From: Candidatus Binatus sp.
GTDB taxonomy: Bacteria > Desulfobacterota > Binatia > Binatales > Binataceae
Direction of reading: 5' to 3'
Length of the DNA stretch: 64,000 nucleotides
NCBI RefSeq assembly: GCF_030646925.1
Contig: NZ_JAUSKL010000042.1
Coordinates: 1 to 64,000 of the forward strand
Both the position numbers and the translations under genes were made by a program. Positions within the stretch are counted from its first letter, which is position 1. Each line of letters opens with the position of its first letter. The notes below the pieces were generated by a model. The model was not told where the DNA came from, did not search any database, and worked only from the letters and a program-made list of their open reading frames with translations. Of this stretch, positions 1 through 64,000 are shown one piece after another.

Positions 1-1061
1 TCGATCGCGCGCGCCACGATCGGCGCGACACCGCCCGCCAGCGCCGCGATCTCGCGCGCCCGTTCCGCATCCGTCGCCGGTTTCAGATTCGCAGGCTCGC
101 CTTCGTACCATCCGCCTTCGAGCCGCCAGATGTTGCGCACAATAAATTCGGGCTCGTCGTACACGGGTTGCAGCCATGGCTTGCCGGCGAGATTCGGAGG
201 CGGCTTGACGGTGTGAATTATCTCGTCGAGCGGCGCGCCCGCATTCATCATCGCGATGGTCTGATCGTACAAGCTCTGCAGGTAATTCGCGGTGTCGTTC
301 AGCACCTGGCGGACGCGGAGCGCGCCAAACACCGGATAGCCATGACCGGGCAAAAGAACTTCGGCGCCAACCCGCGCCATCGTGCGCAACGCCTCGGTCC
401 ATTCACGCGCATAGCGATGGACCTTCTGCGGATTGCCGGCGTTGGGCGCCGCCCAGATGATCAAATCGCCGGTGCAGAGGACTTTGCGCTGCGGAATATA
501 CACCCAGCAGTGATCGTCGGTCTCGCCGCGCGCGTGATGACAATCGAACTTGTCGTCGCCCGCAACTACACTCAACTGATTATCGAAGTAAGTATCAGGA
601 TAGATATACTCAGTCGGCCACGCCGAAGGGCGATTGAACTGGCGAGTATTGACTACATTGTTATAGCCAATTGTCCGTTTGTACCTATCGAAGCGCGCTG
701 CGATCGCGCGATGTCCGACCACGCGCGGCCGCGCGACCTTGTTTCTTTGCGCTTCGGCCGCGATCGCCGGCATCCCGCATGCATGATCCACGTGCCCATG
801 AGTGTAGATCGCGGTGTTGACGCGATCGGGCGAGAATTTCCGGAGCAGTTCGAGGGTCGCATCCTGATTGAAGTAGGCGCCGGTATCGATCAGCACCAAT
901 CCTTCGCGCGTCCTGATCGCCGTGACGTTCGCGAACCATCGGTAGAACATCACGCCGTCGGCGACTTCCTCATACTCGCCGGTCGGCATCAGCGGATGAA
1001 CCTGGCGCGTCGTAATTTCGCCGGTAAACATTTTTTCGGACTGATCGCGGATCGCGCCCAT
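1..1061 (-). CDS. MBL-fold hydrolase, alkyl-sulfatase-like (3' partial)
   Basis: The reading frame opens at an ATG (complement of 1059-1061) and runs off the left edge without a stop, so the C-terminus is missing. About 353 residues are visible. The zinc motif THGHVDH (His88, His90, Asp92, His93) marks a metallo-beta-lactamase fold. Further downstream come a GETDDH block and an LLPGHGYP block that would supply the remaining metal ligands. The visible C-terminal part (around EREIAALAGG-like sequence, read here as REIAALAGG) resembles the alkyl-sulfatase dimerisation region, suggesting a BDS1/SdsA-type hydrolase acting on sulfate esters or a related alkyl substrate. Substrate is inferred only from the family. 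The HAD hydrolase gene lies 17 bp upstream on the same strand, so the two may be cotranscribed. Confidence 0.8.
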   Translation of the reverse strand, partial: MGAIRDQSEKMFTGEITTRQVHPLMPTGEYEEVADGVMFYRWFANVTAIRTREGLVLIDTGAYFNQDATLELLRKFSPDRVNTAIYTHGHVDHACGMPAIAAEAQRNKVARPRVVGHRAIAARFDRYKRTIGYNNVVNTRQFNRPSAWPTEYIYPDTYFDNQLSVVAGDDKFDCHHARGETDDHCWVYIPQRKVLCTGDLIIWAAPNAGNPQKVHRYAREWTEALRTMARVGAEVLLPGHGYPVFGALRVRQVLNDTANYLQSLYDQTIAMMNAGAPLDEIIHTVKPPPNLAGKPWLQPVYDEPEFIVRNIWRLEGGWYEGEPANLKPATDAERAREIAALAGGVAPIVARAI

Positions 1062-1078
1062 GGTTGAAATTCCCCGGC

Positions 1079-1813
1079 CTACTTCAGCGGATGCAGCTCT
1101 TCGATATGCCTTATCTTGTGATGATCGACCCAGTGGTAGCGCTCGTGCTGATCGATCAGGCGCGCCTCGATTCCGGCCGCGCGCGCGCCGAGGATATCGA
1201 TCGAGAAAATGTCGCCGGCGAAGCGCACCTCGTCGGGCGCGACGCCGAGGCGTTCGAGCGCGATCTGAAAAATGCGCGGGTCGGGCTTCGCGACGCCGAC
1301 AATGTGCGAATCGATAATCACGTCGAAGAACGGCGCCAATCCAAATCGTTTGGTGTCGGCCTCGACCTGGCCCTCGGCATTCGAAACGATCGCGAGTTTG
1401 TAGCCGGCGGATTTAAGCCGCTCGAGCGCTTCGAGCGTGCCCGGCCGCACGACGCGCCAGAGCGTGGCCTCGCGATGAATCGCGCCGAAGCGCTCGCCGT
1501 GTTCCGCGACTTCCTCGGCGGGAATCCCGGCAGCTTCGAGCCACGCGCGAAAAAAATGCGCGTAGGCATGGATTACATCTTTTTCGCCAGCCATCAGCAG
1601 GTGATCGATCTTCTGGCGGCCGACATACTCGGCGTGCTCGAGCGCGAGCGGATCGATTTTGCGTCCTTCGCGCGAAAATTCCTGCGCCAATAAATCATAG
1701 TCGAGAAATGCCAGCGTCCCGCCAAAGTCGAACAGCAGCGCCTTGATTTTCTCGTCGCCTGCGTTGTGCGGCTCGGCGGTCTTCTTCTTCGATCGATGAG
1801 TGCTCTTGGTCAT
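1079..1813 (-). CDS. HAD-superfamily hydrolase
   Basis: A 244-residue HAD family (HAD-IA-like) protein. Motif I is FDFGGTLA, with the nucleophilic Asp but Gly in place of the usual second Asp, a variant seen in many HAD-IA members. Motif II is IVSNAEG, motif III the Lys in VAKPDPRIF, and motif IV GDIFSID. A helical cap lies between motifs I and II. It probably is a small-molecule phosphatase or related hydrolase; the substrate cannot be read from sequence. The ATG at 1813 is preferred because GAGG lies just upstream; a start at 1876 would add a basic 21-residue extension with no family resemblance. It ends with TAG. Confidence 0.82.
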   Translation of the reverse strand: MTKSTHRSKKKTAEPHNAGDEKIKALLFDFGGTLAFLDYDLLAQEFSREGRKIDPLALEHAEYVGRQKIDHLLMAGEKDVIHAYAHFFRAWLEAAGIPAEEVAEHGERFGAIHREATLWRVVRPGTLEALERLKSAGYKLAIVSNAEGQVEADTKRFGLAPFFDVIIDSHIVGVAKPDPRIFQIALERLGVAPDEVRFAGDIFSIDILGARAAGIEARLIDQHERYHWVDHHKIRHIEELHPLK

Positions 1814-1982
1814 GCGCCTCAAGTCTAAGGAACCTCGCCGACGATGCATAGCGCGCCTCGAATTAATCGCCGTCAATCGAGTCGATGAGCGAGGCTGGTT
1901 GCGCGGCTGCGGCGCGAAAAGATATGATTTTTCTGGATTTTTAGCGCCACCGCTCGAATCGATCGTCGATCACGGAGGACTG

Positions 1983-2597
1983 ATGTTTACCGGAATCATC
2001 GAAGACCTCGGCACCGTCGAGAGCCTGAAGCCGACCGATCAGGGCGTCGTGATCACGATTCATACTTCGCTGCCGGTTGCCGAGATTTCGATCGGCGATT
2101 CGATCACCGTGAATGGCGCTTGCCTGACCGTGGTTTCGAAAAGTCCGGGACGATTCGCGATGGACGTCTCGGCGGAGACGCTCAGATGCACCGGGCTCGG
2201 CGAGTTGAAGCCGGGCAGTCGCGTGAATCTCGAGCGCTGCCTCACGCTCGGCAAGCTGCTCGGCGGGCATCTGGTTTCGGGACACGTCGACGGCGCCGGC
2301 CGTATCGTTTCGATCAAGCCGGAGGGCGATTCGAGACTTTTCACGTTTGAAGTCGCGCCCGCGCAGGCGCGCTACCTGGTTGAGAAAGGTTCGGTCGCGA
2401 TCGACGGCGCCAGCCTGACCGTGTTCTCGCTCAAGGACTGCAATTTTTCGGTCGAGGTGATCCCGCATACGCTCAGATGCACCACGCTCGGCTTCAAGCA
2501 GGCGGGCGACAGCGTGAATATCGAGACCGACATGCTGGTCAAATATGTAGAGCGGATCCTGGTCGCGCGCGAAACGGCGCGCGGCACGGCGTCGTGA
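1983..2597 (+). CDS. ribE: Riboflavin synthase, alpha subunit
   Basis: A 204-residue protein with the canonical N-terminus MFTGIIEDLGTV and two tandem lumazine-binding domains (about residues 1-97 and 98-195). The second carries the GHLVSGHVDG block. It catalyses dismutation of two 6,7-dimethyl-8-ribityllumazine molecules to riboflavin, the last step of riboflavin synthesis in the cytoplasm. The ATG at 1983 is chosen over upstream in-frame starts because GGAGG sits at 1974-1978 and the protein then begins exactly at the family N-terminus. No other rib gene is visible nearby, and the upstream gap is too short for an FMN riboswitch. Flavin supply fits the many flavo- and F420-type enzymes in the window, but no operon link is seen. 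Confidence 0.95.
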   Translation: MFTGIIEDLGTVESLKPTDQGVVITIHTSLPVAEISIGDSITVNGACLTVVSKSPGRFAMDVSAETLRCTGLGELKPGSRVNLERCLTLGKLLGGHLVSGHVDGAGRIVSIKPEGDSRLFTFEVAPAQARYLVEKGSVAIDGASLTVFSLKDCNFSVEVIPHTLRCTTLGFKQAGDSVNIETDMLVKYVERILVARETARGTAS

Positions 2598-2634
2598 ATC
2601 GCGCGAAATCCCTGTCGCAGAGCATGAATAACGC

Positions 2635-3123
2635 ATGAGCCTGATGCAGATACCGAGGAAGATCGAGTACGCGCTGCGTGCGATGATCTATCTCGCCGAT
2701 CGGCCGTCGGGCGTTGCGCGCGGTACCGAGATCGCCGCGCACGAGCACATCCCGAAGTACTATCTCGAGAAGGTGATTCGCGACCTGATGCGGCGCGGAC
2801 TGGTGCATGCGCGGCGCGGTCCCGGCGGCGGCTATCAGCTTGCGCGCGACGCCAACTCGATTTCGTTCCGCGACATTATCGAGGCGGTCGAGGGTCCGAT
2901 CACGCTCAACGTATGCACCGACGGCAGCAGTTCGTGCGCCTTGCAGCCGTCGTGCCGGATGTACCGCGTGTGGGAAAAAGGCCAGCGCGTCCTGCTCGAA
3001 GTATTTTCGGATACCACGCTCGCGGAAATCGCCGCGTCGCGGCCACCGTCGGAATCGGCGCTTCGCATCACAGATTCGCTCGCGGCGGACGCGCTTTCGC
3101 GCGACAAATCCCAACCCGCCTAG
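2635..3123 (+). CDS. Rrf2-family transcriptional regulator, putative Fe-S type
   Basis: A 162-residue winged-helix repressor of the Rrf2 family. The N-terminal HTH region (about residues 8-70) reads IEYALRAMIYLAD through RGPGGGYQLAR, and a dimerisation helix follows. Three cysteines, Cys94, Cys101 and Cys107, have the spacing of Fe-S ligands in IscR/NsrR/RsrR-type proteins, so iron, redox or NO sensing is likely but unproven. The C-terminal 45 residues are probably disordered. It starts 38 bp after ribE and is followed 50 bp later by an acetyltransferase gene. Target genes cannot be read from sequence. A second Rrf2 protein lies at 27155. Confidence 0.9.
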   Translation: MSLMQIPRKIEYALRAMIYLADRPSGVARGTEIAAHEHIPKYYLEKVIRDLMRRGLVHARRGPGGGYQLARDANSISFRDIIEAVEGPITLNVCTDGSSSCALQPSCRMYRVWEKGQRVLLEVFSDTTLAEIAASRPPSESALRITDSLAADALSRDKSQPA

Positions 3124-3172
3124 CCAGACCGAATTGAACCGATCGCCGTCTTCGGCCCAGCCGCTGTCCGAT

Positions 3173-4354
3173 ATGAGCGAAGACGATCTCGCGGGTATCG
3201 TCAGTGTTGCACCGCCCGCCCGCCGCGGCGCGCGAGTCTTCACCGAGAAGACTTTTTATCTCGAGGAATTTTACGGCAAGAGTCTGCTCTTCGCGCTGAT
3301 TCCGCCGGCCGGCCAGCGGATCGGTGACTTCGATTCGCTGCTGCAGACGCTGCGCGAACTCCGGCGCAATCAGACGCGATGTATCGTGATCGTCGCGCCG
3401 AGCGCGCTGCCCAAGCTGATGCGGCGGCTCGGACGGCTCGCGCCGAAAGAACCGCCGCCGGTGTTCAATCCGTCCGAGGGATTGCGCTCGCGGCCGTATC
3501 CGCCAGACACCGCAGTCGCGGAAATCTGGGAGCGGCTGCGGGCGGGATCGATCGTGGTCGCTTCGATGAGCCGCGACGACGCCGACGATCTCACCGTCTT
3601 CGCCCGCGAACTCGCGAGCCGGCTTCGCGTCTTCAAACTGCTGATGCTGGATCGGGCCGGCGGCTTGCTCGGCCGTAACGGAGAACGGCTCTCGTTCGTC
3701 GAACAAAAACGCATCGGGCGCATGCTGCGCGATATCCGCTCGCCCGCTCGCAGAGCCATCGTGCGCGCCGCGCTCGCCGCGCTCGATGACGGCGTGGGGA
3801 GCGTCAACCTGGTCGCGCCGCGCGACGTTTACGAAGAGCTGTTCAGTTTTATCGGCGCCGGCACGCTCTTCACGGAGCTGCAGTACGGCTTCGTGCGGCC
3901 GGTTTCGATCGACGACTTCGAGGAAGTCGAAGCGTTGATCGTGCGCGGCCAGAACGAAGGATTCCTGCTGCCGCGGAGCCCCGATCAGATCGCGCAGATT
4001 TTGCCGTCGTGCTTCGGCTATCGAATCGGCGACGAGCATCTCGCCGGAATCTGCTCGCTGCTGACCGAGCCGTATCGGCGCGAGCGGGCCGGCGAAATCA
4101 CCGCGATGTACACGCTGACGCGCTTCCAGGGTGAAGGCGTGGCCGCCGTTTTGGTGCGCGAGATCTTGAAGGAAGCGCGCGCGCGACGCCTCAAGTATGT
4201 GTTCGCATGCACCAGCGAGGAGCGCGTCGCGGGATTTTTTGCGCGGCTCGGATTCGATCGCGTCGGCGCCGAAGACGTTTCGCCGGCCAAGTGGCGCGGC
4301 TACGATCCGTCGCGCATCGAGCACCTGCTGATCTTTCGCTCGACTCTCGATTGA
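3173..4354 (+). CDS. N-acetylglutamate-synthase-like protein: degenerate amino-acid-kinase-like domain plus GNAT domain
   Basis: A 393-residue protein. Residues about 20-240 look like a divergent amino-acid-kinase fold (RRGARVFTEKTFYLEEFYGK, then LLDRAGGLLG), as in ArgA-type acetylglutamate synthases. Residues about 245-393 form a GNAT acetyltransferase domain: VRPVSIDDFEEVEALI, the GEITAMYTL strand, and RFQGEGVAAVLVREIL as acetyl-CoA loop. Acetyl transfer from acetyl-CoA is well supported; glutamate as acceptor is inferred from domain order. The ATG at 3173 is preferred; an in-frame TTG at 3134 would add 13 residues. No arg genes are nearby, so the biosynthetic role is uncertain. It closely follows the Rrf2 gene and precedes the glycosyltransferase by 17 bp. 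Confidence 0.75.
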   Translation: MSEDDLAGIVSVAPPARRGARVFTEKTFYLEEFYGKSLLFALIPPAGQRIGDFDSLLQTLRELRRNQTRCIVIVAPSALPKLMRRLGRLAPKEPPPVFNPSEGLRSRPYPPDTAVAEIWERLRAGSIVVASMSRDDADDLTVFARELASRLRVFKLLMLDRAGGLLGRNGERLSFVEQKRIGRMLRDIRSPARRAIVRAALAALDDGVGSVNLVAPRDVYEELFSFIGAGTLFTELQYGFVRPVSIDDFEEVEALIVRGQNEGFLLPRSPDQIAQILPSCFGYRIGDEHLAGICSLLTEPYRRERAGEITAMYTLTRFQGEGVAAVLVREILKEARARRLKYVFACTSEERVAGFFARLGFDRVGAEDVSPAKWRGYDPSRIEHLLIFRSTLD

Positions 4355-4371
4355 CGTTTTTCGGCGCCGCG

Positions 4372-5925
4372 ATGTCTTCTACGCCGAAATTGCCGCTAGC
4401 GATTCCGCCCGCCGCCGCAATCGCGATCGTCGCGATCGTCGTCGCGGTCCTGATGTTTCATCGCATCGGCGCGAGCGACGTCTGCAACGCCAACGAAGCA
4501 GTCGAGGGCGTGTTCGTCCAGCAGATGGTCGAGCACGGTAAACTGCTCTTCCCGCTCGAGAACGGCAGTATCCCGATGTACAAGCCGCCGCTATTTCATT
4601 GGAGCGCCGCCGCGATCGATTACGCCGCCGGCATCCGCAAGGTCACCGCGGCGAACCTGCGATTTCCGTCGGCGCTGTATGCGACCGCGGGCGCGATTCT
4701 CGCGATGCTCTTCGCGTACGGAATACTTGGAATCGAAGGCGCGATCCTCGCCGGCCTGGTACTCGCGGGCTCGTATCAGTACGTGATCCTCGGGCGCTTC
4801 GGCCGCGTCGATATGACCTTGTGCTTCTTCGAAACGCTCGCGCTGTTTGCGTTTATGAGATGGCTGCCGCGCGATTCGACCGCGTTGGCGTCGCGCGCAC
4901 GCGTCGAAGGCAACGTCGGCGCACTCTACCTGATGGCGCTCGCGATGGCTCTGGGAGTGCTCGCCAAGGGCCCGGTCGGCGCGCTTCTTCCGGGACTATC
5001 AATTTTGATTTTCATGATCGTCGAGCGGCGGTGGCGACAAATCTTTGCGATGCTCGATCCGGGCGCCGTCATCCTCGGCGTGGTATTGGCGTCGAGTTGG
5101 TACCTCGCGTGCTACGTCGGCGGACGTTATGGATTCCTCGATCGCCAACTCGGCGACGAAAACGTCGGCCGCTTTTTCGGCTCGCTCGGCGCGATGTCGC
5201 CGGTCTATTACTTGAAGCCGATCCTGCTGAACTCGGCGCCGTTCAGTCTCTTTATTCCCGTCGCCGCCGCGACCGCGCTATCACCTCGATTGCGCCGCGC
5301 ACTTTTCGGCGAACTCGACGCGGCGAGCGATTCCGCTGAAGCCTCGGCCGTATCAACGCCTCGCGCGCTCACCGCGGTGCGACTGTTCGCGATCTTCTAC
5401 TTCGTCACGATCGTGTTTTTCTCGCTCGCTGCGTACAAGCGCCGCGCGTATCTGCTGCCGGTATGGCCCGCGTCGGCGGTGATGCTGGCGTGGTGGATTC
5501 GCAGCATGCCGTCGCCACCATGGCGCCGTATCGCAACCTTGAGTTTCGCCACACTCTGCGCCGCGCTCGCGATTTTCAATTTCGTCTATATCCCGGCGCT
5601 CGAAGTCGCCTCGTGCCGCAACGACAGCTACCGCCCCGCCGCTGAGGAAATCGCGCGCGTGGTCGGCGCCGACGAACCGCTCTACCTGTACGGATTCAAG
5701 GAGGAACTCGCGCCATTGCTCTTCTATCTGGGTCGCGACGCGCCGATGCTGACGGGCCGGCTTGGCGACGCGCCGCCGGGGTACATAATCGTGCCCGCGA
5801 GCGTGTGGAAAAAGCGCGAGCCCGAGGCGCTCGATCTCGAACCAGTGCTGACCTCCGATCACGGCAGCCGGCATCTGGTGGTGCTCAAGCACGGCAAATC
5901 GTATGCGTCACGCAGTTTCCCTTGA
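4372..5925 (+). CDS. GT39/ArnT-like membrane glycosyltransferase
   Basis: A 517-residue polytopic membrane protein of the GT-C superfamily (PMT/ArnT type). It has a first transmembrane helix at about residues 11-28, then a periplasmic loop in the position of the acidic catalytic loop (NANEAVEGVFVQ, where many relatives have DEA). A GRFGRVDMTLCFFE block and roughly ten further hydrophobic segments follow. The C-terminal about 110 residues form a soluble domain. Such enzymes transfer a sugar from a polyprenyl-phosphate donor to lipid A or protein at the outer face of the inner membrane; donor and acceptor are unknown here. The start at 4372 follows the preceding stop by 17 bp, so cotranscription is likely. 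Confidence 0.85.
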   Translation: MSSTPKLPLAIPPAAAIAIVAIVVAVLMFHRIGASDVCNANEAVEGVFVQQMVEHGKLLFPLENGSIPMYKPPLFHWSAAAIDYAAGIRKVTAANLRFPSALYATAGAILAMLFAYGILGIEGAILAGLVLAGSYQYVILGRFGRVDMTLCFFETLALFAFMRWLPRDSTALASRARVEGNVGALYLMALAMALGVLAKGPVGALLPGLSILIFMIVERRWRQIFAMLDPGAVILGVVLASSWYLACYVGGRYGFLDRQLGDENVGRFFGSLGAMSPVYYLKPILLNSAPFSLFIPVAAATALSPRLRRALFGELDAASDSAEASAVSTPRALTAVRLFAIFYFVTIVFFSLAAYKRRAYLLPVWPASAVMLAWWIRSMPSPPWRRIATLSFATLCAALAIFNFVYIPALEVASCRNDSYRPAAEEIARVVGADEPLYLYGFKEELAPLLFYLGRDAPMLTGRLGDAPPGYIIVPASVWKKREPEALDLEPVLTSDHGSRHLVVLKHGKSYASRSFP

Positions 5926-6025
5926 GCGATGCGCGCGGCTAAATCCGGTTGAGTTTTTTTTCGTAGCGATGGTGCTATAGAGAAGTCAGAACCGCTTAGT
6001 TCGCTCGCTCGCAGGAGGAACAGAT

Positions 6026-7252
6026 ATGGCCGGCAATCGACCGCGGCACGTTCTCGACGGCTACAAGGTTCTCGACTTCACGCAAATCGTCGCGGGCCCG
6101 ACCTGCACCTTGATGCTCGCTGAGATGGGCGCCGAAGTGATCAAGGTGGAGCTGGCGCCGGCCGGCGATCCGACGCGCGCCGCCGAAGTGATGATCAACG
6201 GCCGCAGCGGATACTTCGTCCAGCACAATCGCGGCAAGAAAGGAATCTGCGTCGATGTCAAAACGCCCGACGGCCTCGCAATTATCAAGGGCCTGATCGA
6301 GAAGGTCGATGTGCTGGTGGAGAATTTTGCGCCGGGCGTGATCGGACGGCTCGGCCTCGACTACGAAACGGTCAAATCGATCAATCCGAAAGTCGTGATG
6401 TGCTCGATTTCCGCCTTCGGACAAACCGGGCCGCTCGCAAACGAGCCGGGCTTCGATTACCTGGGCGCGGCCTACGCCGGAATCGTCTCGATGGGCGGCG
6501 AACGCGACGGCGCACCCTACGTGATCATGACCGCGCTAGGCGATGTCAGCACCGGCGCGCATGCGATGGGTGCGGTCTGCGCGGCCCTGCTCTATCGCGA
6601 GCGCACCGGACTTGGCCAGTACCTCGATTTGTCGCTGCTCGACACCTACTTTCACTACCACGAGTCGGGAATTCAATCGCTCAGTTTGAGCAAGGGCGCA
6701 ATCAATCCGACGCGTTCGGGCTTGCATTCCTGGTACGCGGTGCCGGCGGGAATTTTCAAGGCGAAGGATCGTTACATGATCATTATCGCGCCGCTGGAGC
6801 ATCAGTTTTCTAATTTGTGCCGCGCGATGGGCCAACCGGAACTCGCGACTGATCCGCGCTTCAAGACCAACGCCGACCGTCTGAAGAATCTGAAAGAACT
6901 GGTGGCGACGATCGAAGCGTGGCTGCAATCGGCGCCGAGCGACGACGCGTCGATGGCCGCGATGAAGGAATTGCGCGTGCCGCACGCGCCGGTGCTGTCG
7001 GTGGAGGAGGCGGTCAAGCATCCGCATCTGCGCGAGCGAGGGACGGTTCGCACGGTGCATGATCGCATTCTTGGCGATTTCGACGTGCCGGGCTTCGCGC
7101 TTCGATTTTCGGAATTTCCCGAACAGCTCGAATTGCAGGCGCCGTTCCTCGGCGAGCATAACGAGGAAGTGCTGACCAACTATCTCGGCTACAGCAGCGC
7201 GCGCGTGAAGGAATTGCAGCAGAAAGGAATTCTGCGAAGCGGCCCCGCCTGA
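6026..7252 (+). CDS. CaiB/BaiF-type (class III) CoA-transferase
   Basis: A 408-residue class III CoA-transferase. The N-terminal Rossmann-like part is clear (VLDFTQIVAGP, EVIKVE, NRGKKGICVDVKT). The catalytic aspartate that forms the acyl-anhydride intermediate is most likely Asp173 in TALGDVSTG. Such enzymes move CoA between organic acids, for example formyl-, succinyl- or carnitine-type substrates; the substrate here is not identifiable. A strong AGGAGG ribosome site at 6012-6017 fixes the ATG. It stands alone: convergent with the next gene, whose stop lies 2 bp away, and about 100 bp after the glycosyltransferase. Confidence 0.92.
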   Translation: MAGNRPRHVLDGYKVLDFTQIVAGPTCTLMLAEMGAEVIKVELAPAGDPTRAAEVMINGRSGYFVQHNRGKKGICVDVKTPDGLAIIKGLIEKVDVLVENFAPGVIGRLGLDYETVKSINPKVVMCSISAFGQTGPLANEPGFDYLGAAYAGIVSMGGERDGAPYVIMTALGDVSTGAHAMGAVCAALLYRERTGLGQYLDLSLLDTYFHYHESGIQSLSLSKGAINPTRSGLHSWYAVPAGIFKAKDRYMIIIAPLEHQFSNLCRAMGQPELATDPRFKTNADRLKNLKELVATIEAWLQSAPSDDASMAAMKELRVPHAPVLSVEEAVKHPHLRERGTVRTVHDRILGDFDVPGFALRFSEFPEQLELQAPFLGEHNEEVLTNYLGYSSARVKELQQKGILRSGPA

Positions 7253-7253
7253 T

Positions 7254-7649
7254 CTAGTTCTCCGACAGGATCACCTCGAATGCGGCGCTGCTGTCGCGCA
7301 CGATTCCGATCGCACTCAGCATCCGCCCGAGCCGCAGCATCGGCATCACGAACCAGTATTTGCGTTCGACCAGCGCGGTCACGTGCTCGCGTTCGTTGCG
7401 ATCGACGATCGCGCGCACCTCGCCGTTGAAGATCTCGTGGCCAATGCGCAGCGAGATTGCCGGCCGCGCCTTCACGTTGCGCACCCAGTTGCGATTCGCA
7501 TTCGCTGTGACCACGTACAACTTGCCGTCATCGACCAGGTACCAGATCGTGACGTCGTAAGGCCGCCCGGTCTTGCGGCCATAGTGCGTGAGGCACAGCG
7601 TTTGTCGATTCTCGACGCGCGCGAGTCGCTCGAAAGCTTTCGACGCCAT
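7254..7649 (-). CDS. Deazaflavin (F420)-dependent nitroreductase-family protein
   Basis: A 131-residue split-barrel protein like the deazaflavin-dependent nitroreductase/F420H2-quinone reductase family (DUF385-like). Diagnostic blocks are HYGRKTGRPYDVTIWYL, then LYVVTANANRNWVRNVKA, which form the cofactor-binding core. Members use F420H2 or flavin to reduce quinones or nitroaromatics. It supports the presence of F420 in this organism together with the LLM protein at 26118. The gene is convergent with the CoA-transferase gene, with 1 bp between stops. It ends in TAG. Confidence 0.82.
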   Translation of the reverse strand: MASKAFERLARVENRQTLCLTHYGRKTGRPYDVTIWYLVDDGKLYVVTANANRNWVRNVKARPAISLRIGHEIFNGEVRAIVDRNEREHVTALVERKYWFVMPMLRLGRMLSAIGIVRDSSAAFEVILSEN

Positions 7650-7686
7650 CGTCTGTGCCTCCTGCCGGATCGGTGCGCGGGATGCT

Positions 7687-8973
7687 CTACTGCGTGATCG
7701 TCTCCATCACCTTCCCGCTCGCGCCGTCCACGATATCCACCTCGACACTCGACGACACCTGGCTCTGCTTCTTCGCGGTCTCTATGCCGGCCTTCAGATC
7801 GCCGAGGAACTTGCTCTTCGCGAACGGCGGCATCTGGTCCATCGGGAAGTTGTCCATCATGACTTTGGCCTTGAGCTTGTCAGGCCATTGGACGGCGCCG
7901 ACCTTCGCTCCCGCGATCGGCAGTCCGCGCACCATCTGCTCGATCGCGCCGTGAAAATCTTTTGCTGATGCCGTCGCGATCGGTGGGGTCGCCTCCGCTG
8001 GACGCTCTTCCGCCGCGGTACTCGACGTCGTCAATGCCGGCTGCCCCGACGCTCCCGATCCTGCCGTGCTGTTCAGTTTCGCGATCAGTTCCTTCACTTG
8101 ATTCCGCGCCGTGTCGTCCGCTGCCAGTTTGAGCGCCTTCTCGAGCGACGCCCGCGCGTCAGCAGTTTTATTCTGCTGCGCGTACGCGATTCCCATGTTG
8201 TAGTAGGCCTGAAAAAATTCCGGCTTGCTCGCGATCGCCTTCTTATATTGCACGATCGCCTGGTCCGCGTTGCCCGTATAAAGGTACATCGTGCCGAGAT
8301 CGGTCCGCACTTCCGGATCGTTGCTCTTGATTTTCAGATAGTGCTCGTATGCCGCCACGGCTTCGTCGTAATGCTGCTTGTCGTAGTCGATGTCGCCGAT
8401 TCCGCGCAGCGCGTCGAGGTTCTCCGGCTGCAATTTCAGCACATGCGCGTACGCTTCCTCGGCCTTGGCGTAGTAGCTCGAATCGAACATCGCCGCACGC
8501 ATCGAGACCGCGCCCAGCTTGTTCCACGCGGCGACGTCGCTCGGCTTGGCGCGCGCCTCTTTTTCGATCTTGTCGATAAATGTTCGCGCTTCGGTCGGCA
8601 GTTCGATCTTCGGATGCCCCGGCGGCAGTTCGCCCGCGCTCTTACCGCCCGGCGCGGGATTCGCCGTGGTAGCGCCGCTCGGCGGATTGCCCGACGCCGG
8701 CGTCGATACGCCCGCCGACGCGACGACCGGCGCGCTCGCGACCTGCTCGCGCACCACCTCCGGCGTGCGCAGCATGATCCACGCCGCGGCGCCCAGCCCG
8801 ACGATCGTAATCCCGGCGAACACCGCGACGAATGCGGTCGTTATCGGCGTCGTACGCACGCCGACCGCGCCCTCGCCTGCTCCGGCGGCGGCGCCCGCTA
8901 TCGAACGTCCGCATTCCACGCAAAACTTCGCCTGGGCCATCAGCGGCGCGCCGCATTGCGGACAGAATCGCAT
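7687..8973 (-). CDS. Zinc-ribbon, membrane-anchored TPR protein
   Basis: A 428-residue protein. It begins with a double-CxxC zinc ribbon (FCPQCGAPL ... FCVECGRS, residues about 3-24). Next come a single transmembrane helix (about 45-67), a Pro/Ala/Gly-rich linker, and at least four tetratricopeptide repeats at about 125-285. A linker precedes a C-terminal domain of about 100 residues that I do not recognise. The topology suggests a cytoplasmic zinc ribbon and periplasmic TPRs acting as an assembly or scaffold protein; partners are unknown. The ATG at 8973 is preferred over TTG at 8979 because AGGA is then 8 nt upstream. It ends in TAG. Confidence 0.85.
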   Translation of the reverse strand: MRFCPQCGAPLMAQAKFCVECGRSIAGAAAGAGEGAVGVRTTPITTAFVAVFAGITIVGLGAAAWIMLRTPEVVREQVASAPVVASAGVSTPASGNPPSGATTANPAPGGKSAGELPPGHPKIELPTEARTFIDKIEKEARAKPSDVAAWNKLGAVSMRAAMFDSSYYAKAEEAYAHVLKLQPENLDALRGIGDIDYDKQHYDEAVAAYEHYLKIKSNDPEVRTDLGTMYLYTGNADQAIVQYKKAIASKPEFFQAYYNMGIAYAQQNKTADARASLEKALKLAADDTARNQVKELIAKLNSTAGSGASGQPALTTSSTAAEERPAEATPPIATASAKDFHGAIEQMVRGLPIAGAKVGAVQWPDKLKAKVMMDNFPMDQMPPFAKSKFLGDLKAGIETAKKQSQVSSSVEVDIVDGASGKVMETITQ

Positions 8974-9093
8974 GAGCAAATTCCTACATGAGCGCGTTCA
9001 GCCAGCGCAACTCGCCCCAATGTACGGCTACCCGATTCCACGCGCCATGCGGTATAGTGCGCGCGTACTCCAACTCTTCGCGAGGTGACCAGA

Positions 9094-9744
9094 ATGCAAC
9101 TCTACGATTCATTCGGACCCAATCCGCGCGCGATGCGCATGTTCCTGGCCGAGAAGGGAATCACGATTCCCACTATAAACGTCGATCTGATGGGCGCGGA
9201 AAATCGCAAGCCTCCATACACCGATCGCAATCCCGGCGGACAACTGCCCGCCCTCGAACTCGACAACGGCAAGTGTATCGGCGAGACCGTCGCGATTTGG
9301 GAATACCTCGAAGAAAAGCATCCGACGCCTGCGCTGATCGGCGCCAACGCGGAAGAACGCGCCGAGGCTCGCATGTGGCAGCGCCGCGTCGAGCTGCAGA
9401 TCACCGAGCATATGTACAATGGCTTTCGCTTCGCCGAGGGCGCCGAGCTGTTCAAGAACCGGATGCGCATCCTGCCCGAAGCCGCGCCCGGCCTGAAGCT
9501 AGTCGTGCAGGACAAATTGAAGTGGCTCGACGGCCTGCTCGAGGGCAAGCAGTATATCGCCGGCGACCGGTTCACGATCGCCGACATCATTCTGTTCGCC
9601 GCGCTCGATTTCGGCGGCGGCGTCGGCCAGAAAATCGATCCGTCGCTGAAGAACGTCAATGCGTGGTTCAAGCGCGTCGATTCGCGGCCCAGCGCTAAAT
9701 CGAGTCTCCATCCCGCGTCCGCGCAAAACGGAATGAAGGGCTGA
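9094..9744 (+). CDS. Glutathione S-transferase family protein
   Basis: A 216-residue GST. The N-terminal thioredoxin-like domain (MQLYDSFGPNPRAMRMFLAEKGI, with GGQLPALELDNG providing the cis-Pro and GETVAIWEYLEE the glutathione gamma-glutamyl site) is followed by an all-helical C-terminal domain (YIAGDRFTIADIILFAAL). It likely conjugates or isomerises electrophilic substrates with glutathione in the cytoplasm. GAGGTGA ends 7 nt before the ATG at 9094, which decides against the in-frame GTG at 9085. A dispersed palindrome follows the stop codon directly. Confidence 0.93.
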   Translation: MQLYDSFGPNPRAMRMFLAEKGITIPTINVDLMGAENRKPPYTDRNPGGQLPALELDNGKCIGETVAIWEYLEEKHPTPALIGANAEERAEARMWQRRVELQITEHMYNGFRFAEGAELFKNRMRILPEAAPGLKLVVQDKLKWLDGLLEGKQYIAGDRFTIADIILFAALDFGGGVGQKIDPSLKNVNAWFKRVDSRPSAKSSLHPASAQNGMKG

Positions 9745-9758
9745 GCAACTTGATCCTA

Positions 9759-9780
9759 GTGGCACAGGCTTTAGCCTGTG
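9759..9780 (+). repeat. Dispersed palindromic repeat, copy 1
   Basis: GTGG followed by the perfect inverted repeat CACAGGCTTTAGCCTGTG. The same 22 bases occur in inverted orientation at 33540-33561. The hairpin (8-bp stem) sits 14 bp after the GST stop codon and has no U-tract, so it looks like a REP-type element rather than a standard terminator, although it could protect the 3' end of the transcript. Confidence 0.85.
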
Positions 9781-9825
9781 TGTCTCGCGCGATTGATCGC
9801 TGAAGATGCCGGCGTCAGATCGAAT

Positions 9826-10836
9826 ATGGCTGCGAATATCGAGCAAGTAACCGCCCAGCTCACCAGATTGGTGCGCGCGAAAACTGGCGACCCCGGCGCG
9901 AGCGCGCACTCGCTCGAGACGCTGCCCGGCCACGCCGGCTTCAGCTACAGCTTTATCCTCGAGCGCAGCACGCCGACCGCGACGCCCGCCGGCAAATTCG
10001 TCGTGCGGATGGCCGCGCCTGCGGTGAAGATCTCAGGCCCCGCGGATATCCAGCGGCAGGCGCGCATCATGGCGTCGCTCGCCGGCACGCGCGTCCCGGT
10101 CCCGCCGGTGCTATGGCATGGCGACGAGCCTGAGTTTTTCGATCGTCCGTACTTCGTCGTCGGCTTCCTCGACGGCTTCAAGCTCGGCGAATCGATGCTG
10201 CCCCGCCCGCATCTGCAGCGCCTCGCGCGCAAGGGCGTCGAGACGATGGCCGCGCTGCATAATCTGCCGTGGCAGCCGCGCGTGTATGCGTTCGGCGAGC
10301 CGTTTCCGCTGAGCGAAGAGATGAAGCGGCTCGACTACCTGCTCGACCGCCCGACGCTCGATCCCGCCGTCGTCGCGCGCGCCCCCGAACTGCGCGAGCG
10401 TCTGCGCTCGAGCCTGCCCGACAACGCGCGTATCGGATGCGTCCACGGCGATTTCCAGTGGTCCAACGTGCTCTTCAATGAAGAGCGCCCGGTCTGCGTG
10501 ATCGATTGGGAAATCGCGCTCTGCGGCGCAACCCTGCTCGATCTCGGCTGGATTTGTTTCTTCTCCGATCCCGCAAGCTGGGTCAACCGCGATCTGGTCG
10601 CAACCTCGCCGCTCTCCGCCGATGAAATCGTCGATACGTACGCCGCGGCGACCGGCTTTCCGGTGAGTCGCGACGAGGTCAATTGGTTCCGCTCTTTTGC
10701 CGGCTACCGTTTCGGCGTGATCACGTGCTTCAATCTGATGCTGCATCGGCGCGGCAAGCGCGAAGACCCACAGTGGGAGGAAACCGCGCTGTCCGCGCCA
10801 CGGATGTTCGAGCACGGCCTTGAAATGCTCGGCTGA
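9826..10836 (+). CDS. Aminoglycoside-phosphotransferase-family (ACAD10-like) kinase
   Basis: A 336-residue protein of the APH/choline-kinase-like fold. The catalytic loop is CVHGDFQWSNVLF and the metal-binding segment VCVIDWEIA; an N-terminal lobe contains FVVRMAAPA for nucleotide binding. Relatives usually occur beside acyl-CoA dehydrogenases or lipid-degradation genes and are thought to phosphorylate small hydroxy compounds or hydroxyacyl-CoAs; real antibiotic resistance is unlikely. The start at 9826 (MAANIEQV) is chosen because the upstream in-frame sequence lies inside the palindromic repeat. The PHA synthase begins 11 bp later, so the two are likely one transcript. Confidence 0.85.
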   Translation: MAANIEQVTAQLTRLVRAKTGDPGASAHSLETLPGHAGFSYSFILERSTPTATPAGKFVVRMAAPAVKISGPADIQRQARIMASLAGTRVPVPPVLWHGDEPEFFDRPYFVVGFLDGFKLGESMLPRPHLQRLARKGVETMAALHNLPWQPRVYAFGEPFPLSEEMKRLDYLLDRPTLDPAVVARAPELRERLRSSLPDNARIGCVHGDFQWSNVLFNEERPVCVIDWEIALCGATLLDLGWICFFSDPASWVNRDLVATSPLSADEIVDTYAAATGFPVSRDEVNWFRSFAGYRFGVITCFNLMLHRRGKREDPQWEETALSAPRMFEHGLEMLG

Positions 10837-10847
10837 GGAAATCGCAC

Positions 10848-12554
10848 ATGGACTCGACCGCCAAACGCTACGCTGAGATCCAGACGCCCGAAGACAATCA
10901 TCCCGCGCTCAATGCGATCCTCGGCGCTAATCCATTCGTCGGCCTCGACGCGACGCAGGTGGTCGGCACACTCACGATGCTGATGCGGAATCTGGCCGGG
11001 CAGCCCACCGCCGTGGGTTCGCGCGCATTCCAGCTATGGCTCGAACTCGGCCAGATCGTCGCCGGCGCTTCGTCCGTCGCACCCGAGCCCGGCGACAAGC
11101 GCTTTGCCGATCCCGCATGGTCGGAGCATCCCGCCTATCGCCGCATGATGCAGTCCTATCTCGCGTGGCGCACTGCGATGCATGATCTCGTCAACGACGA
11201 AGATGTCGACTGGCAGGAAGTCGAACAGCAAAAGTTCGCCCTCACGCTGATCACCGAGGCGCTCTCGCCGACCAACTTTTTCTTCACCAATCCAAGTGCG
11301 CTGAAACGCGCGTTCGATACCGCCGGCCAGAGTGTCGTGCGCGGCATCGGCAGTTTTCTTTCCGATCTGTGGAACAACGGCGGGATGCCCGAGCAGGTCG
11401 ATAAGCGCCCGTTTCAGGTCGGCAAAAATCTCGCCGTGTCTGCCGGCGCCGTCGTTTTTCGCAGCCCCGTCTGCGAAGTGATTCAGTACGCGCCCGCGAC
11501 CGACAACATTTACCAGCGCCCGCTGGTTTTCATCCCGCCACAAATCAACAAGTTCTACATCATGGATCTCGCGCCCGGCCGCAGCTTCGTCGAGTATGCG
11601 GTCAAGCACGGCCTTCCGATGTTCACGATCAGTTGGCGCAACCCAACGCCCGAGAATCGCAACTGGGGCCTCGACGATTACGTCACCGCCTGCAAAGACG
11701 CGATCGCGGCGGCCTGCGAAATCACCGGCAGTCCGGATTGCAACGTGCTCGGCGTATGCGCCGGCGGTATCACGACCTCGATGATGCTCGGTCATCTCGC
11801 CGCCAGCGGCGATCGCCGCGTGAACTCCGCGACGTTGCTCGTCACGATGCTCGACACCAGCATGCCCTCGATGACCGGGATGTTCGCCACTGAAGACGCA
11901 ATCAAGGCGGCGCGCGATCGCTCGGCGCAAAAGGGCATCCTCGACGGCGCGGACATGGCGCGCGTGTTCGCGTGGCTGCGTCCCAACGATCTGGTGTGGA
12001 ACTATTGGGTCAATAATTACTTGCTCGGCAACGATCCCGCGCCGTTCGATATCCTCTACTGGAACAGCGACTCGACCAATCTGCCTGCAAAGTTGCACGC
12101 CGGATTTCTCGAACTGTTTCTGAAGAATCCGCTCACCAAAAGCGGAGAGGTGGAAATTCTCGGCACGCCGATCGATCTGAAGGCGGTCAAGAACGACATG
12201 TACCTCGTCGCCGGCATGACCGATCACATCTGCGCGTGGCGCTCGTGCTATCGCTCGACGCGGCTCTTCGGCGGACGGATCGAATTTGTGCTCGGCTCGA
12301 GCGGACACATCCAGAGCCTGGTGAATCCTCCGGGCAATTTCAAAGCGCGCTACTATGTCGGCGGGAAGCTGCCTGAGAATGCCGACGAATGGCTGAAGGG
12401 CGCGTCAGAGAACAAGGGCACCTGGTGGGATCACTGGATTAAGTGGGTCGGCGCGCGCTCCGGCGAGGAACGTCCGGCGCCGAAATCGCTCGGCAGCGAT
12501 CGCTACAAGCCGACGACGCCCGCACCCGGCATCTACGTGCACGAGCATCACTAG
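10848..12554 (+). CDS. phaC: Poly(3-hydroxyalkanoate) synthase, class I-like
   Basis: A 568-residue PHA synthase, the length expected for class I enzymes. The lipase-like box GVCAGG gives the nucleophile Cys304. Asp459 (AGMTDHICAW) and His487 (GSSGHIQS) complete the triad, and an N-terminal PhaC domain precedes the alpha/beta hydrolase core. It polymerises (R)-3-hydroxyacyl-CoA into storage granules. AGGA precedes the ATG. The upstream kinase-like gene is 11 bp away; no phaA, phaB or phasin gene is visible, so monomer supply must come from elsewhere, for example crotonase or beta-oxidation genes. It ends in TAG. Confidence 0.95.
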   Translation: MDSTAKRYAEIQTPEDNHPALNAILGANPFVGLDATQVVGTLTMLMRNLAGQPTAVGSRAFQLWLELGQIVAGASSVAPEPGDKRFADPAWSEHPAYRRMMQSYLAWRTAMHDLVNDEDVDWQEVEQQKFALTLITEALSPTNFFFTNPSALKRAFDTAGQSVVRGIGSFLSDLWNNGGMPEQVDKRPFQVGKNLAVSAGAVVFRSPVCEVIQYAPATDNIYQRPLVFIPPQINKFYIMDLAPGRSFVEYAVKHGLPMFTISWRNPTPENRNWGLDDYVTACKDAIAAACEITGSPDCNVLGVCAGGITTSMMLGHLAASGDRRVNSATLLVTMLDTSMPSMTGMFATEDAIKAARDRSAQKGILDGADMARVFAWLRPNDLVWNYWVNNYLLGNDPAPFDILYWNSDSTNLPAKLHAGFLELFLKNPLTKSGEVEILGTPIDLKAVKNDMYLVAGMTDHICAWRSCYRSTRLFGGRIEFVLGSSGHIQSLVNPPGNFKARYYVGGKLPENADEWLKGASENKGTWWDHWIKWVGARSGEERPAPKSLGSDRYKPTTPAPGIYVHEHH

Positions 12555-12677
12555 CCTGACTCTGCGGTTCCAAGTCCGCACCGCGATTGGTGTTGCGTTC
12601 GGATACACCCCCGAGCTTCAAACTCCCTTCACGTTGGGCATAGACTCTGGCACAGTCTTCGCTGTACCGGTCTGCAA

Positions 12678-14441
12678 ATGATTTCGAAGGCCATCGAAAA
12701 GCCGAAAGGCGGATGGGCGGTCGCCCCGAATCTCATCGACTACGAAAAGGTCTGCGCCGGATATTCGTGGGATGCGGCCCAGCGCGAACTCGATGGCCTG
12801 CCGGGCGGCCGCGGACTCAACATCGCGCACGAGGCGATCGATCGTCACGCGGCTGGCGCGCTGCGCAATCACTTGGCGCTGCGATGGATCGCCAAAAGCG
12901 GCGAGATTCGCGATTTTTCCTACGCTGACCTGCGCTTGCTCACTAACCGTTTCGCGAACCTGCTCCGCCGCCTGGGTCTTAGCAAGGCCGAGCGGGTGTT
13001 CGCGCTGGCTGGTCGTATTCCGGAACTTTATATCAGCGCGCTTGGGACGCTGAAGAATGGCAACGTCTTTTGCCCGCTCTTTTCTGCGTTCGGCCCGGAA
13101 CCGATCCGTCAACGGATCGGCATCGGCGATGGCCGGGTGCTGCTGACTACCGTTGCACTTTACAAACGCAAAATCGCCGGCATCCGCGCCTCGCTACCTG
13201 GGCTGCGGCACGTGCTGCTGGTCGGGAGTCCCGAAGAGATTCGCGCGATCCCCAACACCGAAGATTTCGGTCAGTTGATGAACGAAGCGAGCGACGATTT
13301 CGAGATCCCGCAGACCGATCCCGAGGATCTCGCGCTGCTTCACTTCACCAGCGGCACCACCGGCAAGCCCAAGGGCGCGATGCATGTGCATCAAGCCGTG
13401 GTAGCGCATCATGTGACTGGCCGCCTGGCGCTCGACTTTCATCCCGGCGATATTTTTTGGTGCACGGCGGATCCCGGATGGATAACGGGCACCTCATACG
13501 GAATAATCGCGCCGCTCACCAACGGCATCACCAGCATCATCGATGAAGCGGAATTCGATGCTGAACGATGGTACGCGTTGCTGCAGAAGCAGAAGGTAAC
13601 TGTCTGGTACACCGCGCCGACCGCGGTGCGCATGATGATGAAGATTGGGACCGAGGTGATCCGCAAGTACGATCTTCGCCACTTGCGCTTTATCGCCAGC
13701 GTCGGTGAGCCGCTCAATCCGGAAGCCGTGGTGTGGGGACAGGAGGCATTCGGCTTGCCGATTCACGACAATTGGTGGCAAACGGAGACCGGCGGCATCA
13801 TGATCTCAAACTTCGCCGCGATGGATATTCGGCCGGGCTCGATGGGACGCCCGCTCCCCGGCATCGAGGCAGGCATCGTGCGTCGCCGCGAGGACGGCAC
13901 TATCGAAGAAATTCGCGAAGCCGGAGTCGAAGGCGAACTCGCGCTGCGGCCGGGTTGGCCGTCGATGTTTCGCGGCTACCTGAACGAAGAAGAGCGCTAT
14001 CGCAAATGCTTCGCGGGAGGATGGTATCTCACGGGCGACCTCGCGCGGCGCGACGGCGACGGTTACTTCTGGTTCGTTGGCCGCGCCGACGATGTGATCA
14101 AATCGTCGGGTCATCTGATCGGGCCTTTCGAAGTCGAAAGCACCCTGTTGGAGCATCCGGCGGTTGCGGAGGCGGGCGTCATCGGCAAACCGGACCCGAT
14201 GGCCGGTGAAATCGTGAAGGCTTTCGTCTCACTCAAGCCGGCGTTCGTCGCGAGCGACGAGCTTCGCAGCGAGCTGCTCGGCTTCGCGCGCAAGCGGTTG
14301 GGTGCGGTGGTTGCGCCTAAGGAAATCGACTTCATCGCCAACGTGCCGAAGACCCGCAGCGGAAAGATCATGCGCCGACTGCTCAAGGCACGCGAACTCG
14401 GCCTTCCCGAGGGCGACACCTCGACCCTGGAGAGTCAGTAG
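12678..14441 (+). CDS. Acyl-CoA synthetase, acetate-CoA-ligase-like
   Basis: A 587-residue ANL-superfamily enzyme close to acetyl-CoA synthetase. Motifs are A3 [15 protein letters not shown]5 [10 protein letters not shown]7 [21 protein letters not shown] and the A10 lysine in [13 protein letters not shown]. It activates a short carboxylic acid, probably acetate or propionate, to acyl-adenylate and then acyl-CoA. It is the first gene of a five-gene unit with E1-alpha (3 bp downstream), E1-beta, E2 and an acyl carrier protein. That context leaves open that the natural thiol acceptor or product user is the ACP. No strong ribosome site is seen before the ATG; the 123-bp upstream gap would hold the promoter. 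Confidence 0.88.
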
Positions 14442-14444
14442 AAC

Positions 14445-15446
14445 GTGGCGCTACAACCAATCACACCGACAGCGAACGTTGAAGCAGGGCACGCACTGGC
14501 TTTGCTGCGCGACATGGTCCGCATCCGCCGCTTCGAGGAGAAATGCGCCGAGCTGTACAGCGCGAGCAAAATCCGCGGATTTCTCCATCTCTATATTGGC
14601 GAGGAAGCCGTCGCGGTCGGCGCGATGCACGCGCTGACGCCGGAAGACAATGTCGTCGCGACCTATCGCGAGCACGGACACGCGCTGCTGCGCGGAGTTT
14701 CGGCCAACTCGATCATGGCCGAGATGTACGGCAAGCAGGAAGGATGCAGCCGCGGCCGTGGCGGCTCGATGCATCTGTTCGACGCGGCGGCGCGATTTTA
14801 CGGTGGCAATGCGATCGTTGGGGGCGGGCTGCCGCTCGCGATCGGCATCGCGCTAGCCGACAAGCTGCAACATCGCCAGCGCGTGACCGCGTGCTTCTTC
14901 GGCGACGGCGCGGTGGCCGAGGGCGAGTTTCACGAATGCATGAACCTCGCAGCGTTGTGGAAGCTCCCCGTGCTGCTGTGCTGCGAGAACAATCTCTACG
15001 CGATGGGCACCGCGCTCAAGCGGGCGCAGTCGCAAACCGATCTGAGCCTGAAAGCTGCCGCATACGGAATGCCGGCCTGGCCGGTCGATGGGATGGACGT
15101 AGTCGCGTGCCAGGAAGCCGCGCAGCGAGCCACCCTCGCGGTGCGCTCCGGTGAAGGGCCGTGCTTCCTTGAATTCCGGACTTATCGATTCCGCGCGCAC
15201 TCGATGTACGATCCGCAGCTCTATCGCGACAAGCGCGAAGTCGAGGAATGGAAGAAACTCGATCCGATCGCGACCTTTGAGAATCGTCTGACAACACAGG
15301 GCGTTTTGGATGACGCGAAGATGAAGCGCATCGAAGATGAGGTCGCGTCGGAGATTGAAAAAGCGGTCGCTTTCGCCGAGGCGGGGACTTTCGAGCCGAT
15401 CGAAGAGCTTACGCGTTTCGCGTACTCGGCAGAGAAGCCTGAGTGA
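14445..15446 (+). CDS. 2-oxoacid dehydrogenase E1 alpha subunit (pyruvate/acetoin dehydrogenase type)
   Basis: A 333-residue thiamine-diphosphate enzyme subunit. The TPP-Mg motif runs from GDG (153-155) in [14 protein letters not shown] to NN (182-183). [13 protein letters not shown] and GRGGSMHLF are typical of PdhA/AcoA. With E1-beta it decarboxylates a 2-oxoacid (or acetoin) and reductively acylates the lipoyl group of E2. It has a GTG start 3 bp after the synthetase stop and its own stop overlaps the E1-beta start (GTGA), indicating translational coupling. Substrate is ambiguous: pyruvate, acetoin or a branched 2-oxoacid all fit. Confidence 0.92.
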
Positions 15447-16444
15447 GCCCGGACGCGCAGAAAATAAAGATCACTTATCGCGAGGCGATCCGTCAGGCGA
15501 TCCGCGATGCGCTTATCCGCGATCAGCGGGTCTTCCTGATGGGTGAAGATGTCGGCGCTTACGGCGGATGCTTCGCGGTGAGCAAAGGGTTGCTCGAGGA
15601 ATTCGGCCCCGATCGCATCCGTGACACGCCGCTTTCCGAATCCGCATTCGTCGGCGCCGGAATCGGCGCGGCGATGAACGGTATGCGGCCGATCGTCGAA
15701 ATCATGACGGTCAATTTCAGCTTGCTGGCGCTAGATCAAATCGTGAACAACGCGGCGACGATCCTTCACATGTCGGGCGGTCAGTTCAACATTCCGCTAG
15801 TGATCAGGATGACCACCGGCGCCGGGCGGCAGCTCGCGGCGCAGCATTCGCATAGCCTCGAAGGATGGTACGCGCACATCCCGGGCATCAAGGTGCTGGC
15901 GCCGGCGACGCTCGAGGACGCACGCGGGATGCTCTGGACGGCGCTCGAGGATCCCGACCCGGTGCTGATTTTCGAGCATGGCACGCTGTACAACATGCAG
16001 GGCGAGATCGCCGCCGATGCGGTTCCCGTCGAAATCTCCAAGGCCGCGGTCCGGCGCGCAGGCACGGACGTGAGCCTGATCACTTACGGCGGCACGCTGG
16101 GCAAGACAATGCTAGCCGCCGAGCATCTTGCAGCATCGGGGGTGGAAGCGGAGGTCGTGGATCTCCGGACGTTGCGGCCGCTCGATACCACGACGATTCT
16201 CGATTCGGTTATGCGCACGCATCGCGCGGTGATCATCGACGAAGGATGGCGCAGCGGCAGCATCTCGGCCGAGATCAGCGCCCGCATCATGGAAGGAGCA
16301 TTTTACGAACTCGATCTGCCGGTCGAACGGATCTGCAGCGCGGAAGTTCCGATCCCTTACGCTAAACAGCTCGAAGACGCCGCGCTGCCCCAGGCGGCTA
16401 CGATCGTTGCGACGGTGACGCGGATGATGGGCGGTCATGGCTGA
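15443..16444 (+). CDS. 2-oxoacid dehydrogenase E1 beta subunit
   Basis: A 333-residue transketolase-like E1-beta subunit. The N-terminal pyrimidine-binding domain contains [15 protein letters not shown] and [23 protein letters not shown], with the TPP-activating glutamate in the LSESA block. The C-terminal transketolase domain has [14 protein letters not shown]. It forms the alpha2beta2 E1 with the upstream gene product. It starts with GTG, overlaps the E1-alpha stop by 4 bp, and overlaps the following E2 gene by 8 bp. Confidence 0.92.
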
Positions 16445-17678
16445 TTTTCTGATGCCCTCGCTCGGCGCCGATATGGAAGTCGGCACGGTGCTGCAATGGC
16501 TGGTGAAGCCGGGCGACGTGGTGAAGCGCGGCGATATTGTTGCGGTCGTGGATACCGAGAAGGCCACGATCGAGGTGGAAATTTTCCTGGCCGGCGTCAT
16601 CCAAAAGATCGTCGTGCCGGAAGGAGAAAAGGTTCCCGTCGGTACACTGCTGGCCCTGCTCACGACTGATGGCGAGGCAGTCACTGCCGTTCCCGAGGCG
16701 AAGCCGAAACCCGCGGCGCCCGCGCCGGTAGTTAGCCCGCTCGCTCCACCGACTCCTCCGCTTGTGGCAAGGCCGACACCGATACCTGCGCCGCCCCATC
16801 GCCCACGTATTTCTCCGCTCGCGATGCGCGTCGCGATGGATCTGAAGGTCGATCTCGCGACTGTCCAGGGCACCGGTCCCGAGGGTGCGATTACCAAAGC
16901 CGATGTCGAGCGCGCCGCGAAGGCTCCGCCGCCGCCGGCTCCTGAACCCGCGGTTGCGGCGCCGATTGCGGGGCCGGCGCCAACGGCGCCGCCGAAGGCC
17001 GCGCCAATCGACCATCGCGCCGCGATGCGCAAAGTGATCGCAGCGGCAATGGCCCGCTCGAAACGCGAGATACCTCATTACTACCTCGGCACTCACATCG
17101 ACATGAGCAACGCAACGGGCTGGCTCCAGGTGGAAAATCTTAAGCGTCCGGTGACCGACCGGCTGCTCTATTCCGTCCTGCTCCTGAAGGCCGTTGCGCT
17201 CGCGGCCCGTCAGATACCCGAGATGAACGGCTTCTGGATCGACGGCGCGTTCAAGCCGAGCGAGGCGGTTCACGTCGGCGTCGCGATATCGCTGCGCCAG
17301 GGCGGTCTCATCGCACCGGCGATTCACGATGTCGATAAGAAGGGCCTCGGCGAGATCATGGTGAGCCTGCGCGATCTGGTTAAGCGCGTGCGCGCGGGAG
17401 TGCTTCGCAGTTCCGAGATTGCCGACGCGACAATCACAGTCACCAGCCTCGGTGAGCAGGGTGTCGAAACCGTCTTCGGAGTCATCTATCCGCCGCAGGT
17501 TGCGCTGGTCGGTTTCGGCAAGATCGTCGAGCGCCCGTGGGCTAGCGGCGGGATGGTCGGCGCGCGGCCGGTGGTGATGGCGAGCCTGTCGGGCGACCAT
17601 CGCGCGAGCGACGGCCATCGAGGCGGGTTGTTTGTCGCAACCCTCGAGCGTCTGCTGCAGGAGCCGGAGAAGCTGTGA
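16437..17678 (+). CDS. 2-oxoacid dehydrogenase E2, dihydrolipoamide acyltransferase
   Basis: A 413-residue E2 with one lipoyl domain at about 1-78 (lipoylated Lys42 in [12 protein letters not shown]), a Pro/Ala linker, a peripheral-subunit-binding domain at about 122-160 ([15 protein letters not shown] ... [12 protein letters not shown]), a second Pro/Ala linker and the CAT-like acyltransferase domain at about 190-413. The active site is the HxxxDG motif in [11 protein letters not shown]. It transfers the acyl group from lipoamide to CoA. No E3 gene is nearby, so lipoamide dehydrogenase must be supplied in trans. The following ACP gene overlaps by 4 bp, raising the possibility of transfer to ACP. 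Confidence 0.92.
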
Positions 17679-17929
17679 CCGACGAGGAGATAAAGGCGCT
17701 CTTTCTGCGCGAGCTACACCGGATCGCGCCTGAGGTCGAGCTGAGTGAAATCGATCCGGCGGTCGATCTGCGCGAGCAAATCGACCTCGACTCGATGGAC
17801 ATCCTGAACCTCGCGATCGCTATTCACGAAGCGACCGGAGTCGATATTCCGGAAGCCGACTATCCGCAAATGGCCAGCTTGAACGGGTGCGTGGCCTATC
17901 TGCATTCGCGCACCCGCCAGGAGAGATAG
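17675..17929 (+). CDS. Acyl carrier protein, operon-dedicated
   Basis: An 84-residue acidic protein with the phosphopantetheine site LDSMDILNL; Ser40 is the attachment residue and Met replaces the common Leu. It has the four-helix length of a normal ACP. The GTG start overlaps the E2 stop (GTGA), so translation is coupled to E2. Its position as last gene of a 2-oxoacid dehydrogenase operon, rather than a fatty-acid operon, suggests it accepts acyl groups made by the complex or by the synthetase at the operon head. That role is inference. Only 87 bp separate it from the convergent hsp20 gene. It ends in TAG. Confidence 0.88.
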   Translation: MTDEEIKALFLRELHRIAPEVELSEIDPAVDLREQIDLDSMDILNLAIAIHEATGVDIPEADYPQMASLNGCVAYLHSRTRQER

Positions 17930-18016
17930 AAGTCGGAATCCGGGGAGGTCGCTCGTTCCGATGGCCGGGGCCGCCGGACTAACACCTCCAGCGGCGCGAC
18001 GCGCGACCGCTCGATG

Positions 18017-18511
18017 TCACGGAGCTTTCTGATCGTTGTCCGGTTTTTTTGCTTCGCCGATCTGAATCTGAACCTTGACCTCCTTCGGCAGCGCCTCTTT
18101 CGGCATCGTCGCCACGAGCTCGAGGACGCCGTCATGGAAGGTGGCTTTCAGGTCTTCGGCCTTCATTCCTTCGGGCAGCGTGATCGCCCGCTCGAAAGAG
18201 CCGTAACGAAACTCACGGCGCAAAAAGTCGCGCTTCTTGGTCTCGTGCTTTTCCTCGCGCGAGCCTTTGACGGTGAGCACGCCGCTGACCACCTTGATGT
18301 CAACGTCTTTCGGGGCGATGCCGGGCAACTCCACGCGAACCGTGTACTTGTCACCGTCCACGAACGACTCGATTGCCGGTCGCAACGCAGTCGTTTGCCA
18401 ATCCTTGAACAGTCCGCCGTGCTCGAAGCCGAGCCGTTCCAGCAGATCGTCGAACTCATGCCGGAGTCTCTCCAGCTCTCGCGACGGATTCCATTTCTCC
18501 GGTAATGCCAT
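18017..18511 (-). CDS. Hsp20/alpha-crystallin small heat-shock protein
   Basis: A 164-residue small heat-shock protein: a variable N-terminal arm (1-48), an alpha-crystallin beta-sandwich (about 49-143; DKYTVRVELPGIAPKDVDIKV ... DGVLELVATMPK) and a short charged tail. It would bind unfolding proteins as oligomers and hold them for ATP-dependent refolding. GAGGAG and AGGA lie just upstream of the ATG. A 37-bp inverted repeat lies 42-78 nt upstream (18553-18589). Confidence 0.95.
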   Translation of the reverse strand: MALPEKWNPSRELERLRHEFDDLLERLGFEHGGLFKDWQTTALRPAIESFVDGDKYTVRVELPGIAPKDVDIKVVSGVLTVKGSREEKHETKKRDFLRREFRYGSFERAITLPEGMKAEDLKATFHDGVLELVATMPKEALPKEVKVQIQIGEAKKPDNDQKAP

Positions 18512-19001
18512 TGTCCTAGCTCCTCGGTTGAAATCGGCATGTTGAGTGACCGAGCAAAGTCAGGAGAACAATTCTCTGAGCGCTTTGCTTATTTGATCGA
18601 CGCCAGGCCTCGCTTGCGTCTCGAACCGTTTAAACCTTGCGCGATCTCCGCATCGCTCACCCGCCGCGCTGTTTGTGCTCCAATGTTTCGGTCCTCCGTC
18701 TTTTTGTGTCAAATTGAGACTGATGTCTGCCACAGCAAGCAGTGCGCCATCCCAGATCAGGCGATTGGAGACGATGCGTCGCGAGGCGATGTAGCCGATC
18801 GCGTCACGGGAGCGTATCCGCTGGCACCAAAGGGCTCAGCCAATTCTGCGAAAGGGGACGGGCGCGATGTCAATCTGGGAGTCGATCGGGTTCATGGATC
18901 TAAACTCTTGCGGCAGAAGAGTTTACGTCTTGAGACTCGGCGCGCCAATTCAATACCGCGTTGGCATAGCAGTAGCTTAAAGCTTCGCAGGACTCGACGA
19001 G
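18512..19001. other. Intergenic region between hsp20 and a small-protein gene, with inverted repeat
   Basis: No convincing gene is seen. An open frame at 18539-19021 has no family resemblance and poor composition for this genome. The segment contains an inverted repeat with arms AGCAAAG (18553-18559) and CTTTGCT (18583-18589) enclosing GAGAA-CAA-TTCTC. It lies in the hsp20 promoter/leader and could be an operator or leader hairpin. The rest should hold the promoter for the pair of genes starting at 19002. Confidence 0.6.
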
Positions 19002-19202
19002 ATGCCGGTGAATGTGGTTAGAACGCCCGAGGACGAGATCGCGTGGGAGCGCGCGAAAGCACGCGCCCGGCGGCAGTATCCGAGCGCCACAGGCCAAAGG
19101 CTCTACGGGATCGTGATCGCCATCTACAATAAAATTGCGCACTACCAGCCGCGTTCCTCTTCCGGAACCAGCAAAGCAGCGGCTGCGCGGAGAACACGAT
19201 GA
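19002..19202 (+). CDS. Small conserved-looking hypothetical protein
   Basis: A 66-residue basic protein (MPVNVVRTPEDEIAWERAKA at the start; RLYGIVIAIYNKIA in the middle). I do not recognise a named family. It is believed real because its stop overlaps the start of the next gene in ATGA, and because the composition is like real coding sequence. The first 55 residues form a predicted helical unit with Arg/Lys/Ala-rich tail. It probably works with the zinc-ribbon protein encoded next. Confidence 0.6.
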   Translation: MPVNVVRTPEDEIAWERAKARARRQYPSATGQRLYGIVIAIYNKIAHYQPRSSSGTSKAAAARRTR

Positions 19203-19726
19203 CTAAAGCATTGATACGAGCCGGGAATCGGCGTGGGACGCAGTCGGACAAGACTCCGGCTGTGGGTCGCAAGCAAAGCTTCAAAGATCCCTCGATATGC
19301 GACCGCTGCGGCGCTGTGTACTCGGCGAAAGCCTGGCGGCGCGGCCGACGGCTAACCGCCGAGGTCATGGACAAGGCGCCCTGGGTCACGTGCCCAGGAT
19401 GTGCGCAGTCGGAGGCAGGCGAGTATCACGGCCAGGTGCTGATCACCATCGGCGACAAGGCAAGTCGCGATGCAATTTCGGCCCGGATCGCAAATGTGGA
19501 ACGGCGCGCACAGGTTACGCAGCCCGAGCGCCGGATCGTCTCAACCAACTGGAATGGCGAGACGCTCGAAGTGCTGACAACCTCGCAAAAGCTGGCCCAT
19601 CGAATCGCGCGGGAGGTCGAGAAGGCCTTCGGCGGGCGCTCGCATTTCTCGTGGTCGGCTGACGACGGCGCCCTGCTCGCCACGGTGAAGGCCGCGCCTA
19701 GCAAGGCGAAGAAAAAATCGAAGTGA
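19199..19726 (+). CDS. Zinc-ribbon protein, BCAM0308-like
   Basis: A 175-residue protein with two zinc-knuckle pairs: CDRCGAVYSAKAWRRGR and CPGCAQSEAGEYHG. A mixed alpha/beta part (WNGETLEVLTTSQKLAHRIAREVEKAFGG) and a Lys-rich tail follow. The arrangement resembles the BCAM0308 family, of unknown function and often near stress genes; the NMD3-like zinc ribbon suggests nucleic-acid or ribosome binding, which is inference. It overlaps the preceding small gene by 4 bp. Proximity to hsp20 may mean a shared stress response. Confidence 0.7.
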   Translation: MTKALIRAGNRRGTQSDKTPAVGRKQSFKDPSICDRCGAVYSAKAWRRGRRLTAEVMDKAPWVTCPGCAQSEAGEYHGQVLITIGDKASRDAISARIANVERRAQVTQPERRIVSTNWNGETLEVLTTSQKLAHRIAREVEKAFGGRSHFSWSADDGALLATVKAAPSKAKKKSK

Positions 19727-19890
19727 CCGAATAGACGGTTTGCGTGCGCGCCCGGTAGTCGAGGACCGGAAACTCGTTGGCGCGATCACCACTTCCGACC
19801 TACTCGCGGCGGCGCAAGCGAATGATCGTAGGAAAAGTGCCGCGGGTTAACCTCCTCGCGGGCAGATCCGCGGCTCAAGTAACCCCTTCC

Positions 19891-20207
19891 TCAGGCCAGA
19901 TCGAACCACAGGATTTCGGCGTCGCTCCCGCCGGCGATTTTAAGCCGGGCTTCGCCGCTGATTGCGGCGCCGTCGCCCTGCGCGAGCAATATCCCGCTCA
20001 GCGCGACGCTGCCGCGCGCCACCTGCAGCCATCCGTGCCGATTCGCGTCGAGCGCGATGTCGAGCGCCGCGCCTGCCGCGAGGCTCGCCACCGACAGGGT
20101 CGCATCCTGATGGATTTTCACCGCGCCGTCTTTGCCGTGCCGTGTCGCGATTGGCAGTAGCGCGCCGCGCGCCTTGCTCGTCTCGATCGCCTTCTGCTCG
20201 TAGCCGG
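19891..20207 (-). pseudogene. Pirin-family C-terminal remnant
   Basis: The frame read leftward from about 20207 gives GYEQKAIETSKARGALLP, then KDGAVKIHQDATLSVASLAAG, RHGWLQVARGSVALSG, and ends ILWFDLA before a TGA. That matches the C-terminal cupin half of YhaK-type pirins (quercetinase-like). The N-terminal metal-binding half is absent: homology stops within a few bases of the stop codon of the antitoxin gene (20208). The best reading is a pirin gene cut by insertion or recombination that brought in the toxin-antitoxin pair. A GTG at 20121 could allow a 76-residue product. Confidence 0.7.
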
Positions 20208-20540
20208 CTAGGCGGCCCGACTCCGGCCCGACGCTCCGATATAAGAGGCAACTTCCTTGCGGTTGGCACCCATCCGTATGAGAGAGCGAACCATGAGATC
20301 TATGCTTACGGAGCGATCTGCTGCCTCGATTTTCGCTACTCGGGATTGGCTCGACCCGAGTAACTTTCCCAGTTGCTCCTGAGTCAATCTTCGGCTCACC
20401 CTCTTCTCTTTAACCGCATCCGCCAGCCCCAGCTTTAGTTCAACAATCGCAGCCTCTTCGTCGTTCAGACCAAGAAATTCTGCCGTACTGCCGACTCGCC
20501 ATCCCGCGGATTCGAGTCGTTTTCTCTTCGTGTTTTTCAT
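20208..20540 (-). CDS. XRE-family antitoxin
   Basis: A 110-residue protein with a helix-turn-helix (about residues 47-80; RRLTQEQLGKLLGSSQSRVAKIE), preceded by an N-terminal segment EFLGLNDEEAAIVELKLGLADAV typical of antitoxins paired with Gp49/HigB-type toxins. It should bind the toxin and repress the operon. It lies 10 bp downstream of the toxin gene, in the toxin-first order of higBA-type modules. Confidence 0.88.
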   Translation of the reverse strand: MKNTKRKRLESAGWRVGSTAEFLGLNDEEAAIVELKLGLADAVKEKRVSRRLTQEQLGKLLGSSQSRVAKIEAADRSVSIDLMVRSLIRMGANRKEVASYIGASGRSRAA

Positions 20541-20550
20541 CGATAGTCAC

Positions 20551-20895
20551 CTATCCTGCGATTTCGTCGTACTGCCGCAATCGCGCTTTGCACCGCTCGA
20601 TGACTTGAGATGGTGTCTGCCTGGTCTTCTTGATGAACACGTCCACGAGGACGATTGCATCGCTGTCGATTCGATAGACTAGTCGCCAAGCTTTGTCACC
20701 GTCCAGGACCCTCAATTCGTGGCATCTCGTTCCAATTGAAGGCATCGGTCGAGAATGCGGCAGAGCAATGAGTTCACCCCGTTGCAAACGTCTCAACAGG
20801 ACTCCCGCTTCTGTCCGAGCTTCTGTTGTGAATGGCGGCGTCTTGATCTCGCCGTGCAGCCAAACCAGCGGCTTATCGGGAGCCTTTATCGGCAT
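20551..20895 (-). CDS. RelE/ParE-superfamily toxin, Gp49/HigB-like
   Basis: A 114-residue basic protein of the phage Gp49-like/HigB toxin family: VWLHGEIKTPPFTTEARTEA, then RCHELRV and WRLVYRIDSDAIVLVDVFIKKTRQTP, the conserved core with the catalytic-type Arg and Lys residues. Relatives are ribosome-associated mRNA endonucleases. It is the first gene of the toxin-antitoxin pair with the XRE gene at 20208. The module abuts a truncated pirin gene, consistent with horizontal arrival. Confidence 0.87.
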   Translation of the reverse strand: MPIKAPDKPLVWLHGEIKTPPFTTEARTEAGVLLRRLQRGELIALPHSRPMPSIGTRCHELRVLDGDKAWRLVYRIDSDAIVLVDVFIKKTRQTPSQVIERCKARLRQYDEIAG

Positions 20896-21102
20896 AGCCT
20901 ATGTCAAATCCGACATGAACACAAATCGGGACCGTCCGCGGCGTACCTCTGTCATTCGGAGCGAAGCGGAAAATCCCGATCCGAATGCAACCGCAGATTA
21001 CGCGGATTTCGCCGATTCATAAGCCTGAAACTAAACAGGACGGCACAGTGGAGCCCTTTTGTAATCTGTATAATCAGCGAAATCGGTGGTTAACTTCTTT
21101 CT

Positions 21103-22377
21103 TTACGCGGCGGCGGCCGCGGCCGCCTTTATCGTCATGCGGATCGGCATGTGCTTGATTCCGCCAACGAAGCTCGAGCGCAGGCGCTCGACGGCGCCCG
21201 CCAGTTCGGCGTATTCGAGCCGCTCGGCAAGCTGCTGGAAAATCACCTTTAGCTCGAGCCGCGCGAGGTTGGCGCCGAGGCAGAAATGCTCGCCGATGCC
21301 GAAGGCGACGTGCGGATTCGGATCGCGCGCGATGTCGAATTTGAATGGCTCTTCGAAAACCTCTTCGTCGCGGTTCGCGGACGGGTAGAACAGGCAGACC
21401 GATTCGCCGGCCTTGATTTTCTGCCCGCGAATCTCGGTGTCCTCGGTCGCGGTGCGCGCGAACTGGATGACCGGACTGGTCCAGCGCACGATTTCCTCGA
21501 CCGCCGAATCGATCAGCGCAGGATTTTTCTTGAGCTTTTGCCATTCGCCCGGACTTTCAATAAACGCGAGTAGCCCGCCGGTGGTGGCGTTGCGGGTGGT
21601 CTCGTTGCCGGCGACAACGAGCAGGAAATAGTACGAGAGCATCTCAAATTGCGGCATCGGCTCGCCGCTGATTTTCGCGTTGGCCACGATGCTCGTGATG
21701 TCTCTGGTCGGATGCTTCATCCGCTCGGCGACCATCTCGGTGAAATACTGGAACAGTCCGAGCCGCGAGCGATCCATCGTTTCCTGCGCCGACGCGCCCT
21801 GCTGGAATTCGGGGTCGCCGCTGCCGATCGTTTCGTTGGTCCACTTGAAGAGCTGATCCCAATCCTGGTGCGGCACGCCGAGCAATTCGGCGATCACCGC
21901 GAGCGGAATCCTGGACGACACGTCGGTGACGAAATCGCATTCGCCGCGGCCGGTTACGTCGTCGAGCACCTTGCGCGTGATGCGCTCGATCTCCGGCTGC
22001 AGCGGACGCACGCCGCGCCGGGTGAAATGCCGGCTAACGATTGCGCGATACTCGCCGTGCACCGGCGGATCCATGTCGAGCAGATGGCGGAACGGCGGTG
22101 TCGGGCTTTGCTCCATCCCCGATTCATTCACGAACACCAGCAGGCGCGGGCCGTTCAGAAAAAGGCGCGGCTGCTTGGAAATCTGCACCAGGTCGGCGTG
22201 CTTGGTGATCGCCCAGAACGGATCGGTGTTGGGATACTCGCACCACGACACCGGCTTGTGTTTGCGCAGCCACGCCCACTCGCGATGCGGGTAGCCGTTT
22301 TTCGCGTAATGCTCTGGGCCGATGATGTTCAGGCTTTCGGGGGAAAGCTCCGGCGACAGTTCCTGAGGCGTTGACAT
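21103..22377 (-). CDS. Cytochrome P450
   Basis: A 424-residue soluble P450. The I-helix oxygen motif is VAGNETTRN, the K-helix ExxR is EEIVRW, and the haem loop is FGIGEHFCLGANLAR with Cys366 as axial ligand. The protein ends in a run of seven alanines encoded by a GCG/GCC tract next to the stop. It should hydroxylate a hydrophobic substrate (terpenoid, steroid or alkyl chain) with electrons from the 3Fe-4S ferredoxin encoded 77 bp upstream on the same strand. The general shape resembles the CYP125/142-type bacterial enzymes but I cannot assign a CYP number. Confidence 0.94.
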   Translation of the reverse strand: MSTPQELSPELSPESLNIIGPEHYAKNGYPHREWAWLRKHKPVSWCEYPNTDPFWAITKHADLVQISKQPRLFLNGPRLLVFVNESGMEQSPTPPFRHLLDMDPPVHGEYRAIVSRHFTRRGVRPLQPEIERITRKVLDDVTGRGECDFVTDVSSRIPLAVIAELLGVPHQDWDQLFKWTNETIGSGDPEFQQGASAQETMDRSRLGLFQYFTEMVAERMKHPTRDITSIVANAKISGEPMPQFEMLSYYFLLVVAGNETTRNATTGGLLAFIESPGEWQKLKKNPALIDSAVEEIVRWTSPVIQFARTATEDTEIRGQKIKAGESVCLFYPSANRDEEVFEEPFKFDIARDPNPHVAFGIGEHFCLGANLARLELKVIFQQLAERLEYAELAGAVERLRSSFVGGIKHMPIRMTIKAAAAAAA

Positions 22378-22454
22378 CGAGAACCTCTCCGCGGCTGACG
22401 AATTCTAACGATGCCTGATTGTGACGCGTTGCGATAAATCAGTCACGAGGTCTT

Positions 22455-22649
22455 TTAGTCGTCGATCACCGTGATCGCCTGGCGCGGACAGAGGCGCACC
22501 GCCAGCTTGATCTTCTCGCGCATCGATTCCGGCGGATTCTCGATCAAGAGGTAGCTCTTGTCGTCGTCGCGGACCTCGAACACTTCGGGCGCCGCCTCCT
22601 GGCATCGCATATTTCCTTCGCAGAGTTGCTGATCGACGATCACTTTCAT
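22455..22649 (-). CDS. 3Fe-4S ferredoxin, P450 partner
   Basis: A 64-residue ferredoxin. Ligands Cys10, Cys16 and Cys54 (CEGNMRC ... CPRQAI) have Met14 in the place of a fourth cysteine, typical of 3Fe-4S ferredoxins that serve P450s. AAGGAGAAA precedes the ATG at 22649, which rules out longer in-frame starts up to 22856. It is the first gene of a two-gene unit with the P450 at 21103. The divergent P450 at 22855 shares the upstream region and may share the ferredoxin. Confidence 0.92.
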   Translation of the reverse strand: MKVIVDQQLCEGNMRCQEAAPEVFEVRDDDKSYLLIENPPESMREKIKLAVRLCPRQAITVIDD

Positions 22650-22854
22650 TGGATTTCTCCTTGCCGGCGGCTGACGATGCGATCGCAGCATGAGCTTTGT
22701 CCAGCGAACTGGCGCGCGCCGCGCCCTGAATCTTACAAGACGTTCCGGCATCGGACCAGCGCCGCGATTTCGCGCCCGAATGCCGGTCTTTGGTAAGCTG
22801 CTGTATCTGCGATAAAGTTCGCGCGGAGATGGGCGGTATCGCGCGCGAGGAAAC

Positions 22855-24072
22855 ATGGACGATTTTACTTTCGATCCGATGGACGAGGCGACGCGGCGGG
22901 ATCCGTACCCGCTGTATGCGCGCGCGCGCCGCGAGCATCCGATTTACGCGCATCGCAATCTGCCGGTCGTCTCGGTGTTTCGCCACGCGGACATCGTGAA
23001 AATCTTCGGCGATGCCGAAACGTGGTCGAGCGATTTCGCGATGTTCATCCAGCCGTACCTGCTGACGCAGCCGGAGCTGGCCGAGGAGTTCCCGCCGTTC
23101 TTTGCGACCACCGACGGCGAGCGTCATCGCCGCCAGCGCATCCTGGTCAACAAGGCGTTCACGCCGAAGATGGTGCGCGCGCTGGAAGCCTCGATGCTCG
23201 AGACTGCGCGCGAACTGATCGACAAGGCGGCCGGCGAGGACGTCGTGGACTTGATCCCGGCGTTCACGGCGCCGTTTCCGGTGCGCGTGATCGGAAAATT
23301 GATCGGCGTGCCCGAGGCGGACGCGCCAAAGTTCCTCAAATGGTCGCGCGAGCTGACGGAGAGCCAGGTCCAGGGCATCCTGAAGCCGCCGGATCCGGAG
23401 TTCATCGCGAAGCAGATCGCCTCTACGCGCGCGATGCACGATTATTTCAAGGTGCTCGTGGCTGAGCGATCCACCGATCCGAGGCCGGACCTGGTGTCCG
23501 CGCTGGCCGCCGTCGAGGAGGAAGGCGCGCGGCTATCGACGCCGGAGATGCTACAGATGCTCACGATCCTGCTGATCGCGGGCAACGCGACGACGACTGC
23601 GATGCTCGGCAATCTGATCGTCGAGCTGCTGGCGCATCCGGAGCAGCTCGAGCGGCTGCGCGCCGACCATGAATTGATACCGACCACGGTGCAGGAAGTG
23701 CTGAGATACTCGTCGCCGGTGCAGGCGATGCCCCGTCTGTGCGCCAAGGCAGCGAAACTCGAGGGCATCGACATCGGCGCGGGCCAGTTCGTCCTTTTGT
23801 GGATTGGGTCGGCGAATCGCGATGAGGCGGTGTTCGATCGTGCCGATACGTTCGATATCGCGCGCACGCCGAATCCGCACATCGCGTTCGGCTTCGGGTC
23901 GCATTCGTGCATCGGATCGCATCTGGCGTCGATCGAGGGATGTATCGTGCTGCGCGCCCTGCTCGAGGGGACTCGCAGTTTCGAGCTTAAGAATCGAGAG
24001 CCGCTGCCGATGCATTCGAGCTTCGTCGCGCGCTCGTACCGTTCGCTGCCGGTCCACCTGGTAGCATCCTGA
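22855..24072 (+). CDS. Cytochrome P450
   Basis: A 405-residue soluble P450, distinct from its divergent neighbour. Motifs: I-helix IAGNATTTAM, K-helix EVLR, and haem loop FGFGSHSCIGSHLAS with Cys352 as axial ligand. The N-terminus FDPMDEATRRDPYPLYARAR is typical of bacterial class I P450s. The substrate is not identifiable. It is transcribed away from the ferredoxin/P450 pair across a 205-bp shared promoter region and probably uses the same ferredoxin. Confidence 0.94.
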   Translation: MDDFTFDPMDEATRRDPYPLYARARREHPIYAHRNLPVVSVFRHADIVKIFGDAETWSSDFAMFIQPYLLTQPELAEEFPPFFATTDGERHRRQRILVNKAFTPKMVRALEASMLETARELIDKAAGEDVVDLIPAFTAPFPVRVIGKLIGVPEADAPKFLKWSRELTESQVQGILKPPDPEFIAKQIASTRAMHDYFKVLVAERSTDPRPDLVSALAAVEEEGARLSTPEMLQMLTILLIAGNATTTAMLGNLIVELLAHPEQLERLRADHELIPTTVQEVLRYSSPVQAMPRLCAKAAKLEGIDIGAGQFVLLWIGSANRDEAVFDRADTFDIARTPNPHIAFGFGSHSCIGSHLASIEGCIVLRALLEGTRSFELKNREPLPMHSSFVARSYRSLPVHLVAS

Positions 24073-24132
24073 CGCTTGAACGATCGGTGATCCAGGCGAA
24101 TACGCGCGTTATCTGGTTTGAGCGAATTCATC

Positions 24133-24162
24133 TTTTAGTCAATTCTATTTGACTTTTAGTCA
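24133..24162. promoter_or_regulatory. Putative operator: direct and inverted TAGTCA repeats
   Basis: TTTTAGTCA occurs twice, 21 bp apart (two helical turns), and the segment AGTCAA-TTCTAT-TTGACT (24137-24154) forms a spaced palindrome. It lies about 170-190 bp before the amidohydrolase gene and 60 bp after the P450 stop in an AT-rich patch. It looks like a binding site for a dimeric regulator; the protein is unknown. Confidence 0.4.
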
Positions 24163-24324
24163 TCATTTGTGTGCTTCCGAGAACCGTCCTGCACGCGCAT
24201 TTTTCTTGCCTCCTACGATAGGCTAAACGCTCCCTGGCTGCTTTGAAGTCGTCAACTTTATGATTACTTCATATGCCTGAGTGTGACGCCGATTGGCACT
24301 CCGTAACACCTCTGGGGGGCAGAG

Positions 24325-26001
24325 ATGTCGTACGACCTTGTTATCAGGAACGGCATCGTGATCGATGGAACGGGCGCGTTTCGCCGGCGCGCCGACGTGG
24401 CGGTTCAGGATGGCCGGGTGGCCGAAATCGGGAAAATCACCGACGCCGCCGCCAAAACAATCGACGCGTCCGACTTGATCGTGGCGCCCGGCTTCGTCGA
24501 TCCGCATACGCATTACGATGCGCAAATCTGCTGGGATCCACTGGTTAGCTGCACCTCATAGCACGGCGTTACGACGGTGGTGATGGGCAACTGCGGAGTG
24601 GGTATCGCGCCCTGCAAGCCGCGCGAGCGCGACGTGCCGTCGTGGGACGTGGTGAACATGCAGGCCATTCCATACGACGCGCTGTCGAAGGGCATCGCGT
24701 GGGAATGGGAGACGTTTCCCGACTTCATGGCGGCGGCGGAACGGCGCGGCGTCGGAATCAATCTCGCATTTCTCGCGCCGCTCACCCCGTTTCGGCATTA
24801 CGTGCTGGGCGACGAATCGATGGAGCGGGCGGCGGAGCCGCGCGAGATCGAGCAAGTCGCGGGATTGCTCCGCGAAGCGATGACAGCGGGCGCGTTCGGA
24901 TTTTCGACCACGACGCTGCGTCATCATATCGGCTACCGGGACAAGCCGTTGGCGTGCCGCCTCGCCTCGCACGAGGAGCTGAAAGCTTACGCCAACGTAC
25001 TGCGCGATCTCGGCCGCGGCGCGATCGAAATCGCGCTCACGCGCAATACCGGCCGCGTCTCCGAGGATGAACAGGCGCTGCTTGAATTTTTGCTCGACGA
25101 AAGCCAGCGACCCGTCACGTGGCTCGGGATCGCGAGCCGGCCCGATCAGCCCGACGCGAGTATGGATACCCTGCATCGACTGGAGCGGTTGATCGAACGG
25201 GGCGGAATACCGCAGGTGCTGTGCAAGCCGCTCGTGGTGCAGATGAATCTTCGCAATCCGTTCACGTTCGCGGACATAGAAATGTGGGAGCCGCTGTTCG
25301 GTCGGCCGGAGGCCGAACAGAAGAAAATCTATCGCGACGCGAAGTTTCGTGCAGCGTTTCGCGAGGAACTGAAGCGGCCGCATCTGTTTCAAGGCAAATG
25401 GAACCGCGTCGAGGTGCTCGAAGTCACGCGCCCGGCGCTCAAATCATGCGAGGGCAAATCGATCACCGAGATCGCATACGAATGGCATCAGGACCCGCTC
25501 GATACGTTCTTCGACCTCGCGCTCGAGGACGATCTGAAGGCCCAGTACACGATGCAGCAGTATCACGAGGAAGGCATCAAGCAGCTCATTTGCGATTCGC
25601 GCACCATGATCGGGCTGTCCGACGGCGGCGCGCACGTGAATACGCTGTGCGACGCCGGATACTGCACCTATCTGCTCGGCACATGGGTGCGTGAGCGCCG
25701 CGCGATGACGCTGGAGCAGGCCGTCAAGCGGATCACGTCGGAGCCGGCGGATTTCTTCGGAATCAAGGATCGCGGGCGGCTGAAGGTCGGTCTGCCGGCG
25801 GATATGGCAATCTTCAACGAGGCCCGCGTTGGTTCGGCCACTCGTGCGCGGATGCAAAACGATCTGCCGGGCGGCGGGCGGCGGCTGGTGATGCCGGCGA
25901 TCGGAATCGAATACACGATCGTCAATGGCGACGTGCTGTTTCAGCAGGGGCATCACACCGGCTACCTGCCGGGGCGGGTGCTGCGCTCGTCGGCGCTTTG
26001 A
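24325..26001 (+). pseudogene. D-aminoacylase-family amidohydrolase interrupted by in-frame TAG
   Basis: A 559-codon frame with N-acyl-D-amino-acid-deacylase-type sequence: metal ligands His61 and His63 in GFVDPHTHYDAQ, then HGVTTVVMGNCGVG, and the C-terminal GLSDGGAH block. Codon 79 (24559-24561) is TAG. In the relative encoded at 49708 the aligned residue is Trp81 (TGG), with no gap between the proteins. So a single TGG-to-TAG change is enough. After the stop the frame stays open to 26001; an ATG at 24577 could restart but would lack the N-terminal metal site. Either it is a recent pseudogene, a readthrough gene, or a base error. The LLM gene follows by 116 bp. Confidence 0.85.
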
Positions 26002-26117
26002 TCCGAGCGCATTGCCGTCCAAAGCTGGATGCGGAATACGCATCGTCGGTGCGTGAGTTGTGCTATGAAACTGGCTTGGGCGCGTTATCGTCCGCACCAA
26101 TCCAGGAGGAATCGCAA

Positions 26118-26960
26118 ATGGCAGAATTTGGAATTTCGATGTTCCCGACCGACTACGCAATCCAGCCCGTCGAGCTTGCTCTTGCCGCCGAGCAGCGCGG
26201 CTTCGAGTCGATGTTCTTTCCCGAGCACACGCATATCCCTACCTCGCGCAAGACGCCGTTTCCGGGCGGCACCGAGTTGCCGAAGGAATACTGGCATACG
26301 CACGATCCATTCGTGGCGCTCGGCGCGGCGGCCGCCGTCACCAAGAAGCTGAAGCTCGGCACCGGCGTATGCCTGGTGATCGAGCGCGATCCGATCACGC
26401 TTGCGAAGGAAGTCGCGTCGCTCGACATGATCTCGAACGGCCGCGTGATTTTCGGAATCGGCGCGGGCTGGAACGTCGAGGAGATGTCGAATCACGGGGC
26501 CATCTTCAAGAAGCGCTGGAAAATCGTGAAGGAGAAGATCCTCGCGATGCGCCAAATCTGGACCAAGGAAGCGGCTGAGTATCACGGTGAATTCGTGAAC
26601 TTCGATCCGATCTGGTCCTTTCCAAAGCCGGTGCAGGCGGGCGGTCCGCCGGTGCTGCTGGGCTCGCAATCGCCGAAAACTTTCGATCGCGTCGCCGAAT
26701 ACTGCGACGGCTGGATGCCGATAAATTTCCCCCGGTACGATCTGGCGGCCAGCGTGAAGGCACTGAGCGAAGCCGGCAAGAAGGCGGGCCGCGACAAGCT
26801 GCCGATCTCGATGTTCGGCGTGGATCCCGATGAGGGTCAGATCAAGAAATTCCTCGATATGGGTCTTGACCGACTGATTTTTGCGCTGCCGGCGGCGTCG
26901 CGCGAAACGATTCTGCCGATGCTCGACAAGTATGCGGAACTGAAAGCAAAAGCTCACTAG
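26118..26960 (+). CDS. LLM-class F420-dependent oxidoreductase
   Basis: A 280-residue luciferase-like TIM-barrel protein: MAEFGISMFPTDYAIQPVEL at the N-terminus, FFPEHTHIPTSRKTPFPGG, the cofactor block GTGVCLVIERDPITLAKEVASLD, and FGIGAGWNVEEM. It most likely uses coenzyme F420 (or FMN) for hydride transfer to a carbonyl or related substrate. AGGAGG with good spacing fixes the ATG at 26118. A strong terminator follows at 26988. Confidence 0.9.
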   Translation: MAEFGISMFPTDYAIQPVELALAAEQRGFESMFFPEHTHIPTSRKTPFPGGTELPKEYWHTHDPFVALGAAAAVTKKLKLGTGVCLVIERDPITLAKEVASLDMISNGRVIFGIGAGWNVEEMSNHGAIFKKRWKIVKEKILAMRQIWTKEAAEYHGEFVNFDPIWSFPKPVQAGGPPVLLGSQSPKTFDRVAEYCDGWMPINFPRYDLAASVKALSEAGKKAGRDKLPISMFGVDPDEGQIKKFLDMGLDRLIFALPAASRETILPMLDKYAELKAKAH

Positions 26961-26987
26961 GAATCGCAGGTCGTCACGGATTTGCGG

Positions 26988-27020
26988 AGGGATCCCCCCT
27001 CGGGGGGATCCCTTTTTTTC
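26988..27020 (+). terminator. Rho-independent terminator
   Basis: Perfect 12-bp stem AGGGATCCCCCC / GGGGGGATCCCT around a two-base centre, followed by a run of seven T residues (one shared with the stem end). It ends transcription of the LLM gene and separates it from the sulfate regulon. Confidence 0.9.
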
Positions 27021-27108
27021 AGTTGAGGGCGGCAGCTTGGTTCGTCGGGGGGTCTGCGAAAAGCCTTTTGGACCTCAAAAGCAGGCAAGATTTATTTGTC
27101 GAGACCGC

Positions 27109-27149
27109 TTGACACAATTTCGCGAGCCTGATTAGTCTAGCCGCCTTAT
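27109..27149 (+). promoter_or_regulatory. Promoter with Rrf2-type operator for the regulator gene
   Basis: A consensus -35 TTGACA lies at 27109-27114. About 17-18 bp downstream, the -10 region (27132-27138) overlaps ATTAGTCTAG, which is the left part of the operator seen at 27624. A degenerate right half CCTTAT sits where ACTAAT is found in the other site. The overlap with the -10 suggests autorepression by the Rrf2 protein encoded from 27155. Start site and binding are inferred. Confidence 0.55.
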
Positions 27150-27154
27150 CGGGA

Positions 27155-27613
27155 ATGCTGTCTAAAAAATCGAAATACGCGCTCAAGGCTCTGATGGTCC
27201 TTGCCAAGGAACATGGACAAGGACCGGTGCTGATCTCGGATATCGCACGCCGGGAGGGGATTCCGCCCAAGTTTCTGGAGCTCATTCTGCTCGAACTCAA
27301 GAACCAGGGAATCCTGCAGAGCAAGAAGGGCAAGGGGGGCGGGTATTTCCTTGGCCGTGAGCCTCATCTGATTAGCGTCGGCCATGTTATACGCGTCTTA
27401 GATGGGCCTATTGCGCCGTTGCCATGCGTCAGTAAAACCGCCTATATGCGATGCCGCGAGTGCCGCGACGAGAAAAGCTGCGGTATCCGGCTGGTGATGA
27501 AAGAGGTGCGGGACGCGACCGCGAAAATCATGGATTCGACCTCGCTCGCAGACATGCTTAAGCGCGTGGAATCGGTGGTGACGGGCAAGGAATCGCTGAG
27601 TTTCGCGATATAA
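27155..27613 (+). CDS. Rrf2-family regulator of the sulfate-uptake genes
   Basis: A 152-residue Rrf2 winged-helix protein: SKYALKALMVLAKEHGQG, recognition region IPPKFLELILLELKNQGIL and wing KKGKGGGYFLGR. It has four cysteines in the C-terminal half, Cys91, Cys100, Cys103 and Cys109, suitable for an Fe-S cluster or thiol sensing. It heads a same-strand set of sulfate-transport genes, so a CymR-like control of sulfur assimilation is likely. Matching operator-like sequences lie over its own promoter and just before the yezD-like gene. Confidence 0.88.
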   Translation: MLSKKSKYALKALMVLAKEHGQGPVLISDIARREGIPPKFLELILLELKNQGILQSKKGKGGGYFLGREPHLISVGHVIRVLDGPIAPLPCVSKTAYMRCRECRDEKSCGIRLVMKEVRDATAKIMDSTSLADMLKRVESVVTGKESLSFAI

Positions 27614-27623
27614 TTTTTTGGGG

Positions 27624-27642
27624 ATTAGTCTAGTCAACTAAT
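27624..27642 (+). promoter_or_regulatory. Rrf2-type operator before the sulfate operon
   Basis: Spaced palindrome ATTAGT-CTAGTCA-ACTAAT, 6-bp half-sites separated by 7 bp, 9 bp before the yezD-like ATG. The first ten bases are identical to the sequence at 27131-27140. Its place at the ribosome-site/promoter region of the first structural gene fits repression by the adjacent Rrf2 regulator. Confidence 0.6.
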
Positions 27643-27651
27643 AGGATAACA

Positions 27652-27849
27652 ATGAAAATCGAATCGTCGCCGACCAGCATTGCTTCGAATTCATCGGTAC
27701 CCGAAAGCCACGAGCAGATCCTCGAACGGATTGCTCACGCAATCAGTGGCGTACGGTTCGGATCGGTGGAAGTCGTAATCCAGGACTCGAAAGTCGTCCA
27801 AATCGAACGCAAGGAAAAGTTCCGCTTCGACAGAGGTGGCGGGCGCTAG
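27652..27849 (+). CDS. YezD-family (DUF2292) small protein
   Basis: A 65-residue protein whose core HEQILERIAHAISGVRFGSVEVVIQ and VVQIERKEKFRF matches the YezD family, regularly found in sulfate/sulfonate assimilation operons of many bacteria. Biochemical function is unknown. It is the first structural gene after the operator at 27624 and before the porin and sulfate ABC genes, which supports a role in sulfur metabolism here too. Confidence 0.82.
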   Translation: MKIESSPTSIASNSSVPESHEQILERIAHAISGVRFGSVEVVIQDSKVVQIERKEKFRFDRGGGR

Positions 27850-27992
27850 CGAGGCGGCTGCATCCCTGATTTTTTTAATTGAGGCGCCGCCGGACCAAGG
27901 AAGGATCGGGCGCGCCGCGATAAACGTAATGAGTATCAACTTCGAGCTGACCGGGCATCCGGAGGTTCCCCAGAGGGTGAGGGACGTCCGCG

Positions 27993-29432
27993 ATGAACAA
28001 TTCAGCGAAACCGTTTCTGCCGGCGGTTTTAGTGCTGGCGCTGAGCGGGATTTTTCCCACTGGATCGGCGCAAGCTCAAAACCGGCTGACCGACGAGCAG
28101 AAGAACCAGGTCATCTCTGAGCTCAAGGAAGAGATCAAGAAACTCGAGGCGCGGGTGGAGACGCTCGAGAGCCTCGACCAGAAAGTGAAAATGATCGACC
28201 GCAAGCTGGAAGTGCAGCAAGAGACGGAAATCGCCAAGGCGAAGGAACTGCCGGTCGTCAAGGCCGGGGCGCAAGGCTTTTCCCTGTCGTCGCCTAATAA
28301 TGAATTTCAATTCAAGTTAGGCGCGCTGCTGCAGGGCGACGGGCACTTTTTCACCAGCGGCAACGATAAACCAACGACCGGCAGTACCTTCTATCTCAAT
28401 CGTGCGCGGCCGATCTTCACCGCCACGGTCTTCAAGTACTACGAGTTCAACCTCACGCCGGACTTCGGCCAGGGCAAGGTTACGCTGCAGGATGCGTACC
28501 TCAACTCGAGTTGGTACCAGCAGGCGCAGCTACTCAGCGGAAAGTTCAGATCGCCGTTCGGCCTCGAGCGGCTGCAATCCGATCGTGACCTCGCCTTCTC
28601 TCAACGCGCCGAGACGGAAAACCTGGTGCCGAACCGCGATATCGGCGCGGAAGTGCATAGCGATTTGTTCGACGGGCGCCTGACCTATCAACTCGCGCTG
28701 ATGAATGGTGTGCCGAACAACACCGCCAGCGTCGATTTCGACAACAACGACGGCAAGGATTTCCTCGGCCGCGTGTTCGCGCTGCCATTCAAGAAATCCG
28801 ACAACCAGTGGTTGCGCGCAATCGGCGTGGGATTCGCGGGCACCTACGGCGACGAACGCGGCAGTACCGTCTCGACGTACAAGACCTACGGATCGTCCAC
28901 GTGGTTTTCGTACAACAAGGGCGTGACCGCGTCGGGCGAGCGCTATCGCCTGTCGCCGCAGGCTTATTACTACAACGGGCCGTTCAGCATGATGGCGCAG
29001 TACGTTTCCGATCGGCACACGCTGAACCGCTTCGTCAAACTCACGAAAGGTTTGGTAAACGATACCGAGACCTTTACCGACGACGGCTACAGCGCGCAGG
29101 CAACCTACGTTCTGACCGGCGAGGATGCGTCGTACTACGGGGTCAAGCCGTACCACGTATTTGACCCACGCGTCGGCACTATCGGGGCGTGGGAACTCGC
29201 CGCTCGAATCAGCAATGTTTCGACCGACTCGAGCCAGTTCAAACTCAATTTCGCCAATCCCACGGTTTCGGCGCGCACCGCGACGGAATGGGCGGTTGGT
29301 ATGAACTGGTATCTGAATAATTTCATCAAGTGGCAATTCGACTATGCGCGCACCTTTTTCGACAAAGGCGCGGTATTCGGCGACCGTCCGGACGAAAGCG
29401 TGTTCGAGACGCAACTGCAGATCGCATTCTGA
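27993..29432 (+). CDS. Phosphate-selective-porin-like (OprO/OprP) outer-membrane porin
   Basis: A 479-residue outer-membrane protein. A signal peptide (about 1-28, cleaved after AQA) is followed by a predicted coiled coil (about 32-75) and a beta-barrel with alternating aromatic residues, ending in Phe as outer-membrane barrels do. The barrel start FKLGALLQGDGHFF and YEFNLTPDFGQGKVTLQDAYLN are typical of the OprP/porin_O_P family. Placement between the yezD-like gene and a sulfate-binding protein suggests it admits sulfate or organosulfate rather than phosphate; this is inference. Confidence 0.87.
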   Translation: MNNSAKPFLPAVLVLALSGIFPTGSAQAQNRLTDEQKNQVISELKEEIKKLEARVETLESLDQKVKMIDRKLEVQQETEIAKAKELPVVKAGAQGFSLSSPNNEFQFKLGALLQGDGHFFTSGNDKPTTGSTFYLNRARPIFTATVFKYYEFNLTPDFGQGKVTLQDAYLNSSWYQQAQLLSGKFRSPFGLERLQSDRDLAFSQRAETENLVPNRDIGAEVHSDLFDGRLTYQLALMNGVPNNTASVDFDNNDGKDFLGRVFALPFKKSDNQWLRAIGVGFAGTYGDERGSTVSTYKTYGSSTWFSYNKGVTASGERYRLSPQAYYYNGPFSMMAQYVSDRHTLNRFVKLTKGLVNDTETFTDDGYSAQATYVLTGEDASYYGVKPYHVFDPRVGTIGAWELAARISNVSTDSSQFKLNFANPTVSARTATEWAVGMNWYLNNFIKWQFDYARTFFDKGAVFGDRPDESVFETQLQIAF

Positions 29433-29489
29433 AGGGTGGAGCAATCGGCGATGCGATCGAGACTCGAACCAATCCGAACGGAGCGAAAG

Positions 29490-30509
29490 ATGCCCAAGTT
29501 CAATTTGAGGCTCGCCGCTGCGACGATCGCGGCGAGCCTCATGCTCAATCTTGGTGCAGCGTACGGCAAGGAGATCACGCTGCTCAATGTCTCCTACGAC
29601 CCGACGCGCGAGCTTTACGAAGCGGTGAACGCGCAGTTCGCGAAGAACTGGAAAGCAAAGACCGGCGACGACGTTGCGATCAATCAATCGCACGGCGGCT
29701 CGGGCAAGCAGGCGCGCGCCGTGATCGACGGGCTCGAGGCGGACGTCGTCACACTCGCGCTGGCCGGCGATATCGATGCGATTTCCGAGAAGGCCAATCT
29801 GCTGCCGCCGAACTGGCAAAAGCGGCTGCCCGACAACAGCGTGCCGTACTTCTCGACAATCGTGCTGCTGGTGCGCACCGGCAATCCCAAGAAAATCCAC
29901 GACTGGGACGATCTGGTGAAGCCGGGCATCGCCGTGGTGACGCCGAATCCGAAGACCTCGGGCGGTGCGCGCTGGAACTTCCTCGCGGCGTGGGGATACG
30001 CGCTCAAGAAAAACGGCGGCGACGCGGACAAGGCCAAGGACTACGTCGCGGCGCTGTACAAGAACGTGCCGGTACTCGATTCGGGCGCGCGCGGCGCGAC
30101 CACTACGTTCGTCGAGCGCGGAATCGGCGACGTGCTGATCGGATGGGAAAACGAGGCGCTGATGGCGCGCAAGCAATTCGGCAAGGACAAATTCGAGATC
30201 GTCTATCCATCGATCAGCGTCCAGGCGGAACCGCCGGTGGCGTGGGTCGATAAGGTCGATAGCCGGCACGGGACGGCGAACATCGCGAAGGCGTATCTCG
30301 AATTTATGTACACGCCGGAGGGACAGGAAATCGGCGCGCAGAATTTCTATCGTCCGCGCGATCCGGCGGTGGCGGCGAAATACGCGAACCAGTTCCCGGC
30401 CGTGACGTTTCTCACGATCGACGGCGATTTCGGCGGATGGAAAACCGCGCACCAGCAATTTTTCGGCGACGGCGGCGTGTTCGACAAGATTTATCTGCCC
30501 GGCAGTTGA
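29490..30509 (+). CDS. sbp: Sulfate ABC transporter substrate-binding protein
   Basis: A 339-residue periplasmic binding protein with signal peptide (about 1-25). Family blocks: [66 protein letters not shown] and [11 protein letters not shown], which form the sulfate-binding pocket in Sbp/CysP. It delivers sulfate (or thiosulfate) to CysTWA, encoded next. GGAG at 29480-29483 fixes the ATG at 29490. Confidence 0.94.
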
Positions 30510-30565
30510 CGCGAATCGCGGGCACGAAAGCAATGCGGTGAAACTTGAGCAAGGAGGAAATGCGG

Positions 30566-30616
30566 CTGAGATCGATTAGCGCCTGAGATCGATTAGCGCC
30601 TGAGATCGATGGCATC
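30566..30616 (+). repeat. 17-bp tandem repeat running into the cysT start
   Basis: CTGAGATCGATTAGCGC occurs twice head to tail (30566-30582, 30583-30599). A third diverging copy begins at 30600 and contains the cysT ATG. A strong AAGGAGG at 30551-30557 lies about 50 nt before that ATG. It is followed 2 nt later by another ATG (30560) that opens an eight-codon frame ending in TGA within the repeats. Confidence 0.8.
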
Positions 30617-31436
30617 GAAGAAAAATAACGTGTTGCCGGGCTTCAACCTGACGCTCGGCTTCACGCTCGCTTATCTCGGAATCGTGGTCTTGATTCCGCT
30701 TTCGACGATCTTTTTCAAGACATTCACGCTGACGTGGGCCGAGTTCTGTCATGCGGTGATGTCGCCGCGCACGATTGCGGCCTATCGGCTGAGCTTCGGC
30801 GCGTCGCTCGCGGGCGCGCTGATCAACTCGGTGTTCGGCTTTATCGTGGCGTGGACGCTGGTCCGCTATGAATTTCCGGCGCGCAAGCTGATCGACGTGA
30901 TGGTCGATCTGCCGTTCGCGCTGCCGACTTCGGTGGCGGGAATCACGCTCACCGCAATCTATGCGCAGAACGGATGGCTCGGGCGTGTGCTCGAGCCGAT
31001 GGGGGTCAAGGTGGCGTTCGCGCCGCTCGGCGTGGTGGTCGCGCTGACCTTCGTCGGGCTGCCGTTCGTGGTGCGCACGATTCAGCCGGTGCTGGAGGAC
31101 CTCGACGCGGAATACGAGGAAGCAGCGGCGACGCTCGGCGCGGGCCGCATGCAGACGTTTATCAAGGTGATCGCGCCGGCGCTGATTCCGGCGCTGCTCA
31201 CCGGCTTTGCGCTGGCGTTTGCGCGCGCGCTCGGCGAGTACGGCTCGGTGGTGTTCATCTCGGGCAACATGCCGATGCGCACCGAGGTGGTGCCGCTGTT
31301 GATCATGGCGAAGCTGGAGCAATTCGACTACGCGGGCGCGACGGCGATCGCAGTGGTGATGCTGGTGGTGTCGTTTCTGCTGTTGCTCGGCGTGAATGTT
31401 TTGCAGCGCTGGAGCAGTCAGCGGCTGACCGCGTGA
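30609..31436 (+). CDS. cysT: Sulfate ABC transporter permease CysT
   Basis: A 275-residue inner-membrane permease with about six transmembrane segments and the EAA coupling loop EEAAATLGAGRMQTFIKVIAPAL. FTLAYLGIVVLIPLSTIFFKT at the N-terminus is typical of CysT/CysU. With CysW it forms the channel for sulfate import powered by CysA. The ATG lies in the third copy of a 17-bp tandem repeat; the nearest good ribosome site is about 50 nt upstream, so translation initiation may be unusual. Confidence 0.93.
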   Translation: MASKKNNVLPGFNLTLGFTLAYLGIVVLIPLSTIFFKTFTLTWAEFCHAVMSPRTIAAYRLSFGASLAGALINSVFGFIVAWTLVRYEFPARKLIDVMVDLPFALPTSVAGITLTAIYAQNGWLGRVLEPMGVKVAFAPLGVVVALTFVGLPFVVRTIQPVLEDLDAEYEEAAATLGAGRMQTFIKVIAPALIPALLTGFALAFARALGEYGSVVFISGNMPMRTEVVPLLIMAKLEQFDYAGATAIAVVMLVVSFLLLLGVNVLQRWSSQRLTA

Positions 31437-31451
31437 GGATTGGGAGTAGCG

Positions 31452-32357
31452 ATGCTCGAGAATTTCGGTTGGCTGATTCAACCTGAGACGCAGCCGGGCA
31501 AATCCGCGACGGCCGATCCGCCGCTGGTGCGGTTCGCGCTGATCGCAATCGCGATGCTGTTCCTCGGGCTGTTTCTTTTTATCCCGGTGGCGGCGGTATT
31601 CGCGCAGGCGTTGCAGCAGGGCCTCGGCGCATATCTGAAGGCGATCATCGATCCCGAGGCGCGCTCCGCAATTCGGCTCACGCTGATGACGGCGGCGATC
31701 GCGGTGCCGCTCAACGTGCTGTTCGGCGTGGCGGCGTCGTGGGCGATTGCGCGCTTTGATTTTCCCGGCAAGCAGTTCCTGATCACGCTGATCGACATCC
31801 CGTTCTCGGTCTCGCCGGTGATCGCCGGGATGATGTTCGTGCTGCTGCTTGGGGTGCGCGCGCCGCTCGGCGGATGGCTCTACGATCACGGGATCAAGAT
31901 AATTTTCGCCGAGCCCGGAATCGTGCTCGCGACAATTTTCGTAACCTTCCCACTCGCGGCGCGCGAGTTGATTCCGATCATGCAGGCGGTCGGCAGCGAG
32001 GAAGAAGAGGCGGCGATCGTGCTCGGCGCCGGCGGCTGGAAGACGTTTCTGCGCGTGACGCTGCCCAACGTCAAGTGGGGCTTGCTGTACGGGATGGTGC
32101 TCTGCAACGCGCGCGCGATGGGCGAGTTCGGCGCGGTGTCGGTGGTCTCGGGCCATATCCGGGGGCATACCAACACGATGCCGCTCTATATCGAGATTAT
32201 GTACAACGACTATCACTACGTGGCCGCGTTCGCGGTGTCGTCGCTGCTCACGCTGCTGGCGATTGCGACGCTGATCGCGAAGCATTTCCTCGAGCGCCGC
32301 GTGATTCCTGAGATGCAAAAAGAGGTGCGCGAAATCGAGACCAAGGTGGCGGCATGA
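31452..32357 (+). CDS. cysW: Sulfate ABC transporter permease CysW
   Basis: A 301-residue inner-membrane permease. The EAA loop is [28 protein letters not shown], and [29 protein letters not shown] is diagnostic for CysW. It pairs with CysT. GGGAG precedes the ATG at 31452, which is preferred to TTG at 31440. The cysA start overlaps its stop (ATGA). Confidence 0.94.
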
Positions 32358-33424
32358 GTATCGAGCTGCGCAATATCAGCAAGAAATTCGGCGATTTCGT
32401 CGCGCTCGACAATATCAGTCTCGAGATCGAGACCGGCGAATTGGTCGCGCTGCTGGGACTTTCAGGCTCCGGCAAAACCACGCTGCTGAGAATAATCGCG
32501 GGCCTCGAGACGCCCGACCGCGGCGAGGTGCTGTTTCACGGCGAAGACACGTCGTCGGTCAGCGTTCGCGATCGCAAGGTCGGCTTCGTTTTTCAGCATT
32601 ACGCGCTGTTTCGGCACATGACGGTGTTTGAGAATATCGCATTTGGGCTGCGGGTCCGTCCGCGCGGCACGCGGCCGAGCGAAGCCGAAATCGGACGCCG
32701 GGTTCACGAACTCCTCAAACTGGTTCAGCTCGATTTTCTGCACGATCGATATCCGTCGCAGCTATCGGGCGGACAGCGCCAGCGCGTCGCACTGGCGCGC
32801 ACGCTCGCGGTCGAGCCGAAGGTGCTGCTGCTCGACGAACCGTTCGGCGCGCTCGACGCGAAGGTGCGCCAGGAGTTGCGCCGCTGGCTCCGCCGCTTGC
32901 ACGACGAGATCAAGATCACCAGCGTGTTCGTCACGCACGATCAGGAAGAAGCGCTCGAGCTGGCGAATCGAATCGTGGTGATGAACCAGGGACATATCGA
33001 GCAAATCGGCAGCGCGGAGGAAGTCTATCATCAGCCGGCCAACGCGTTCGTGTACAATTTTCTTGGCAACGTGAACCTGTTCCACGGGCGAATCGAGAAC
33101 GGCAAAGTGTTCATCGGCGATACCTCGGTCGAAGTCGATGACACGCACGCGCACGTTCATCCCGAGGGCGGCAAGGCGGTGCTGTACGTCAGGCCGCATC
33201 GATTGGAAATCGTGACCAAGTCCAACGGCAAGCAGGCCTTTCCGGCGACCGTCAAATCGATCAATCCCGCGGGTCCGCAGGTGAAGGTCGAATTGATCGC
33301 AGCGTGGGGAGATTTGGTGCAGGTCGAGATCGATCACGAGCGCTACCAGGAACTTAAGCTGGCGACCGGCGCCAATGTTTATCTGCGGCCGAAAGAACAG
33401 AAGCTGTCCATGTACCAAATCTGA
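32354..33424 (+). CDS. cysA: Sulfate ABC transporter ATPase CysA
   Basis: A 356-residue ABC ATPase. Walker A GLSGSGKT (35-42), Q-loop FVFQHYALF, signature LSGGQRQR (137-144), Walker [10 protein letters not shown] with Asp161-Glu162, and switch His in [10 protein letters not shown] are intact. A C-terminal TOBE-like domain (about 235-356) follows. It energises CysTW. It is the last gene of the operon, with the start coupled to cysW by a 4-bp overlap. Confidence 0.95.
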
Positions 33425-33539
33425 TCTTTTCAGCATCCTAATAGTCAGTGGCGTGAATCCGGGATGGTCAGTCGCCATCGGGAACGAACAAATCGGTATG
33501 GGGGTTCGTCTATACATCGCAGGATTAGAGCAGAAACCC

Positions 33540-33561
33540 CACAGGCTAAAGCCTGTGCCAC
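33540..33561 (-). repeat. Dispersed palindromic repeat, copy 2
   Basis: CACAGGCTAAAGCCTGTG followed by CCAC: the exact reverse complement of the 22-bp unit at 9759-9780. It lies between cysA and msrB. Confidence 0.85.
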
Positions 33562-33633
33562 AATGAAGCGGCCGCCGACAGCTTTTCTCAGAGTTTCTGG
33601 AGATTTAGTCGGATGATCGATTTCGCCAGCGAT

Positions 33634-33678
33634 GTCATTCTGAGGCGAAGGCTGCGCAGCCGAAGAATCCCGGATCTC
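33634..33678 (+). repeat. 45-bp palindromic dispersed repeat, copy 1
   Basis: Begins GTCATTCTGAGGCGAAGG and ends CGAAGAATCCCGGATCTC, with the central palindrome GGCTGCGCAGCC. Compared base by base, it matches the reverse complement of 54288-54332 at 44 of 45 positions. A decayed relative starts at 20951. Confidence 0.85.
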
Positions 33679-33692
33679 GGAACTGCGTCGTG

Positions 33693-33808
33693 CTGCACCC
33701 TCACCCGCCTCATCGCTGACGCGCTTCGGCTTCCCTCTCCCGCAACCAAGCGGGCGAGGGAGAAGAACGAGATCCTTCGACTCCGGCAGCCTGCGCTCAG
33801 GATGACGG
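33693..33808 (+). repeat. Composite dispersed repeat, long copy
   Basis: Starts CTGCACCCTCACCCGCC, contains the hairpin CTCTCCCGC ... GCGGGCGAG and ends CAGGATGACGG. The same order of blocks occurs at 41853-41949, which lacks about 19 bases in the right half. Confidence 0.8.
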
Positions 33809-33866
33809 CAAGAAAGACGCGCGGCGGCGAGAGCACGCGTGCTGGGACTGATGCTAGGATGACGAC

Positions 33867-34487
33867 GTGAACGACAACGGCACTGCGCTGATCGGGCGGC
33901 GCGCGTTCCTCGCCGCGCTGGGATTGATTCCGGCGGCAATCGCGCTCGGCTTCGACTATAATGTAACCGGCGCGGCCGCGGCGGCATCTGATGAAAACGC
34001 GCCGGGCGCGGCGAAGGTCGTCACGGTCAAGCTGGTCGAATTCACGGATTCCGGCGAGAGGAAGGGAATCGTCATGGCTGAGAAAGTCGTAAAAACCGAT
34101 GAAGAATGGCGCAAGCAATTGACGCCCGAGCAGTACAAGGTCGCGCGCAAGAAAGGCACCGAGCGGCCGTTCACGAATCTCTACGCCAACAATCACGACA
34201 AGGGCATCTATCGATGCATCTGCTGCGGCAACGCGCTGTTCAGCTCCGACACCAAGTTCGAGTCGGGCACCGGATGGCCGAGTTTCTATGAGCCGATCGC
34301 GCCCGAGAACGTCCGCAACGAGAGTGACCGGTCCTTTTTCGTGCGGCGCACCGAAGTGGTGTGCGCTAAGTGCGACGCGCATCTGGGACACGTATTCGAC
34401 GACGGCCCCGCGCCGACCGGTCAGCGCTACTGCATGAATTCGGCGGCACTCAATTTCGCAAACGCCGACGGAGCGAAGAAATCCTGA
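33867..34487 (+). CDS. msrB: Peptide-methionine (R)-S-oxide reductase with Tat-like signal
   Basis: A 206-residue MsrB. The N-terminus [10 protein letters not shown] plus a hydrophobic stretch looks like a twin-arginine signal, so it probably acts in the periplasm. The MsrB domain is at about 75-200: zinc cysteines Cys117, Cys120, Cys166 and Cys169, substrate block [20 protein letters not shown], and catalytic Cys189 in RYCMNSAAL. It reduces methionine-R-sulfoxide in proteins. The start is GTG at 33867. No MsrA gene is adjacent. Confidence 0.93.
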
Positions 34488-34581
34488 AGCGGGAGTCAGG
34501 CCGACGCGACCGCATCGCGGGAGCGATTCGAGTAGCACGGACAGCTTGCTCGCGTAGCACCTGAAAAGGGGCCGGTGATCG

Positions 34582-35136
34582 ATGAGTCCCATCGATGCGC
34601 GCACGTACCGGGTCGAGGCGACGCTCCGCGACGGCGGAGCGATTTGCATTCGCGCGATTCGGCCCGACGACAAAGCGCGGCTGCTCGAGCATTTCGCGGG
34701 GCTCAGTCCGCAGTCGGTCTATTTTCGTTTCATGGGAATTCGGCGCGAGCTTTCGGAACGCGATCTCAAGGACCTGACCGAACTGGACTTCATCAATCAC
34801 GTCGGGCTGGTGGCGACGATCACCGAGGGCGGGGTCGAGCGGCTGGTCGGAGTCGGGCGGTACATCCGCGGCGCCCACCCGGAGCGGGCGGAGCTGGCGT
34901 TCGCGATACTCGACAAGCATCAGGGACGCGGAATCGGTACGCTGCTGCTCGAGCATCTGAACCATATCGCGCACGCCAACGGAATCACCGAGTTCGAGGC
35001 GAATGTGCTCGGCGACAACACTCGGATGCTCGAGGTGTTTGCGCATAGCGGGCTCAAGGTTCGCCGCTCGTTTGAATCGGGCGTAGTACATTTGTACTTT
35101 TCAACCGACGAGCCGGGCGAATCTTCCGGCGAGTGA
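34582..35136 (+). CDS. GNAT-family acetyltransferase (Pat-like)
   Basis: A 184-residue GNAT protein: IRAIRPDDKARLLEHFAGLSP, the AELAFAILDKHQGRGIGTLLLEHL acetyl-CoA pyrophosphate loop, and C-terminal NTRMLEVFAHSGLKVRRSFESG. The sequence resembles the catalytic domain of protein-lysine acetyltransferases of the Pat/PatZ type, here as a free-standing domain without cyclic-nucleotide or CoA-ligase-like domain. Targets such as acyl-CoA synthetases are possible but inferred. A weak purine-rich site precedes the ATG. Confidence 0.82.
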   Translation: MSPIDARTYRVEATLRDGGAICIRAIRPDDKARLLEHFAGLSPQSVYFRFMGIRRELSERDLKDLTELDFINHVGLVATITEGGVERLVGVGRYIRGAHPERAELAFAILDKHQGRGIGTLLLEHLNHIAHANGITEFEANVLGDNTRMLEVFAHSGLKVRRSFESGVVHLYFSTDEPGESSGE

Positions 35137-35167
35137 CTCTTCACCGGTACGCCGAACGAGGTGAGCG

Positions 35168-35932
35168 ATGTGCGCAGTCGAGTATTTCACCGAAGGTGAG
35201 GTTGCCATCGTAACGATCGACCGGCCGGAGGCGAGGAACGCGGTCGATCGGCCGACGGCGATACTGCTCGCGGAAGCGTTTCGGCGCTTCGATGCGGACG
35301 CGGCGCTGTCGGTGGCGATCCTGACGGGCGCCAACGGGACGTTCTGCGCGGGCGCGGACTTGAAGGCGGTCGCGAGCGAGCGCGGCAATCGCGTCGGCGC
35401 CGATGGCGACGGTCCGCTCGGATGCACGCGGATGCTGCTAGGCAAGCCGGTGATCGCGGCGGTCGAGGGATTTGCCGTCGCGGGCGGACTCGAACTCGCG
35501 CTCTGGTGCGATCTGCGGGTCGCGGCGCGGGATGCGACCTTCGGCGTTTACTGCCGGCGCTTCGGCGTGCCGCTGGTCGATGGCGGTACGGTTCGATTGC
35601 CGCGGCTTATCGGGATGAGCCGCGCGATGGACATGATTCTCACCGGACGCGGCGTGTCGGGCGAGGAAGCATTTGCGATGGGGCTCGCGAATCGAGTCGT
35701 CGAGCGTGGCGGCGCGCTGATGGCGGCGCGCGAACTCGCAAAATCGATCGCGGCATTTCCGCAGCGATGCGTGCGATCCGATCGAATGTCGGCCTACGAG
35801 GGCTGGGGCTTTACGATCGACGACGCGATGCAGAATGAGTATCGGCACGGAATCGCGACGATCAATTCGGGCGAGACGCGCGCCGGCGCGGAGCGATTCG
35901 CGGCGGGCGTCGGCCGTCACGGCAAATTTTGA
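35168..35932 (+). CDS. Enoyl-CoA hydratase/isomerase family protein
   Basis: A 254-residue crotonase. Oxyanion-hole segments are FCAGADLKAVA and VEGFAVAGGLELALWCDLRVAA. The position usually holding the second catalytic Glu (VPLVDGGTVRLPRLIG) has Asp, so it may be an isomerase or hydrolase-type member rather than a classical hydratase. It acts on acyl-CoA substrates in the cytoplasm. GAGGTGAGCG before the ATG is a good ribosome site. It starts 31 bp after the acetyltransferase gene. Confidence 0.9.
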   Translation: MCAVEYFTEGEVAIVTIDRPEARNAVDRPTAILLAEAFRRFDADAALSVAILTGANGTFCAGADLKAVASERGNRVGADGDGPLGCTRMLLGKPVIAAVEGFAVAGGLELALWCDLRVAARDATFGVYCRRFGVPLVDGGTVRLPRLIGMSRAMDMILTGRGVSGEEAFAMGLANRVVERGGALMAARELAKSIAAFPQRCVRSDRMSAYEGWGFTIDDAMQNEYRHGIATINSGETRAGAERFAAGVGRHGKF

Positions 35933-36023
35933 GACGGGCGAAATAATCCTCGCACGCCCCATTGTTTCGTATTGATGCGTCCTGTAGAGTTACGACCAAG
36001 CCAATCGTGGCTTATGCGCGCGT

Positions 36024-36094
36024 CGGATTCCGTGACGCCACACCTCCCAACTCATCAGACCCATACGTTCGGCGTCACAGCCAATCGGAATCCG
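36024..36094 (+). promoter_or_regulatory. Long hairpin in the leader of the DEAD-box helicase gene
   Basis: Arms CGGATTCC (36024-36031) and GTGACGCC (36032-36039) pair with GGAATCCG (36087-36094) and GGCGTCAC (36071-36078). This gives 16 bp of helix with an eight-base bulge and a 31-base loop. It ends 24 bp before the helicase start codon. Such structures in helicase leaders are often autoregulatory or cold-responsive; that function is inferred. Confidence 0.6.
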
Positions 36095-36118
36095 GGGTAC
36101 TGAACCAAAGGATTCTTT

Positions 36119-37333
36119 TTGTCGTTTTCTCAATTTTCCCTATCACCCGAGATCCATCGTTCAATCAAAGACCGCGGCCATCACACACCGACCCCGGTCC
36201 AGGCAGGCACGATCGCGGTTGCGCTCGAAGGGCGCGACATCGTGGCGACGGCCGAAACCGGCAGCGGCAAGACCGCGGCCTTTCTGATTCCGACTATCGA
36301 TCGGTTGCATCGCAAGCAGGTGCGGCATCTCGCCGCGCTGGTGATCGCGCCGACGCGCGAACTAGCGGCGCAGGTCACGCGCGAATTCGATTTGGTCGCG
36401 CGGCATACGCATATCCGAGCGGCGACGATCGTGGGCGGCGAGTCGGAGCGGCGTCAAATCGAGGAGATCCGCAAGGGCGCGCAGGTGCTGGTCGCATGCC
36501 CGGGGCGGCTGATCGATTACATCGATCGCGGCATCGTGAAGCTCGACAAGATCGAAGTCGTCGTGATCGACGAAGCGGACCGCCTGCTCGACATGGGCTT
36601 CCTGCCGCAGCTTAGAAAGATCATGCGGATGGTGCCGAAGAACCGGCAGACCATGATGTTCTCGGCGACGATGGCGAGCGGGCCGGAGATAATCGCGCGC
36701 GAGTTTCTCTCGACGCCGGAGCGCGTGACGATCGGCGGCAAGAGCGCGCCGCCGGCCTCGATTCGGCAATCTATTTACCCGGTCACGCTCGAGAACAAAG
36801 GACCGGTGCTGCTCGAGATTCTGAAACGCCCCGAAGTCGAAAGCGCGATCGTGTTCACGCGCACCAAGAGCCGCGCCGATCGCGTCGCGAAGATGCTGCA
36901 GCGATCGAATATCAAGGCGGTGCAGATTCACGGCGACCGCTCCCAGAGCCAGCGCAACGCGGCGCTGGCGGGATTTCGCACGCGGAAGTTCCGCGTGATG
37001 GTGGCGACCGACGTCGCTGCACGCGGGCTCGATATCGCGGGCGTCTCGCACGTAATCAACTTCGATTTGCCCGACGAGACCGAAGGCTATATTCATCGCA
37101 TCGGCCGCACCGCGCGGATGGGCCTGGCGGGTGAGGCGATCAGCCTGGTCACGCCGGAAGAGCGCGTGAGCCTCGCGCGACTCGAGCGCACGCTGGGCAA
37201 TTCGCTCGATCGCGAGCACGTCGAGGGGTTCGAAAAGCTGGAAATCCTGGCGCCGAAGCCGGTCACGGTGTTTCGATCGTCAGGCGCGCGCAATCGCTCG
37301 ACGCGCAATCGCCCGCGGTCGCGTTGGGCCTGA
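36119..37333 (+). CDS. DEAD-box ATP-dependent RNA helicase, RhlE-like
   Basis: A 404-residue helicase core with a short basic tail. Q motif PTPVQ, motif I AETGSGKT (45-52), Ia PTRELAAQ, II DEAD (151-154), III SAT (182-184), IV IVFTRTKSRAD, V ATDVAARGLDI and VI HRIGRTAR are all present. The short basic C-terminus is as in RhlE. It would remodel rRNA or mRNA. The start is TTG at 36119, preceded by AAAGGA; no ATG alternative preserves the Q motif. The leader carries a long hairpin. Confidence 0.93.
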   Translation: MSFSQFSLSPEIHRSIKDRGHHTPTPVQAGTIAVALEGRDIVATAETGSGKTAAFLIPTIDRLHRKQVRHLAALVIAPTRELAAQVTREFDLVARHTHIRAATIVGGESERRQIEEIRKGAQVLVACPGRLIDYIDRGIVKLDKIEVVVIDEADRLLDMGFLPQLRKIMRMVPKNRQTMMFSATMASGPEIIAREFLSTPERVTIGGKSAPPASIRQSIYPVTLENKGPVLLEILKRPEVESAIVFTRTKSRADRVAKMLQRSNIKAVQIHGDRSQSQRNAALAGFRTRKFRVMVATDVAARGLDIAGVSHVINFDLPDETEGYIHRIGRTARMGLAGEAISLVTPEERVSLARLERTLGNSLDREHVEGFEKLEILAPKPVTVFRSSGARNRSTRNRPRSRWA

Positions 37334-37498
37334 CCTTCCCGACAGTTCCAATCCAATATTGATTGAACGCGGAGCCGGACCTAGACGGCTCCGCCCGGAT
37401 CGAGCACGAACGGCCGCAGCCGTCGCAACTCGACGTGGCGCCGATCGTGTTGTCGCTGCTGAAGAGCGGGCCGTCGGCGCAAGCCGCGCCGAGTCCGA

Positions 37499-38215
37499 TC
37501 AGTGCGGCAACGGTCCCGTCAGAGACGCGCGCTGCGAAATCTCAATAAAGTTGCCGTCGGGATCGCGGATGAATGAGATGCGCGCTAATTCACCGAGCGT
37601 CACCGGGGCCGCGCCTTCCTGCACGCCCATCGCGATGAAGCGATTGTGCTCCTCGTCGCAATTGCGAACCTGAATCGTGATGTAGCGGATTCCGACCGCG
37701 CGCATCGCACCGATCACGTCCATCGGGCTCGCGGATGCGGCTTGGGGCGCGCGAGTCGCGGCGGCGTCCTTGGCAAAACTGACGATCGTGTCGCCAATCT
37801 GAAAGCGACCGGCGCCGAGCTTGCGCCCTTGCAGCGCGGCGCCGTAAAAGCGCTCGAAATCCGCCTCGTCGGTGACGTCAAGCTGAATCTCGATCTGCCT
37901 GATACCGCGTTCGCCCACCGGCACCAGTTCGATATCGTTGCCGTCGGGATCCTGCAATTTGGTAGGCGTCGATGTGTTCGGATCGGCGATAACGAGCCGC
38001 CGATAGCCGCCTGGTTGGCGCGGCGGCACCGCGTCGCGGGAGGCATTGAGCTTCAGCACCGAACCGAGCATCCCGAACCGATGCTGCTTCAGGCCGGGGC
38101 CGACCGGAAGAATCTCCTCGAACGGCAGGCGGACCCGCTCGGCGTAGAAGGCGCGCATCGCGTCCACGTTGTTGGTAAACAGCCCGACATCGATGAATTG
38201 CTTGGCAAGTTTCAT
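37499..38215 (-). CDS. VOC (glyoxalase/dioxygenase fold) protein, two domains
   Basis: A 238-residue protein made of two vicinal-oxygen-chelate modules (about 1-115 and 120-235). LQDPDGNDIELVP ends the first and FIRDPDGNFIEISQ the second; both carry the metal-ligand Glu. IDVGLFTNNVDAMRAFY opens domain 1. It may be a glyoxalase, extradiol dioxygenase or binding protein; the reaction is not clear. The ATG at 38215 is chosen over the GTG/ATG-like starts up to 38278 because upstream residues are not domain-like. The MarR gene lies 64 bp upstream on the same strand. Confidence 0.82.
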   Translation of the reverse strand: MKLAKQFIDVGLFTNNVDAMRAFYAERVRLPFEEILPVGPGLKQHRFGMLGSVLKLNASRDAVPPRQPGGYRRLVIADPNTSTPTKLQDPDGNDIELVPVGERGIRQIEIQLDVTDEADFERFYGAALQGRKLGAGRFQIGDTIVSFAKDAAATRAPQAASASPMDVIGAMRAVGIRYITIQVRNCDEEHNRFIAMGVQEGAAPVTLGELARISFIRDPDGNFIEISQRASLTGPLPH

Positions 38216-38279
38216 AGCGGTCTGAATCTCCCGCGCCTGACGCTCGATTGCAAGCGTATCGTCGACGAGAACTCCCAAT

Positions 38280-38777
38280 CTAGAAGGCGAGGCGGGGCGC
38301 GACGTCGGGCGCGGTTTTGCCGCTCTCGCGGCGCGCGTACGCTTCGATTCGTTCGGTCAGCCGGCGCGCGAAATGGCGGAAGTTCGCGAGTTCGGCAGCG
38401 GGGAAATCGGTCCAGATCGCATCGATCGCTGCCTGGCGCGCCTCGCGCATGCTGCGCAGAATCCGGCGGCCCTTTTTGGTGAGCGCGTAATTGCGGTGGC
38501 GCCGGTCGCGAGCGGCGATTGCGACCTCGATCAAGCCGTCGTTCAGCAGTTGGCCGAGAATCCTGGAGACGGCGGCCTGCGAGCTTTCGCGGCTCCGCGC
38601 GAACATCGAGGGCACGAAGTGCTCGGTCTCGATTTGCTCGAGCACACGCCATTGCTCGACCGTGACGCCGGCGTCGCGGGCGAGCGAGGCGCGGCGCTCC
38701 TCGAACAACTCGCTCAGGATGCCGAGTTGCTCGATGGCAAGGTGGATGTCCTTCATCCGAGATAACTGTTGCATCAT
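38280..38777 (-). CDS. MarR-family transcriptional regulator
   Basis: A 165-residue winged-helix protein: VTVEQWRVLEQIE, recognition helix region SQAAVSRILGQLLNDGLIEV, and wing ARDRRHRNYALTKKGRRIL. It would respond to a small aromatic ligand or oxidant. It is transcribed away from the methyltransferase gene at 38847. A perfect 14-bp palindrome at 38786-38799 lies between the two starts, so it probably represses both itself and the methyltransferase genes. Confidence 0.9.
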   Translation of the reverse strand: MMQQLSRMKDIHLAIEQLGILSELFEERRASLARDAGVTVEQWRVLEQIETEHFVPSMFARSRESSQAAVSRILGQLLNDGLIEVAIAARDRRHRNYALTKKGRRILRSMREARQAAIDAIWTDFPAAELANFRHFARRLTERIEAYARRESGKTAPDVAPRLAF

Positions 38778-38785
38778 TCATATTA

Positions 38786-38799
38786 TTAACTATAGTTAA
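38786..38799. promoter_or_regulatory. MarR-type operator
   Basis: Perfect palindrome TTAACTATAGTTAA in an AT-rich spacer of 69 bp between the divergent marR-like and methyltransferase genes. Length and composition match MarR-family operators; binding is inferred. Confidence 0.6.
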
Positions 38800-38846
38800 G
38801 TATAATCGCAATCGTCTCACGGAGAGAGAGGTTCAGGGAGGCCCGA

Positions 38847-39605
38847 ATGTCAAATACGCAGAGCTGGAGTCCCGAAAAATATGCGGAGAACGCGCGCTTC
38901 GTGTCCGATCTCGGCGCGCCGGTGGTGGAATTGCTGGCGCCCAAAGCGGGCGAAAAAATCCTCGACCTCGGATGCGGCGACGGCGCTCTGACGATCAAGC
39001 TGGCGGCGATGGGATGCAACGTGATCGGCGTGGATTCGAGCGCGCCACAGATCGCGGGGGCGCGCAAGCTCGGCCTCGATGCGCGCGTGGTGGACGGTGA
39101 ACGGCTCGAGTTTGGGCCGGAATTCGACGCGGTGTTCAGCAACGCTGCGATTCACTGGATGAAGCGCGCGGACGACGTAATTACGGGGGTCTGGAGGGCG
39201 CTGCGGCCGGGCGGGCGGTTCGTCGGCGAATTCGGCGGAGCGGGCTGCGTCGATACGATCAAGCGGGCGCTGGTCGAGGCGCTCGGGCGGCGCGGAATCG
39301 ACGGGGAAGCGCTGAATCCGTGGTATTTTCCGACCGCCGAGGACTATCGAGCGCGCTTGGAGCGTCGCGGCTTTGCGGTGCGGTATATCGCGCTAATCCC
39401 GCGGCCAACCCCGCTGCCGACCGAGATCAACGGCTGGCTCGAGACCTTCGCACAGAGTTTCATGACGCCGCTCAAAGGGCCGCAACGTGGGGATTTCATT
39501 GCGGAAGTGCGGGAAGCGCTGCGGCCCAAGCTGTGCGACTCAGAGGGCAAGTGGTTCGCCGATTACATACGGCTTCGCTTCGCGGCCGACAAGCCGAAGG
39601 CCTGA
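38847..39605 (+). CDS. Class I SAM-dependent methyltransferase, Tam-like
   Basis: A 252-residue Rossmann methyltransferase. Motif I is ILDLGCGDGAL, the acidic loop VIGVDSSAPQI, and post motif FDAVFSNAAIHWM is typical of trans-aconitate-methyltransferase-like enzymes. Substrate unknown. GGGAGG precedes the ATG. It is divergent from the MarR gene and is followed by another methyltransferase. Confidence 0.87.
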   Translation: MSNTQSWSPEKYAENARFVSDLGAPVVELLAPKAGEKILDLGCGDGALTIKLAAMGCNVIGVDSSAPQIAGARKLGLDARVVDGERLEFGPEFDAVFSNAAIHWMKRADDVITGVWRALRPGGRFVGEFGGAGCVDTIKRALVEALGRRGIDGEALNPWYFPTAEDYRARLERRGFAVRYIALIPRPTPLPTEINGWLETFAQSFMTPLKGPQRGDFIAEVREALRPKLCDSEGKWFADYIRLRFAADKPKA

Positions 39606-39648
39606 TGGCGTTGGATGACTTGATCGGTATCGGGCACAATCCCGTATC

Positions 39649-40392
39649 GTGAGCCTGTTTCGAGAACTGCATGAAAGATTGCTCCGGCAGGGGCCCGGCT
39701 CGGATGCGGCGACCCGGCGCGCGCTCGGGCTGGTGCGGGGACTGCCACCGAAGCCGAGGATTCTGGACGTCGGGTGCGGGTCGGGAGCGCAGACGATCGT
39801 GCTCGCGGAGAGCACCGGCGGGGAGATCGTCGCGGTCGATTTGGATCAGCGGTTCCTCGATAAGTTGATGGATCGCGCAAGTTCGGCGGGAGTCGCGGCG
39901 CAAATCACAGCGATCAAGGGCTCGATGTTCGAGATGGACTTCGCCGAGGGTTCGTTCGATCTGATCTGGTCGGAAGGCGCGATCTATATCGCGGGTTTCG
40001 CCGCTGGACTCAGTACCTGGCGGCGGTTTCTCAAGAACGGCGGATGGATCGTGGTCTCGGAATTGACCTGGCTGGCCGAAGAGCGCCCTGCCCCGGCGGT
40101 CGAATACTGGGCGCGCAACTATCCGGCGATGAGATCGGTCGAGCGGAACCGGAAGATTGTTGCTGAAGCGGGTTACGACGACGTCGAGACCGTCGTCCTG
40201 CCGGCAGAGGACTGGTGGAGCAACTACTATGGTCCGGCCGAGGCGCGCGTCGCCGAGCTGCGATCGAAGTACGCAAATGACAGGGGTATCCTCGCCGAAT
40301 TGGACGAGATTCAGCGCGAGTACGATCTGTTCCGCCTCCACTCAGACAGCTACGGCTACGTCTTCTATGTGATGCGCAGACCAGCGGTGTAA
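39649..40392 (+). CDS. Class I SAM-dependent methyltransferase
   Basis: A 247-residue Rossmann methyltransferase unlike the preceding one. Motif I ILDVGCGSGAQT, VAVDLDQRFLDKL and FDLIWSEGAIYIAGF are visible. The substrate is unknown. It starts with GTG, without a clear ribosome site, 43 bp after the previous gene, so the pair may form one MarR-controlled unit. A palindromic repeat follows the stop. Confidence 0.85.
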   Translation: MSLFRELHERLLRQGPGSDAATRRALGLVRGLPPKPRILDVGCGSGAQTIVLAESTGGEIVAVDLDQRFLDKLMDRASSAGVAAQITAIKGSMFEMDFAEGSFDLIWSEGAIYIAGFAAGLSTWRRFLKNGGWIVVSELTWLAEERPAPAVEYWARNYPAMRSVERNRKIVAEAGYDDVETVVLPAEDWWSNYYGPAEARVAELRSKYANDRGILAELDEIQREYDLFRLHSDSYGYVFYVMRRPAV

Positions 40393-40716
40393 AAGAGATT
40401 GGAAAGGAAATGACTTCCGAAACCTCCCGCAGGTTTCGGGCTTCCCGTTGTGAAAGGATGCGGGCTCCGCCCTGTTAGTAAATGGAGATAGAACGGGGAA
40501 CGGAGAAAAGAGACAAGGGGAATGGTCTGGGCTGGCTTTCGGGGGCATCGATACGCAGTGGAAATGCGGGCTGAACGCCGAAGTACCGGCAAGTTCGGGC
40601 GGTGGACAAGAGGCGGGGTTCAGTGAGATGCGTAGGATGCGGGTCGCGGTCGATCGAGACGATCGAATTGCGGCGGAGACCAGCAACCGTATCATCGCAG
40701 AAAAGGAGAATCGTCC
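40393..40716. other. Intergenic region with palindromic repeat and promoter of the oxygenase cluster
   Basis: No gene is seen. The left part (40417-40486) is a copy of the hairpin repeat into which the IS1595-like element inserted at 44950. The rest should hold the promoter for the cluster beginning at 40717. Confidence 0.6.
40417..40486 (+). repeat. Dispersed hairpin repeat, intact copy
   Basis: CCGAAACCT-CCCGC-AGGTTTCGG hairpin followed by GCTTCCCGTTG, then GATGCGGGCTCCGCCC and GTTAGTA. The same order of blocks is found at 44943-44957 joined to 49279-49340. Confidence 0.8.
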
Positions 40717-41115
40717 ATGAACAGCGAACAGAAAAAAGCTCTCGTCACGGAAACCTGGACCGCGTTCGGCAAGGGCGATATGAAAACGGCCTTTGCGAAC
40801 ATGTCGGACAATGTGAGCTGGGTGGTGCCCGGCACGACGCCGAACGTGTCGGGGCTGAAGCGCGGCAAGGATGAAATCCTGAAGTTCATGTCGGGAGTCG
40901 GACAGATTTTTCCTGAGGGGCTGAACAGCGAAATCAGGAAGACTTTTTGCGACGGCGACACGGTGATTATCGAACTGACAAATCGCGGCAAGGTGTCGAA
41001 TGGGAAGACATACGAGAATGAGTATTGCTTCATCTTCGAACTGGAAGGCGACAAGATTCGCCGAATCCGCGAATACGTCGATACGCAGAAGGCGAAAGAG
41101 ATATTGTTCAGCTAG
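40717..41115 (+). CDS. SnoaL/NTF2-like protein
   Basis: A 132-residue cone-shaped NTF2-like fold: KKALVTETWTAFGKGDMKTAFANMSDNVSWVVPG and the beta strands YENEYCFIFELEGDKIRRIREYVDT. Members are ketosteroid-isomerase-like enzymes or small binding proteins; catalytic role here is unknown. AAAGGAGAA gives a strong ribosome site. It is first in a same-strand series with the ring-hydroxylating oxygenase genes. Confidence 0.82.
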   Translation: MNSEQKKALVTETWTAFGKGDMKTAFANMSDNVSWVVPGTTPNVSGLKRGKDEILKFMSGVGQIFPEGLNSEIRKTFCDGDTVIIELTNRGKVSNGKTYENEYCFIFELEGDKIRRIREYVDTQKAKEILFS

Positions 41116-41145
41116 TCATTTAGTATTGACGCGCGAGGCAGGCCG

Positions 41146-41616
41146 ATGACGATCGATCGCAGCGCCGTCGAAGCCTTGCTCTACCTGGAGGCGCGTCTGA
41201 TGGATGCGCATCGATATGACGAGTGGCTTGCGCTCTGGCACGACGACGCGACTTACTGGGTGCCGTGCAACGACGACGATATCGATCCGGCGCGCAACGT
41301 GTCGATCATCTATGATCGGCGCGGGCAACTGCGTAGCCGCATCCAGCGGCTGAAGGAAACGGCGTGGCTGCGGGAGCAGACGCCGCGGCTCCGGCGGGTG
41401 GTGTCGAATATCGAGATCGAGTCGGCGACAGGGGCGGAAGTCGTAGTCAATTCGGCGTTCATCCTCGCTGAATTGCATCATCATGAGCAGTATCTGTGGG
41501 CCGGCAGCACTACTCACAAGCTGGCGCCGGAGGACGGCGGTCTCAAGATAAAGTATAAAAAAGTAGTATTACTTAATAATAATGAAGCACTGCCGAACTT
41601 GCTATTTCTCATATAG
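41146..41616 (+). CDS. Aromatic-ring-hydroxylating oxygenase beta subunit
   Basis: A 156-residue NTF2-like beta subunit: VEALLYLEARLMDAHRYDEWLALWHDDATYWVPC is the family N-terminus, and RLRRVVSNIEIE is also conserved. It would form alpha3beta3 with the Rieske alpha subunit at 42841, structurally supporting the active site. Oddly, alpha and beta are separated by two other genes. The last 25 codons are unusually AT-rich. Confidence 0.88.
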   Translation: MTIDRSAVEALLYLEARLMDAHRYDEWLALWHDDATYWVPCNDDDIDPARNVSIIYDRRGQLRSRIQRLKETAWLREQTPRLRRVVSNIEIESATGAEVVVNSAFILAELHHHEQYLWAGSTTHKLAPEDGGLKIKYKKVVLLNNNEALPNLLFLI

Positions 41617-41644
41617 TCAAGTGTGGCATGAAGAGTGTTAGCTA

Positions 41645-41827
41645 GTGAGATTATCGAGTGAATTTGCGTCGGTCGAAGTAGATATTAACGAGTGCGGCAA
41701 CGGACCGCGGCTTTTGATTCGCGATGCGCGCAGCGGCAGATGCATCCTGCTCGATCCGCTCGAGCTGACGGCGCTCGCGTGGGCGCGGCACGAGGAGCTG
41801 TTGCCATTTCTCGATCCGGCGAAGTAG
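41645..41827 (+). CDS. Small hypothetical protein of the oxygenase cluster
   Basis: A 60-residue protein (VDINECGNGPRLLIRDARSG, ILLDPLELTALAWARHEELL). I do not recognise a named family. It reads like a small beta-hairpin plus helix domain. The start is GTG at 41645, 28 bp after the beta-subunit stop, which suggests cotranscription. It may be an accessory of the oxygenase; there is no direct evidence. A repeat begins 26 bp after the stop. Confidence 0.55.
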   Translation: MRLSSEFASVEVDINECGNGPRLLIRDARSGRCILLDPLELTALAWARHEELLPFLDPAK

Positions 41828-41852
41828 CGGGAAAGATGTGTCGGACATTGTC

Positions 41853-41949
41853 CTGCACCCTCACCCGCCTCATCGCTGATGCGCTTCGGCGACCTCTCCC
41901 GCAAAAAAGCGGGCGAGGTATAAGACGGCAGCTCCTCTCAGGATGACGG
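41853..41949 (+). repeat. Composite dispersed repeat, short copy
   Basis: Same block order as 33693-33808: CTGCACCCTCACCCGCC, the CTCTCCCGC/GCGGGCGAG hairpin, and CAGGATGACGG. The right part is shorter by about 19 bases. An ATG inside its end (41943) is in frame with the next gene but is considered repeat sequence. Confidence 0.8.
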
Positions 41950-41999
41950 AGAGAGTGAAACAAGATGTTATCGCCAGCGGTGAATCGCGGAGTGATCGC

Positions 42000-42800
42000 G
42001 TGATCAGGGTCGGCTTTATCGGACTGGGCGAGCAAGGCAAGCCGATGGCAATAAATCTGGCTAAGGCCGGGTTCGAGCTGACGGTGCATGACGTGCGGCG
42101 GGAGCCGGTCGAGGAGCTGGCGGCGATGGGCGCGAGGGTCGCGGAGTCGCCGCGCGAAGTCGGCGCGCTGAGCGATGTGATCGAAGTCGTGGTGGTGGAT
42201 GACGCACAAGTCGAAAGGGTCGTGCTCGGCGACGATGGAATCGTGGCGGGCGCGCGGCCGGGGAGCGTCGTAGCGATACACAGTACGGTGCGGCCGGCGA
42301 CGATTCGCAAGGTGGCAAGCGAATGCGGACGTCGCGGCATCGGCGTGATCGACGCGCCGGTAAGCGGCGGCGCCTTCGGTGCCGAGCAGCGGGCGATGAG
42401 CTACATGGTCGGGGGAGACGCGGAACTAGTCGAGCAATGCCGTCCGGTGTTCGAGACGTCGGGCAAGAGCATCCTGCATGTCGGACCGTTATGCGCCGGC
42501 ATGACAGCCAAGCTGGCGCATCAGGTGATCATCTGCATCAACGTACTAGCGACCAGCGAAGGCATGGCGCTCGCCAAAAGGTCGGGTCTTGATCCTTCGC
42601 GGGTGCAGGAGGTAGTGCGGGCAGGAGGCGCGCAAAGCCGAATCGCGGACAATTGGGTCAAGCACGCGCCGGCGGCGAACGCGATCAAGTTGTGGCGCAA
42701 GGACCTGGAGCTGGCGCTTGAGTGCGCGGATGAACTAGGTCTCGAGTTGCCGGTAACCAGCCTGGTAAGACAGGTGTTCGAAAGAGTCACTCAGCTATGA
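42000..42800 (+). CDS. NAD(P)-dependent dehydrogenase, 3-hydroxyisobutyrate-dehydrogenase family
   Basis: A 266-residue beta-hydroxyacid dehydrogenase. The nucleotide motif is VGFIGLGEQGKPMAINL. Substrate block DAPVSGGAFGAEQ and catalytic Lys in GMTAKLAHQ are typical; KLWRKDLELALE is the C-terminal helix motif. It would oxidise a 3-hydroxyacid to the semialdehyde or ketoacid. The GTG at 42000 with GGAG 7 nt upstream is preferred; the ATG at 41943 belongs to a dispersed repeat. Confidence 0.9.
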   Translation: MIRVGFIGLGEQGKPMAINLAKAGFELTVHDVRREPVEELAAMGARVAESPREVGALSDVIEVVVVDDAQVERVVLGDDGIVAGARPGSVVAIHSTVRPATIRKVASECGRRGIGVIDAPVSGGAFGAEQRAMSYMVGGDAELVEQCRPVFETSGKSILHVGPLCAGMTAKLAHQVIICINVLATSEGMALAKRSGLDPSRVQEVVRAGGAQSRIADNWVKHAPAANAIKLWRKDLELALECADELGLELPVTSLVRQVFERVTQL

Positions 42801-42840
42801 CTGACCGAAGGCGCCGCGCGCGACGCCCAGGAGACGAGCT

Positions 42841-44124
42841 ATGGCATCGATGCCGACCTCGCAGGTGAATTACCGGGAACTTATCCAGAGCGATCGCATC
42901 AGCGGAAGGCTTTACTACGATGCAGCGATCTTCGCGGAAGAGCTGGAGAAGATCTGGCATCGCGAGTGGGTCTATGTAGCGCATGAGAGCGAAGTGCCGG
43001 AGCCAGGGGACTACGTCACGCGGCAGATAGGCTTGCAGCCGGTGATCGTGTCGCGCGACGAGGATCGGCACGTGCATCTGATGCTGAACCGGTGCATGCA
43101 TCGGGGCAACACGGTGTGCCAGAGCGATCGCGGCAATTCGCACGCCTTTCGATGCGCTTATCATGGCTGGACCTACGACAATCGCGGTGCGCTGGTAGGC
43201 GTGCCCTACGCGGCGGGCTATGATGCGTCGTTCCGCAAGCAGGAGTTCGGTCTGGCGAAGGCGCCGCGCGTCTCGGCGCATCGCGGGTTGATCTTTGCGA
43301 GCCTGAGTGCGAGCGGACCTACACTTGATGAGCATCTTGGTCCCGCCAAGCGCCTAATCGATCAGTTTGTTGACCTATCACCTGAAGGCGAAGTCGAGGT
43401 GAGGTCAGGAGTGCTCAAGCATTCCTATAAGGGCAACTGGAAGATGGCGCTGGAGAATTCGGTGGACGGCTACCATCCAAACATCCTTCATCATGCGGCG
43501 ATGGCGATGATGATGAAGGGCAAGAACGACATGGAGTCGGTGTTTGGCGAAGGGAGCGAGGCTTACGCGCGCGACTTAGGGAACGGCGCGGCGCAATTGG
43601 ACCTTAATCCGGTGCATAGCAAGCATGGCGGCCGGGTAGTGGCGCCGGCATGGAGCAAAGAGACTGACGTCGAGTATCGGGCCGCGATGGAAAGGCGGTA
43701 TGGAGCGGAGCGCGCGGAGAAGATCCTGGCGGGGGGGCCGCCGCATTTTTGCATTTTCCCCAACCTGATTTTCATCCTGAATCAGTTCCGGGTGATTCAA
43801 CCTATAGGTGTAGAAGAGACGGTAGTCTGCTACTACCCGGCACTGCTTAAGGGTGCGCCGGAAGAAATTAATCGGCGGCGGCTCACTGAGACTTACCTGA
43901 TTCACGGGCCGGCGGGACGCGTCGCGCCGGACGATATTGAGGCCTATGAGCGCAACCAGGTCGGGTTTCGCGCGCGGGTTAATGAGTGGCTGGTGCTAAG
44001 AAGAGGGTTGCATCGCGAAGTCAAGGACGATCGCGGCGGCAATGGCGGGATAGCGGGTCATGAGACGGATGAGACTACGCAACGCGGAATCTGGCGGCAT
44101 TACCGCGAGGTGATGACGCGTTAG
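42841..44124 (+). CDS. Rieske non-haem iron oxygenase alpha subunit
   Basis: A 427-residue ring-hydroxylating oxygenase. Rieske ligands Cys85, His87, Cys105 and His108 (CMHRGN ... CAYHGW) bind 2Fe-2S. The mononuclear iron site is DGYHPNILHH, with Asp209 as electron bridge and His212 and His217 as ligands; a C-terminal Asp completes it. It would hydroxylate an aromatic or related ring with electrons from a reductase not encoded nearby. The beta subunit is at 41146. ATG at 42841 or, less likely, 42850. Confidence 0.94.
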   Translation: MASMPTSQVNYRELIQSDRISGRLYYDAAIFAEELEKIWHREWVYVAHESEVPEPGDYVTRQIGLQPVIVSRDEDRHVHLMLNRCMHRGNTVCQSDRGNSHAFRCAYHGWTYDNRGALVGVPYAAGYDASFRKQEFGLAKAPRVSAHRGLIFASLSASGPTLDEHLGPAKRLIDQFVDLSPEGEVEVRSGVLKHSYKGNWKMALENSVDGYHPNILHHAAMAMMMKGKNDMESVFGEGSEAYARDLGNGAAQLDLNPVHSKHGGRVVAPAWSKETDVEYRAAMERRYGAERAEKILAGGPPHFCIFPNLIFILNQFRVIQPIGVEETVVCYYPALLKGAPEEINRRRLTETYLIHGPAGRVAPDDIEAYERNQVGFRARVNEWLVLRRGLHREVKDDRGGNGGIAGHETDETTQRGIWRHYREVMTR

Positions 44125-44177
44125 CACCGGAATAGTCGAGTAACAGAAAAACAGTATCGCAGCAGGAGGATCAAGCT

Positions 44178-44918
44178 ATGGCAAAGCATGGACATCTCAG
44201 TTTGAAGAATGCGGGTTACTCGATGCCGGCGGACGCGGCGGCGTATCAGCGGCCGCCGTTCTACTATCGAGGCACGCGCTCGATTGCGGTTGCCTTTGAG
44301 ACTGACGCCGACGCTGCGCTGGAGGCATTGCCAGAGCCACTGACGCTGAGCGATCCGGCTACCGCGGTGCTTTCCTTCTATGAATACCCGTGGACTACCT
44401 TTGGACCTTACAACGAGGCGATTTTATCGGTACTGGTCGAGCATAAGGGACGGCCGATGACCTATATCATGCATATAGCTGTGACGACTGAGCCGCCGAT
44501 GCTGGCCGGGCGCGAGATCTGGGGCTTTCCCAAGAAGCTTGCGCAGATCGAATTCAAGAGTGAACGCGACATGATCTATGGCACCCTCGAGCGTCCGGCG
44601 GGAATCCGGCTGGCGAGCGCGATAGTTCGGCCGGAACGGCCAACCGACAGTGGGCACTCGGCGCCGCGGCCGCCGGTGAGCCTGAGACTGATTCCTTCGG
44701 CAGAGGAGAAAGGACGTCCTTCTGTTGCGGAAATTATCGAGACGACGACGGAAGTGAAGGTGATCGAAGGATGGACGGGCGTAGGCTCGGTGGTGTTTGC
44801 CGAGGGATCAAAGCTGGATCCGTGGGGACGGCTGCCGGTCAAGCGAGTAATACAGGCGAGCTACATGCTGAGTGAGATGACGCTGGGCTTCGGCAAGGTG
44901 ATCGATCACCTGGAGTAG
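44178..44918 (+). CDS. Acetoacetate-decarboxylase-family protein
   Basis: A 246-residue Adc-like protein. The Schiff-base lysine is in EIWGFPKKLAQ, probably Lys119 with Lys120 tuning it. Beta-cone blocks YEYPWTTFGPYNE and VIQASYMLSEMTLGFGKV are present. The family includes decarboxylases, aldolases and hydratases that use the same lysine, so the reaction is open. AGGAGGATC before the ATG is strong. It ends the left part of the catabolic cluster; the transposon insertion lies 31 bp after its stop. Confidence 0.88.
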   Translation: MAKHGHLSLKNAGYSMPADAAAYQRPPFYYRGTRSIAVAFETDADAALEALPEPLTLSDPATAVLSFYEYPWTTFGPYNEAILSVLVEHKGRPMTYIMHIAVTTEPPMLAGREIWGFPKKLAQIEFKSERDMIYGTLERPAGIRLASAIVRPERPTDSGHSAPRPPVSLRLIPSAEEKGRPSVAEIIETTTEVKVIEGWTGVGSVVFAEGSKLDPWGRLPVKRVIQASYMLSEMTLGFGKVIDHLE

Positions 44919-44949
44919 GAAGGAGCAGCACCGGAGGAATTTCCGAAAC

Positions 44950-44957
44950 CTCACGAG
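44950..44957 (+). repeat. Target-site duplication, left copy
   Basis: CTCACGAG directly before the left terminal repeat; the same eight bases follow the right terminal repeat at 49279. Removing the insert rebuilds the palindrome CCGAAACCTCACGAGGTTTC. Confidence 0.9.
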
Positions 44958-45005
44958 GGCAATAATATACTTGACTGACCACGCTCGATCTGTCATGTTT
45001 AGAGC

Positions 45006-45968
45006 ATGAAGGCTCCAAGCACACTCCAGCATGCGATTCAGTATTTCCAAGACTTCGAGAACTGCAAGCGTTTCATGATCGAGATGCGCTGGCCGGACGG
45101 CAAAGTCCGATGCCCGACCTGCAAATCAGCGAAGGTTACGTATCTCGAAAACGCGCATCTGTGGAAATGCTACGCGAAACATCCGCGTGCTAAATTCTCG
45201 CTCAAGGTCGGAATCATTTTCGAGGACTCGCCAATCGGTCTCGACAAATGGCTGCCCGCGATGTGGCTGATCGCCAACTGCAAGAATGGAATCAGTAGCT
45301 ACGAAATGGCGCGTGGACTTGGCGTCACACAGAAAACCGCGTGGTTCATGGATCACCGCATTCGGCTCGCGATGCAGAATCGTTCGCTCGATATGTTCTC
45401 CGGTTCAGAGATTGAAGTAGACGAGTCTTTTATCGGCGGCTCCGCTCGATTCATGCATAAAAACAAAAGAGGCAAGATCACCGGCACGGGCGGGACTGGC
45501 GGCGGCAAAGCCGTCGTGATGGGGTTGCTGGATCGCAACACGAAGAAGGTTCGGTTGCGGCACGTTCGCGATACGAGCGGCCCAACGCTTCAGGGTGTCG
45601 TGCGCGAATACGTTCAAGGCGGTTCATACGTGTTCAGCGATGCGTGGCGTTCGTACAACGGACTTAGTCAAGATTACGTTCATCAAGTGATCGACCACGC
45701 GGAAAGCTACGTTTAAGGCAACGTGCACACGAACGGCATCGAAAATTTTTGGAGTCTGCTAAAGCGCGGTCTGAAAGGAACATACGTCAGCGTCGAGCCG
45801 TTCCACCTGTTTCGCTATCTCGATGAGCAGGCGTATCGATTCAATGAGCGCAAGCGGAACGATGGCGAGCGGTTCATCGGCGTTGCCAGTTCCGTTGCGG
45901 GCCGACGGCTGACGTATGCGGACCTGACCGGCAAGACCGAATCGACGGCTGAACCATTACCGGCGTAA
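45006..45968 (+). pseudogene. IS1595-family (ISXO2-like) transposase with in-frame TAA
   Basis: A 321-codon frame. An N-terminal zinc ribbon (VRCPTCKSAKVTYLENAHLWKC) is followed by the DDE-like domain: Asp in EVDESFIGG, Asp in VFSDAWRSYNG, and HTNGIENFWSLLKRG near the end. Codon 237 (45714-45716) is TAA between ESYV and GNVHTNG. Both halves are in the same frame, so a single base change explains it. The upstream part alone lacks the last catalytic block. The element therefore probably moves only if the stop is read through or transposase is supplied in trans. Confidence 0.85.
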
Positions 45969-46008
45969 GCAATCGCGGGGTAAGCGGCAACGTGTTACGC
46001 TCTCACCC

Positions 46009-46173
46009 GTGAAATCTCCGAAGGTTGAAGATTTAAAATTCGAACCAGGGGCCGCGTTTGATCGCCTGCGCAAGCTGGCGCGGAGCGTTCTCGCCGTGAA
46101 GAAAGGGGAGATTGATCAGAAAACGGCTAAACAGCCGCGCAGGAAGCGCCCCCTTGCGGGGGCGCGTTCGTAA
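46009..46173 (+). CDS. Small transposon-encoded protein downstream of the transposase
   Basis: A 54-residue basic protein from GTG at 46009 (MKSPKVEDLKFEPGAAFDRL, then RSVLAVKKGEIDQKTAKQ). Small proteins of this kind, with a helical FEPG..FDRLRKLARSVL core and a Lys-rich KKGEID segment, are familiar directly after IS1595-type transposase genes; function unknown. A GCGCCCCC-TTGC-GGGGGCGC hairpin at 46146-46165 overlaps its 3' end and could limit readthrough into the cargo. Confidence 0.6.
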   Translation: MKSPKVEDLKFEPGAAFDRLRKLARSVLAVKKGEIDQKTAKQPRRKRPLAGARS

Positions 46174-46373
46174 TAACGCGCGGGCTTTCCGCACTTGGCG
46201 TCACCGTCCTTTCCCCTTCCGCGGGCGGAAGATGCTACCGCGCCGCGATTTCGATAACACCGATTCGCGGCGCCGTTTATAGCAAACCTAGCGTCCATAT
46301 TATAAAATTATGATAATAACAGCAACGCGCGGACCTGCTCCGCTACTTGACATACGGTTTTTATGATACTCTG

Positions 46374-46769
46374 ATGTTGCCGTGGACTCTTTTCGAACTT
46401 GTGCCACCTGGAGAAACAAAGGGCGTCGTCTCGGTTTGGAAAGACGGAGTTGCAAAAAAAGTCTGGACAACATTTCAAACTCGCTGGCGAGACATGCGAA
46501 AGGTGCATCAGGCGCAGTGGCCGCCCACATGGGCAACTCCTGTGGTTGGCTATTCAGGCATATTAGAAATGCGACTCAAAGTTTCGCAGCACCAATATCG
46601 CCCGCTTTTCATTTTTGGTCCGCCGCGGGCCAGCATTATCTTTGTGTTCATGGCCGATGAAGTTGGGGATGAGTTTGTCCCTAAAGATGCGCCGGATCGC
46701 GCGCAAGCGATTAGAACGGAAATCATAGAAGGTCGGAGCAAATTCGAGGAACTCGACAATGATCAATAA
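46374..46769 (+). CDS. Putative HigB/Gp49-like toxin
   Basis: A 131-residue protein from ATG at 46374 (a TTG at 46347 is possible). GYSGILEMRLKVSQHQYRPLFIF and IIFVFMADEVGDEFVPKDAPDRAQAI match the RelE-fold Gp49/HigB pattern: two long beta strands with basic residues, then the C-terminal helix. It is likely an mRNA interferase. Its end overlaps the XRE gene by 11 bp, which supports toxin-antitoxin coupling. It is AT-rich against its chromosomal surroundings. Confidence 0.68.
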   Translation: MLPWTLFELVPPGETKGVVSVWKDGVAKKVWTTFQTRWRDMRKVHQAQWPPTWATPVVGYSGILEMRLKVSQHQYRPLFIFGPPRASIIFVFMADEVGDEFVPKDAPDRAQAIRTEIIEGRSKFEELDNDQ

Positions 46770-47310
46770 GTTCAAAAAGTTGTGGGCTATGTTGCGAGAC
46801 GAAGATGCTCGAAACGCTTTCGTGTCATCGACTATTGCGGCGCGGCTGGCGGTTCGAATCTACAATCTTCGGAAGCAAGCAGGTTGGACGCAACCCGAAC
46901 TCGCAGAACGTGCGCACATGAAGCAAGCACGCATCTCCGTCTTGGAACAAGGGGACTACGAGAATTTTACTTTCAGTACTTTGAAAAAGATCGCGGCGGC
47001 TTTCAATGTCGCGATCGTAATCGACTTCGTTAGTTTCCCTGAATTTCTTAGATGGAGCGAAAGTCTCACGGCTGAATCCGCAGGGCCGGATTCGTTTGAT
47101 GAAAGTAGTCGAAAAGGAATCGACGCATTCCTGCCAGAGGAACTTCGCGACTTGCTCTCAGCAAAAGTGCAAGGAGTAATCGAGGACACCTTTGCGCAGG
47201 CTCGACAAGGCGCATTGCAAGAACAAACCAAGGGACAGCCACTTTCCAGCGTTCCTATTAGCGGAAAAAACGGAACGCGACAGTATGCTGTTCCGTATGT
47301 AGGACAATGA
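46759..47310 (+). CDS. XRE-family antitoxin-like regulator
   Basis: A 183-residue protein. The HTH lies at about residues 33-90 (GWTQPELAERAHMKQARISVLEQGDY, then FSTLKKIAAAFNVAIVIDFVSF), the usual antitoxin pattern paired with Gp49/HigB toxins. About 90 extra C-terminal residues are acidic then Gln/Gly-rich. It overlaps the toxin gene by 11 bp and the next gene by 4 bp (ATGA), so all three are translationally coupled. Confidence 0.8.
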   Translation: MINKFKKLWAMLRDEDARNAFVSSTIAARLAVRIYNLRKQAGWTQPELAERAHMKQARISVLEQGDYENFTFSTLKKIAAAFNVAIVIDFVSFPEFLRWSESLTAESAGPDSFDESSRKGIDAFLPEELRDLLSAKVQGVIEDTFAQARQGALQEQTKGQPLSSVPISGKNGTRQYAVPYVGQ

Positions 47311-47975
47311 GACTTCTAAACGTCTATCAAGCACAAGTGGCTCGGATCGTTCGTTCTATTGGTAACTATGGCTATGTGCCCGACACTGTTAAAGCGGTTG
47401 TCGATAGATACAACTTTGTTAAGTATCCGCAGGGCGCAGACTTGATAATGGATGTCATCAGTCCAAAACCGCTCACATTTTCGCAAGGGAAGGTCGTAAT
47501 CGACGATCGCGTAATCGTAGTCGAGAAAATGGAGATTTACCAAGGCGGTCTTCTCGTAACTACTCGTAGCAACACAACAGATTCGATTCTGGTCCTCGAC
47601 AATGCGTTGGGCTGGGCTAGTGAAAGGTTCGGAATCAAATACGAAGAGATATTCCCTGCCCCTATGTATTTCAGTCAGTTGGAAATTGGCTTGGAACTGC
47701 CCCTTCCTCAATGCTTTCCTCAGGTTTCAACCATAGGTTCAGCAATATCCAAGCGTCTCAGCAAATTTTGGGAGAAGCCGCCCCGGTTCGAGATGACTGG
47801 CTTCACGTTTTACTTCGACAAGTTCAAGTATCCGGCACATTCTCCAGTGCCATTTAAACTTGAGCGCCGTGCGGAGAATCCATTCGAAAAAGAAGTGTAT
47901 TGGACCGAAGCTCCGCTGAGCACAGACGATCATGTCGCAGTACTAACTGAATTTGAACAAGCCTGTCTGATCTAG
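47307..47975 (+). CDS. Unrecognised third protein of the toxin-antitoxin-like module
   Basis: A 222-residue protein that I cannot place in a family. It has no signal peptide, transmembrane helix, HEXXH, nuclease or Walker motif. An N-terminal helix (VYQAQVARIVRSIGNYGYV) is followed by a mostly beta part (LTFSQGKVVIDDRVIVVEKM, GGLLVTTRSNTTDSILVLD), a helical ERFGIKYEEIF segment, and a C-terminal beta/charged part. It overlaps the antitoxin by ATGA. Candidate roles are a chaperone or second antitoxin, or an effector neutralised by the others; none is supported by motif. Confidence 0.7.
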   Translation: MRLLNVYQAQVARIVRSIGNYGYVPDTVKAVVDRYNFVKYPQGADLIMDVISPKPLTFSQGKVVIDDRVIVVEKMEIYQGGLLVTTRSNTTDSILVLDNALGWASERFGIKYEEIFPAPMYFSQLEIGLELPLPQCFPQVSTIGSAISKRLSKFWEKPPRFEMTGFTFYFDKFKYPAHSPVPFKLERRAENPFEKEVYWTEAPLSTDDHVAVLTEFEQACLI

Positions 47976-48068
47976 CCCCGAAGTTAAGAAATTCACCGAC
48001 CTGTCACGTCATGGCTACCTTATCAGGTTCGGTCAGTCAAGTTGGCCCGCTCCCCGAATTCCCGCCAA

Positions 48069-48946
48069 TCATAAGTAGAGACCGCCGGTTATTTCGCCCT
48101 CCTGGGGCGGTTGCCGTTCCTGTCCTTTAAGCGCCGCGAACTCGGCCGGTGTCAAGGCGCCGAGACTGCCGTGCGGTCGCAAGTGATTATAGTCGTGACG
48201 CCATGCCTCGATCGTTTCGCGCGCCTCGGCGAGCGTGAGGAAGACCTGCTCGTTGAGGCATTCGTCGCGCAGTTTGCTGTTGAAGCTCTCGATGAAGGCG
48301 TTCTGCACCGGCTTGCCCGGCTCGATATAGTGCCAGTCGAGTCGTCCGGTGGCCCAGCGCAGCACCGCACCGCTGGTTAGTTCCGTGCCGTTGTCGCTGA
48401 CGATCACCTTGGGAGTACCGCGTTCGAACCCCAGGTGCTCGAGTTCGCGGACCACGCGTACTCCGCCCAGCGAAGTATCGACCACGGTGGCCAGGCATTC
48501 GCGGCTGAAGTCATCGACGATGCACAGGATGCGGAAGCGGCGGCCGTCGCTGAGTGCGTCTGACACGAAGTCGAGGGACCAGCGCTGGTTGATCGCGTTG
48601 GGCAACCTCATCGGCGCCCGCGTCCCCAGCGCGCGCTTGCCCCTCGGCGCCGGCGTACCATGAGTTGCTCTTCGTGGTAGAGCCGATACAGCTTCTTGTG
48701 ATTCATCGCGTGCCCTTCACGCGCCAGCATCCAGCCCAACCGTCGATAGCCGAAGCGCCGCCGCTCCGCGGCCAGCTCGCGCAGTCGTTGTCGGACCGTC
48801 GCATCGTCCGGCCGCTTGCGCTGGTAGCGCAGCGTCGAACGATCCAGCCCTACCAGCCTGCAGGCGTGCCGCTGACTCAGCCCGTGGCGCTCCATCACCC
48901 TGCCCACCACCTGTCTCTGCAGCGCAGGCCTCAGACGTTTTTTCCG
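48069..48946 (-). pseudogene. IS3-family transposase orfB, frameshifted
   Basis: Reading right to left: KKRLRPALQRQVVGRVMERHGLSQRHACRLVGL through YRLYHEEQLMVRRRRG, then a one-base loss near 48630-48636 throws the frame to a stop at 48608. The other frame continues KRALGTRAPMRLPNAINQRW, the DDE region (DFSRECLATVVDT, SDNGTELTSGAV, NAFIESFNSKLRDECLNE) to the stop at 48069. So both halves of orfB are present but not in one frame. It normally would be made as an orfA-orfB fusion by -1 frameshifting. Confidence 0.85.
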
Positions 48947-49234
48947 AGCAGGTCCTTGAGCGCCGCGTTGTCCAGCATCGACTCCGCCAGCAGCTTCTTC
49001 AGGCGCCGGTTCTCGTCCTCCAGCGACTTCAGGCGGCGCGCCTCCGACACCTCGAGCCCGCCGTACTTCGCTTTCCACTTGTAGAACGTTGCGCTCGAGA
49101 TCCCATGCCGGCGGCATACTTCCTCAGTCTTCGCCCCGGCCTCGTGCTCGCGCAGCACGCCGATGATCTGCTCCTCGCTGAAGCGTCTCCCTTTCATCGT
49201 CCGTCTCCTTTTTCAGGCGACGGACTCTACCTCA
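48072..49234 (-). mobile_element. IS3-family insertion sequence nested in the IS1595-like element
   Basis: Contains orfA and orfB on the minus strand. Approximate ends are the imperfect inverted repeats TAAGTAGAGACCGCCG (48072) and, read from the right, TGAGGTAGAGTCCGTCG (49234). No clear 3-bp target duplication is seen, so the ends are approximate or decayed. It lies about 45 bp inside the right end of the IS1595-like element. Confidence 0.75.
48931..49197 (-). CDS. IS3-family transposase orfA
   Basis: An 88-residue protein with the usual N-terminal HTH (MKGRRFSEEQIIGVLREHEA, CRRHGISSATFYKWKAKYGG) and leucine-zipper-like helix LKSLEDENRRLKKLLAESML. The end carries the heptamer A AAA AAC in the orfA frame (48943-48937), a classic -1 slippery site. 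A shift there joins GKN/V to KKRLRPAL of orfB. Confidence 0.92.
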   Translation of the reverse strand: MKGRRFSEEQIIGVLREHEAGAKTEEVCRRHGISSATFYKWKAKYGGLEVSEARRLKSLEDENRRLKKLLAESMLDNAALKDLLGKNV

Positions 49235-49278
49235 TTTCGGCTGAGTTTTCGGGGTGCAGGCCAAACTATATTATTGCC

Positions 49279-49707
49279 CTCACGAGGTTTCGGGCTTCCC
49301 GTGGCGATGAGGATGCGCGCTACGCGCTGTTAGTAGAGGAGTAGAGATCGTGGATTCGGAGGTATCGCTGACTTCTCTAGTGTAGGGCTACCTAACGGGT
49401 GGAGTTTACCCTGAACCTCGAAGGGGCCGCTTCCTGGGGCGACGCGAAGCGGACTTCGGGCCGCAGGGCCGAATCGCGATAAGATAAGATGCGCGCTACG
49501 CGCTGTTAGTAAAGGAGTAAGTCAAGAGACGGCAGCTATATGCCAGTATCGTCAATGATGCGACGCAGTGCGGGGAAAGACTGGGAATTGAACGATCGTT
49601 CAAGAGGATTGACATCGAGGCCCGGGATTTGAGAAAGATGGCTTAAGTGGAGAAGTAGCGACGCTAATTTGAAGCGCGAGGCGGCTCGCCTGAACCGAGG
49701 TAATGCG
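49279..49707. other. Repeat-rich spacer right of the transposon
   Basis: Begins with the right target duplication CTCACGAG (49279-49286) and the right half of the interrupted hairpin repeat. GATGCGCGCTACGCGCTGTTAGTA occurs at 49310 and again at 49488, each followed by an AGGAG-like block. No gene is supported. The final part should carry the promoter of the amidohydrolase gene at 49708. Confidence 0.7.
49488..49517 (+). repeat. Partial copy of the dispersed hairpin repeat
   Basis: GATGCGCGCTACGCGC, then TGTTAGTAAAGGAG: the second half of the repeat whose other copies start at 49310 and, diverged, at 40457. Confidence 0.7.
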
Positions 49708-51441
49708 ATGGCGGAATTCGACATTCATATCAAAGGTGGAACGATCGTCGATGGGACGCGGGTGCCAGCGTTTCGCGGCGATGTATGGATCCGCGACGGC
49801 AAAGTAGTGCAAATCGGCGGCCGCGCAGCGGGATCAGCCAAGCAGGTAATCGATGCCGATGGACTGATCGTCGCGCCGGGATTCGTCGATCTGCATACGC
49901 ATTACGACGCCCAGATAAGGTGGGATCCGTGGTGCACGATCTCGGGATGGCACGGCGTCACGTCGGTGGTGCTGGGCAATTGCGGGTTCGGATTTGCGCC
50001 GGTCAAGCCGTCGTTCCGCGAGCGCTCGATGCTGATGATGACGCGCACCGAGGCGATCCCGTACGACGCGATGAAGGAGGGCATGAAGTGGGACTGGGAA
50101 ACGATTCCCGAATATCTCGATTCGCTGGAGCGCGCGCCGAAAGGCGTCAATTGCATCCAGTACATGCCGACCGCGTCGCTAATGACGTACACGATGGGAC
50201 TCGAAGCGGCGAAGACGCGGCCCGCGAATGTGGACGAGCGCGAGCAGATGGCGCGCATCCTGAATGAAGGGATGGACGCGGGGCTGTGCGGATTTTCGAT
50301 TCAGCGGCTGGGGCCGAACTCGACGCAGGCGGACTATGACGGGTCGCCGATGGTGACCGATACGATGTGCGATGAGGACATCCTGAATCTCGCGCGGGTG
50401 TTGCGCGCGCGCGACGAGGGGTTCATCCAGATCACGCAAGCGACGGTGAATCCGAAAGAGGACATCGAGTTTGTCGAGCGGCTGGCGGCGGAAGCGCAGC
50501 GGCCGATTCTATACAATATCGTGGCGGCGACGCCGCGCGATCCGGAGTTTCATCGCCGGAGTCTCCGCTGGCTGGACAAGGCCAACTCGAACGGGCTGCC
50601 GATTTATGGACAGGGTGCGACCTTGAGGACCGGGTTCGCCTTCACGCTCGAGCATTGGAACCTGTACGACGCGAGTCCGGCGTGGCGCGAGGTGACGACC
50701 GGGACCAAGGCGGAAAAGATCGCGAAGATGAAGAATCCGGAGCTGCGGGCCGCGATCAAGCGCGAGCAGGAGGATGCGAACCGGCGGCTCGAATTGATCC
50801 AGGGGGCAATCGGCGGACCGCTCAGGCGTCTGATCGTGCAGCACGCGAACGATCAGCCGGAGCTCGAGCAATACGTGGGCAAAACGCTCGCGCAGGTCGC
50901 GAGCGAGTGGGGCAAGGATCTGATCGACACGATGCTCGATTTGTCGATCATGGGCGATCTGAATGTCGAGTTTCTCGGGCCGGATCGCGGGTCGAATGCG
51001 GACTACACGGCTGAGTTGATGAACAATTCGATGTACACGATACCGGGCGTGTCGGACGGCGGCGCGCATACGAAGTTTTTCACCGGCGGTGCGTACACGA
51101 CCGACTTTCTGCGCTGGCTGGTGCGCGATGAGAAGAAGGTAAGTCTCGAGGAGGCGCACTATCGGCTGTCGGCGTTGCCGGCGCACGCGGCGGGTTTCCG
51201 CGATCGCGGAGTGCTGCGCGAAGGCAGTTGGGCGGACGTCGTGGTGTACGACCTCGATCGGCTAGGCACCGATCCCGAATGGGTAGGTGAAGTCGTCCAC
51301 GATTTTCCGGCGGGCGAATGGCGGCGGGTTATCCGCGCACAGGGTTATCATTCGATCATCGTGAATGGACAGGAGACGTTCCACGATGGCAAGCCGACCG
51401 GCGCGACGCCGGGTAAATTGCTGCGTCACGGCCACGCTTAG
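49708..51441 (+). CDS. D-aminoacylase-family amidohydrolase
   Basis: A 577-residue amidohydrolase of the N-acyl-D-amino-acid deacylase group. His63 and His65 (GFVDLHTHYDAQ) are metal ligands; SGWHGVTSVVLGNCGFGFAP supplies the conserved Cys loop, and PGVSDGGAHTKFF contains the C-terminal metal Asp. It hydrolyses an N-acyl or cyclic amide bond; the substrate is unknown. GAGG 8 nt before the ATG at 49708 excludes the start at 49669. It is the intact relative of the interrupted gene at 24325. A terminator follows. Confidence 0.9.
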   Translation: MAEFDIHIKGGTIVDGTRVPAFRGDVWIRDGKVVQIGGRAAGSAKQVIDADGLIVAPGFVDLHTHYDAQIRWDPWCTISGWHGVTSVVLGNCGFGFAPVKPSFRERSMLMMTRTEAIPYDAMKEGMKWDWETIPEYLDSLERAPKGVNCIQYMPTASLMTYTMGLEAAKTRPANVDEREQMARILNEGMDAGLCGFSIQRLGPNSTQADYDGSPMVTDTMCDEDILNLARVLRARDEGFIQITQATVNPKEDIEFVERLAAEAQRPILYNIVAATPRDPEFHRRSLRWLDKANSNGLPIYGQGATLRTGFAFTLEHWNLYDASPAWREVTTGTKAEKIAKMKNPELRAAIKREQEDANRRLELIQGAIGGPLRRLIVQHANDQPELEQYVGKTLAQVASEWGKDLIDTMLDLSIMGDLNVEFLGPDRGSNADYTAELMNNSMYTIPGVSDGGAHTKFFTGGAYTTDFLRWLVRDEKKVSLEEAHYRLSALPAHAAGFRDRGVLREGSWADVVVYDLDRLGTDPEWVGEVVHDFPAGEWRRVIRAQGYHSIIVNGQETFHDGKPTGATPGKLLRHGHA

Positions 51442-51465
51442 GATCGGGATTCAACCAAAAGCTAG

Positions 51466-51497
51466 CGGGCCGGCGTCCTAAGCGCCGGCCCGTTTTT
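51466..51497. terminator. Bidirectional Rho-independent terminator
   Basis: CGGGCCGGCG and CGCCGGCCCG form a perfect 10-bp stem around TCCTAAG, followed by five T on the plus strand. The gene on the other side is convergent and ends at 51536, so the hairpin probably serves both; the minus-strand tail is poorer in T. Confidence 0.88.
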
Positions 51498-51535
51498 CTT
51501 TGAAGAGAATCGACGCCGCGCGAACTCGTCAGCAA

Positions 51536-53209
51536 TCAATCGCGTTGGTAAGCGCCGCGTCCTTCAAAGAAAGTTGTAAGCACCCTGGTATCGGCGATAT
51601 CAGTCGGCGCGATCTCGAATAAGTTCCTGTCAAGCACGATCATATCAGCCGATTTTCCGACTGAGAGCGAGCCAGTCACGCTTTCGAGACCCATCGCGCG
51701 TGCTGGATTCGCGGTGTAAGCCGCGATTGCAGCCGGAAGATCGAGCGCTTGCTCGGGCCACAGCGCGCCGTCGAATTGTCCGCTTGGATTGCGGCGCGTG
51801 ATCAAACCTTCGATGCCGGACCACGGATCGGGATTGGGGATGACGGGCCAATCGGTGCCGGTGGCGATAAGAGCGCCCGCCTCGATCAGGTTGCGATTCG
51901 GCCAGTATTGACGGACGCGATCACCGACCGCCTGCTCTATGCCATCGATGATCTGGTTTGGGTACCACAGAATCGGCGAGAGGTCGGCGACGACGTTCAA
52001 ATCCTTGAAGCGGCGAACGTCGGCGGGATCGATGAAGCCGGCATGCGCGATATGATGCATGAGCGCCGTAGCGCCTTTGAATGATCGGACGACGTCGAAC
52101 GCGTCGAGGGCGGTCCTGACTGCGCCGTCGCCGGCGCAGTGGATTTTGACGGCGAGGCCACGATCCTCCTGTTTCGCGATTAGCCGCGCGAGTTCGGGAA
52201 GAGTCTTGGTCGTGGCGCCGCGAAAACAGCATCCGTGCGCTTTATCGGGAAGGTACGGCTCGATGAAGGCTGAAGTTCGCGACATCGGGACGCCATCGAG
52301 AAAAATTTTGACGAAGGTCGGCATCACGTGTGGGCTTTTGAATTTAGCGCGCTGATCGATCAGGTCGTCGCCGACGAGGTCGTTCAGAAAGCCGGCCGGC
52401 TCGGCCATCATCGAGCCGACCACCCAGGCCGAGAGTTTTCCGTCCGCATCGAGATTGTTGTAGGCGGATAAAATGGCGCCGCTAACGGCGGCATCCTGCA
52501 AGCCGGTGACGCCGAATGAATTCAGAATTTCGATCGCGCGCGTGAGGGCCGAGACGTTGGCCTCGAGCGAATAAGGATTGGCGGCCTGCGCGGCCTGCTC
52601 GACGATCGCGACGGCCGACTCGAAGAGCATCCCGACCGGCGCGCCGGTCGTTTCATCACGGACGATAACGCCGCCGACGGGATCGGGCGTGCGCGAATCG
52701 ATGCCGGCGAGTTCGAGCGCGCGCGAATTGACCCAGCGATTGTGCACGCTGTCATCGCGGAGCAAAACCGGATGGCCCGCGCTCGCATCGTCGAGCGCCC
52801 GCAGCGCGTCGAGAGTCGAGAGCTTGATTGTGAAATTGCTGCCCCACGAACCGCCGACGATCCATGCGCCGGGCCTGGCTTTTTGAGCATCGGCGCGAAC
52901 GACGGCGAGCACCTCGTCGAGCGAAAGCGTCGGCAGGAAATGACATTCGAAGAGATCGGCGCGGCCGCCGAGCAGCGGATGAGTGTGCACGTCGTTGATG
53001 CCGGGCATCACCATCTTGCGGTTCAGGTCGATAACGCGAGTGCCGGATCCGATCAGCGACTTGACGTCGCGATCCGCGCCGACGAAGACGATTTTGCCGG
53101 CGCGAACCGCTAGCGCCTCAGCCCACGGATTCGCCGGATCGACGGTGTAGATTCTGCCGTTCTGCAGAACCGTATCTGCGATCTAATCAACTCTGCTCGT
53201 AGCAGCCAT
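51536..53209 (-). CDS. YtcJ-like amidohydrolase with in-frame TAG at codon 9
   Basis: A 558-codon frame. From ATG at 53209, with GGAG 9 nt upstream, it reads MAATSRVD, TAG (53183-53185), then IADTVLQNGRIYTVDPANPW and GKIVFVGADRDV, the N-terminal strands every YtcJ-type protein has. Metal ligands come in GINDVHTHPLL (codons 75 and 77), then VKIHCAGDGAV, MHHIAHAGF and the C-terminal ATGTDWPVI Asp. After the TAG there is no ATG, GTG or TTG until codon 66 (53014), which would lose the first domain part. It may be a fresh pseudogene, a readthrough gene, or a base error. Amidohydrolases of this group cleave amide or carbamate bonds. Confidence 0.82.
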
Positions 53210-53233
53210 GCGCGATCTCCAAGTGCACGAGGT

Positions 53234-54124
53234 CTAGACGTGGCGGCGAAGGAAATCGAACATCAGGCGGTGTCCCTCGCGGCAGGCGGAGAGTTCGGTC
53301 ATCTGCATGAAGGCGTGCGGCATCTCGTCGAGAATGCGCAACTCGTTCTCGATGCCGGCGCGATTCATGGCTTCGGCGATAGTGCGTGATTCGCCGACGA
53401 TGCCGTCGGCGGCGCCCGCGATGATGAAGCTCGGCGGCATCGCGCCCGGCTTGATCGCACGAATCGGACTGACGCGCGGATCGTTCAACCCTGCGGGATA
53501 GTTGCTCGCTAGATAAGCCTTGGCGAGCGGCTCCGCTGCTTCCTTCGCGACCGCGACGAGACCGGCGAAATCGAACGCGCCGTAGATCAGAATCGCTGCT
53601 TTGAATTTCGGCGCGCGCTCGGAGGACGCGAGCGAAGACAACGTCGCCGCGGTGAGATTGCCGCCGGCGGAATCGCCGCCCATCGCCATGCGCGATGCGA
53701 CGCCGTTGTAGCGATGCGCATTTTCGGCGACCCAATGCGCGGTGAAAACGCAATCGTCGAGGCCAGCGGGGAAAGGATTCTCGGGCGCGAGCCGGTAGTC
53801 GGGCGCGATCGTGAGATAACCGGCCTCGGCGAACTGCTTGATGAGCTTGCGATGCGTCGCGGGGCTGCCAAGCGTCCATGCGCCGCCGTGAATGTAGATG
53901 ACGACGGGGAACGGGCCGCTGCCGTGCGGCACCGCGATATCGGCGGTAAGGCCTGCCTTCAACTGGACGCCCTCATGATAGGCGCCGACGGCGGGCTGGT
54001 TGGTGTTGAACTCCTCGAAGTAATCGACGAGGCGTTTGCGCTGCTCCTGGATGGAGCCGGGGCGCGGCTTCAAGTAGAAATCGTTCCAGCGACGAATGAT
54101 GTCCTGCTCTTGCGGCGTCAGCAT
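53234..54124 (-). CDS. Alpha/beta-hydrolase, HSL-type esterase
   Basis: A 296-residue hormone-sensitive-lipase-family esterase. The oxyanion motif is HGGAW (79-83), the nucleophile Ser152 in GGDSAGGN, with Asp240 (AGAADGIVGES) and His270 (EMPHAFMQM) completing the triad. An N-terminal cap of about 40 residues precedes it. It cleaves short acyl esters. It is 24 bp upstream of the amidohydrolase ATG at 53209 on the same strand, so the two are likely cotranscribed. It ends in TAG. Confidence 0.92.
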   Translation of the reverse strand: MLTPQEQDIIRRWNDFYLKPRPGSIQEQRKRLVDYFEEFNTNQPAVGAYHEGVQLKAGLTADIAVPHGSGPFPVVIYIHGGAWTLGSPATHRKLIKQFAEAGYLTIAPDYRLAPENPFPAGLDDCVFTAHWVAENAHRYNGVASRMAMGGDSAGGNLTAATLSSLASSERAPKFKAAILIYGAFDFAGLVAVAKEAAEPLAKAYLASNYPAGLNDPRVSPIRAIKPGAMPPSFIIAGAADGIVGESRTIAEAMNRAGIENELRILDEMPHAFMQMTELSACREGHRLMFDFLRRHV

Positions 54125-54470
54125 CGTGCACCTCCCGCGGATGAGTGAGCGAGACTAGCCTTAGCGGGTTTAATTTGACAAACCGGCGGCGATGATCGAG
54201 CGTCATCGCTGAAGACGAGAAATGAAGAGGGTCAGGCGGAAGATTTGGAACCGCAGATTGCAGGCAGATTACACAGATTGAGGAGAAGAGATCCGGGATT
54301 CTTCGGCTGCGCAGCCTTCGGCTCAGAATGACAAAGTTGTGAGGTTCGCTTAGTACCGAAATGTTCAGACTTTCAGGATGACGGAGGGCGCGCTAGGCCG
54401 GCGGGGTGCAGTAGGCGATCGCCTAAGTGAGTAAGCAGTAACAAATCGAAAGGAAGAGAAGGCATCGAGC
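54125..54470. other. Intergenic region with dispersed repeats
   Basis: No gene is seen. Contains GAACCGCAGATTGCAGG ... AGATTACACAGATT, a motif also seen in decayed form at 20988-21015, and a 45-bp palindromic unit (54288-54332). Divergent promoters for the esterase and the serine hydrolase must lie here. Confidence 0.65.
54288..54332 (-). repeat. 45-bp palindromic dispersed repeat, copy 2
   Basis: Reverse complement of the unit at 33634-33678 with one mismatch; central palindrome GGCTGCGCAGCC. Confidence 0.85.
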
Positions 54471-55709
54471 ATGAGCAATCGGAGTATTTCACTGAAGAGC
54501 GGCGCAGGCGTGATCGAAGGCGAGTGCGATCCGAAGTTCGAGGACGTGCTGGCGGCGTTCGTCGAGAATTTCGAGCGGCGCGACGAAGTGGGCGCCAGCG
54601 TGTGTATCAACCTGGAGGGCCGCAAGGTGCTCGACTTGTGGGGCGGACGCGTCGCGGCGGGCGGAGGCGCGTGGACGCGCGATACGATCTCGATCGTGTT
54701 TTCGGCGACCAAGGGAGCGTCGGCGATCTGCGCGCACATGGTTGCCGATCGGGGGCAACTCGATCTCGACGCGCCGGTGACGCGCTACTGGCCGAACTTT
54801 GGCAAGGCCGGCAAGGAAGGTGCGCTGGTGTCGATGATGCTCGATCACTCGGTTGGGCTGCCGCATCTGCGCACGAAGATCAAGGATGGCGGCTGCTATG
54901 ACTACGACTACATGGTCGCGATGCTCGAGAATGAGGAGCCCTTCTGGAAGCCGGGCACGCGCAACGGCTATCACGGCATCACGTCGGCATGGACGGTCGG
55001 CGAGATGGTGCATCGCGCATCGGGCAAACGGCTAGGCAGGTTTTTCCAGGATGAGGTAGCGCGACCGCTCGGAATCGATTTCTGGATCGGCTTGCCGGCG
55101 GAGCAGGAGGCGAGAGTCGCGCCGATGATCCCCGCACCGATCACCGACGAAGTGCGCAACAGCCGGATATCGCAGGCCGCGGTCAACGAAAAAGATTCGC
55201 CGACGCATTACTTCATGTTCAACATGGGACGGTTCGACCCTAACAGTCGCGAAGCGCATGCGGCGGAGATCGGATCGGCGACGGGGATTTCGAATGCGCG
55301 CGGACTCGCGGGACTGTACGCACCGCTGGCGAATGGCGGCACGCTGGCGGGCGTCAAGCTGGTAGGTCCGGATACGCTGGCGCGGATGGCGCTGACGTCG
55401 GTTGCGACACATGAAGACGCCACGCTTAGGATTCCGACGCGGTTTTCGCTGGGATTTATGAAGGCGATGGACAATCGCCGGCTCGATAACGCAGCGCATT
55501 GCTCGCTACTGATTTCGGCGCCCGCGTTTGGACACGTAGGGGCGGGGGGCTCGATCGGCTTTGCTGATCCGGGATGCAATATGAGCTTCGGCTATACGAT
55601 GAACCGGATGGGCTTCGGCATCCTGATGAACGATCGCGGGCAATCGCTGATCGACGCGGCTTATAAGTGCCTGGGGTATCGCAGTAATGCGGGCGGCGTG
55701 TGGGCCTAG
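54471..55709 (+). CDS. Serine hydrolase of the beta-lactamase/EstB family
   Basis: A 412-residue class C beta-lactamase-like esterase. Ser78 and Lys81 (FSATKG) form the SxxK motif, Tyr167 in NGYHGIT is the second base, and FGHVGAGGSIGF occupies the KTG-box position. No signal peptide is present, so it is cytoplasmic, as in EstB-type carboxylesterases. Substrate unknown. The last 10 bp overlap the start of the following secreted-protein gene. It ends in TAG. Confidence 0.9.
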   Translation: MSNRSISLKSGAGVIEGECDPKFEDVLAAFVENFERRDEVGASVCINLEGRKVLDLWGGRVAAGGGAWTRDTISIVFSATKGASAICAHMVADRGQLDLDAPVTRYWPNFGKAGKEGALVSMMLDHSVGLPHLRTKIKDGGCYDYDYMVAMLENEEPFWKPGTRNGYHGITSAWTVGEMVHRASGKRLGRFFQDEVARPLGIDFWIGLPAEQEARVAPMIPAPITDEVRNSRISQAAVNEKDSPTHYFMFNMGRFDPNSREAHAAEIGSATGISNARGLAGLYAPLANGGTLAGVKLVGPDTLARMALTSVATHEDATLRIPTRFSLGFMKAMDNRRLDNAAHCSLLISAPAFGHVGAGGSIGFADPGCNMSFGYTMNRMGFGILMNDRGQSLIDAAYKCLGYRSNAGGVWA

Positions 55710-56635
55710 GCGCAAAGGTCGGTCTATCAGTCGCGACTGGTGCGTTGTTAGCGATACTAGCCACACGCGCTATAGCACAAAGCGGTGATAGCTCGGGCAT
55801 CTTTGGCAAGGCGCCCAACTATGCGAAGGAGTCGAAGCGGCTCGAGAGCCAGATCGCGCTGACACAGCGACAGCTTGACGATGCTTCAAGGCCTCATCCG
55901 CGCGGGATGGCGGAATCGTTGAAGAGAAACGAGGAACTGCTCGACCGCATGAAGAATCGATGTGCGGAAGCGTTCGATCCTGCTAGCAGGCTGCCGCTGA
56001 TATACGTCGCCGCTTCGAGCGACAGTAGCAGGTCGGCTAACCGCGGTCATTGCGTCGATCGCGAACGCTTTCCGAGTGGCTTTATGGAGAAGGTCGCGAC
56101 CGCAGCCTGCGAATCGGATGGTAGCTATCGGATGGCGCTGCAACCGGGCAGCTATGCGGTCGTGATTGCTGAAGCTGGCGACAGTCATTTGAGCAACCCA
56201 CGATCGAAGCTGGTAACTGTTAAATCGCAGCAGTGGCTGCAAATCATGCGTGGTGATGAAGATTCCGCGTGCTGCGAAGAATCGATCAGTGGGAAGAAAC
56301 CCCCGTACAATTCGGGCGTCAAGGGACGCGGGCCGTCGCCACAGGTGGGGTGCTATGGCGTGCCAGGTCCCAGACCTAATGGGGAGGTGGTGCAGTGCGT
56401 CGAAGCTTACTCACCCGGCGGTGACCGGATGGTCGCATGCGCCGCGTGCGATTCCTCCAATCAAAGCTTTACGATGCCGCTGGCTCCCGGCGAATACCTG
56501 ATCGCATTCGACGCCGAAAAGGAACCTGGTTCAAACGCCGCACCGCGTCTGGTGACCATAGCGCCGCAACAATGGCTGCGCGTTGACGCAAAGAGGGCGG
56601 GAATCAGGGCCGCGCCCTGCCCGCGGTTGCCATAG
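55700..56635 (+). CDS. Secreted hypothetical protein with two related beta domains
   Basis: A 311-residue protein from GTG at 55700. A signal peptide (about 1-26, ending AIAQ) and a coiled-coil-like helix (about 40-85) are followed by two similar halves. The first (about 100-185) has GSYRMALQPGSYAVVIAEAGD and KLVTVKSQQWLQI; the second (about 210-300) has QSFTMPLAPGEYLIAFDAEKE and RLVTIAPQQWLRV. The pattern is that of carboxypeptidase-regulatory/prealbumin-like modules. Eight or more Cys residues suggest disulfides outside the cytoplasm. Function unknown. No clear ribosome site; start coupled to the upstream gene. Confidence 0.7.
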   Translation: MGLGAKVGLSVATGALLAILATRAIAQSGDSSGIFGKAPNYAKESKRLESQIALTQRQLDDASRPHPRGMAESLKRNEELLDRMKNRCAEAFDPASRLPLIYVAASSDSSRSANRGHCVDRERFPSGFMEKVATAACESDGSYRMALQPGSYAVVIAEAGDSHLSNPRSKLVTVKSQQWLQIMRGDEDSACCEESISGKKPPYNSGVKGRGPSPQVGCYGVPGPRPNGEVVQCVEAYSPGGDRMVACAACDSSNQSFTMPLAPGEYLIAFDAEKEPGSNAAPRLVTIAPQQWLRVDAKRAGIRAAPCPRLP

Positions 56636-56696
56636 ACGCCTATTAGTTGGACCAAGGCCGCAGAATCGATCCACCCAGGCGCGAGTTAGACCCGTT

Positions 56697-59600
56697 TTAA
56701 GGGATAGATATAGTACCTAAGGTGCCGGGCAGCGGACCTGCCGGCACTACGACGCCGCCGGAAGTCGTATCGACTTTGGTGAGCTTCTGCGTGGACGACT
56801 TGCTGGCGCCCGGGCTACTGGAAATAGTCGCCTTGAAATCGAAACTGCCTAACTTACCAGCCAGGATCGGCAGGGGTGGAGTCAAGGTGAAGGTTGCAGT
56901 GCCGGCTACGTTCGGCTGAATCGATATGCCTTGCGGCGCAAGCGTTATGTTCGATCGCGCTCCGGATGGACGAGCGGTTCCCGTGACACTCATGCCGCTG
57001 ATCAGGCCGATGTCGCTGACACCAACTACCAGCGTATTGACCTGAACGTCTTTTCCGCACTTGTTGTTGAGCGTAAAGCTGCCGGCAGGCACCGTGGCTC
57101 CGGGCGAGGCGACGACAGCGACCTGGCTGACCGTTATCACGCCGCAGGGGGTCGGTGTTGCCGTGGGCGTGCGGGTCGCAGTCCTGGTAGGAGTGCGGGT
57201 CGCGGTGCGCGATGCAGTGCGAGTAGGGGTACGCGTGGCCGTTCTGGTCGCTGTCCGAGTAGGCGTTCTGGTAGGAGTACGCGTAGGCGTCGCGGTGCGC
57301 GTCGCAGTCCTGGTCGCGGTCTTTGTAGGCGTCCGCGTCGCGGTTCTAGTAGGCGTCCGGCTCGCGGTGCGCGTCGCAGTCCTGGTCCTCGTGCGCGACG
57401 GAGTTGCAGTTGGCGTGCTGGACGGCGTCGCGTGCGGCAGCACTGCGAGACCCCACGGGTGGTTCAGTTGGGTGTTGAGGCCCTTGATGACTGCGCCGGG
57501 CGCGATGTTGCCAGTTTGGCCGGAAGTAAAGCGGTTTACGCTGTTCAGATTCTGATTCGCGATAAAGACCGGATTGGTCGGGGCAATCGCCACACCTAGC
57601 GGGAAAGAAAGAAGCGTATTGGCGCCTGCGATAGTGTTGATCGGCGCGACGTTGCCGGTTACGCTCGGGCCGTATTCGGTGACGCTGTTGTTAGCTCGAT
57701 TGGCGGTGAAGAGGTTGTCATTCGAATCGATAGCGAGGCCATAGGGTCCGTTGAGCGCAGTATTGGCGCCGGCGATAGTCACAACCGGCAGCGCGTTGCC
57801 GCTAGCGCCACTAGCGTACTCGGTGATGCTGGGCGTGTTGAGGTTGGCGGCGTAGATCCTGCCGAACTCATCGACCAGTATGCCTTGAGGACCGTTCAGT
57901 TGAGTGTTGGCGCCAGTGATGGTTGCGATCGGTGCTATATCACCTGTGGCGCCGGCTGCGTATTCGGTAATCGAATTATTATTGAAGTTAGCGACAAAAA
58001 TGTTTGCATTCTTGTCAACACTCACCCCTGACGGCGCGTCGAGTCCGGTGCTCTTGCCGGAGATGTTGGCGATTGGCGTTGCGTTGTTGAAAGCTCCCGC
58101 AGCATAGACGGTGATGGAGTTGGAGCTGCGGTTAGCAACGTAGATCTTGCCGGTCTTATCGACGGCGACGCCGGTCGAATCCACCAGGCCGGTGCTGACG
58201 CCGGAGATGACGACTCCGGGAATCACGTTGCCGCTAGCAGTCACCGGGAACTCGAGCACGGCAGACGCCGGCAAGTTATTCACGACGTACAAGGTGGCGA
58301 CGATAGGCGCCGGCGTCGGAGTTCGAGTCGGCGTGCGCGTCGAGGTTCGAGTCAAAGTCGCGGTGCGCGTCGCGGTCCTGGTCGTAGTATGCGTCGGGGT
58401 GTGAGTTGGCGACTTAGTAGGCGGTGGCGGAAACGGCGTCGGAGTTCGCGTCGGGGTCCGGGTTGGAGTCCGAGTCGGCGTAAAGGTGCGGGTCGCGGTT
58501 CTGGTCGCAGTGCGAGTACGTGTGAAAGTCGCGGTCGAAGTCCTGGTCGCCGTTCGAGTCGAAGTCCTGGTTGCTGTTCTGGTCGCGGTGCGGGTGGTCG
58601 TAAAGGTCGGGGTCCCAGCGCCGGTCGGAGTGCGAGTCGGGGTCTTGGTCGGGGTCCTGGTCTTAGTCGGGGTACGAGTCGGAGTTCGGGTTGGCGTATG
58701 GGTCGGTGTATGAGTTGGCGTGAAGGTCGGCGTCCTTGTTTTAGTACGAGTCGGCGTGAAAGTCGGCGTCCGGGTTTTGGTGCGAGTCGGAGTGAAGGTA
58801 GCCGTCGGCGTCCTTGTTTTGGTGCGTGTAGGTGTAAAGGTCGGCGTTCTGGTTGCGGATCTAGTCGGCGTAAAAGTGGTAGTCGCGGTTCTGGTTGCAG
58901 TCCTAGTCGATGTTTTGGTAGCGGTGCGAGTCGAAGTCCTGGTCGAGGTTCTGGTTGGGGTCCGGAAAGGAGTTACAGTGGGCGTCGGAGTCCTGACCAG
59001 GGTCTTGGTTGGCGTGGCGGTGTGAGTAGGCGTTTTGGTTGCTGTCGCAGTCGCAGTTTTCGTCGCAGTTTTGGTGTTGGTGGCGGTCCTGCTTGGAGTC
59101 GCCGACCTGGTAGCTGTCCGCGACGGGGTCGCCGTCTTGCTGGGGGTCGCGCTCCTGGTCGCAGTTCTGGAAGGTGTCGCCGTCTTAGTGGCGGTCTTGC
59201 TGGGCGTCGCGGTTGCAGTCGGCGTCGGCGTGGCAGTCGTCTGCAGCAGTCGATAGGCGCCGCTGCCATGAGTTCCGGCGAAGATCGCGCCGTTGTCGTT
59301 CTGCTGGAGATCGAAGACCGCGACGGTAGGTATCACCGCGGTATTGAAATCGGTCCAGGTGACGCCGCCGTTGGTGGTGCGGAAAATTCCGGCGTCGGTG
59401 CCGGCGAGGACGGTATTGCCGGTCGGATCGAGCCGATCGACCATTAACTTGTCGACTGGAATGTCGGGCAATCCGCCGTCGCGCTGAACCCAGGTAGTGC
59501 CGCCGTCGCCAGTCCTGAACACGTGCCCGATCGCGGTGATGGAAGTGAATCCCGACAAGCCCAGGTAAGCTACCTGGGTGTTGGACGGACTTGGCGCGAT

Positions 59601-61883
59601 GGTCGTTGCCTGGGTGTTGGCGGCGTTGAAAGGAAGGTTGCCGGTCAAGTCGGTGAAAGGGACGGCTGCATTCAGGTTCGCCTGATTCGTAGTCCACAGC
59701 TTAAATGGTAGCGCGCCATTTTGCCCGGCGAGCACCCATAGGAAGTTGTGATTCGCCGAATCGAACTCGATATCCGTGATCGAGCATCCCGTATTGCCGC
59801 ATCCGTTGGACAAATCCTGCGCGGACATCCGCGCCCAGTTGGTCATGCCGTCATTCGAAACGTACATGAAGTGGCCGCCGAGCAGCACGCGATGAGCAAC
59901 TGAAGGATCGACGGCTAGAACCGGGGTAAAAGACGCGCCTGGGTCGACGGGCGCCGCAGCCATCGCGGCTTGTATCGCAGTGGATTGGGTGATGAAGTTC
60001 CAGCTACCGTTAGTGCCGCCAGTCGTCGAAGTAGCTATGTTGAGGGTGTTACCGCCGCCGCCGTAGCTATGGTAGGCGAAAGTCGGATCGACGTGATCGA
60101 AGAGCGTGGCGCCGCCGTCGCCGGTATCGACGCTGTCCCATCCGAGCACACCGGTGTAGAGCGCGACACCGTTGTCCTGGGTGCCGGCGAGAACGCTGTT
60201 GTTGTTAGTAGGATGCGGTCCGATAGCCCAGATCTGGACTGCTGAGATGGTGTGATTGAGCGAGGCCCACGCGCCGCTCGAGGTGTTGTAAAGAAAGATA
60301 CCGCCGTCGTTGCCCCAGTAAAGCTTGGTCGCGTCGGTGGTGTCGAAGGCCAGCGCGTGGACGTCGCTATGGGTTTTGCCGAGGCCGTTCAGGAACTGCC
60401 AGGTGGCGCCGTCGTCGGCAGAGCTGTACTCGCCAATTCCGCCAAAGTACACGGTTCGGTTATCGGCCGGCGAGATAATGAGTGATTGATCGTAAAACGA
60501 CTGCGAAAAGACATTCGGGTTGCCGGTCGGCCCGGCTGGAACGTCGCCATCGATCGTGGTGAAGGCGCCGAGATCGCCGCATGACGCGGTGCTCCAGGTC
60601 GCGCCGTTGTCACCCGTTTCGGCGCATGGCGTGGTCATCTGGACCCAACTCGCGCCGCCATCGGTCGAGGTGAAGAATCCAGCGTACTCGCCGGAGTAGG
60701 TTTTGCCGCCGCCTGCTAAGGCAACGCTGGCGCCAACGATCGCCTCGATGTTCTCGCGATTGACGCTAGGGCCCCGGACGGCGAGGCTGGTGCGGCCGAA
60801 ACTGCTCGAGGGGATCGGCGCATTGGACCACGGCGACAGCGCTTGTCCTGGGCCGCAGGTGAAATTGGCGAAGTAGATGCCCTCGAGGTCGACTGCGGAG
60901 AACATCGCGGGATGCAGGATCGTCGGATCGAAATCATCGCGCGTGGCGCCGATGATGAATGAGCGGACGGGGCCGCCGGTGTTGCCGTTGTGAGTACCGC
61001 CGAAGGTGCGATGCCAGCTGCCGTCGGCGCCGGCATTGTCCGATTCATAGATGCTGCCGACGGTCATCAAGCCTTCGAGCCAGTCGGCGCTGCCGCGCGA
61101 CGAGCTGAAACCGAAGCCGGTGCCTGCCCACATGTAGAGGCACGGAATCGACATCGAGGTGAACGACTGGAAGGGGCCGTTGGCGAAGAATTTGCCCCCC
61201 GGATCGACCTGCGTCCAATTGACGCCCATATCGGCAGTCTTGAACATCCCGGCGCCGTAAAAACTGTCGCCGCCGAATGGATTGTTGCCTTCGCCGGTGC
61301 CGACATAAACGATCGGAGTCGGACCGCTGCTGTTGTCGATCGCGATCGCGCCGATTGACTGAGTCGGGAGCGCGCGGCTGATGAAGCTGAAGGTGGCGCC
61401 GTGATCCTTGCTTAGCCACACGCCGCCGCTGGCGGTGCCGACATAGATATTTCCGCTGGGATCGACGGCTATCGCGGAAATGCGGCCGGTCGCGGCGAAC
61501 CCGGTACCGACCATCGGTCCGCCGAGGTTGGCGATTTCGTTCTTGATCGGCAATGGGCCGATGAATTCCCACGCCGGCGGAGCATACGGTGCGCCGGAGG
61601 CTTGGGCGCTCGCTTTGGCTGAGCGCTCCAGCCTCCGGCGCTGCTCGACTGCCTTCTGGTAGCCGTCTTTCGGCATGCCGAACTGCATCCCGGCACGGTT
61701 CTGGAAGAAGCGAGCGCGCTCGAGGCGGTCCTTGGCCGAGCCGAGCGTCGGATGCCTGATCACGGAGGACGCTGAGGTGACCGGCTGAGTCGAATATTGA
61801 GCGCCCGCTACGCTCGCGATTGCCAACGCGAGCATCAGGAGGATGACGTAGGCTTTCGCTAGAGAATTACCTTTAGGGCGCAC
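56697..61883 (-). CDS. Giant secreted beta-propeller protein with Thr-rich linkers
   Basis: A 1728-residue protein from GTG at 61883. Signal peptide (about 1-28). Residues about 105-875 hold repeated [20 protein letters not shown]- and [16 protein letters not shown]-type units of BNR/sortilin-like propellers. A first linker (about 878-1193) is almost only Thr, Pro, Arg, Ala and Lys in TxT steps. Residues about 1195-1484 hold NHL-like repeats ([20 protein letters not shown], about 47 residues each). A second Thr-rich linker spans about 1485-1578, and a C-terminal beta domain of about 150 residues follows. It probably is surface-exposed and glycosylated at the linkers. Function unknown; adhesion or polymer binding is a guess. 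Confidence 0.88.
57150..57432. repeat. Short-period DNA repeat coding Thr-rich linker 2
   Basis: Degenerate six-base units of the type GTCGCG/GTAGGC (plus strand) repeat throughout, coding [10 protein letters not shown] steps on the minus strand. Such tracts change length easily. Confidence 0.8.
58305..59250. repeat. Short-period DNA repeat coding Thr-rich linker 1
   Basis: About 945 bp of degenerate six-base units (GTCGGN/GTTCTG and variants) coding alternating Thr with Pro, Arg, Lys, Ala, Phe or Ser on the minus strand. Several blocks of 24-36 bp are repeated nearly exactly (for example those coding [12 protein letters not shown]), showing recent duplication. Confidence 0.85.
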
Positions 61884-62250
61884 GATTCGCTGTTATCGCG
61901 GGCTACCGCCGGCTCAGACGGCATTCCGCGATTGGGCTCCCTTAAGCGCCGGGTGCATCACCCGCGTCTATTCAGCCGCATGACGACTGGTTGGCATTAG
62001 GAGACGGCTGAAAACACCTTTTAGCACAAACTACTCTTAGGTCAAGCAAATTAAATCATAAATTATCATTGGAATGGCTTACGCTTTCAAAACCGCAATT
62101 CGTCGTTATGCGGGCTAAAGTGACGAAAGTACGGGCAGGATTCGGGGATCCAATCCGGTCGACGATGCGATTCTCTAAATCGGCATGGCAGCATTCGAGA
62201 CGGCCAAACCGTTCGAAGTAACTGATCCTTGAAGCGCGGCCCGCTGGACC
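61884..62250 (-). other. Leader and promoter region of the giant protein gene
   Basis: No gene is seen. Read on the minus strand, an AT-rich upstream part (62030-62090) contains a TTGACC -35-like box (62045-62040). The 150 bp before the start codon then can fold into consecutive hairpins: TTCAGCCG/CGGCTGAA, GGGTG-ATG-CACCC, and CGCGG...CCGCG enclosing GCCG/CGGC. It does not match a riboswitch class I know. Confidence 0.5.
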
Positions 62251-63420
62251 TTACAGCATCGGGTTCAGGACGGGCTGGCCGAAGGAGAGTGCGCCGTACA
62301 TCCGGGCCGGCGCATCCACGTTCAGATAGGCGTGTCCGAGCATCGCCTTGATATCCTGGTAGCGGCGCTGCTGCGGATGATCGAGGAAGATAGCCTTGCC
62401 GCTGCTCGCCTCGAACAACTGGTCTGCGGCGCGCGCGGCCAACTGCGCCGAGCGACAGGCGTGAACACGCATCGCGGCGCGCTGCTGAAAGGAGAGGATG
62501 CGGCCGCTGCGGGCCGCGTCCATCAACTGTTCGAGATCGCGGCGCATCAGGAGGAATCCCGCGTCGATCGCATAGTCAGCTTCTGCGAGCAGTTTTTGGA
62601 CATAGGGATCGTCGCTGACGACGCCGCCAAGGCCGCCCTTGCGGTTGCGGTTGATATCGATCCACAGCTCCAGAAAGCCGCGCGCGGCGCCTAACACCGA
62701 TGCGGTCAGGGCGTAGTTGAAGATCAGCGCGAACGGCAGGCGATATAGAGGTGCGGGATTGAGTTCCCAGCCGGGCAAATCGCGGCCCAGGGTGTAATCC
62801 CAGTGCGACTGGCTCCGGTAGTCGGGCACGAAGGCGTTGTCGACGACGATGTCCTTGCTGCCGGTGCCGCGCAGGCCCGCGACGTGCCAGTTATCGTCGA
62901 TGATGTAGTCGCGGCGCGGGAGCATAAACGATCGCGAATCGGGCACTTGTGCGCCGCGGACCTCGACGCCGCCGGCGATCGCGCCGAGGATCACCCATTG
63001 GCAATGGTCGCATCCGGTCGAAAACGACCAGCGGCCATTCAGGCGGAAGCCGCCTTTGACTTTTTCAGCCTTGCCGGTTGGAGCGTACGACGAGGAATGC
63101 ATCGTGGCGGGATCTTCGCCCCAGACTTCCTGCTGCACCTCTTTGGGGAAGAGCGCCAATTGCCAGGGATGGACGCCGATGATGCCGGAGACCCAACCTG
63201 CGGAACCGTCGGCGCGCGCGATTTCGGCAATCGCCTCGAAATAGCCGGCGGGATCCGCCTCGCCGCCGCCCCAGCGGGCAGGCTGGAGGCCGCGCAGCAG
63301 GCCCGAATCGAGCAGCGCGTTCCAGGTGGAATCGGGCAACCGGCGGAGCCGAGTAGCTTCGTCGGAGGCCTCGCGGAGTTGCGGCGCGAGAGCGATGGCG
63401 CGATCGATTAGCTGATTCAT
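62251..63420 (-). CDS. HsaA-like flavin-dependent monooxygenase / acyl-CoA-dehydrogenase-fold protein
   Basis: A 389-residue acyl-CoA-dehydrogenase-fold protein. LRGLQPARWGGGEADPAGYFEAIAEIARADGSAGWV opens the N-terminal helical domain, GGFRLNGRWSFSTGCDHCQWVILGA is the central beta domain, and a C-terminal four-helix domain follows (residues about 230-389). The sequence resembles two-component oxygenases such as HsaA (3-HSA hydroxylase) more than true acyl-CoA dehydrogenases, since no catalytic Glu block is evident. It would use reduced flavin from a separate reductase. Start ATG 63420; GTG 63435 would add five residues; neither has a good ribosome site. Confidence 0.85.
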   Translation of the reverse strand: MNQLIDRAIALAPQLREASDEATRLRRLPDSTWNALLDSGLLRGLQPARWGGGEADPAGYFEAIAEIARADGSAGWVSGIIGVHPWQLALFPKEVQQEVWGEDPATMHSSSYAPTGKAEKVKGGFRLNGRWSFSTGCDHCQWVILGAIAGGVEVRGAQVPDSRSFMLPRRDYIIDDNWHVAGLRGTGSKDIVVDNAFVPDYRSQSHWDYTLGRDLPGWELNPAPLYRLPFALIFNYALTASVLGAARGFLELWIDINRNRKGGLGGVVSDDPYVQKLLAEADYAIDAGFLLMRRDLEQLMDAARSGRILSFQQRAAMRVHACRSAQLAARAADQLFEASSGKAIFLDHPQQRRYQDIKAMLGHAYLNVDAPARMYGALSFGQPVLNPML

Positions 63421-63644
63421 GCGTGCGACATCCACGAAGTTTGCGTCAACGCCACGGTATCGCGAATCTTCGCGAGAAACGCAAGCCGGGCGATCACGGC
63501 GAACGCGCGGCGAGACGGGCCGGCAGCCCGCTGGCGATCGTGCGCGACAGCCGGCTGGCCGCCATGCTCGACGACGTCAACCTTTGCGGGACTTGCTCCC
63601 GATGAGATTGTGTTTCAGGATTCCATGGGCAGGTGGGACATCCG

Positions 63645-64000
63645 ATGAGTGATAGCTACGCAGAACATATGATTGTCGCCGCGAGCGATCGAAGTCATTT
63701 GCATACCGCATATGGCTACTGCACCGAGGCGGATCGATATGCGCTGGCGCGCTGTGCGAGGCGCTTTCTGACCGCGGGCGCGGCGCTCGCAATCGCCGAT
63801 GAGATCTACTGGGGTTGGCGCGGAGAGTTTCCGAACTTCCTGGTCACGATCGCGTTGGTGCTTGGACTAGGAGGACTCGCGTTGGCGGACTTGGTCGAAC
63901 GCCGCGCGGATCGTGCGCTAAGCGATCAGGTTCTGACTGGGTCGCTCACCGAGCGATGGAGTACGTTTGCGGTCCTGGTGGCCTTCTTTACGCTCTATGC
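63645..64000 (+). CDS. Membrane protein of unknown function (3' partial)
   Basis: An open frame from ATG at 63645 that continues past the window end (118 codons seen). MSDSYAEHMIVAASDRSHLH starts a soluble N-terminus. Hydrophobic segments follow at about residues 70-86 (FLVTIALVLGLGGLALADLV) and from about 108 (FAVLVAFFTLYA), with a shorter one near 40-52. I do not recognise the family. The upstream 209 bp hold no other gene. Confidence 0.6.
   Translation, partial: MSDSYAEHMIVAASDRSHLHTAYGYCTEADRYALARCARRFLTAGAALAIADEIYWGWRGEFPNFLVTIALVLGLGGLALADLVERRADRALSDQVLTGSLTERWSTFAVLVAFFTLY

What the first reader, a model, noticed from the sequence alone, without database searches (positions are those of the whole stretch)
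27109..27642. Paired ATTAGT-N7-ACTAAT sites mark an Rrf2-controlled sulfate regulon
ATTAGTCTAG occurs over the -10 region of the rrf2 gene and again, as a full spaced palindrome, 9 bp before the yezD-like gene. The regulator, YezD-like protein, porin, Sbp and CysTWA follow in order. This gives a concrete operator hypothesis for a four-cysteine Rrf2 protein acting like CymR in a Gram-negative organism.
Basis: partly seen in the sequence, partly recalled or inferred. Interest (0 to 1): 0.55.

Follow-up and report, generated by a model that had tools for sequence, protein, structure and literature searches.

The report
Operator of a sulfur-uptake repressor
A short DNA signal beside a regulator gene and its sulfate-uptake genes is conserved beside the same kind of regulator in bacteria of several phyla, which points to a widespread, so far uncharacterised relative of the cysteine repressor CymR.

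Summary
The repeats are real: ATTAGTCTAG lies at 27131 and 27624, and the perfect ATTAGT-N7-ACTAAT dyad only at 27624. That dyad is not the widely conserved signal. The conserved site is a 21-bp dyad, ANTCTAK-N7-MTAGANT (core TCTA-N9-TAGA), centred 4 bp further right. It overlaps the predicted -10 of rrf2 and lies in the rrf2-yezD gap. In 64 Rrf2 loci outside the window's family, exact TCTA-N9-TAGA occurs 24 times within 200 bp of rrf2 ends and 6 times in the other 649 kb. In some relatives further sites flank Sbp-SulP, cysK or cysK-metY-metX genes. In the window's own genome only the two known sites stand out. The Rrf2 protein has a conserved four-cysteine motif; its nearest solved fold is CymR, but it misses NCBIfam's CymR and IscR cut-offs. 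Best reading: an autoregulated sulfur-status repressor of a Candidatus Binataceae bacterium that works like CymR, with its own operator and probably a metal or Fe-S sensor. Binding, ligand and direction of control are inferred.

The parts
27109..27114 (+). predicted -35 (TTGACA) of the rrf2 promoter
   Evidence: TTGAC[AT] at 17-18 bp from TA[ACG]TCT in 10 of 18 loci compared; prediction
27133..27138 (+). predicted -10 (TAGTCT) of rrf2, overlapping the left operator arm
   Evidence: prediction
27134..27154 (+). operator 1, AGTCTAG-N7-ATCGGGA, ending at the rrf2 start codon
   Evidence: conserved position in relatives; weak by model, 11.9 bits, E 1.65 for the genome
27155..27613 (+). rrf2: Rrf2-family regulator, 152 aa, C91-X8-C-X2-C-X5-C109
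   Evidence: Pfam PF02082 1.2e-36; below NCBIfam CymR and IscR cut-offs
27614..27619 (+). T-run between the rrf2 stop and operator 2
   Evidence: a run of 6 or more T in 14 of 15 loci where yezD follows rrf2; role unknown
27627..27647 (+). operator 2, AGTCTAG-N7-ATAGGAT, 4 bp before the yezD-like ATG
   Evidence: the only exact match of ARTCTAKNNNNNNNMTMGRNT in the genome; best R2 site of the genome, 21.0 bits; 0 of 200 shuffles reach its score
27652..27849 (+). yezD-like small protein (DUF2292; OscA-related)
   Evidence: PF10055 5.8e-17; OscA model 51 bits, below its cut-off of 85
27993..29432 (+). outer-membrane porin (Porin_O_P)
   Evidence: PF07396 3.9e-19
29436..30509 (+). Sbp, sulfate-binding protein
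   Evidence: TIGR00971 484.8 bits, cut-off 155.5
30609..31436 (+). CysT, sulfate permease subunit
   Evidence: TIGR02139 403.4 bits, cut-off 246.1
31440..32357 (+). CysW, sulfate permease subunit
   Evidence: TIGR02140 387.5 bits, cut-off 329.1
32354..33424 (+). CysA, sulfate transport ATPase
   Evidence: TIGR00968 401.1 bits, cut-off 342.75
33867..34487 (+). MsrB-like; possible further member of the unit
   Evidence: TIGR00357 206.3 bits; follows cysA in 5 same-genus loci and lies next after rrf2 in L047 and L050; inference

Best explanation
The two repeats are operators for the Rrf2-family protein encoded between them. Inferred mechanism: when sulfur is plentiful the Rrf2 dimer binds ANTCTAK-N7-MTAGANT over the rrf2 promoter and in front of the yezD-porin-sbp-cysTWA unit and shuts both off; when sulfur runs short the protein lets go, and porin and sulfate ABC transporter are made. 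The four conserved cysteines probably hold a metal or Fe-S cluster whose state reports sulfur supply. Shown by sequence: the conserved dyad, its position at the promoter and gap, its link to rrf2 and to sulfate/cysteine genes across phyla. Inferred: binding by this protein, repression, the signal, the cluster.
For: Phylogenetic footprint: sites in the rrf2-yezD gap score beyond 95% of shuffles in 13 of 15 same-family loci where yezD follows rrf2 and in 0 of 11 where it does not (Fisher p 2e-5). Model-free test outside the family: TCTA-N9-TAGA 24 times near rrf2 (26.6 kb, 19 of 64 loci) against 6 in 649 kb; spacings 3-8 and 10-15 give 0-2 near; six control arm pairs at N9 give 0-3 near (p 9e-29). 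Profile R2 gives 31 rows (26 distinct sites by my recount; 23 within 250 bp of rrf2 ends) in 70 loci, a reversed-column control model 0. In 36 same-family genomes R2 gives 55 rows (53 places) and the control 8 rows; 18 of the 53 were, by my count, not among the 33 training sites. Off-locus sites flank Sbp-like/SulP, cysK, cysK-metY-metX/W genes. The -10 of rrf2 overlaps the operator in 10 of 18 loci. Sulfate or cysteine genes lie within about 6 kb in 44 of 80 Rrf2 loci. Nearest solved fold is CymR, the cysteine regulator of Bacillus subtilis.
Against: No binding or expression data. In the window's own genome no further site exceeds controls (23+16 rows against 28+28). Operator 1 is weak (11.9 bits). 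Only 7 of 25 off-locus places in the family lie, by my inspection, in a gap or unit with clear sulfate/cysteine/methionine genes; others flank porins, LLM or TauD oxygenases, DUF1329 or unknown genes, and two of the six stretches inspected in other phyla show no sulfur gene. G028 has three R2 rows but no close Rrf2 homologue found, while G010, G031 and G033 have the Rrf2 but no R2 row. 36 of 80 Rrf2 loci show none of the sulfur genes tested.
Confidence: 0.77

Rival explanations
1. The dyad is the operator, but the protein senses iron, redox or NO (as IscR, RirA, NsrR do), and sulfate genes respond because Fe-S clusters need sulfur.
For: Four conserved cysteines; IscR, RsrR and NsrR structures are among the next best folds; IscR model at 69.7 bits.
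Against: Linked genes found are sulfate, cysteine, methionine and porin genes; no isc/suf genes were noted at the sites inspected, though no dedicated isc/suf search was made; nearest fold is CymR.
Confidence: 0.13
2. The repeats are a conserved promoter element (left arm a -10 box), not a repressor site.
For: The left arm coincides with the predicted -10 of rrf2 in 10 of 18 loci.
Confidence: 0.05
3. ATTAGT-N7-ACTAAT as drawn by the first reader is the true operator.
For: Perfect at the yezD site; kept at 4.7 of 6 arm pairs in the 7 same-genus loci.
Against: 1.7 of 6 at rrf2 promoters of the same genus, 3.1 and 2.6 of 6 in other genera; TAGT-N7-ACTA 0 near and 0 far in 64 loci outside the family.
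Confidence: 0.04

Closest known systems
CymR of Bacillus subtilis and Staphylococcus aureus
   Same: Rrf2 family; nearest solved fold (2y75, E 4.3e-12, TM 0.76 on the query); a regulator of cysteine metabolism (passages of PMC2940859), as the linked genes here suggest.
   Different: Misses NCBIfam's CymR cut-off (83.1 of 195 bits). BsCymR binds no Fe-S cluster and acts with CysK (passages of PMC9338935, PMC2940859); here four cysteines are invariant in 45 aligned relatives. Operators were not compared by computation; the CymR consensus is only recalled.
IscR, RirA, NsrR, RsrR (Fe-S Rrf2 regulators)
   Same: Family and fold; cysteines in the matching region; for ScNsrR a 23-bp site with a central 7-bp region is described (passages of PMC9338935), like the N7 centre here.
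   Different: Scores far below the IscR, RirA and NsrR cut-offs; four, not three, conserved cysteines; linked genes are sulfur-uptake genes.
Rrf2/CymR-like protein IGTS8_peg394 of Rhodococcus qingshengii
   Different: The passages describe no operator and say its neighbourhood encodes no sulfur genes; its sequence was not compared here.

Membership tests
Rrf2 superfamily | match to PF02082 / TIGR00738 above cut-off | tested here: met
   126.2 bits (cut-off 30); 117.9 bits (cut-off 73.3)
CymR (NCBIfam NF047409) | score above the equivalog cut-off | tested here: not met
   83.1 of 195 bits
CymR | fold | tested here: met
   best solved match 2y75; shared with the rest of the Rrf2 family
CymR | complex with CysK, response to O-acetylserine/cysteine | not testable with these tools
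   needs biochemistry
CymR | control of cysteine/sulfur genes | tested here: inconclusive
   sites at sulfate, cysK and metYX genes in relatives; no expression data
IscR (TIGR02010) | score above the equivalog cut-off | tested here: not met
   69.7 of 207.55 bits
IscR/NsrR/RirA type | three-cysteine cluster pattern | tested here: inconclusive
   four cysteines C-X8-C-X2-C-X5-C in this protein; C-X7..9-C-X2-C-X4..6-C in 80 of 80 best loci; cluster binding not testable
OscA (NF033785) | score above the equivalog cut-off (yezD-like protein) | tested here: not met
   51 of 85 bits; does belong to DUF2292

The most novel reading that the evidence does not exclude
This is one member of a phylum-spanning subfamily of four-cysteine Rrf2 repressors, the Gram-negative counterpart of CymR, that reads sulfur status through its own Fe-S or metal site and acts on one conserved operator, TCTA-N9-TAGA. 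In Geobacterales it would also reach nitrogenase-like (nifB/nifH-like) genes clustered with yezD and cysK, perhaps for salvage of organic sulfur.
Probability: 0.4. Interest if true: 0.75.

Novelty: new variant of a known kind. Interest (0 to 1): 0.55.

Why it matters
How sulfur assimilation is controlled in many bacteria outside the LysR (CysB) and CymR model organisms is open. A concrete operator with a strict spacing, found beside one Rrf2 subfamily in at least seven phyla by record title besides the Binataceae, makes regulator and regulon directly testable, including in cultured Geomonas and Geotalea strains that carry it. It also offers a model for whether an Rrf2 protein can sense sulfur through a cluster made of sulfur.

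Tried and rejected
A wider regulon in the window's own genome was looked for with the exact and relaxed reader pattern, models R1 and R2 (only 150 of 340 and 150 of 223 candidates were scored) and an IUPAC pattern; nothing beyond the two sites exceeded controls. A site at cysK was sought in 30 loci; 4 of 30 gave rows, none from the own genome. An RNA element was considered: Rfam gave 0 matches in 26000-36000. The simple promoter scan reported no + strand promoter in 26900-28050; the rrf2 promoter rests on comparison. Literature: ten searches of an open-access library gave no paper, in the listings I saw, describing this operator or an Rrf2 regulator of sulfate transport outside Firmicutes apart from PMC8557817; most listed papers were seen only as listings. 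RegPrecise and SEED could not be searched; that RAST uses labels such as 'regulator of sulfate transport, Rrf2 family' is recalled, and the phrase search found only two plant papers.

Recounts and dropped rows: of 58 regions scored, 28 sites were kept by eye as seeds; 27 went into model R1 (one duplicate dropped); R2 used 22 of those plus 11 of 12 further sites. One search printed 24 near and 3 far sites; one site (L134) was counted twice there, so I use 23 and 3, 26 in all; two of my notes carry the old figure or its source. The 70 loci include 6 Binataceae loci; one search excludes all 16 that I assigned to that family by title or contig. Among the 24 near hits two overlap in L118; two of the 6 far hits lie just beyond 200 bp.

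Full report
What was claimed and what is there. Both copies are exact and in place, against 0.013 expected. Only the copy before the yezD-like gene forms the perfect ATTAGT-N7-ACTAAT palindrome; the rrf2 copy has two mismatches. The palindrome is unique in the 4.58 Mb genome. The relaxed pattern is not enriched in the window (8 against 5.25), so the case rests on conservation.

Organism and genes. Closest named records of the Rrf2 gene belong to uncultured Deltaproteobacteria (palsa MAGs), Candidatus Binatus soli and Candidatus Binataceae, so the window is very probably from a Candidatus Binataceae bacterium (the window's own record is not named). Downstream of rrf2 lie a DUF2292 (YezD/OscA-like) protein, a Porin_O_P porin, Sbp, CysT, CysW and CysA, then MsrB-like and GNAT genes. 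Sbp, CysT, CysW and CysA pass NCBIfam cut-offs of sulfate transporter models.

Footprint in the family. One search found a close orthologue (E 1e-50 or better) in 24 of 36 same-family genomes, own genome included, by my count. Neighbourhoods of 29 Rrf2 genes (window plus 28 loci) were compared. Where yezD directly follows rrf2, a site in the gap scores beyond 95% of shuffles in 13 of 15 loci (L048 is at 6%, L052 at 25%); where it does not, in 0 of 11 same-family loci (p 2e-5). rrf2 promoters carry TTGAC[AT]-17/18-TA[ACG]TCT with the -10 inside the left operator arm in 10 of 18 loci, as expected of autoregulation by occlusion (inference).

Register. These sites were picked with a seed holding the shifted dyad, so a seed-free test was made outside the family. 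In 64 loci, exact TCTA-N9-TAGA occurs 24 times within 200 bp of rrf2 ends (26.6 kb, 19 loci) and 6 times in the remaining 649 kb; all other spacings from 3 to 15 give 0-2 near rrf2, six other arm pairs at N9 give 0-3, and TAGT-N7-ACTA gives 0 (Fisher p 9e-29; loci are not fully independent). By record title the 19 loci fall in Desulfuromonadales/Geomonas, Omnitrophota, Verrucomicrobia, Bacteroidota (including Cytophagaceae and Bernardetiaceae), Truepera, Proteobacteria and Myxococcota.

Profile searches and control. R2, built from 33 sites, gives 55 rows (53 places) in 36 same-family genomes; a model of the same columns reversed gives 8 rows in 6 genomes, best E 0.24. R2 contains training sites; by my count 18 of the 53 places are not among them. 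In 70 loci R2 gives 31 rows, R3 none. Of 26 distinct sites 23 lie within 250 bp of rrf2 ends; the other three lie after a cysK in Geomonas, before a porin in Desulfuromonas and before a DUF1329-like gene in a Binataceae contig.

Other targets. Of 53 places in the family, 28 are at rrf2 and 25 elsewhere. By inspection, 7 of the 25 share a gap or unit with clear sulfate, cysteine or methionine genes: Sbp-like/SulP in G025 and G011, cysK in G025 (two sites) and G034, an outer-membrane protein gene followed by cysK-metY-metX/W in G004 of the same genus, and lipoprotein-porin-Sbp in G015. Others flank porin-like, ABC-type, LLM, TauD, DUF1329 or unknown genes, which may or may not be sulfur genes. 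In 15 genomes of other groups R2 gives 1-5 rows in 14, mostly at rrf2. Of six further stretches inspected, four flank sulfur genes (Geotalea Sbp and a nifB-like/yezD/nifH-like/cysK cluster, Verrucomicrobia porin-Sbp, Geomonas cysT-like, Geomonas cysK) and two do not (L282, L284).

The protein. Rrf2 family, 152 aa. The motif C-X7..9-C-X2-C-X4..6-C is present in 80 of 80 best loci, which were chosen by similarity; C91, C100, C103 and C109 are invariant in 45 aligned sequences. Sulfate or cysteine genes from the reference set lie within about 6 kb in 44 of 80; by eye at least one more, L178, has cysH- and cysD-like genes. Many Acidobacteria loci show no such neighbours. No NCBIfam equivalog cut-off is passed by the window protein. 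The AlphaFold2 model (pLDDT 92.9, pTM 0.84) matches CymR best; by sequence, T. potens IscR (4cic) and CymR are first.

Mechanism and odds. Shown: a conserved dyad at the promoter and gap, tied to this Rrf2 subfamily and to sulfur genes. Inferred: that the protein binds it, represses, is released by sulfur shortage, and uses the cysteines for a metal or Fe-S site. I put 0.77 on the operator-repressor reading and 0.4 on the stronger subfamily-wide Fe-S version.

Relation to known systems. CymR is the closest known regulator in fold and in likely role. BsCymR has no Fe-S cluster and works with CysK (passages of PMC9338935, PMC2940859), and the window protein fails the CymR cut-off, so I do not file it as CymR. 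A sulfur-linked Rrf2 protein outside Firmicutes has been mentioned for Rhodococcus (PMC8557817 passages). I found no description of this operator in ten searches of the open-access library; databases of predicted regulons were not available.

Noticed in passing
window 2635-3123 (+): A second Rrf2-family gene (162 aa, three cysteines in the sensor region) lies just after a riboflavin synthase-like ORF; about 30% identical to the first.
   Followed up: no
window 27614-27619 and the same gap in relatives: A run of 6 or more T sits between the rrf2 stop and the gap operator in 14 of 15 loci where yezD follows rrf2; weak terminator or promoter part, unexplained.
   Followed up: partly
L281 (Geotalea) 1858-5802; L285 and L286 (Geomonas edaphica): nifH- and nifB-like genes cluster with yezD-like, cysK and sulfate transport genes, with R2 sites at the cluster; possibly nitrogenase-like sulfur salvage (my recall of methylthio-alkane reductase, not tested).
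   Followed up: partly
window 33867-34487; L039, L041-L044, L047, L050: An msrB-like gene follows cysA in same-genus loci and lies next after rrf2 in two other genomes, so it may belong to the same regulon.
   Followed up: no
G028 (L216, L217, L218): A same-family genome without a close Rrf2 orthologue still has three R2 rows; the gene may lie in an assembly gap or another regulator may use the site.
   Followed up: partly
window 26986-27015 (+): Strong intrinsic-terminator-like hairpin (13 pairs) after the LLM-class gene, separating it from rrf2.
   Followed up: no
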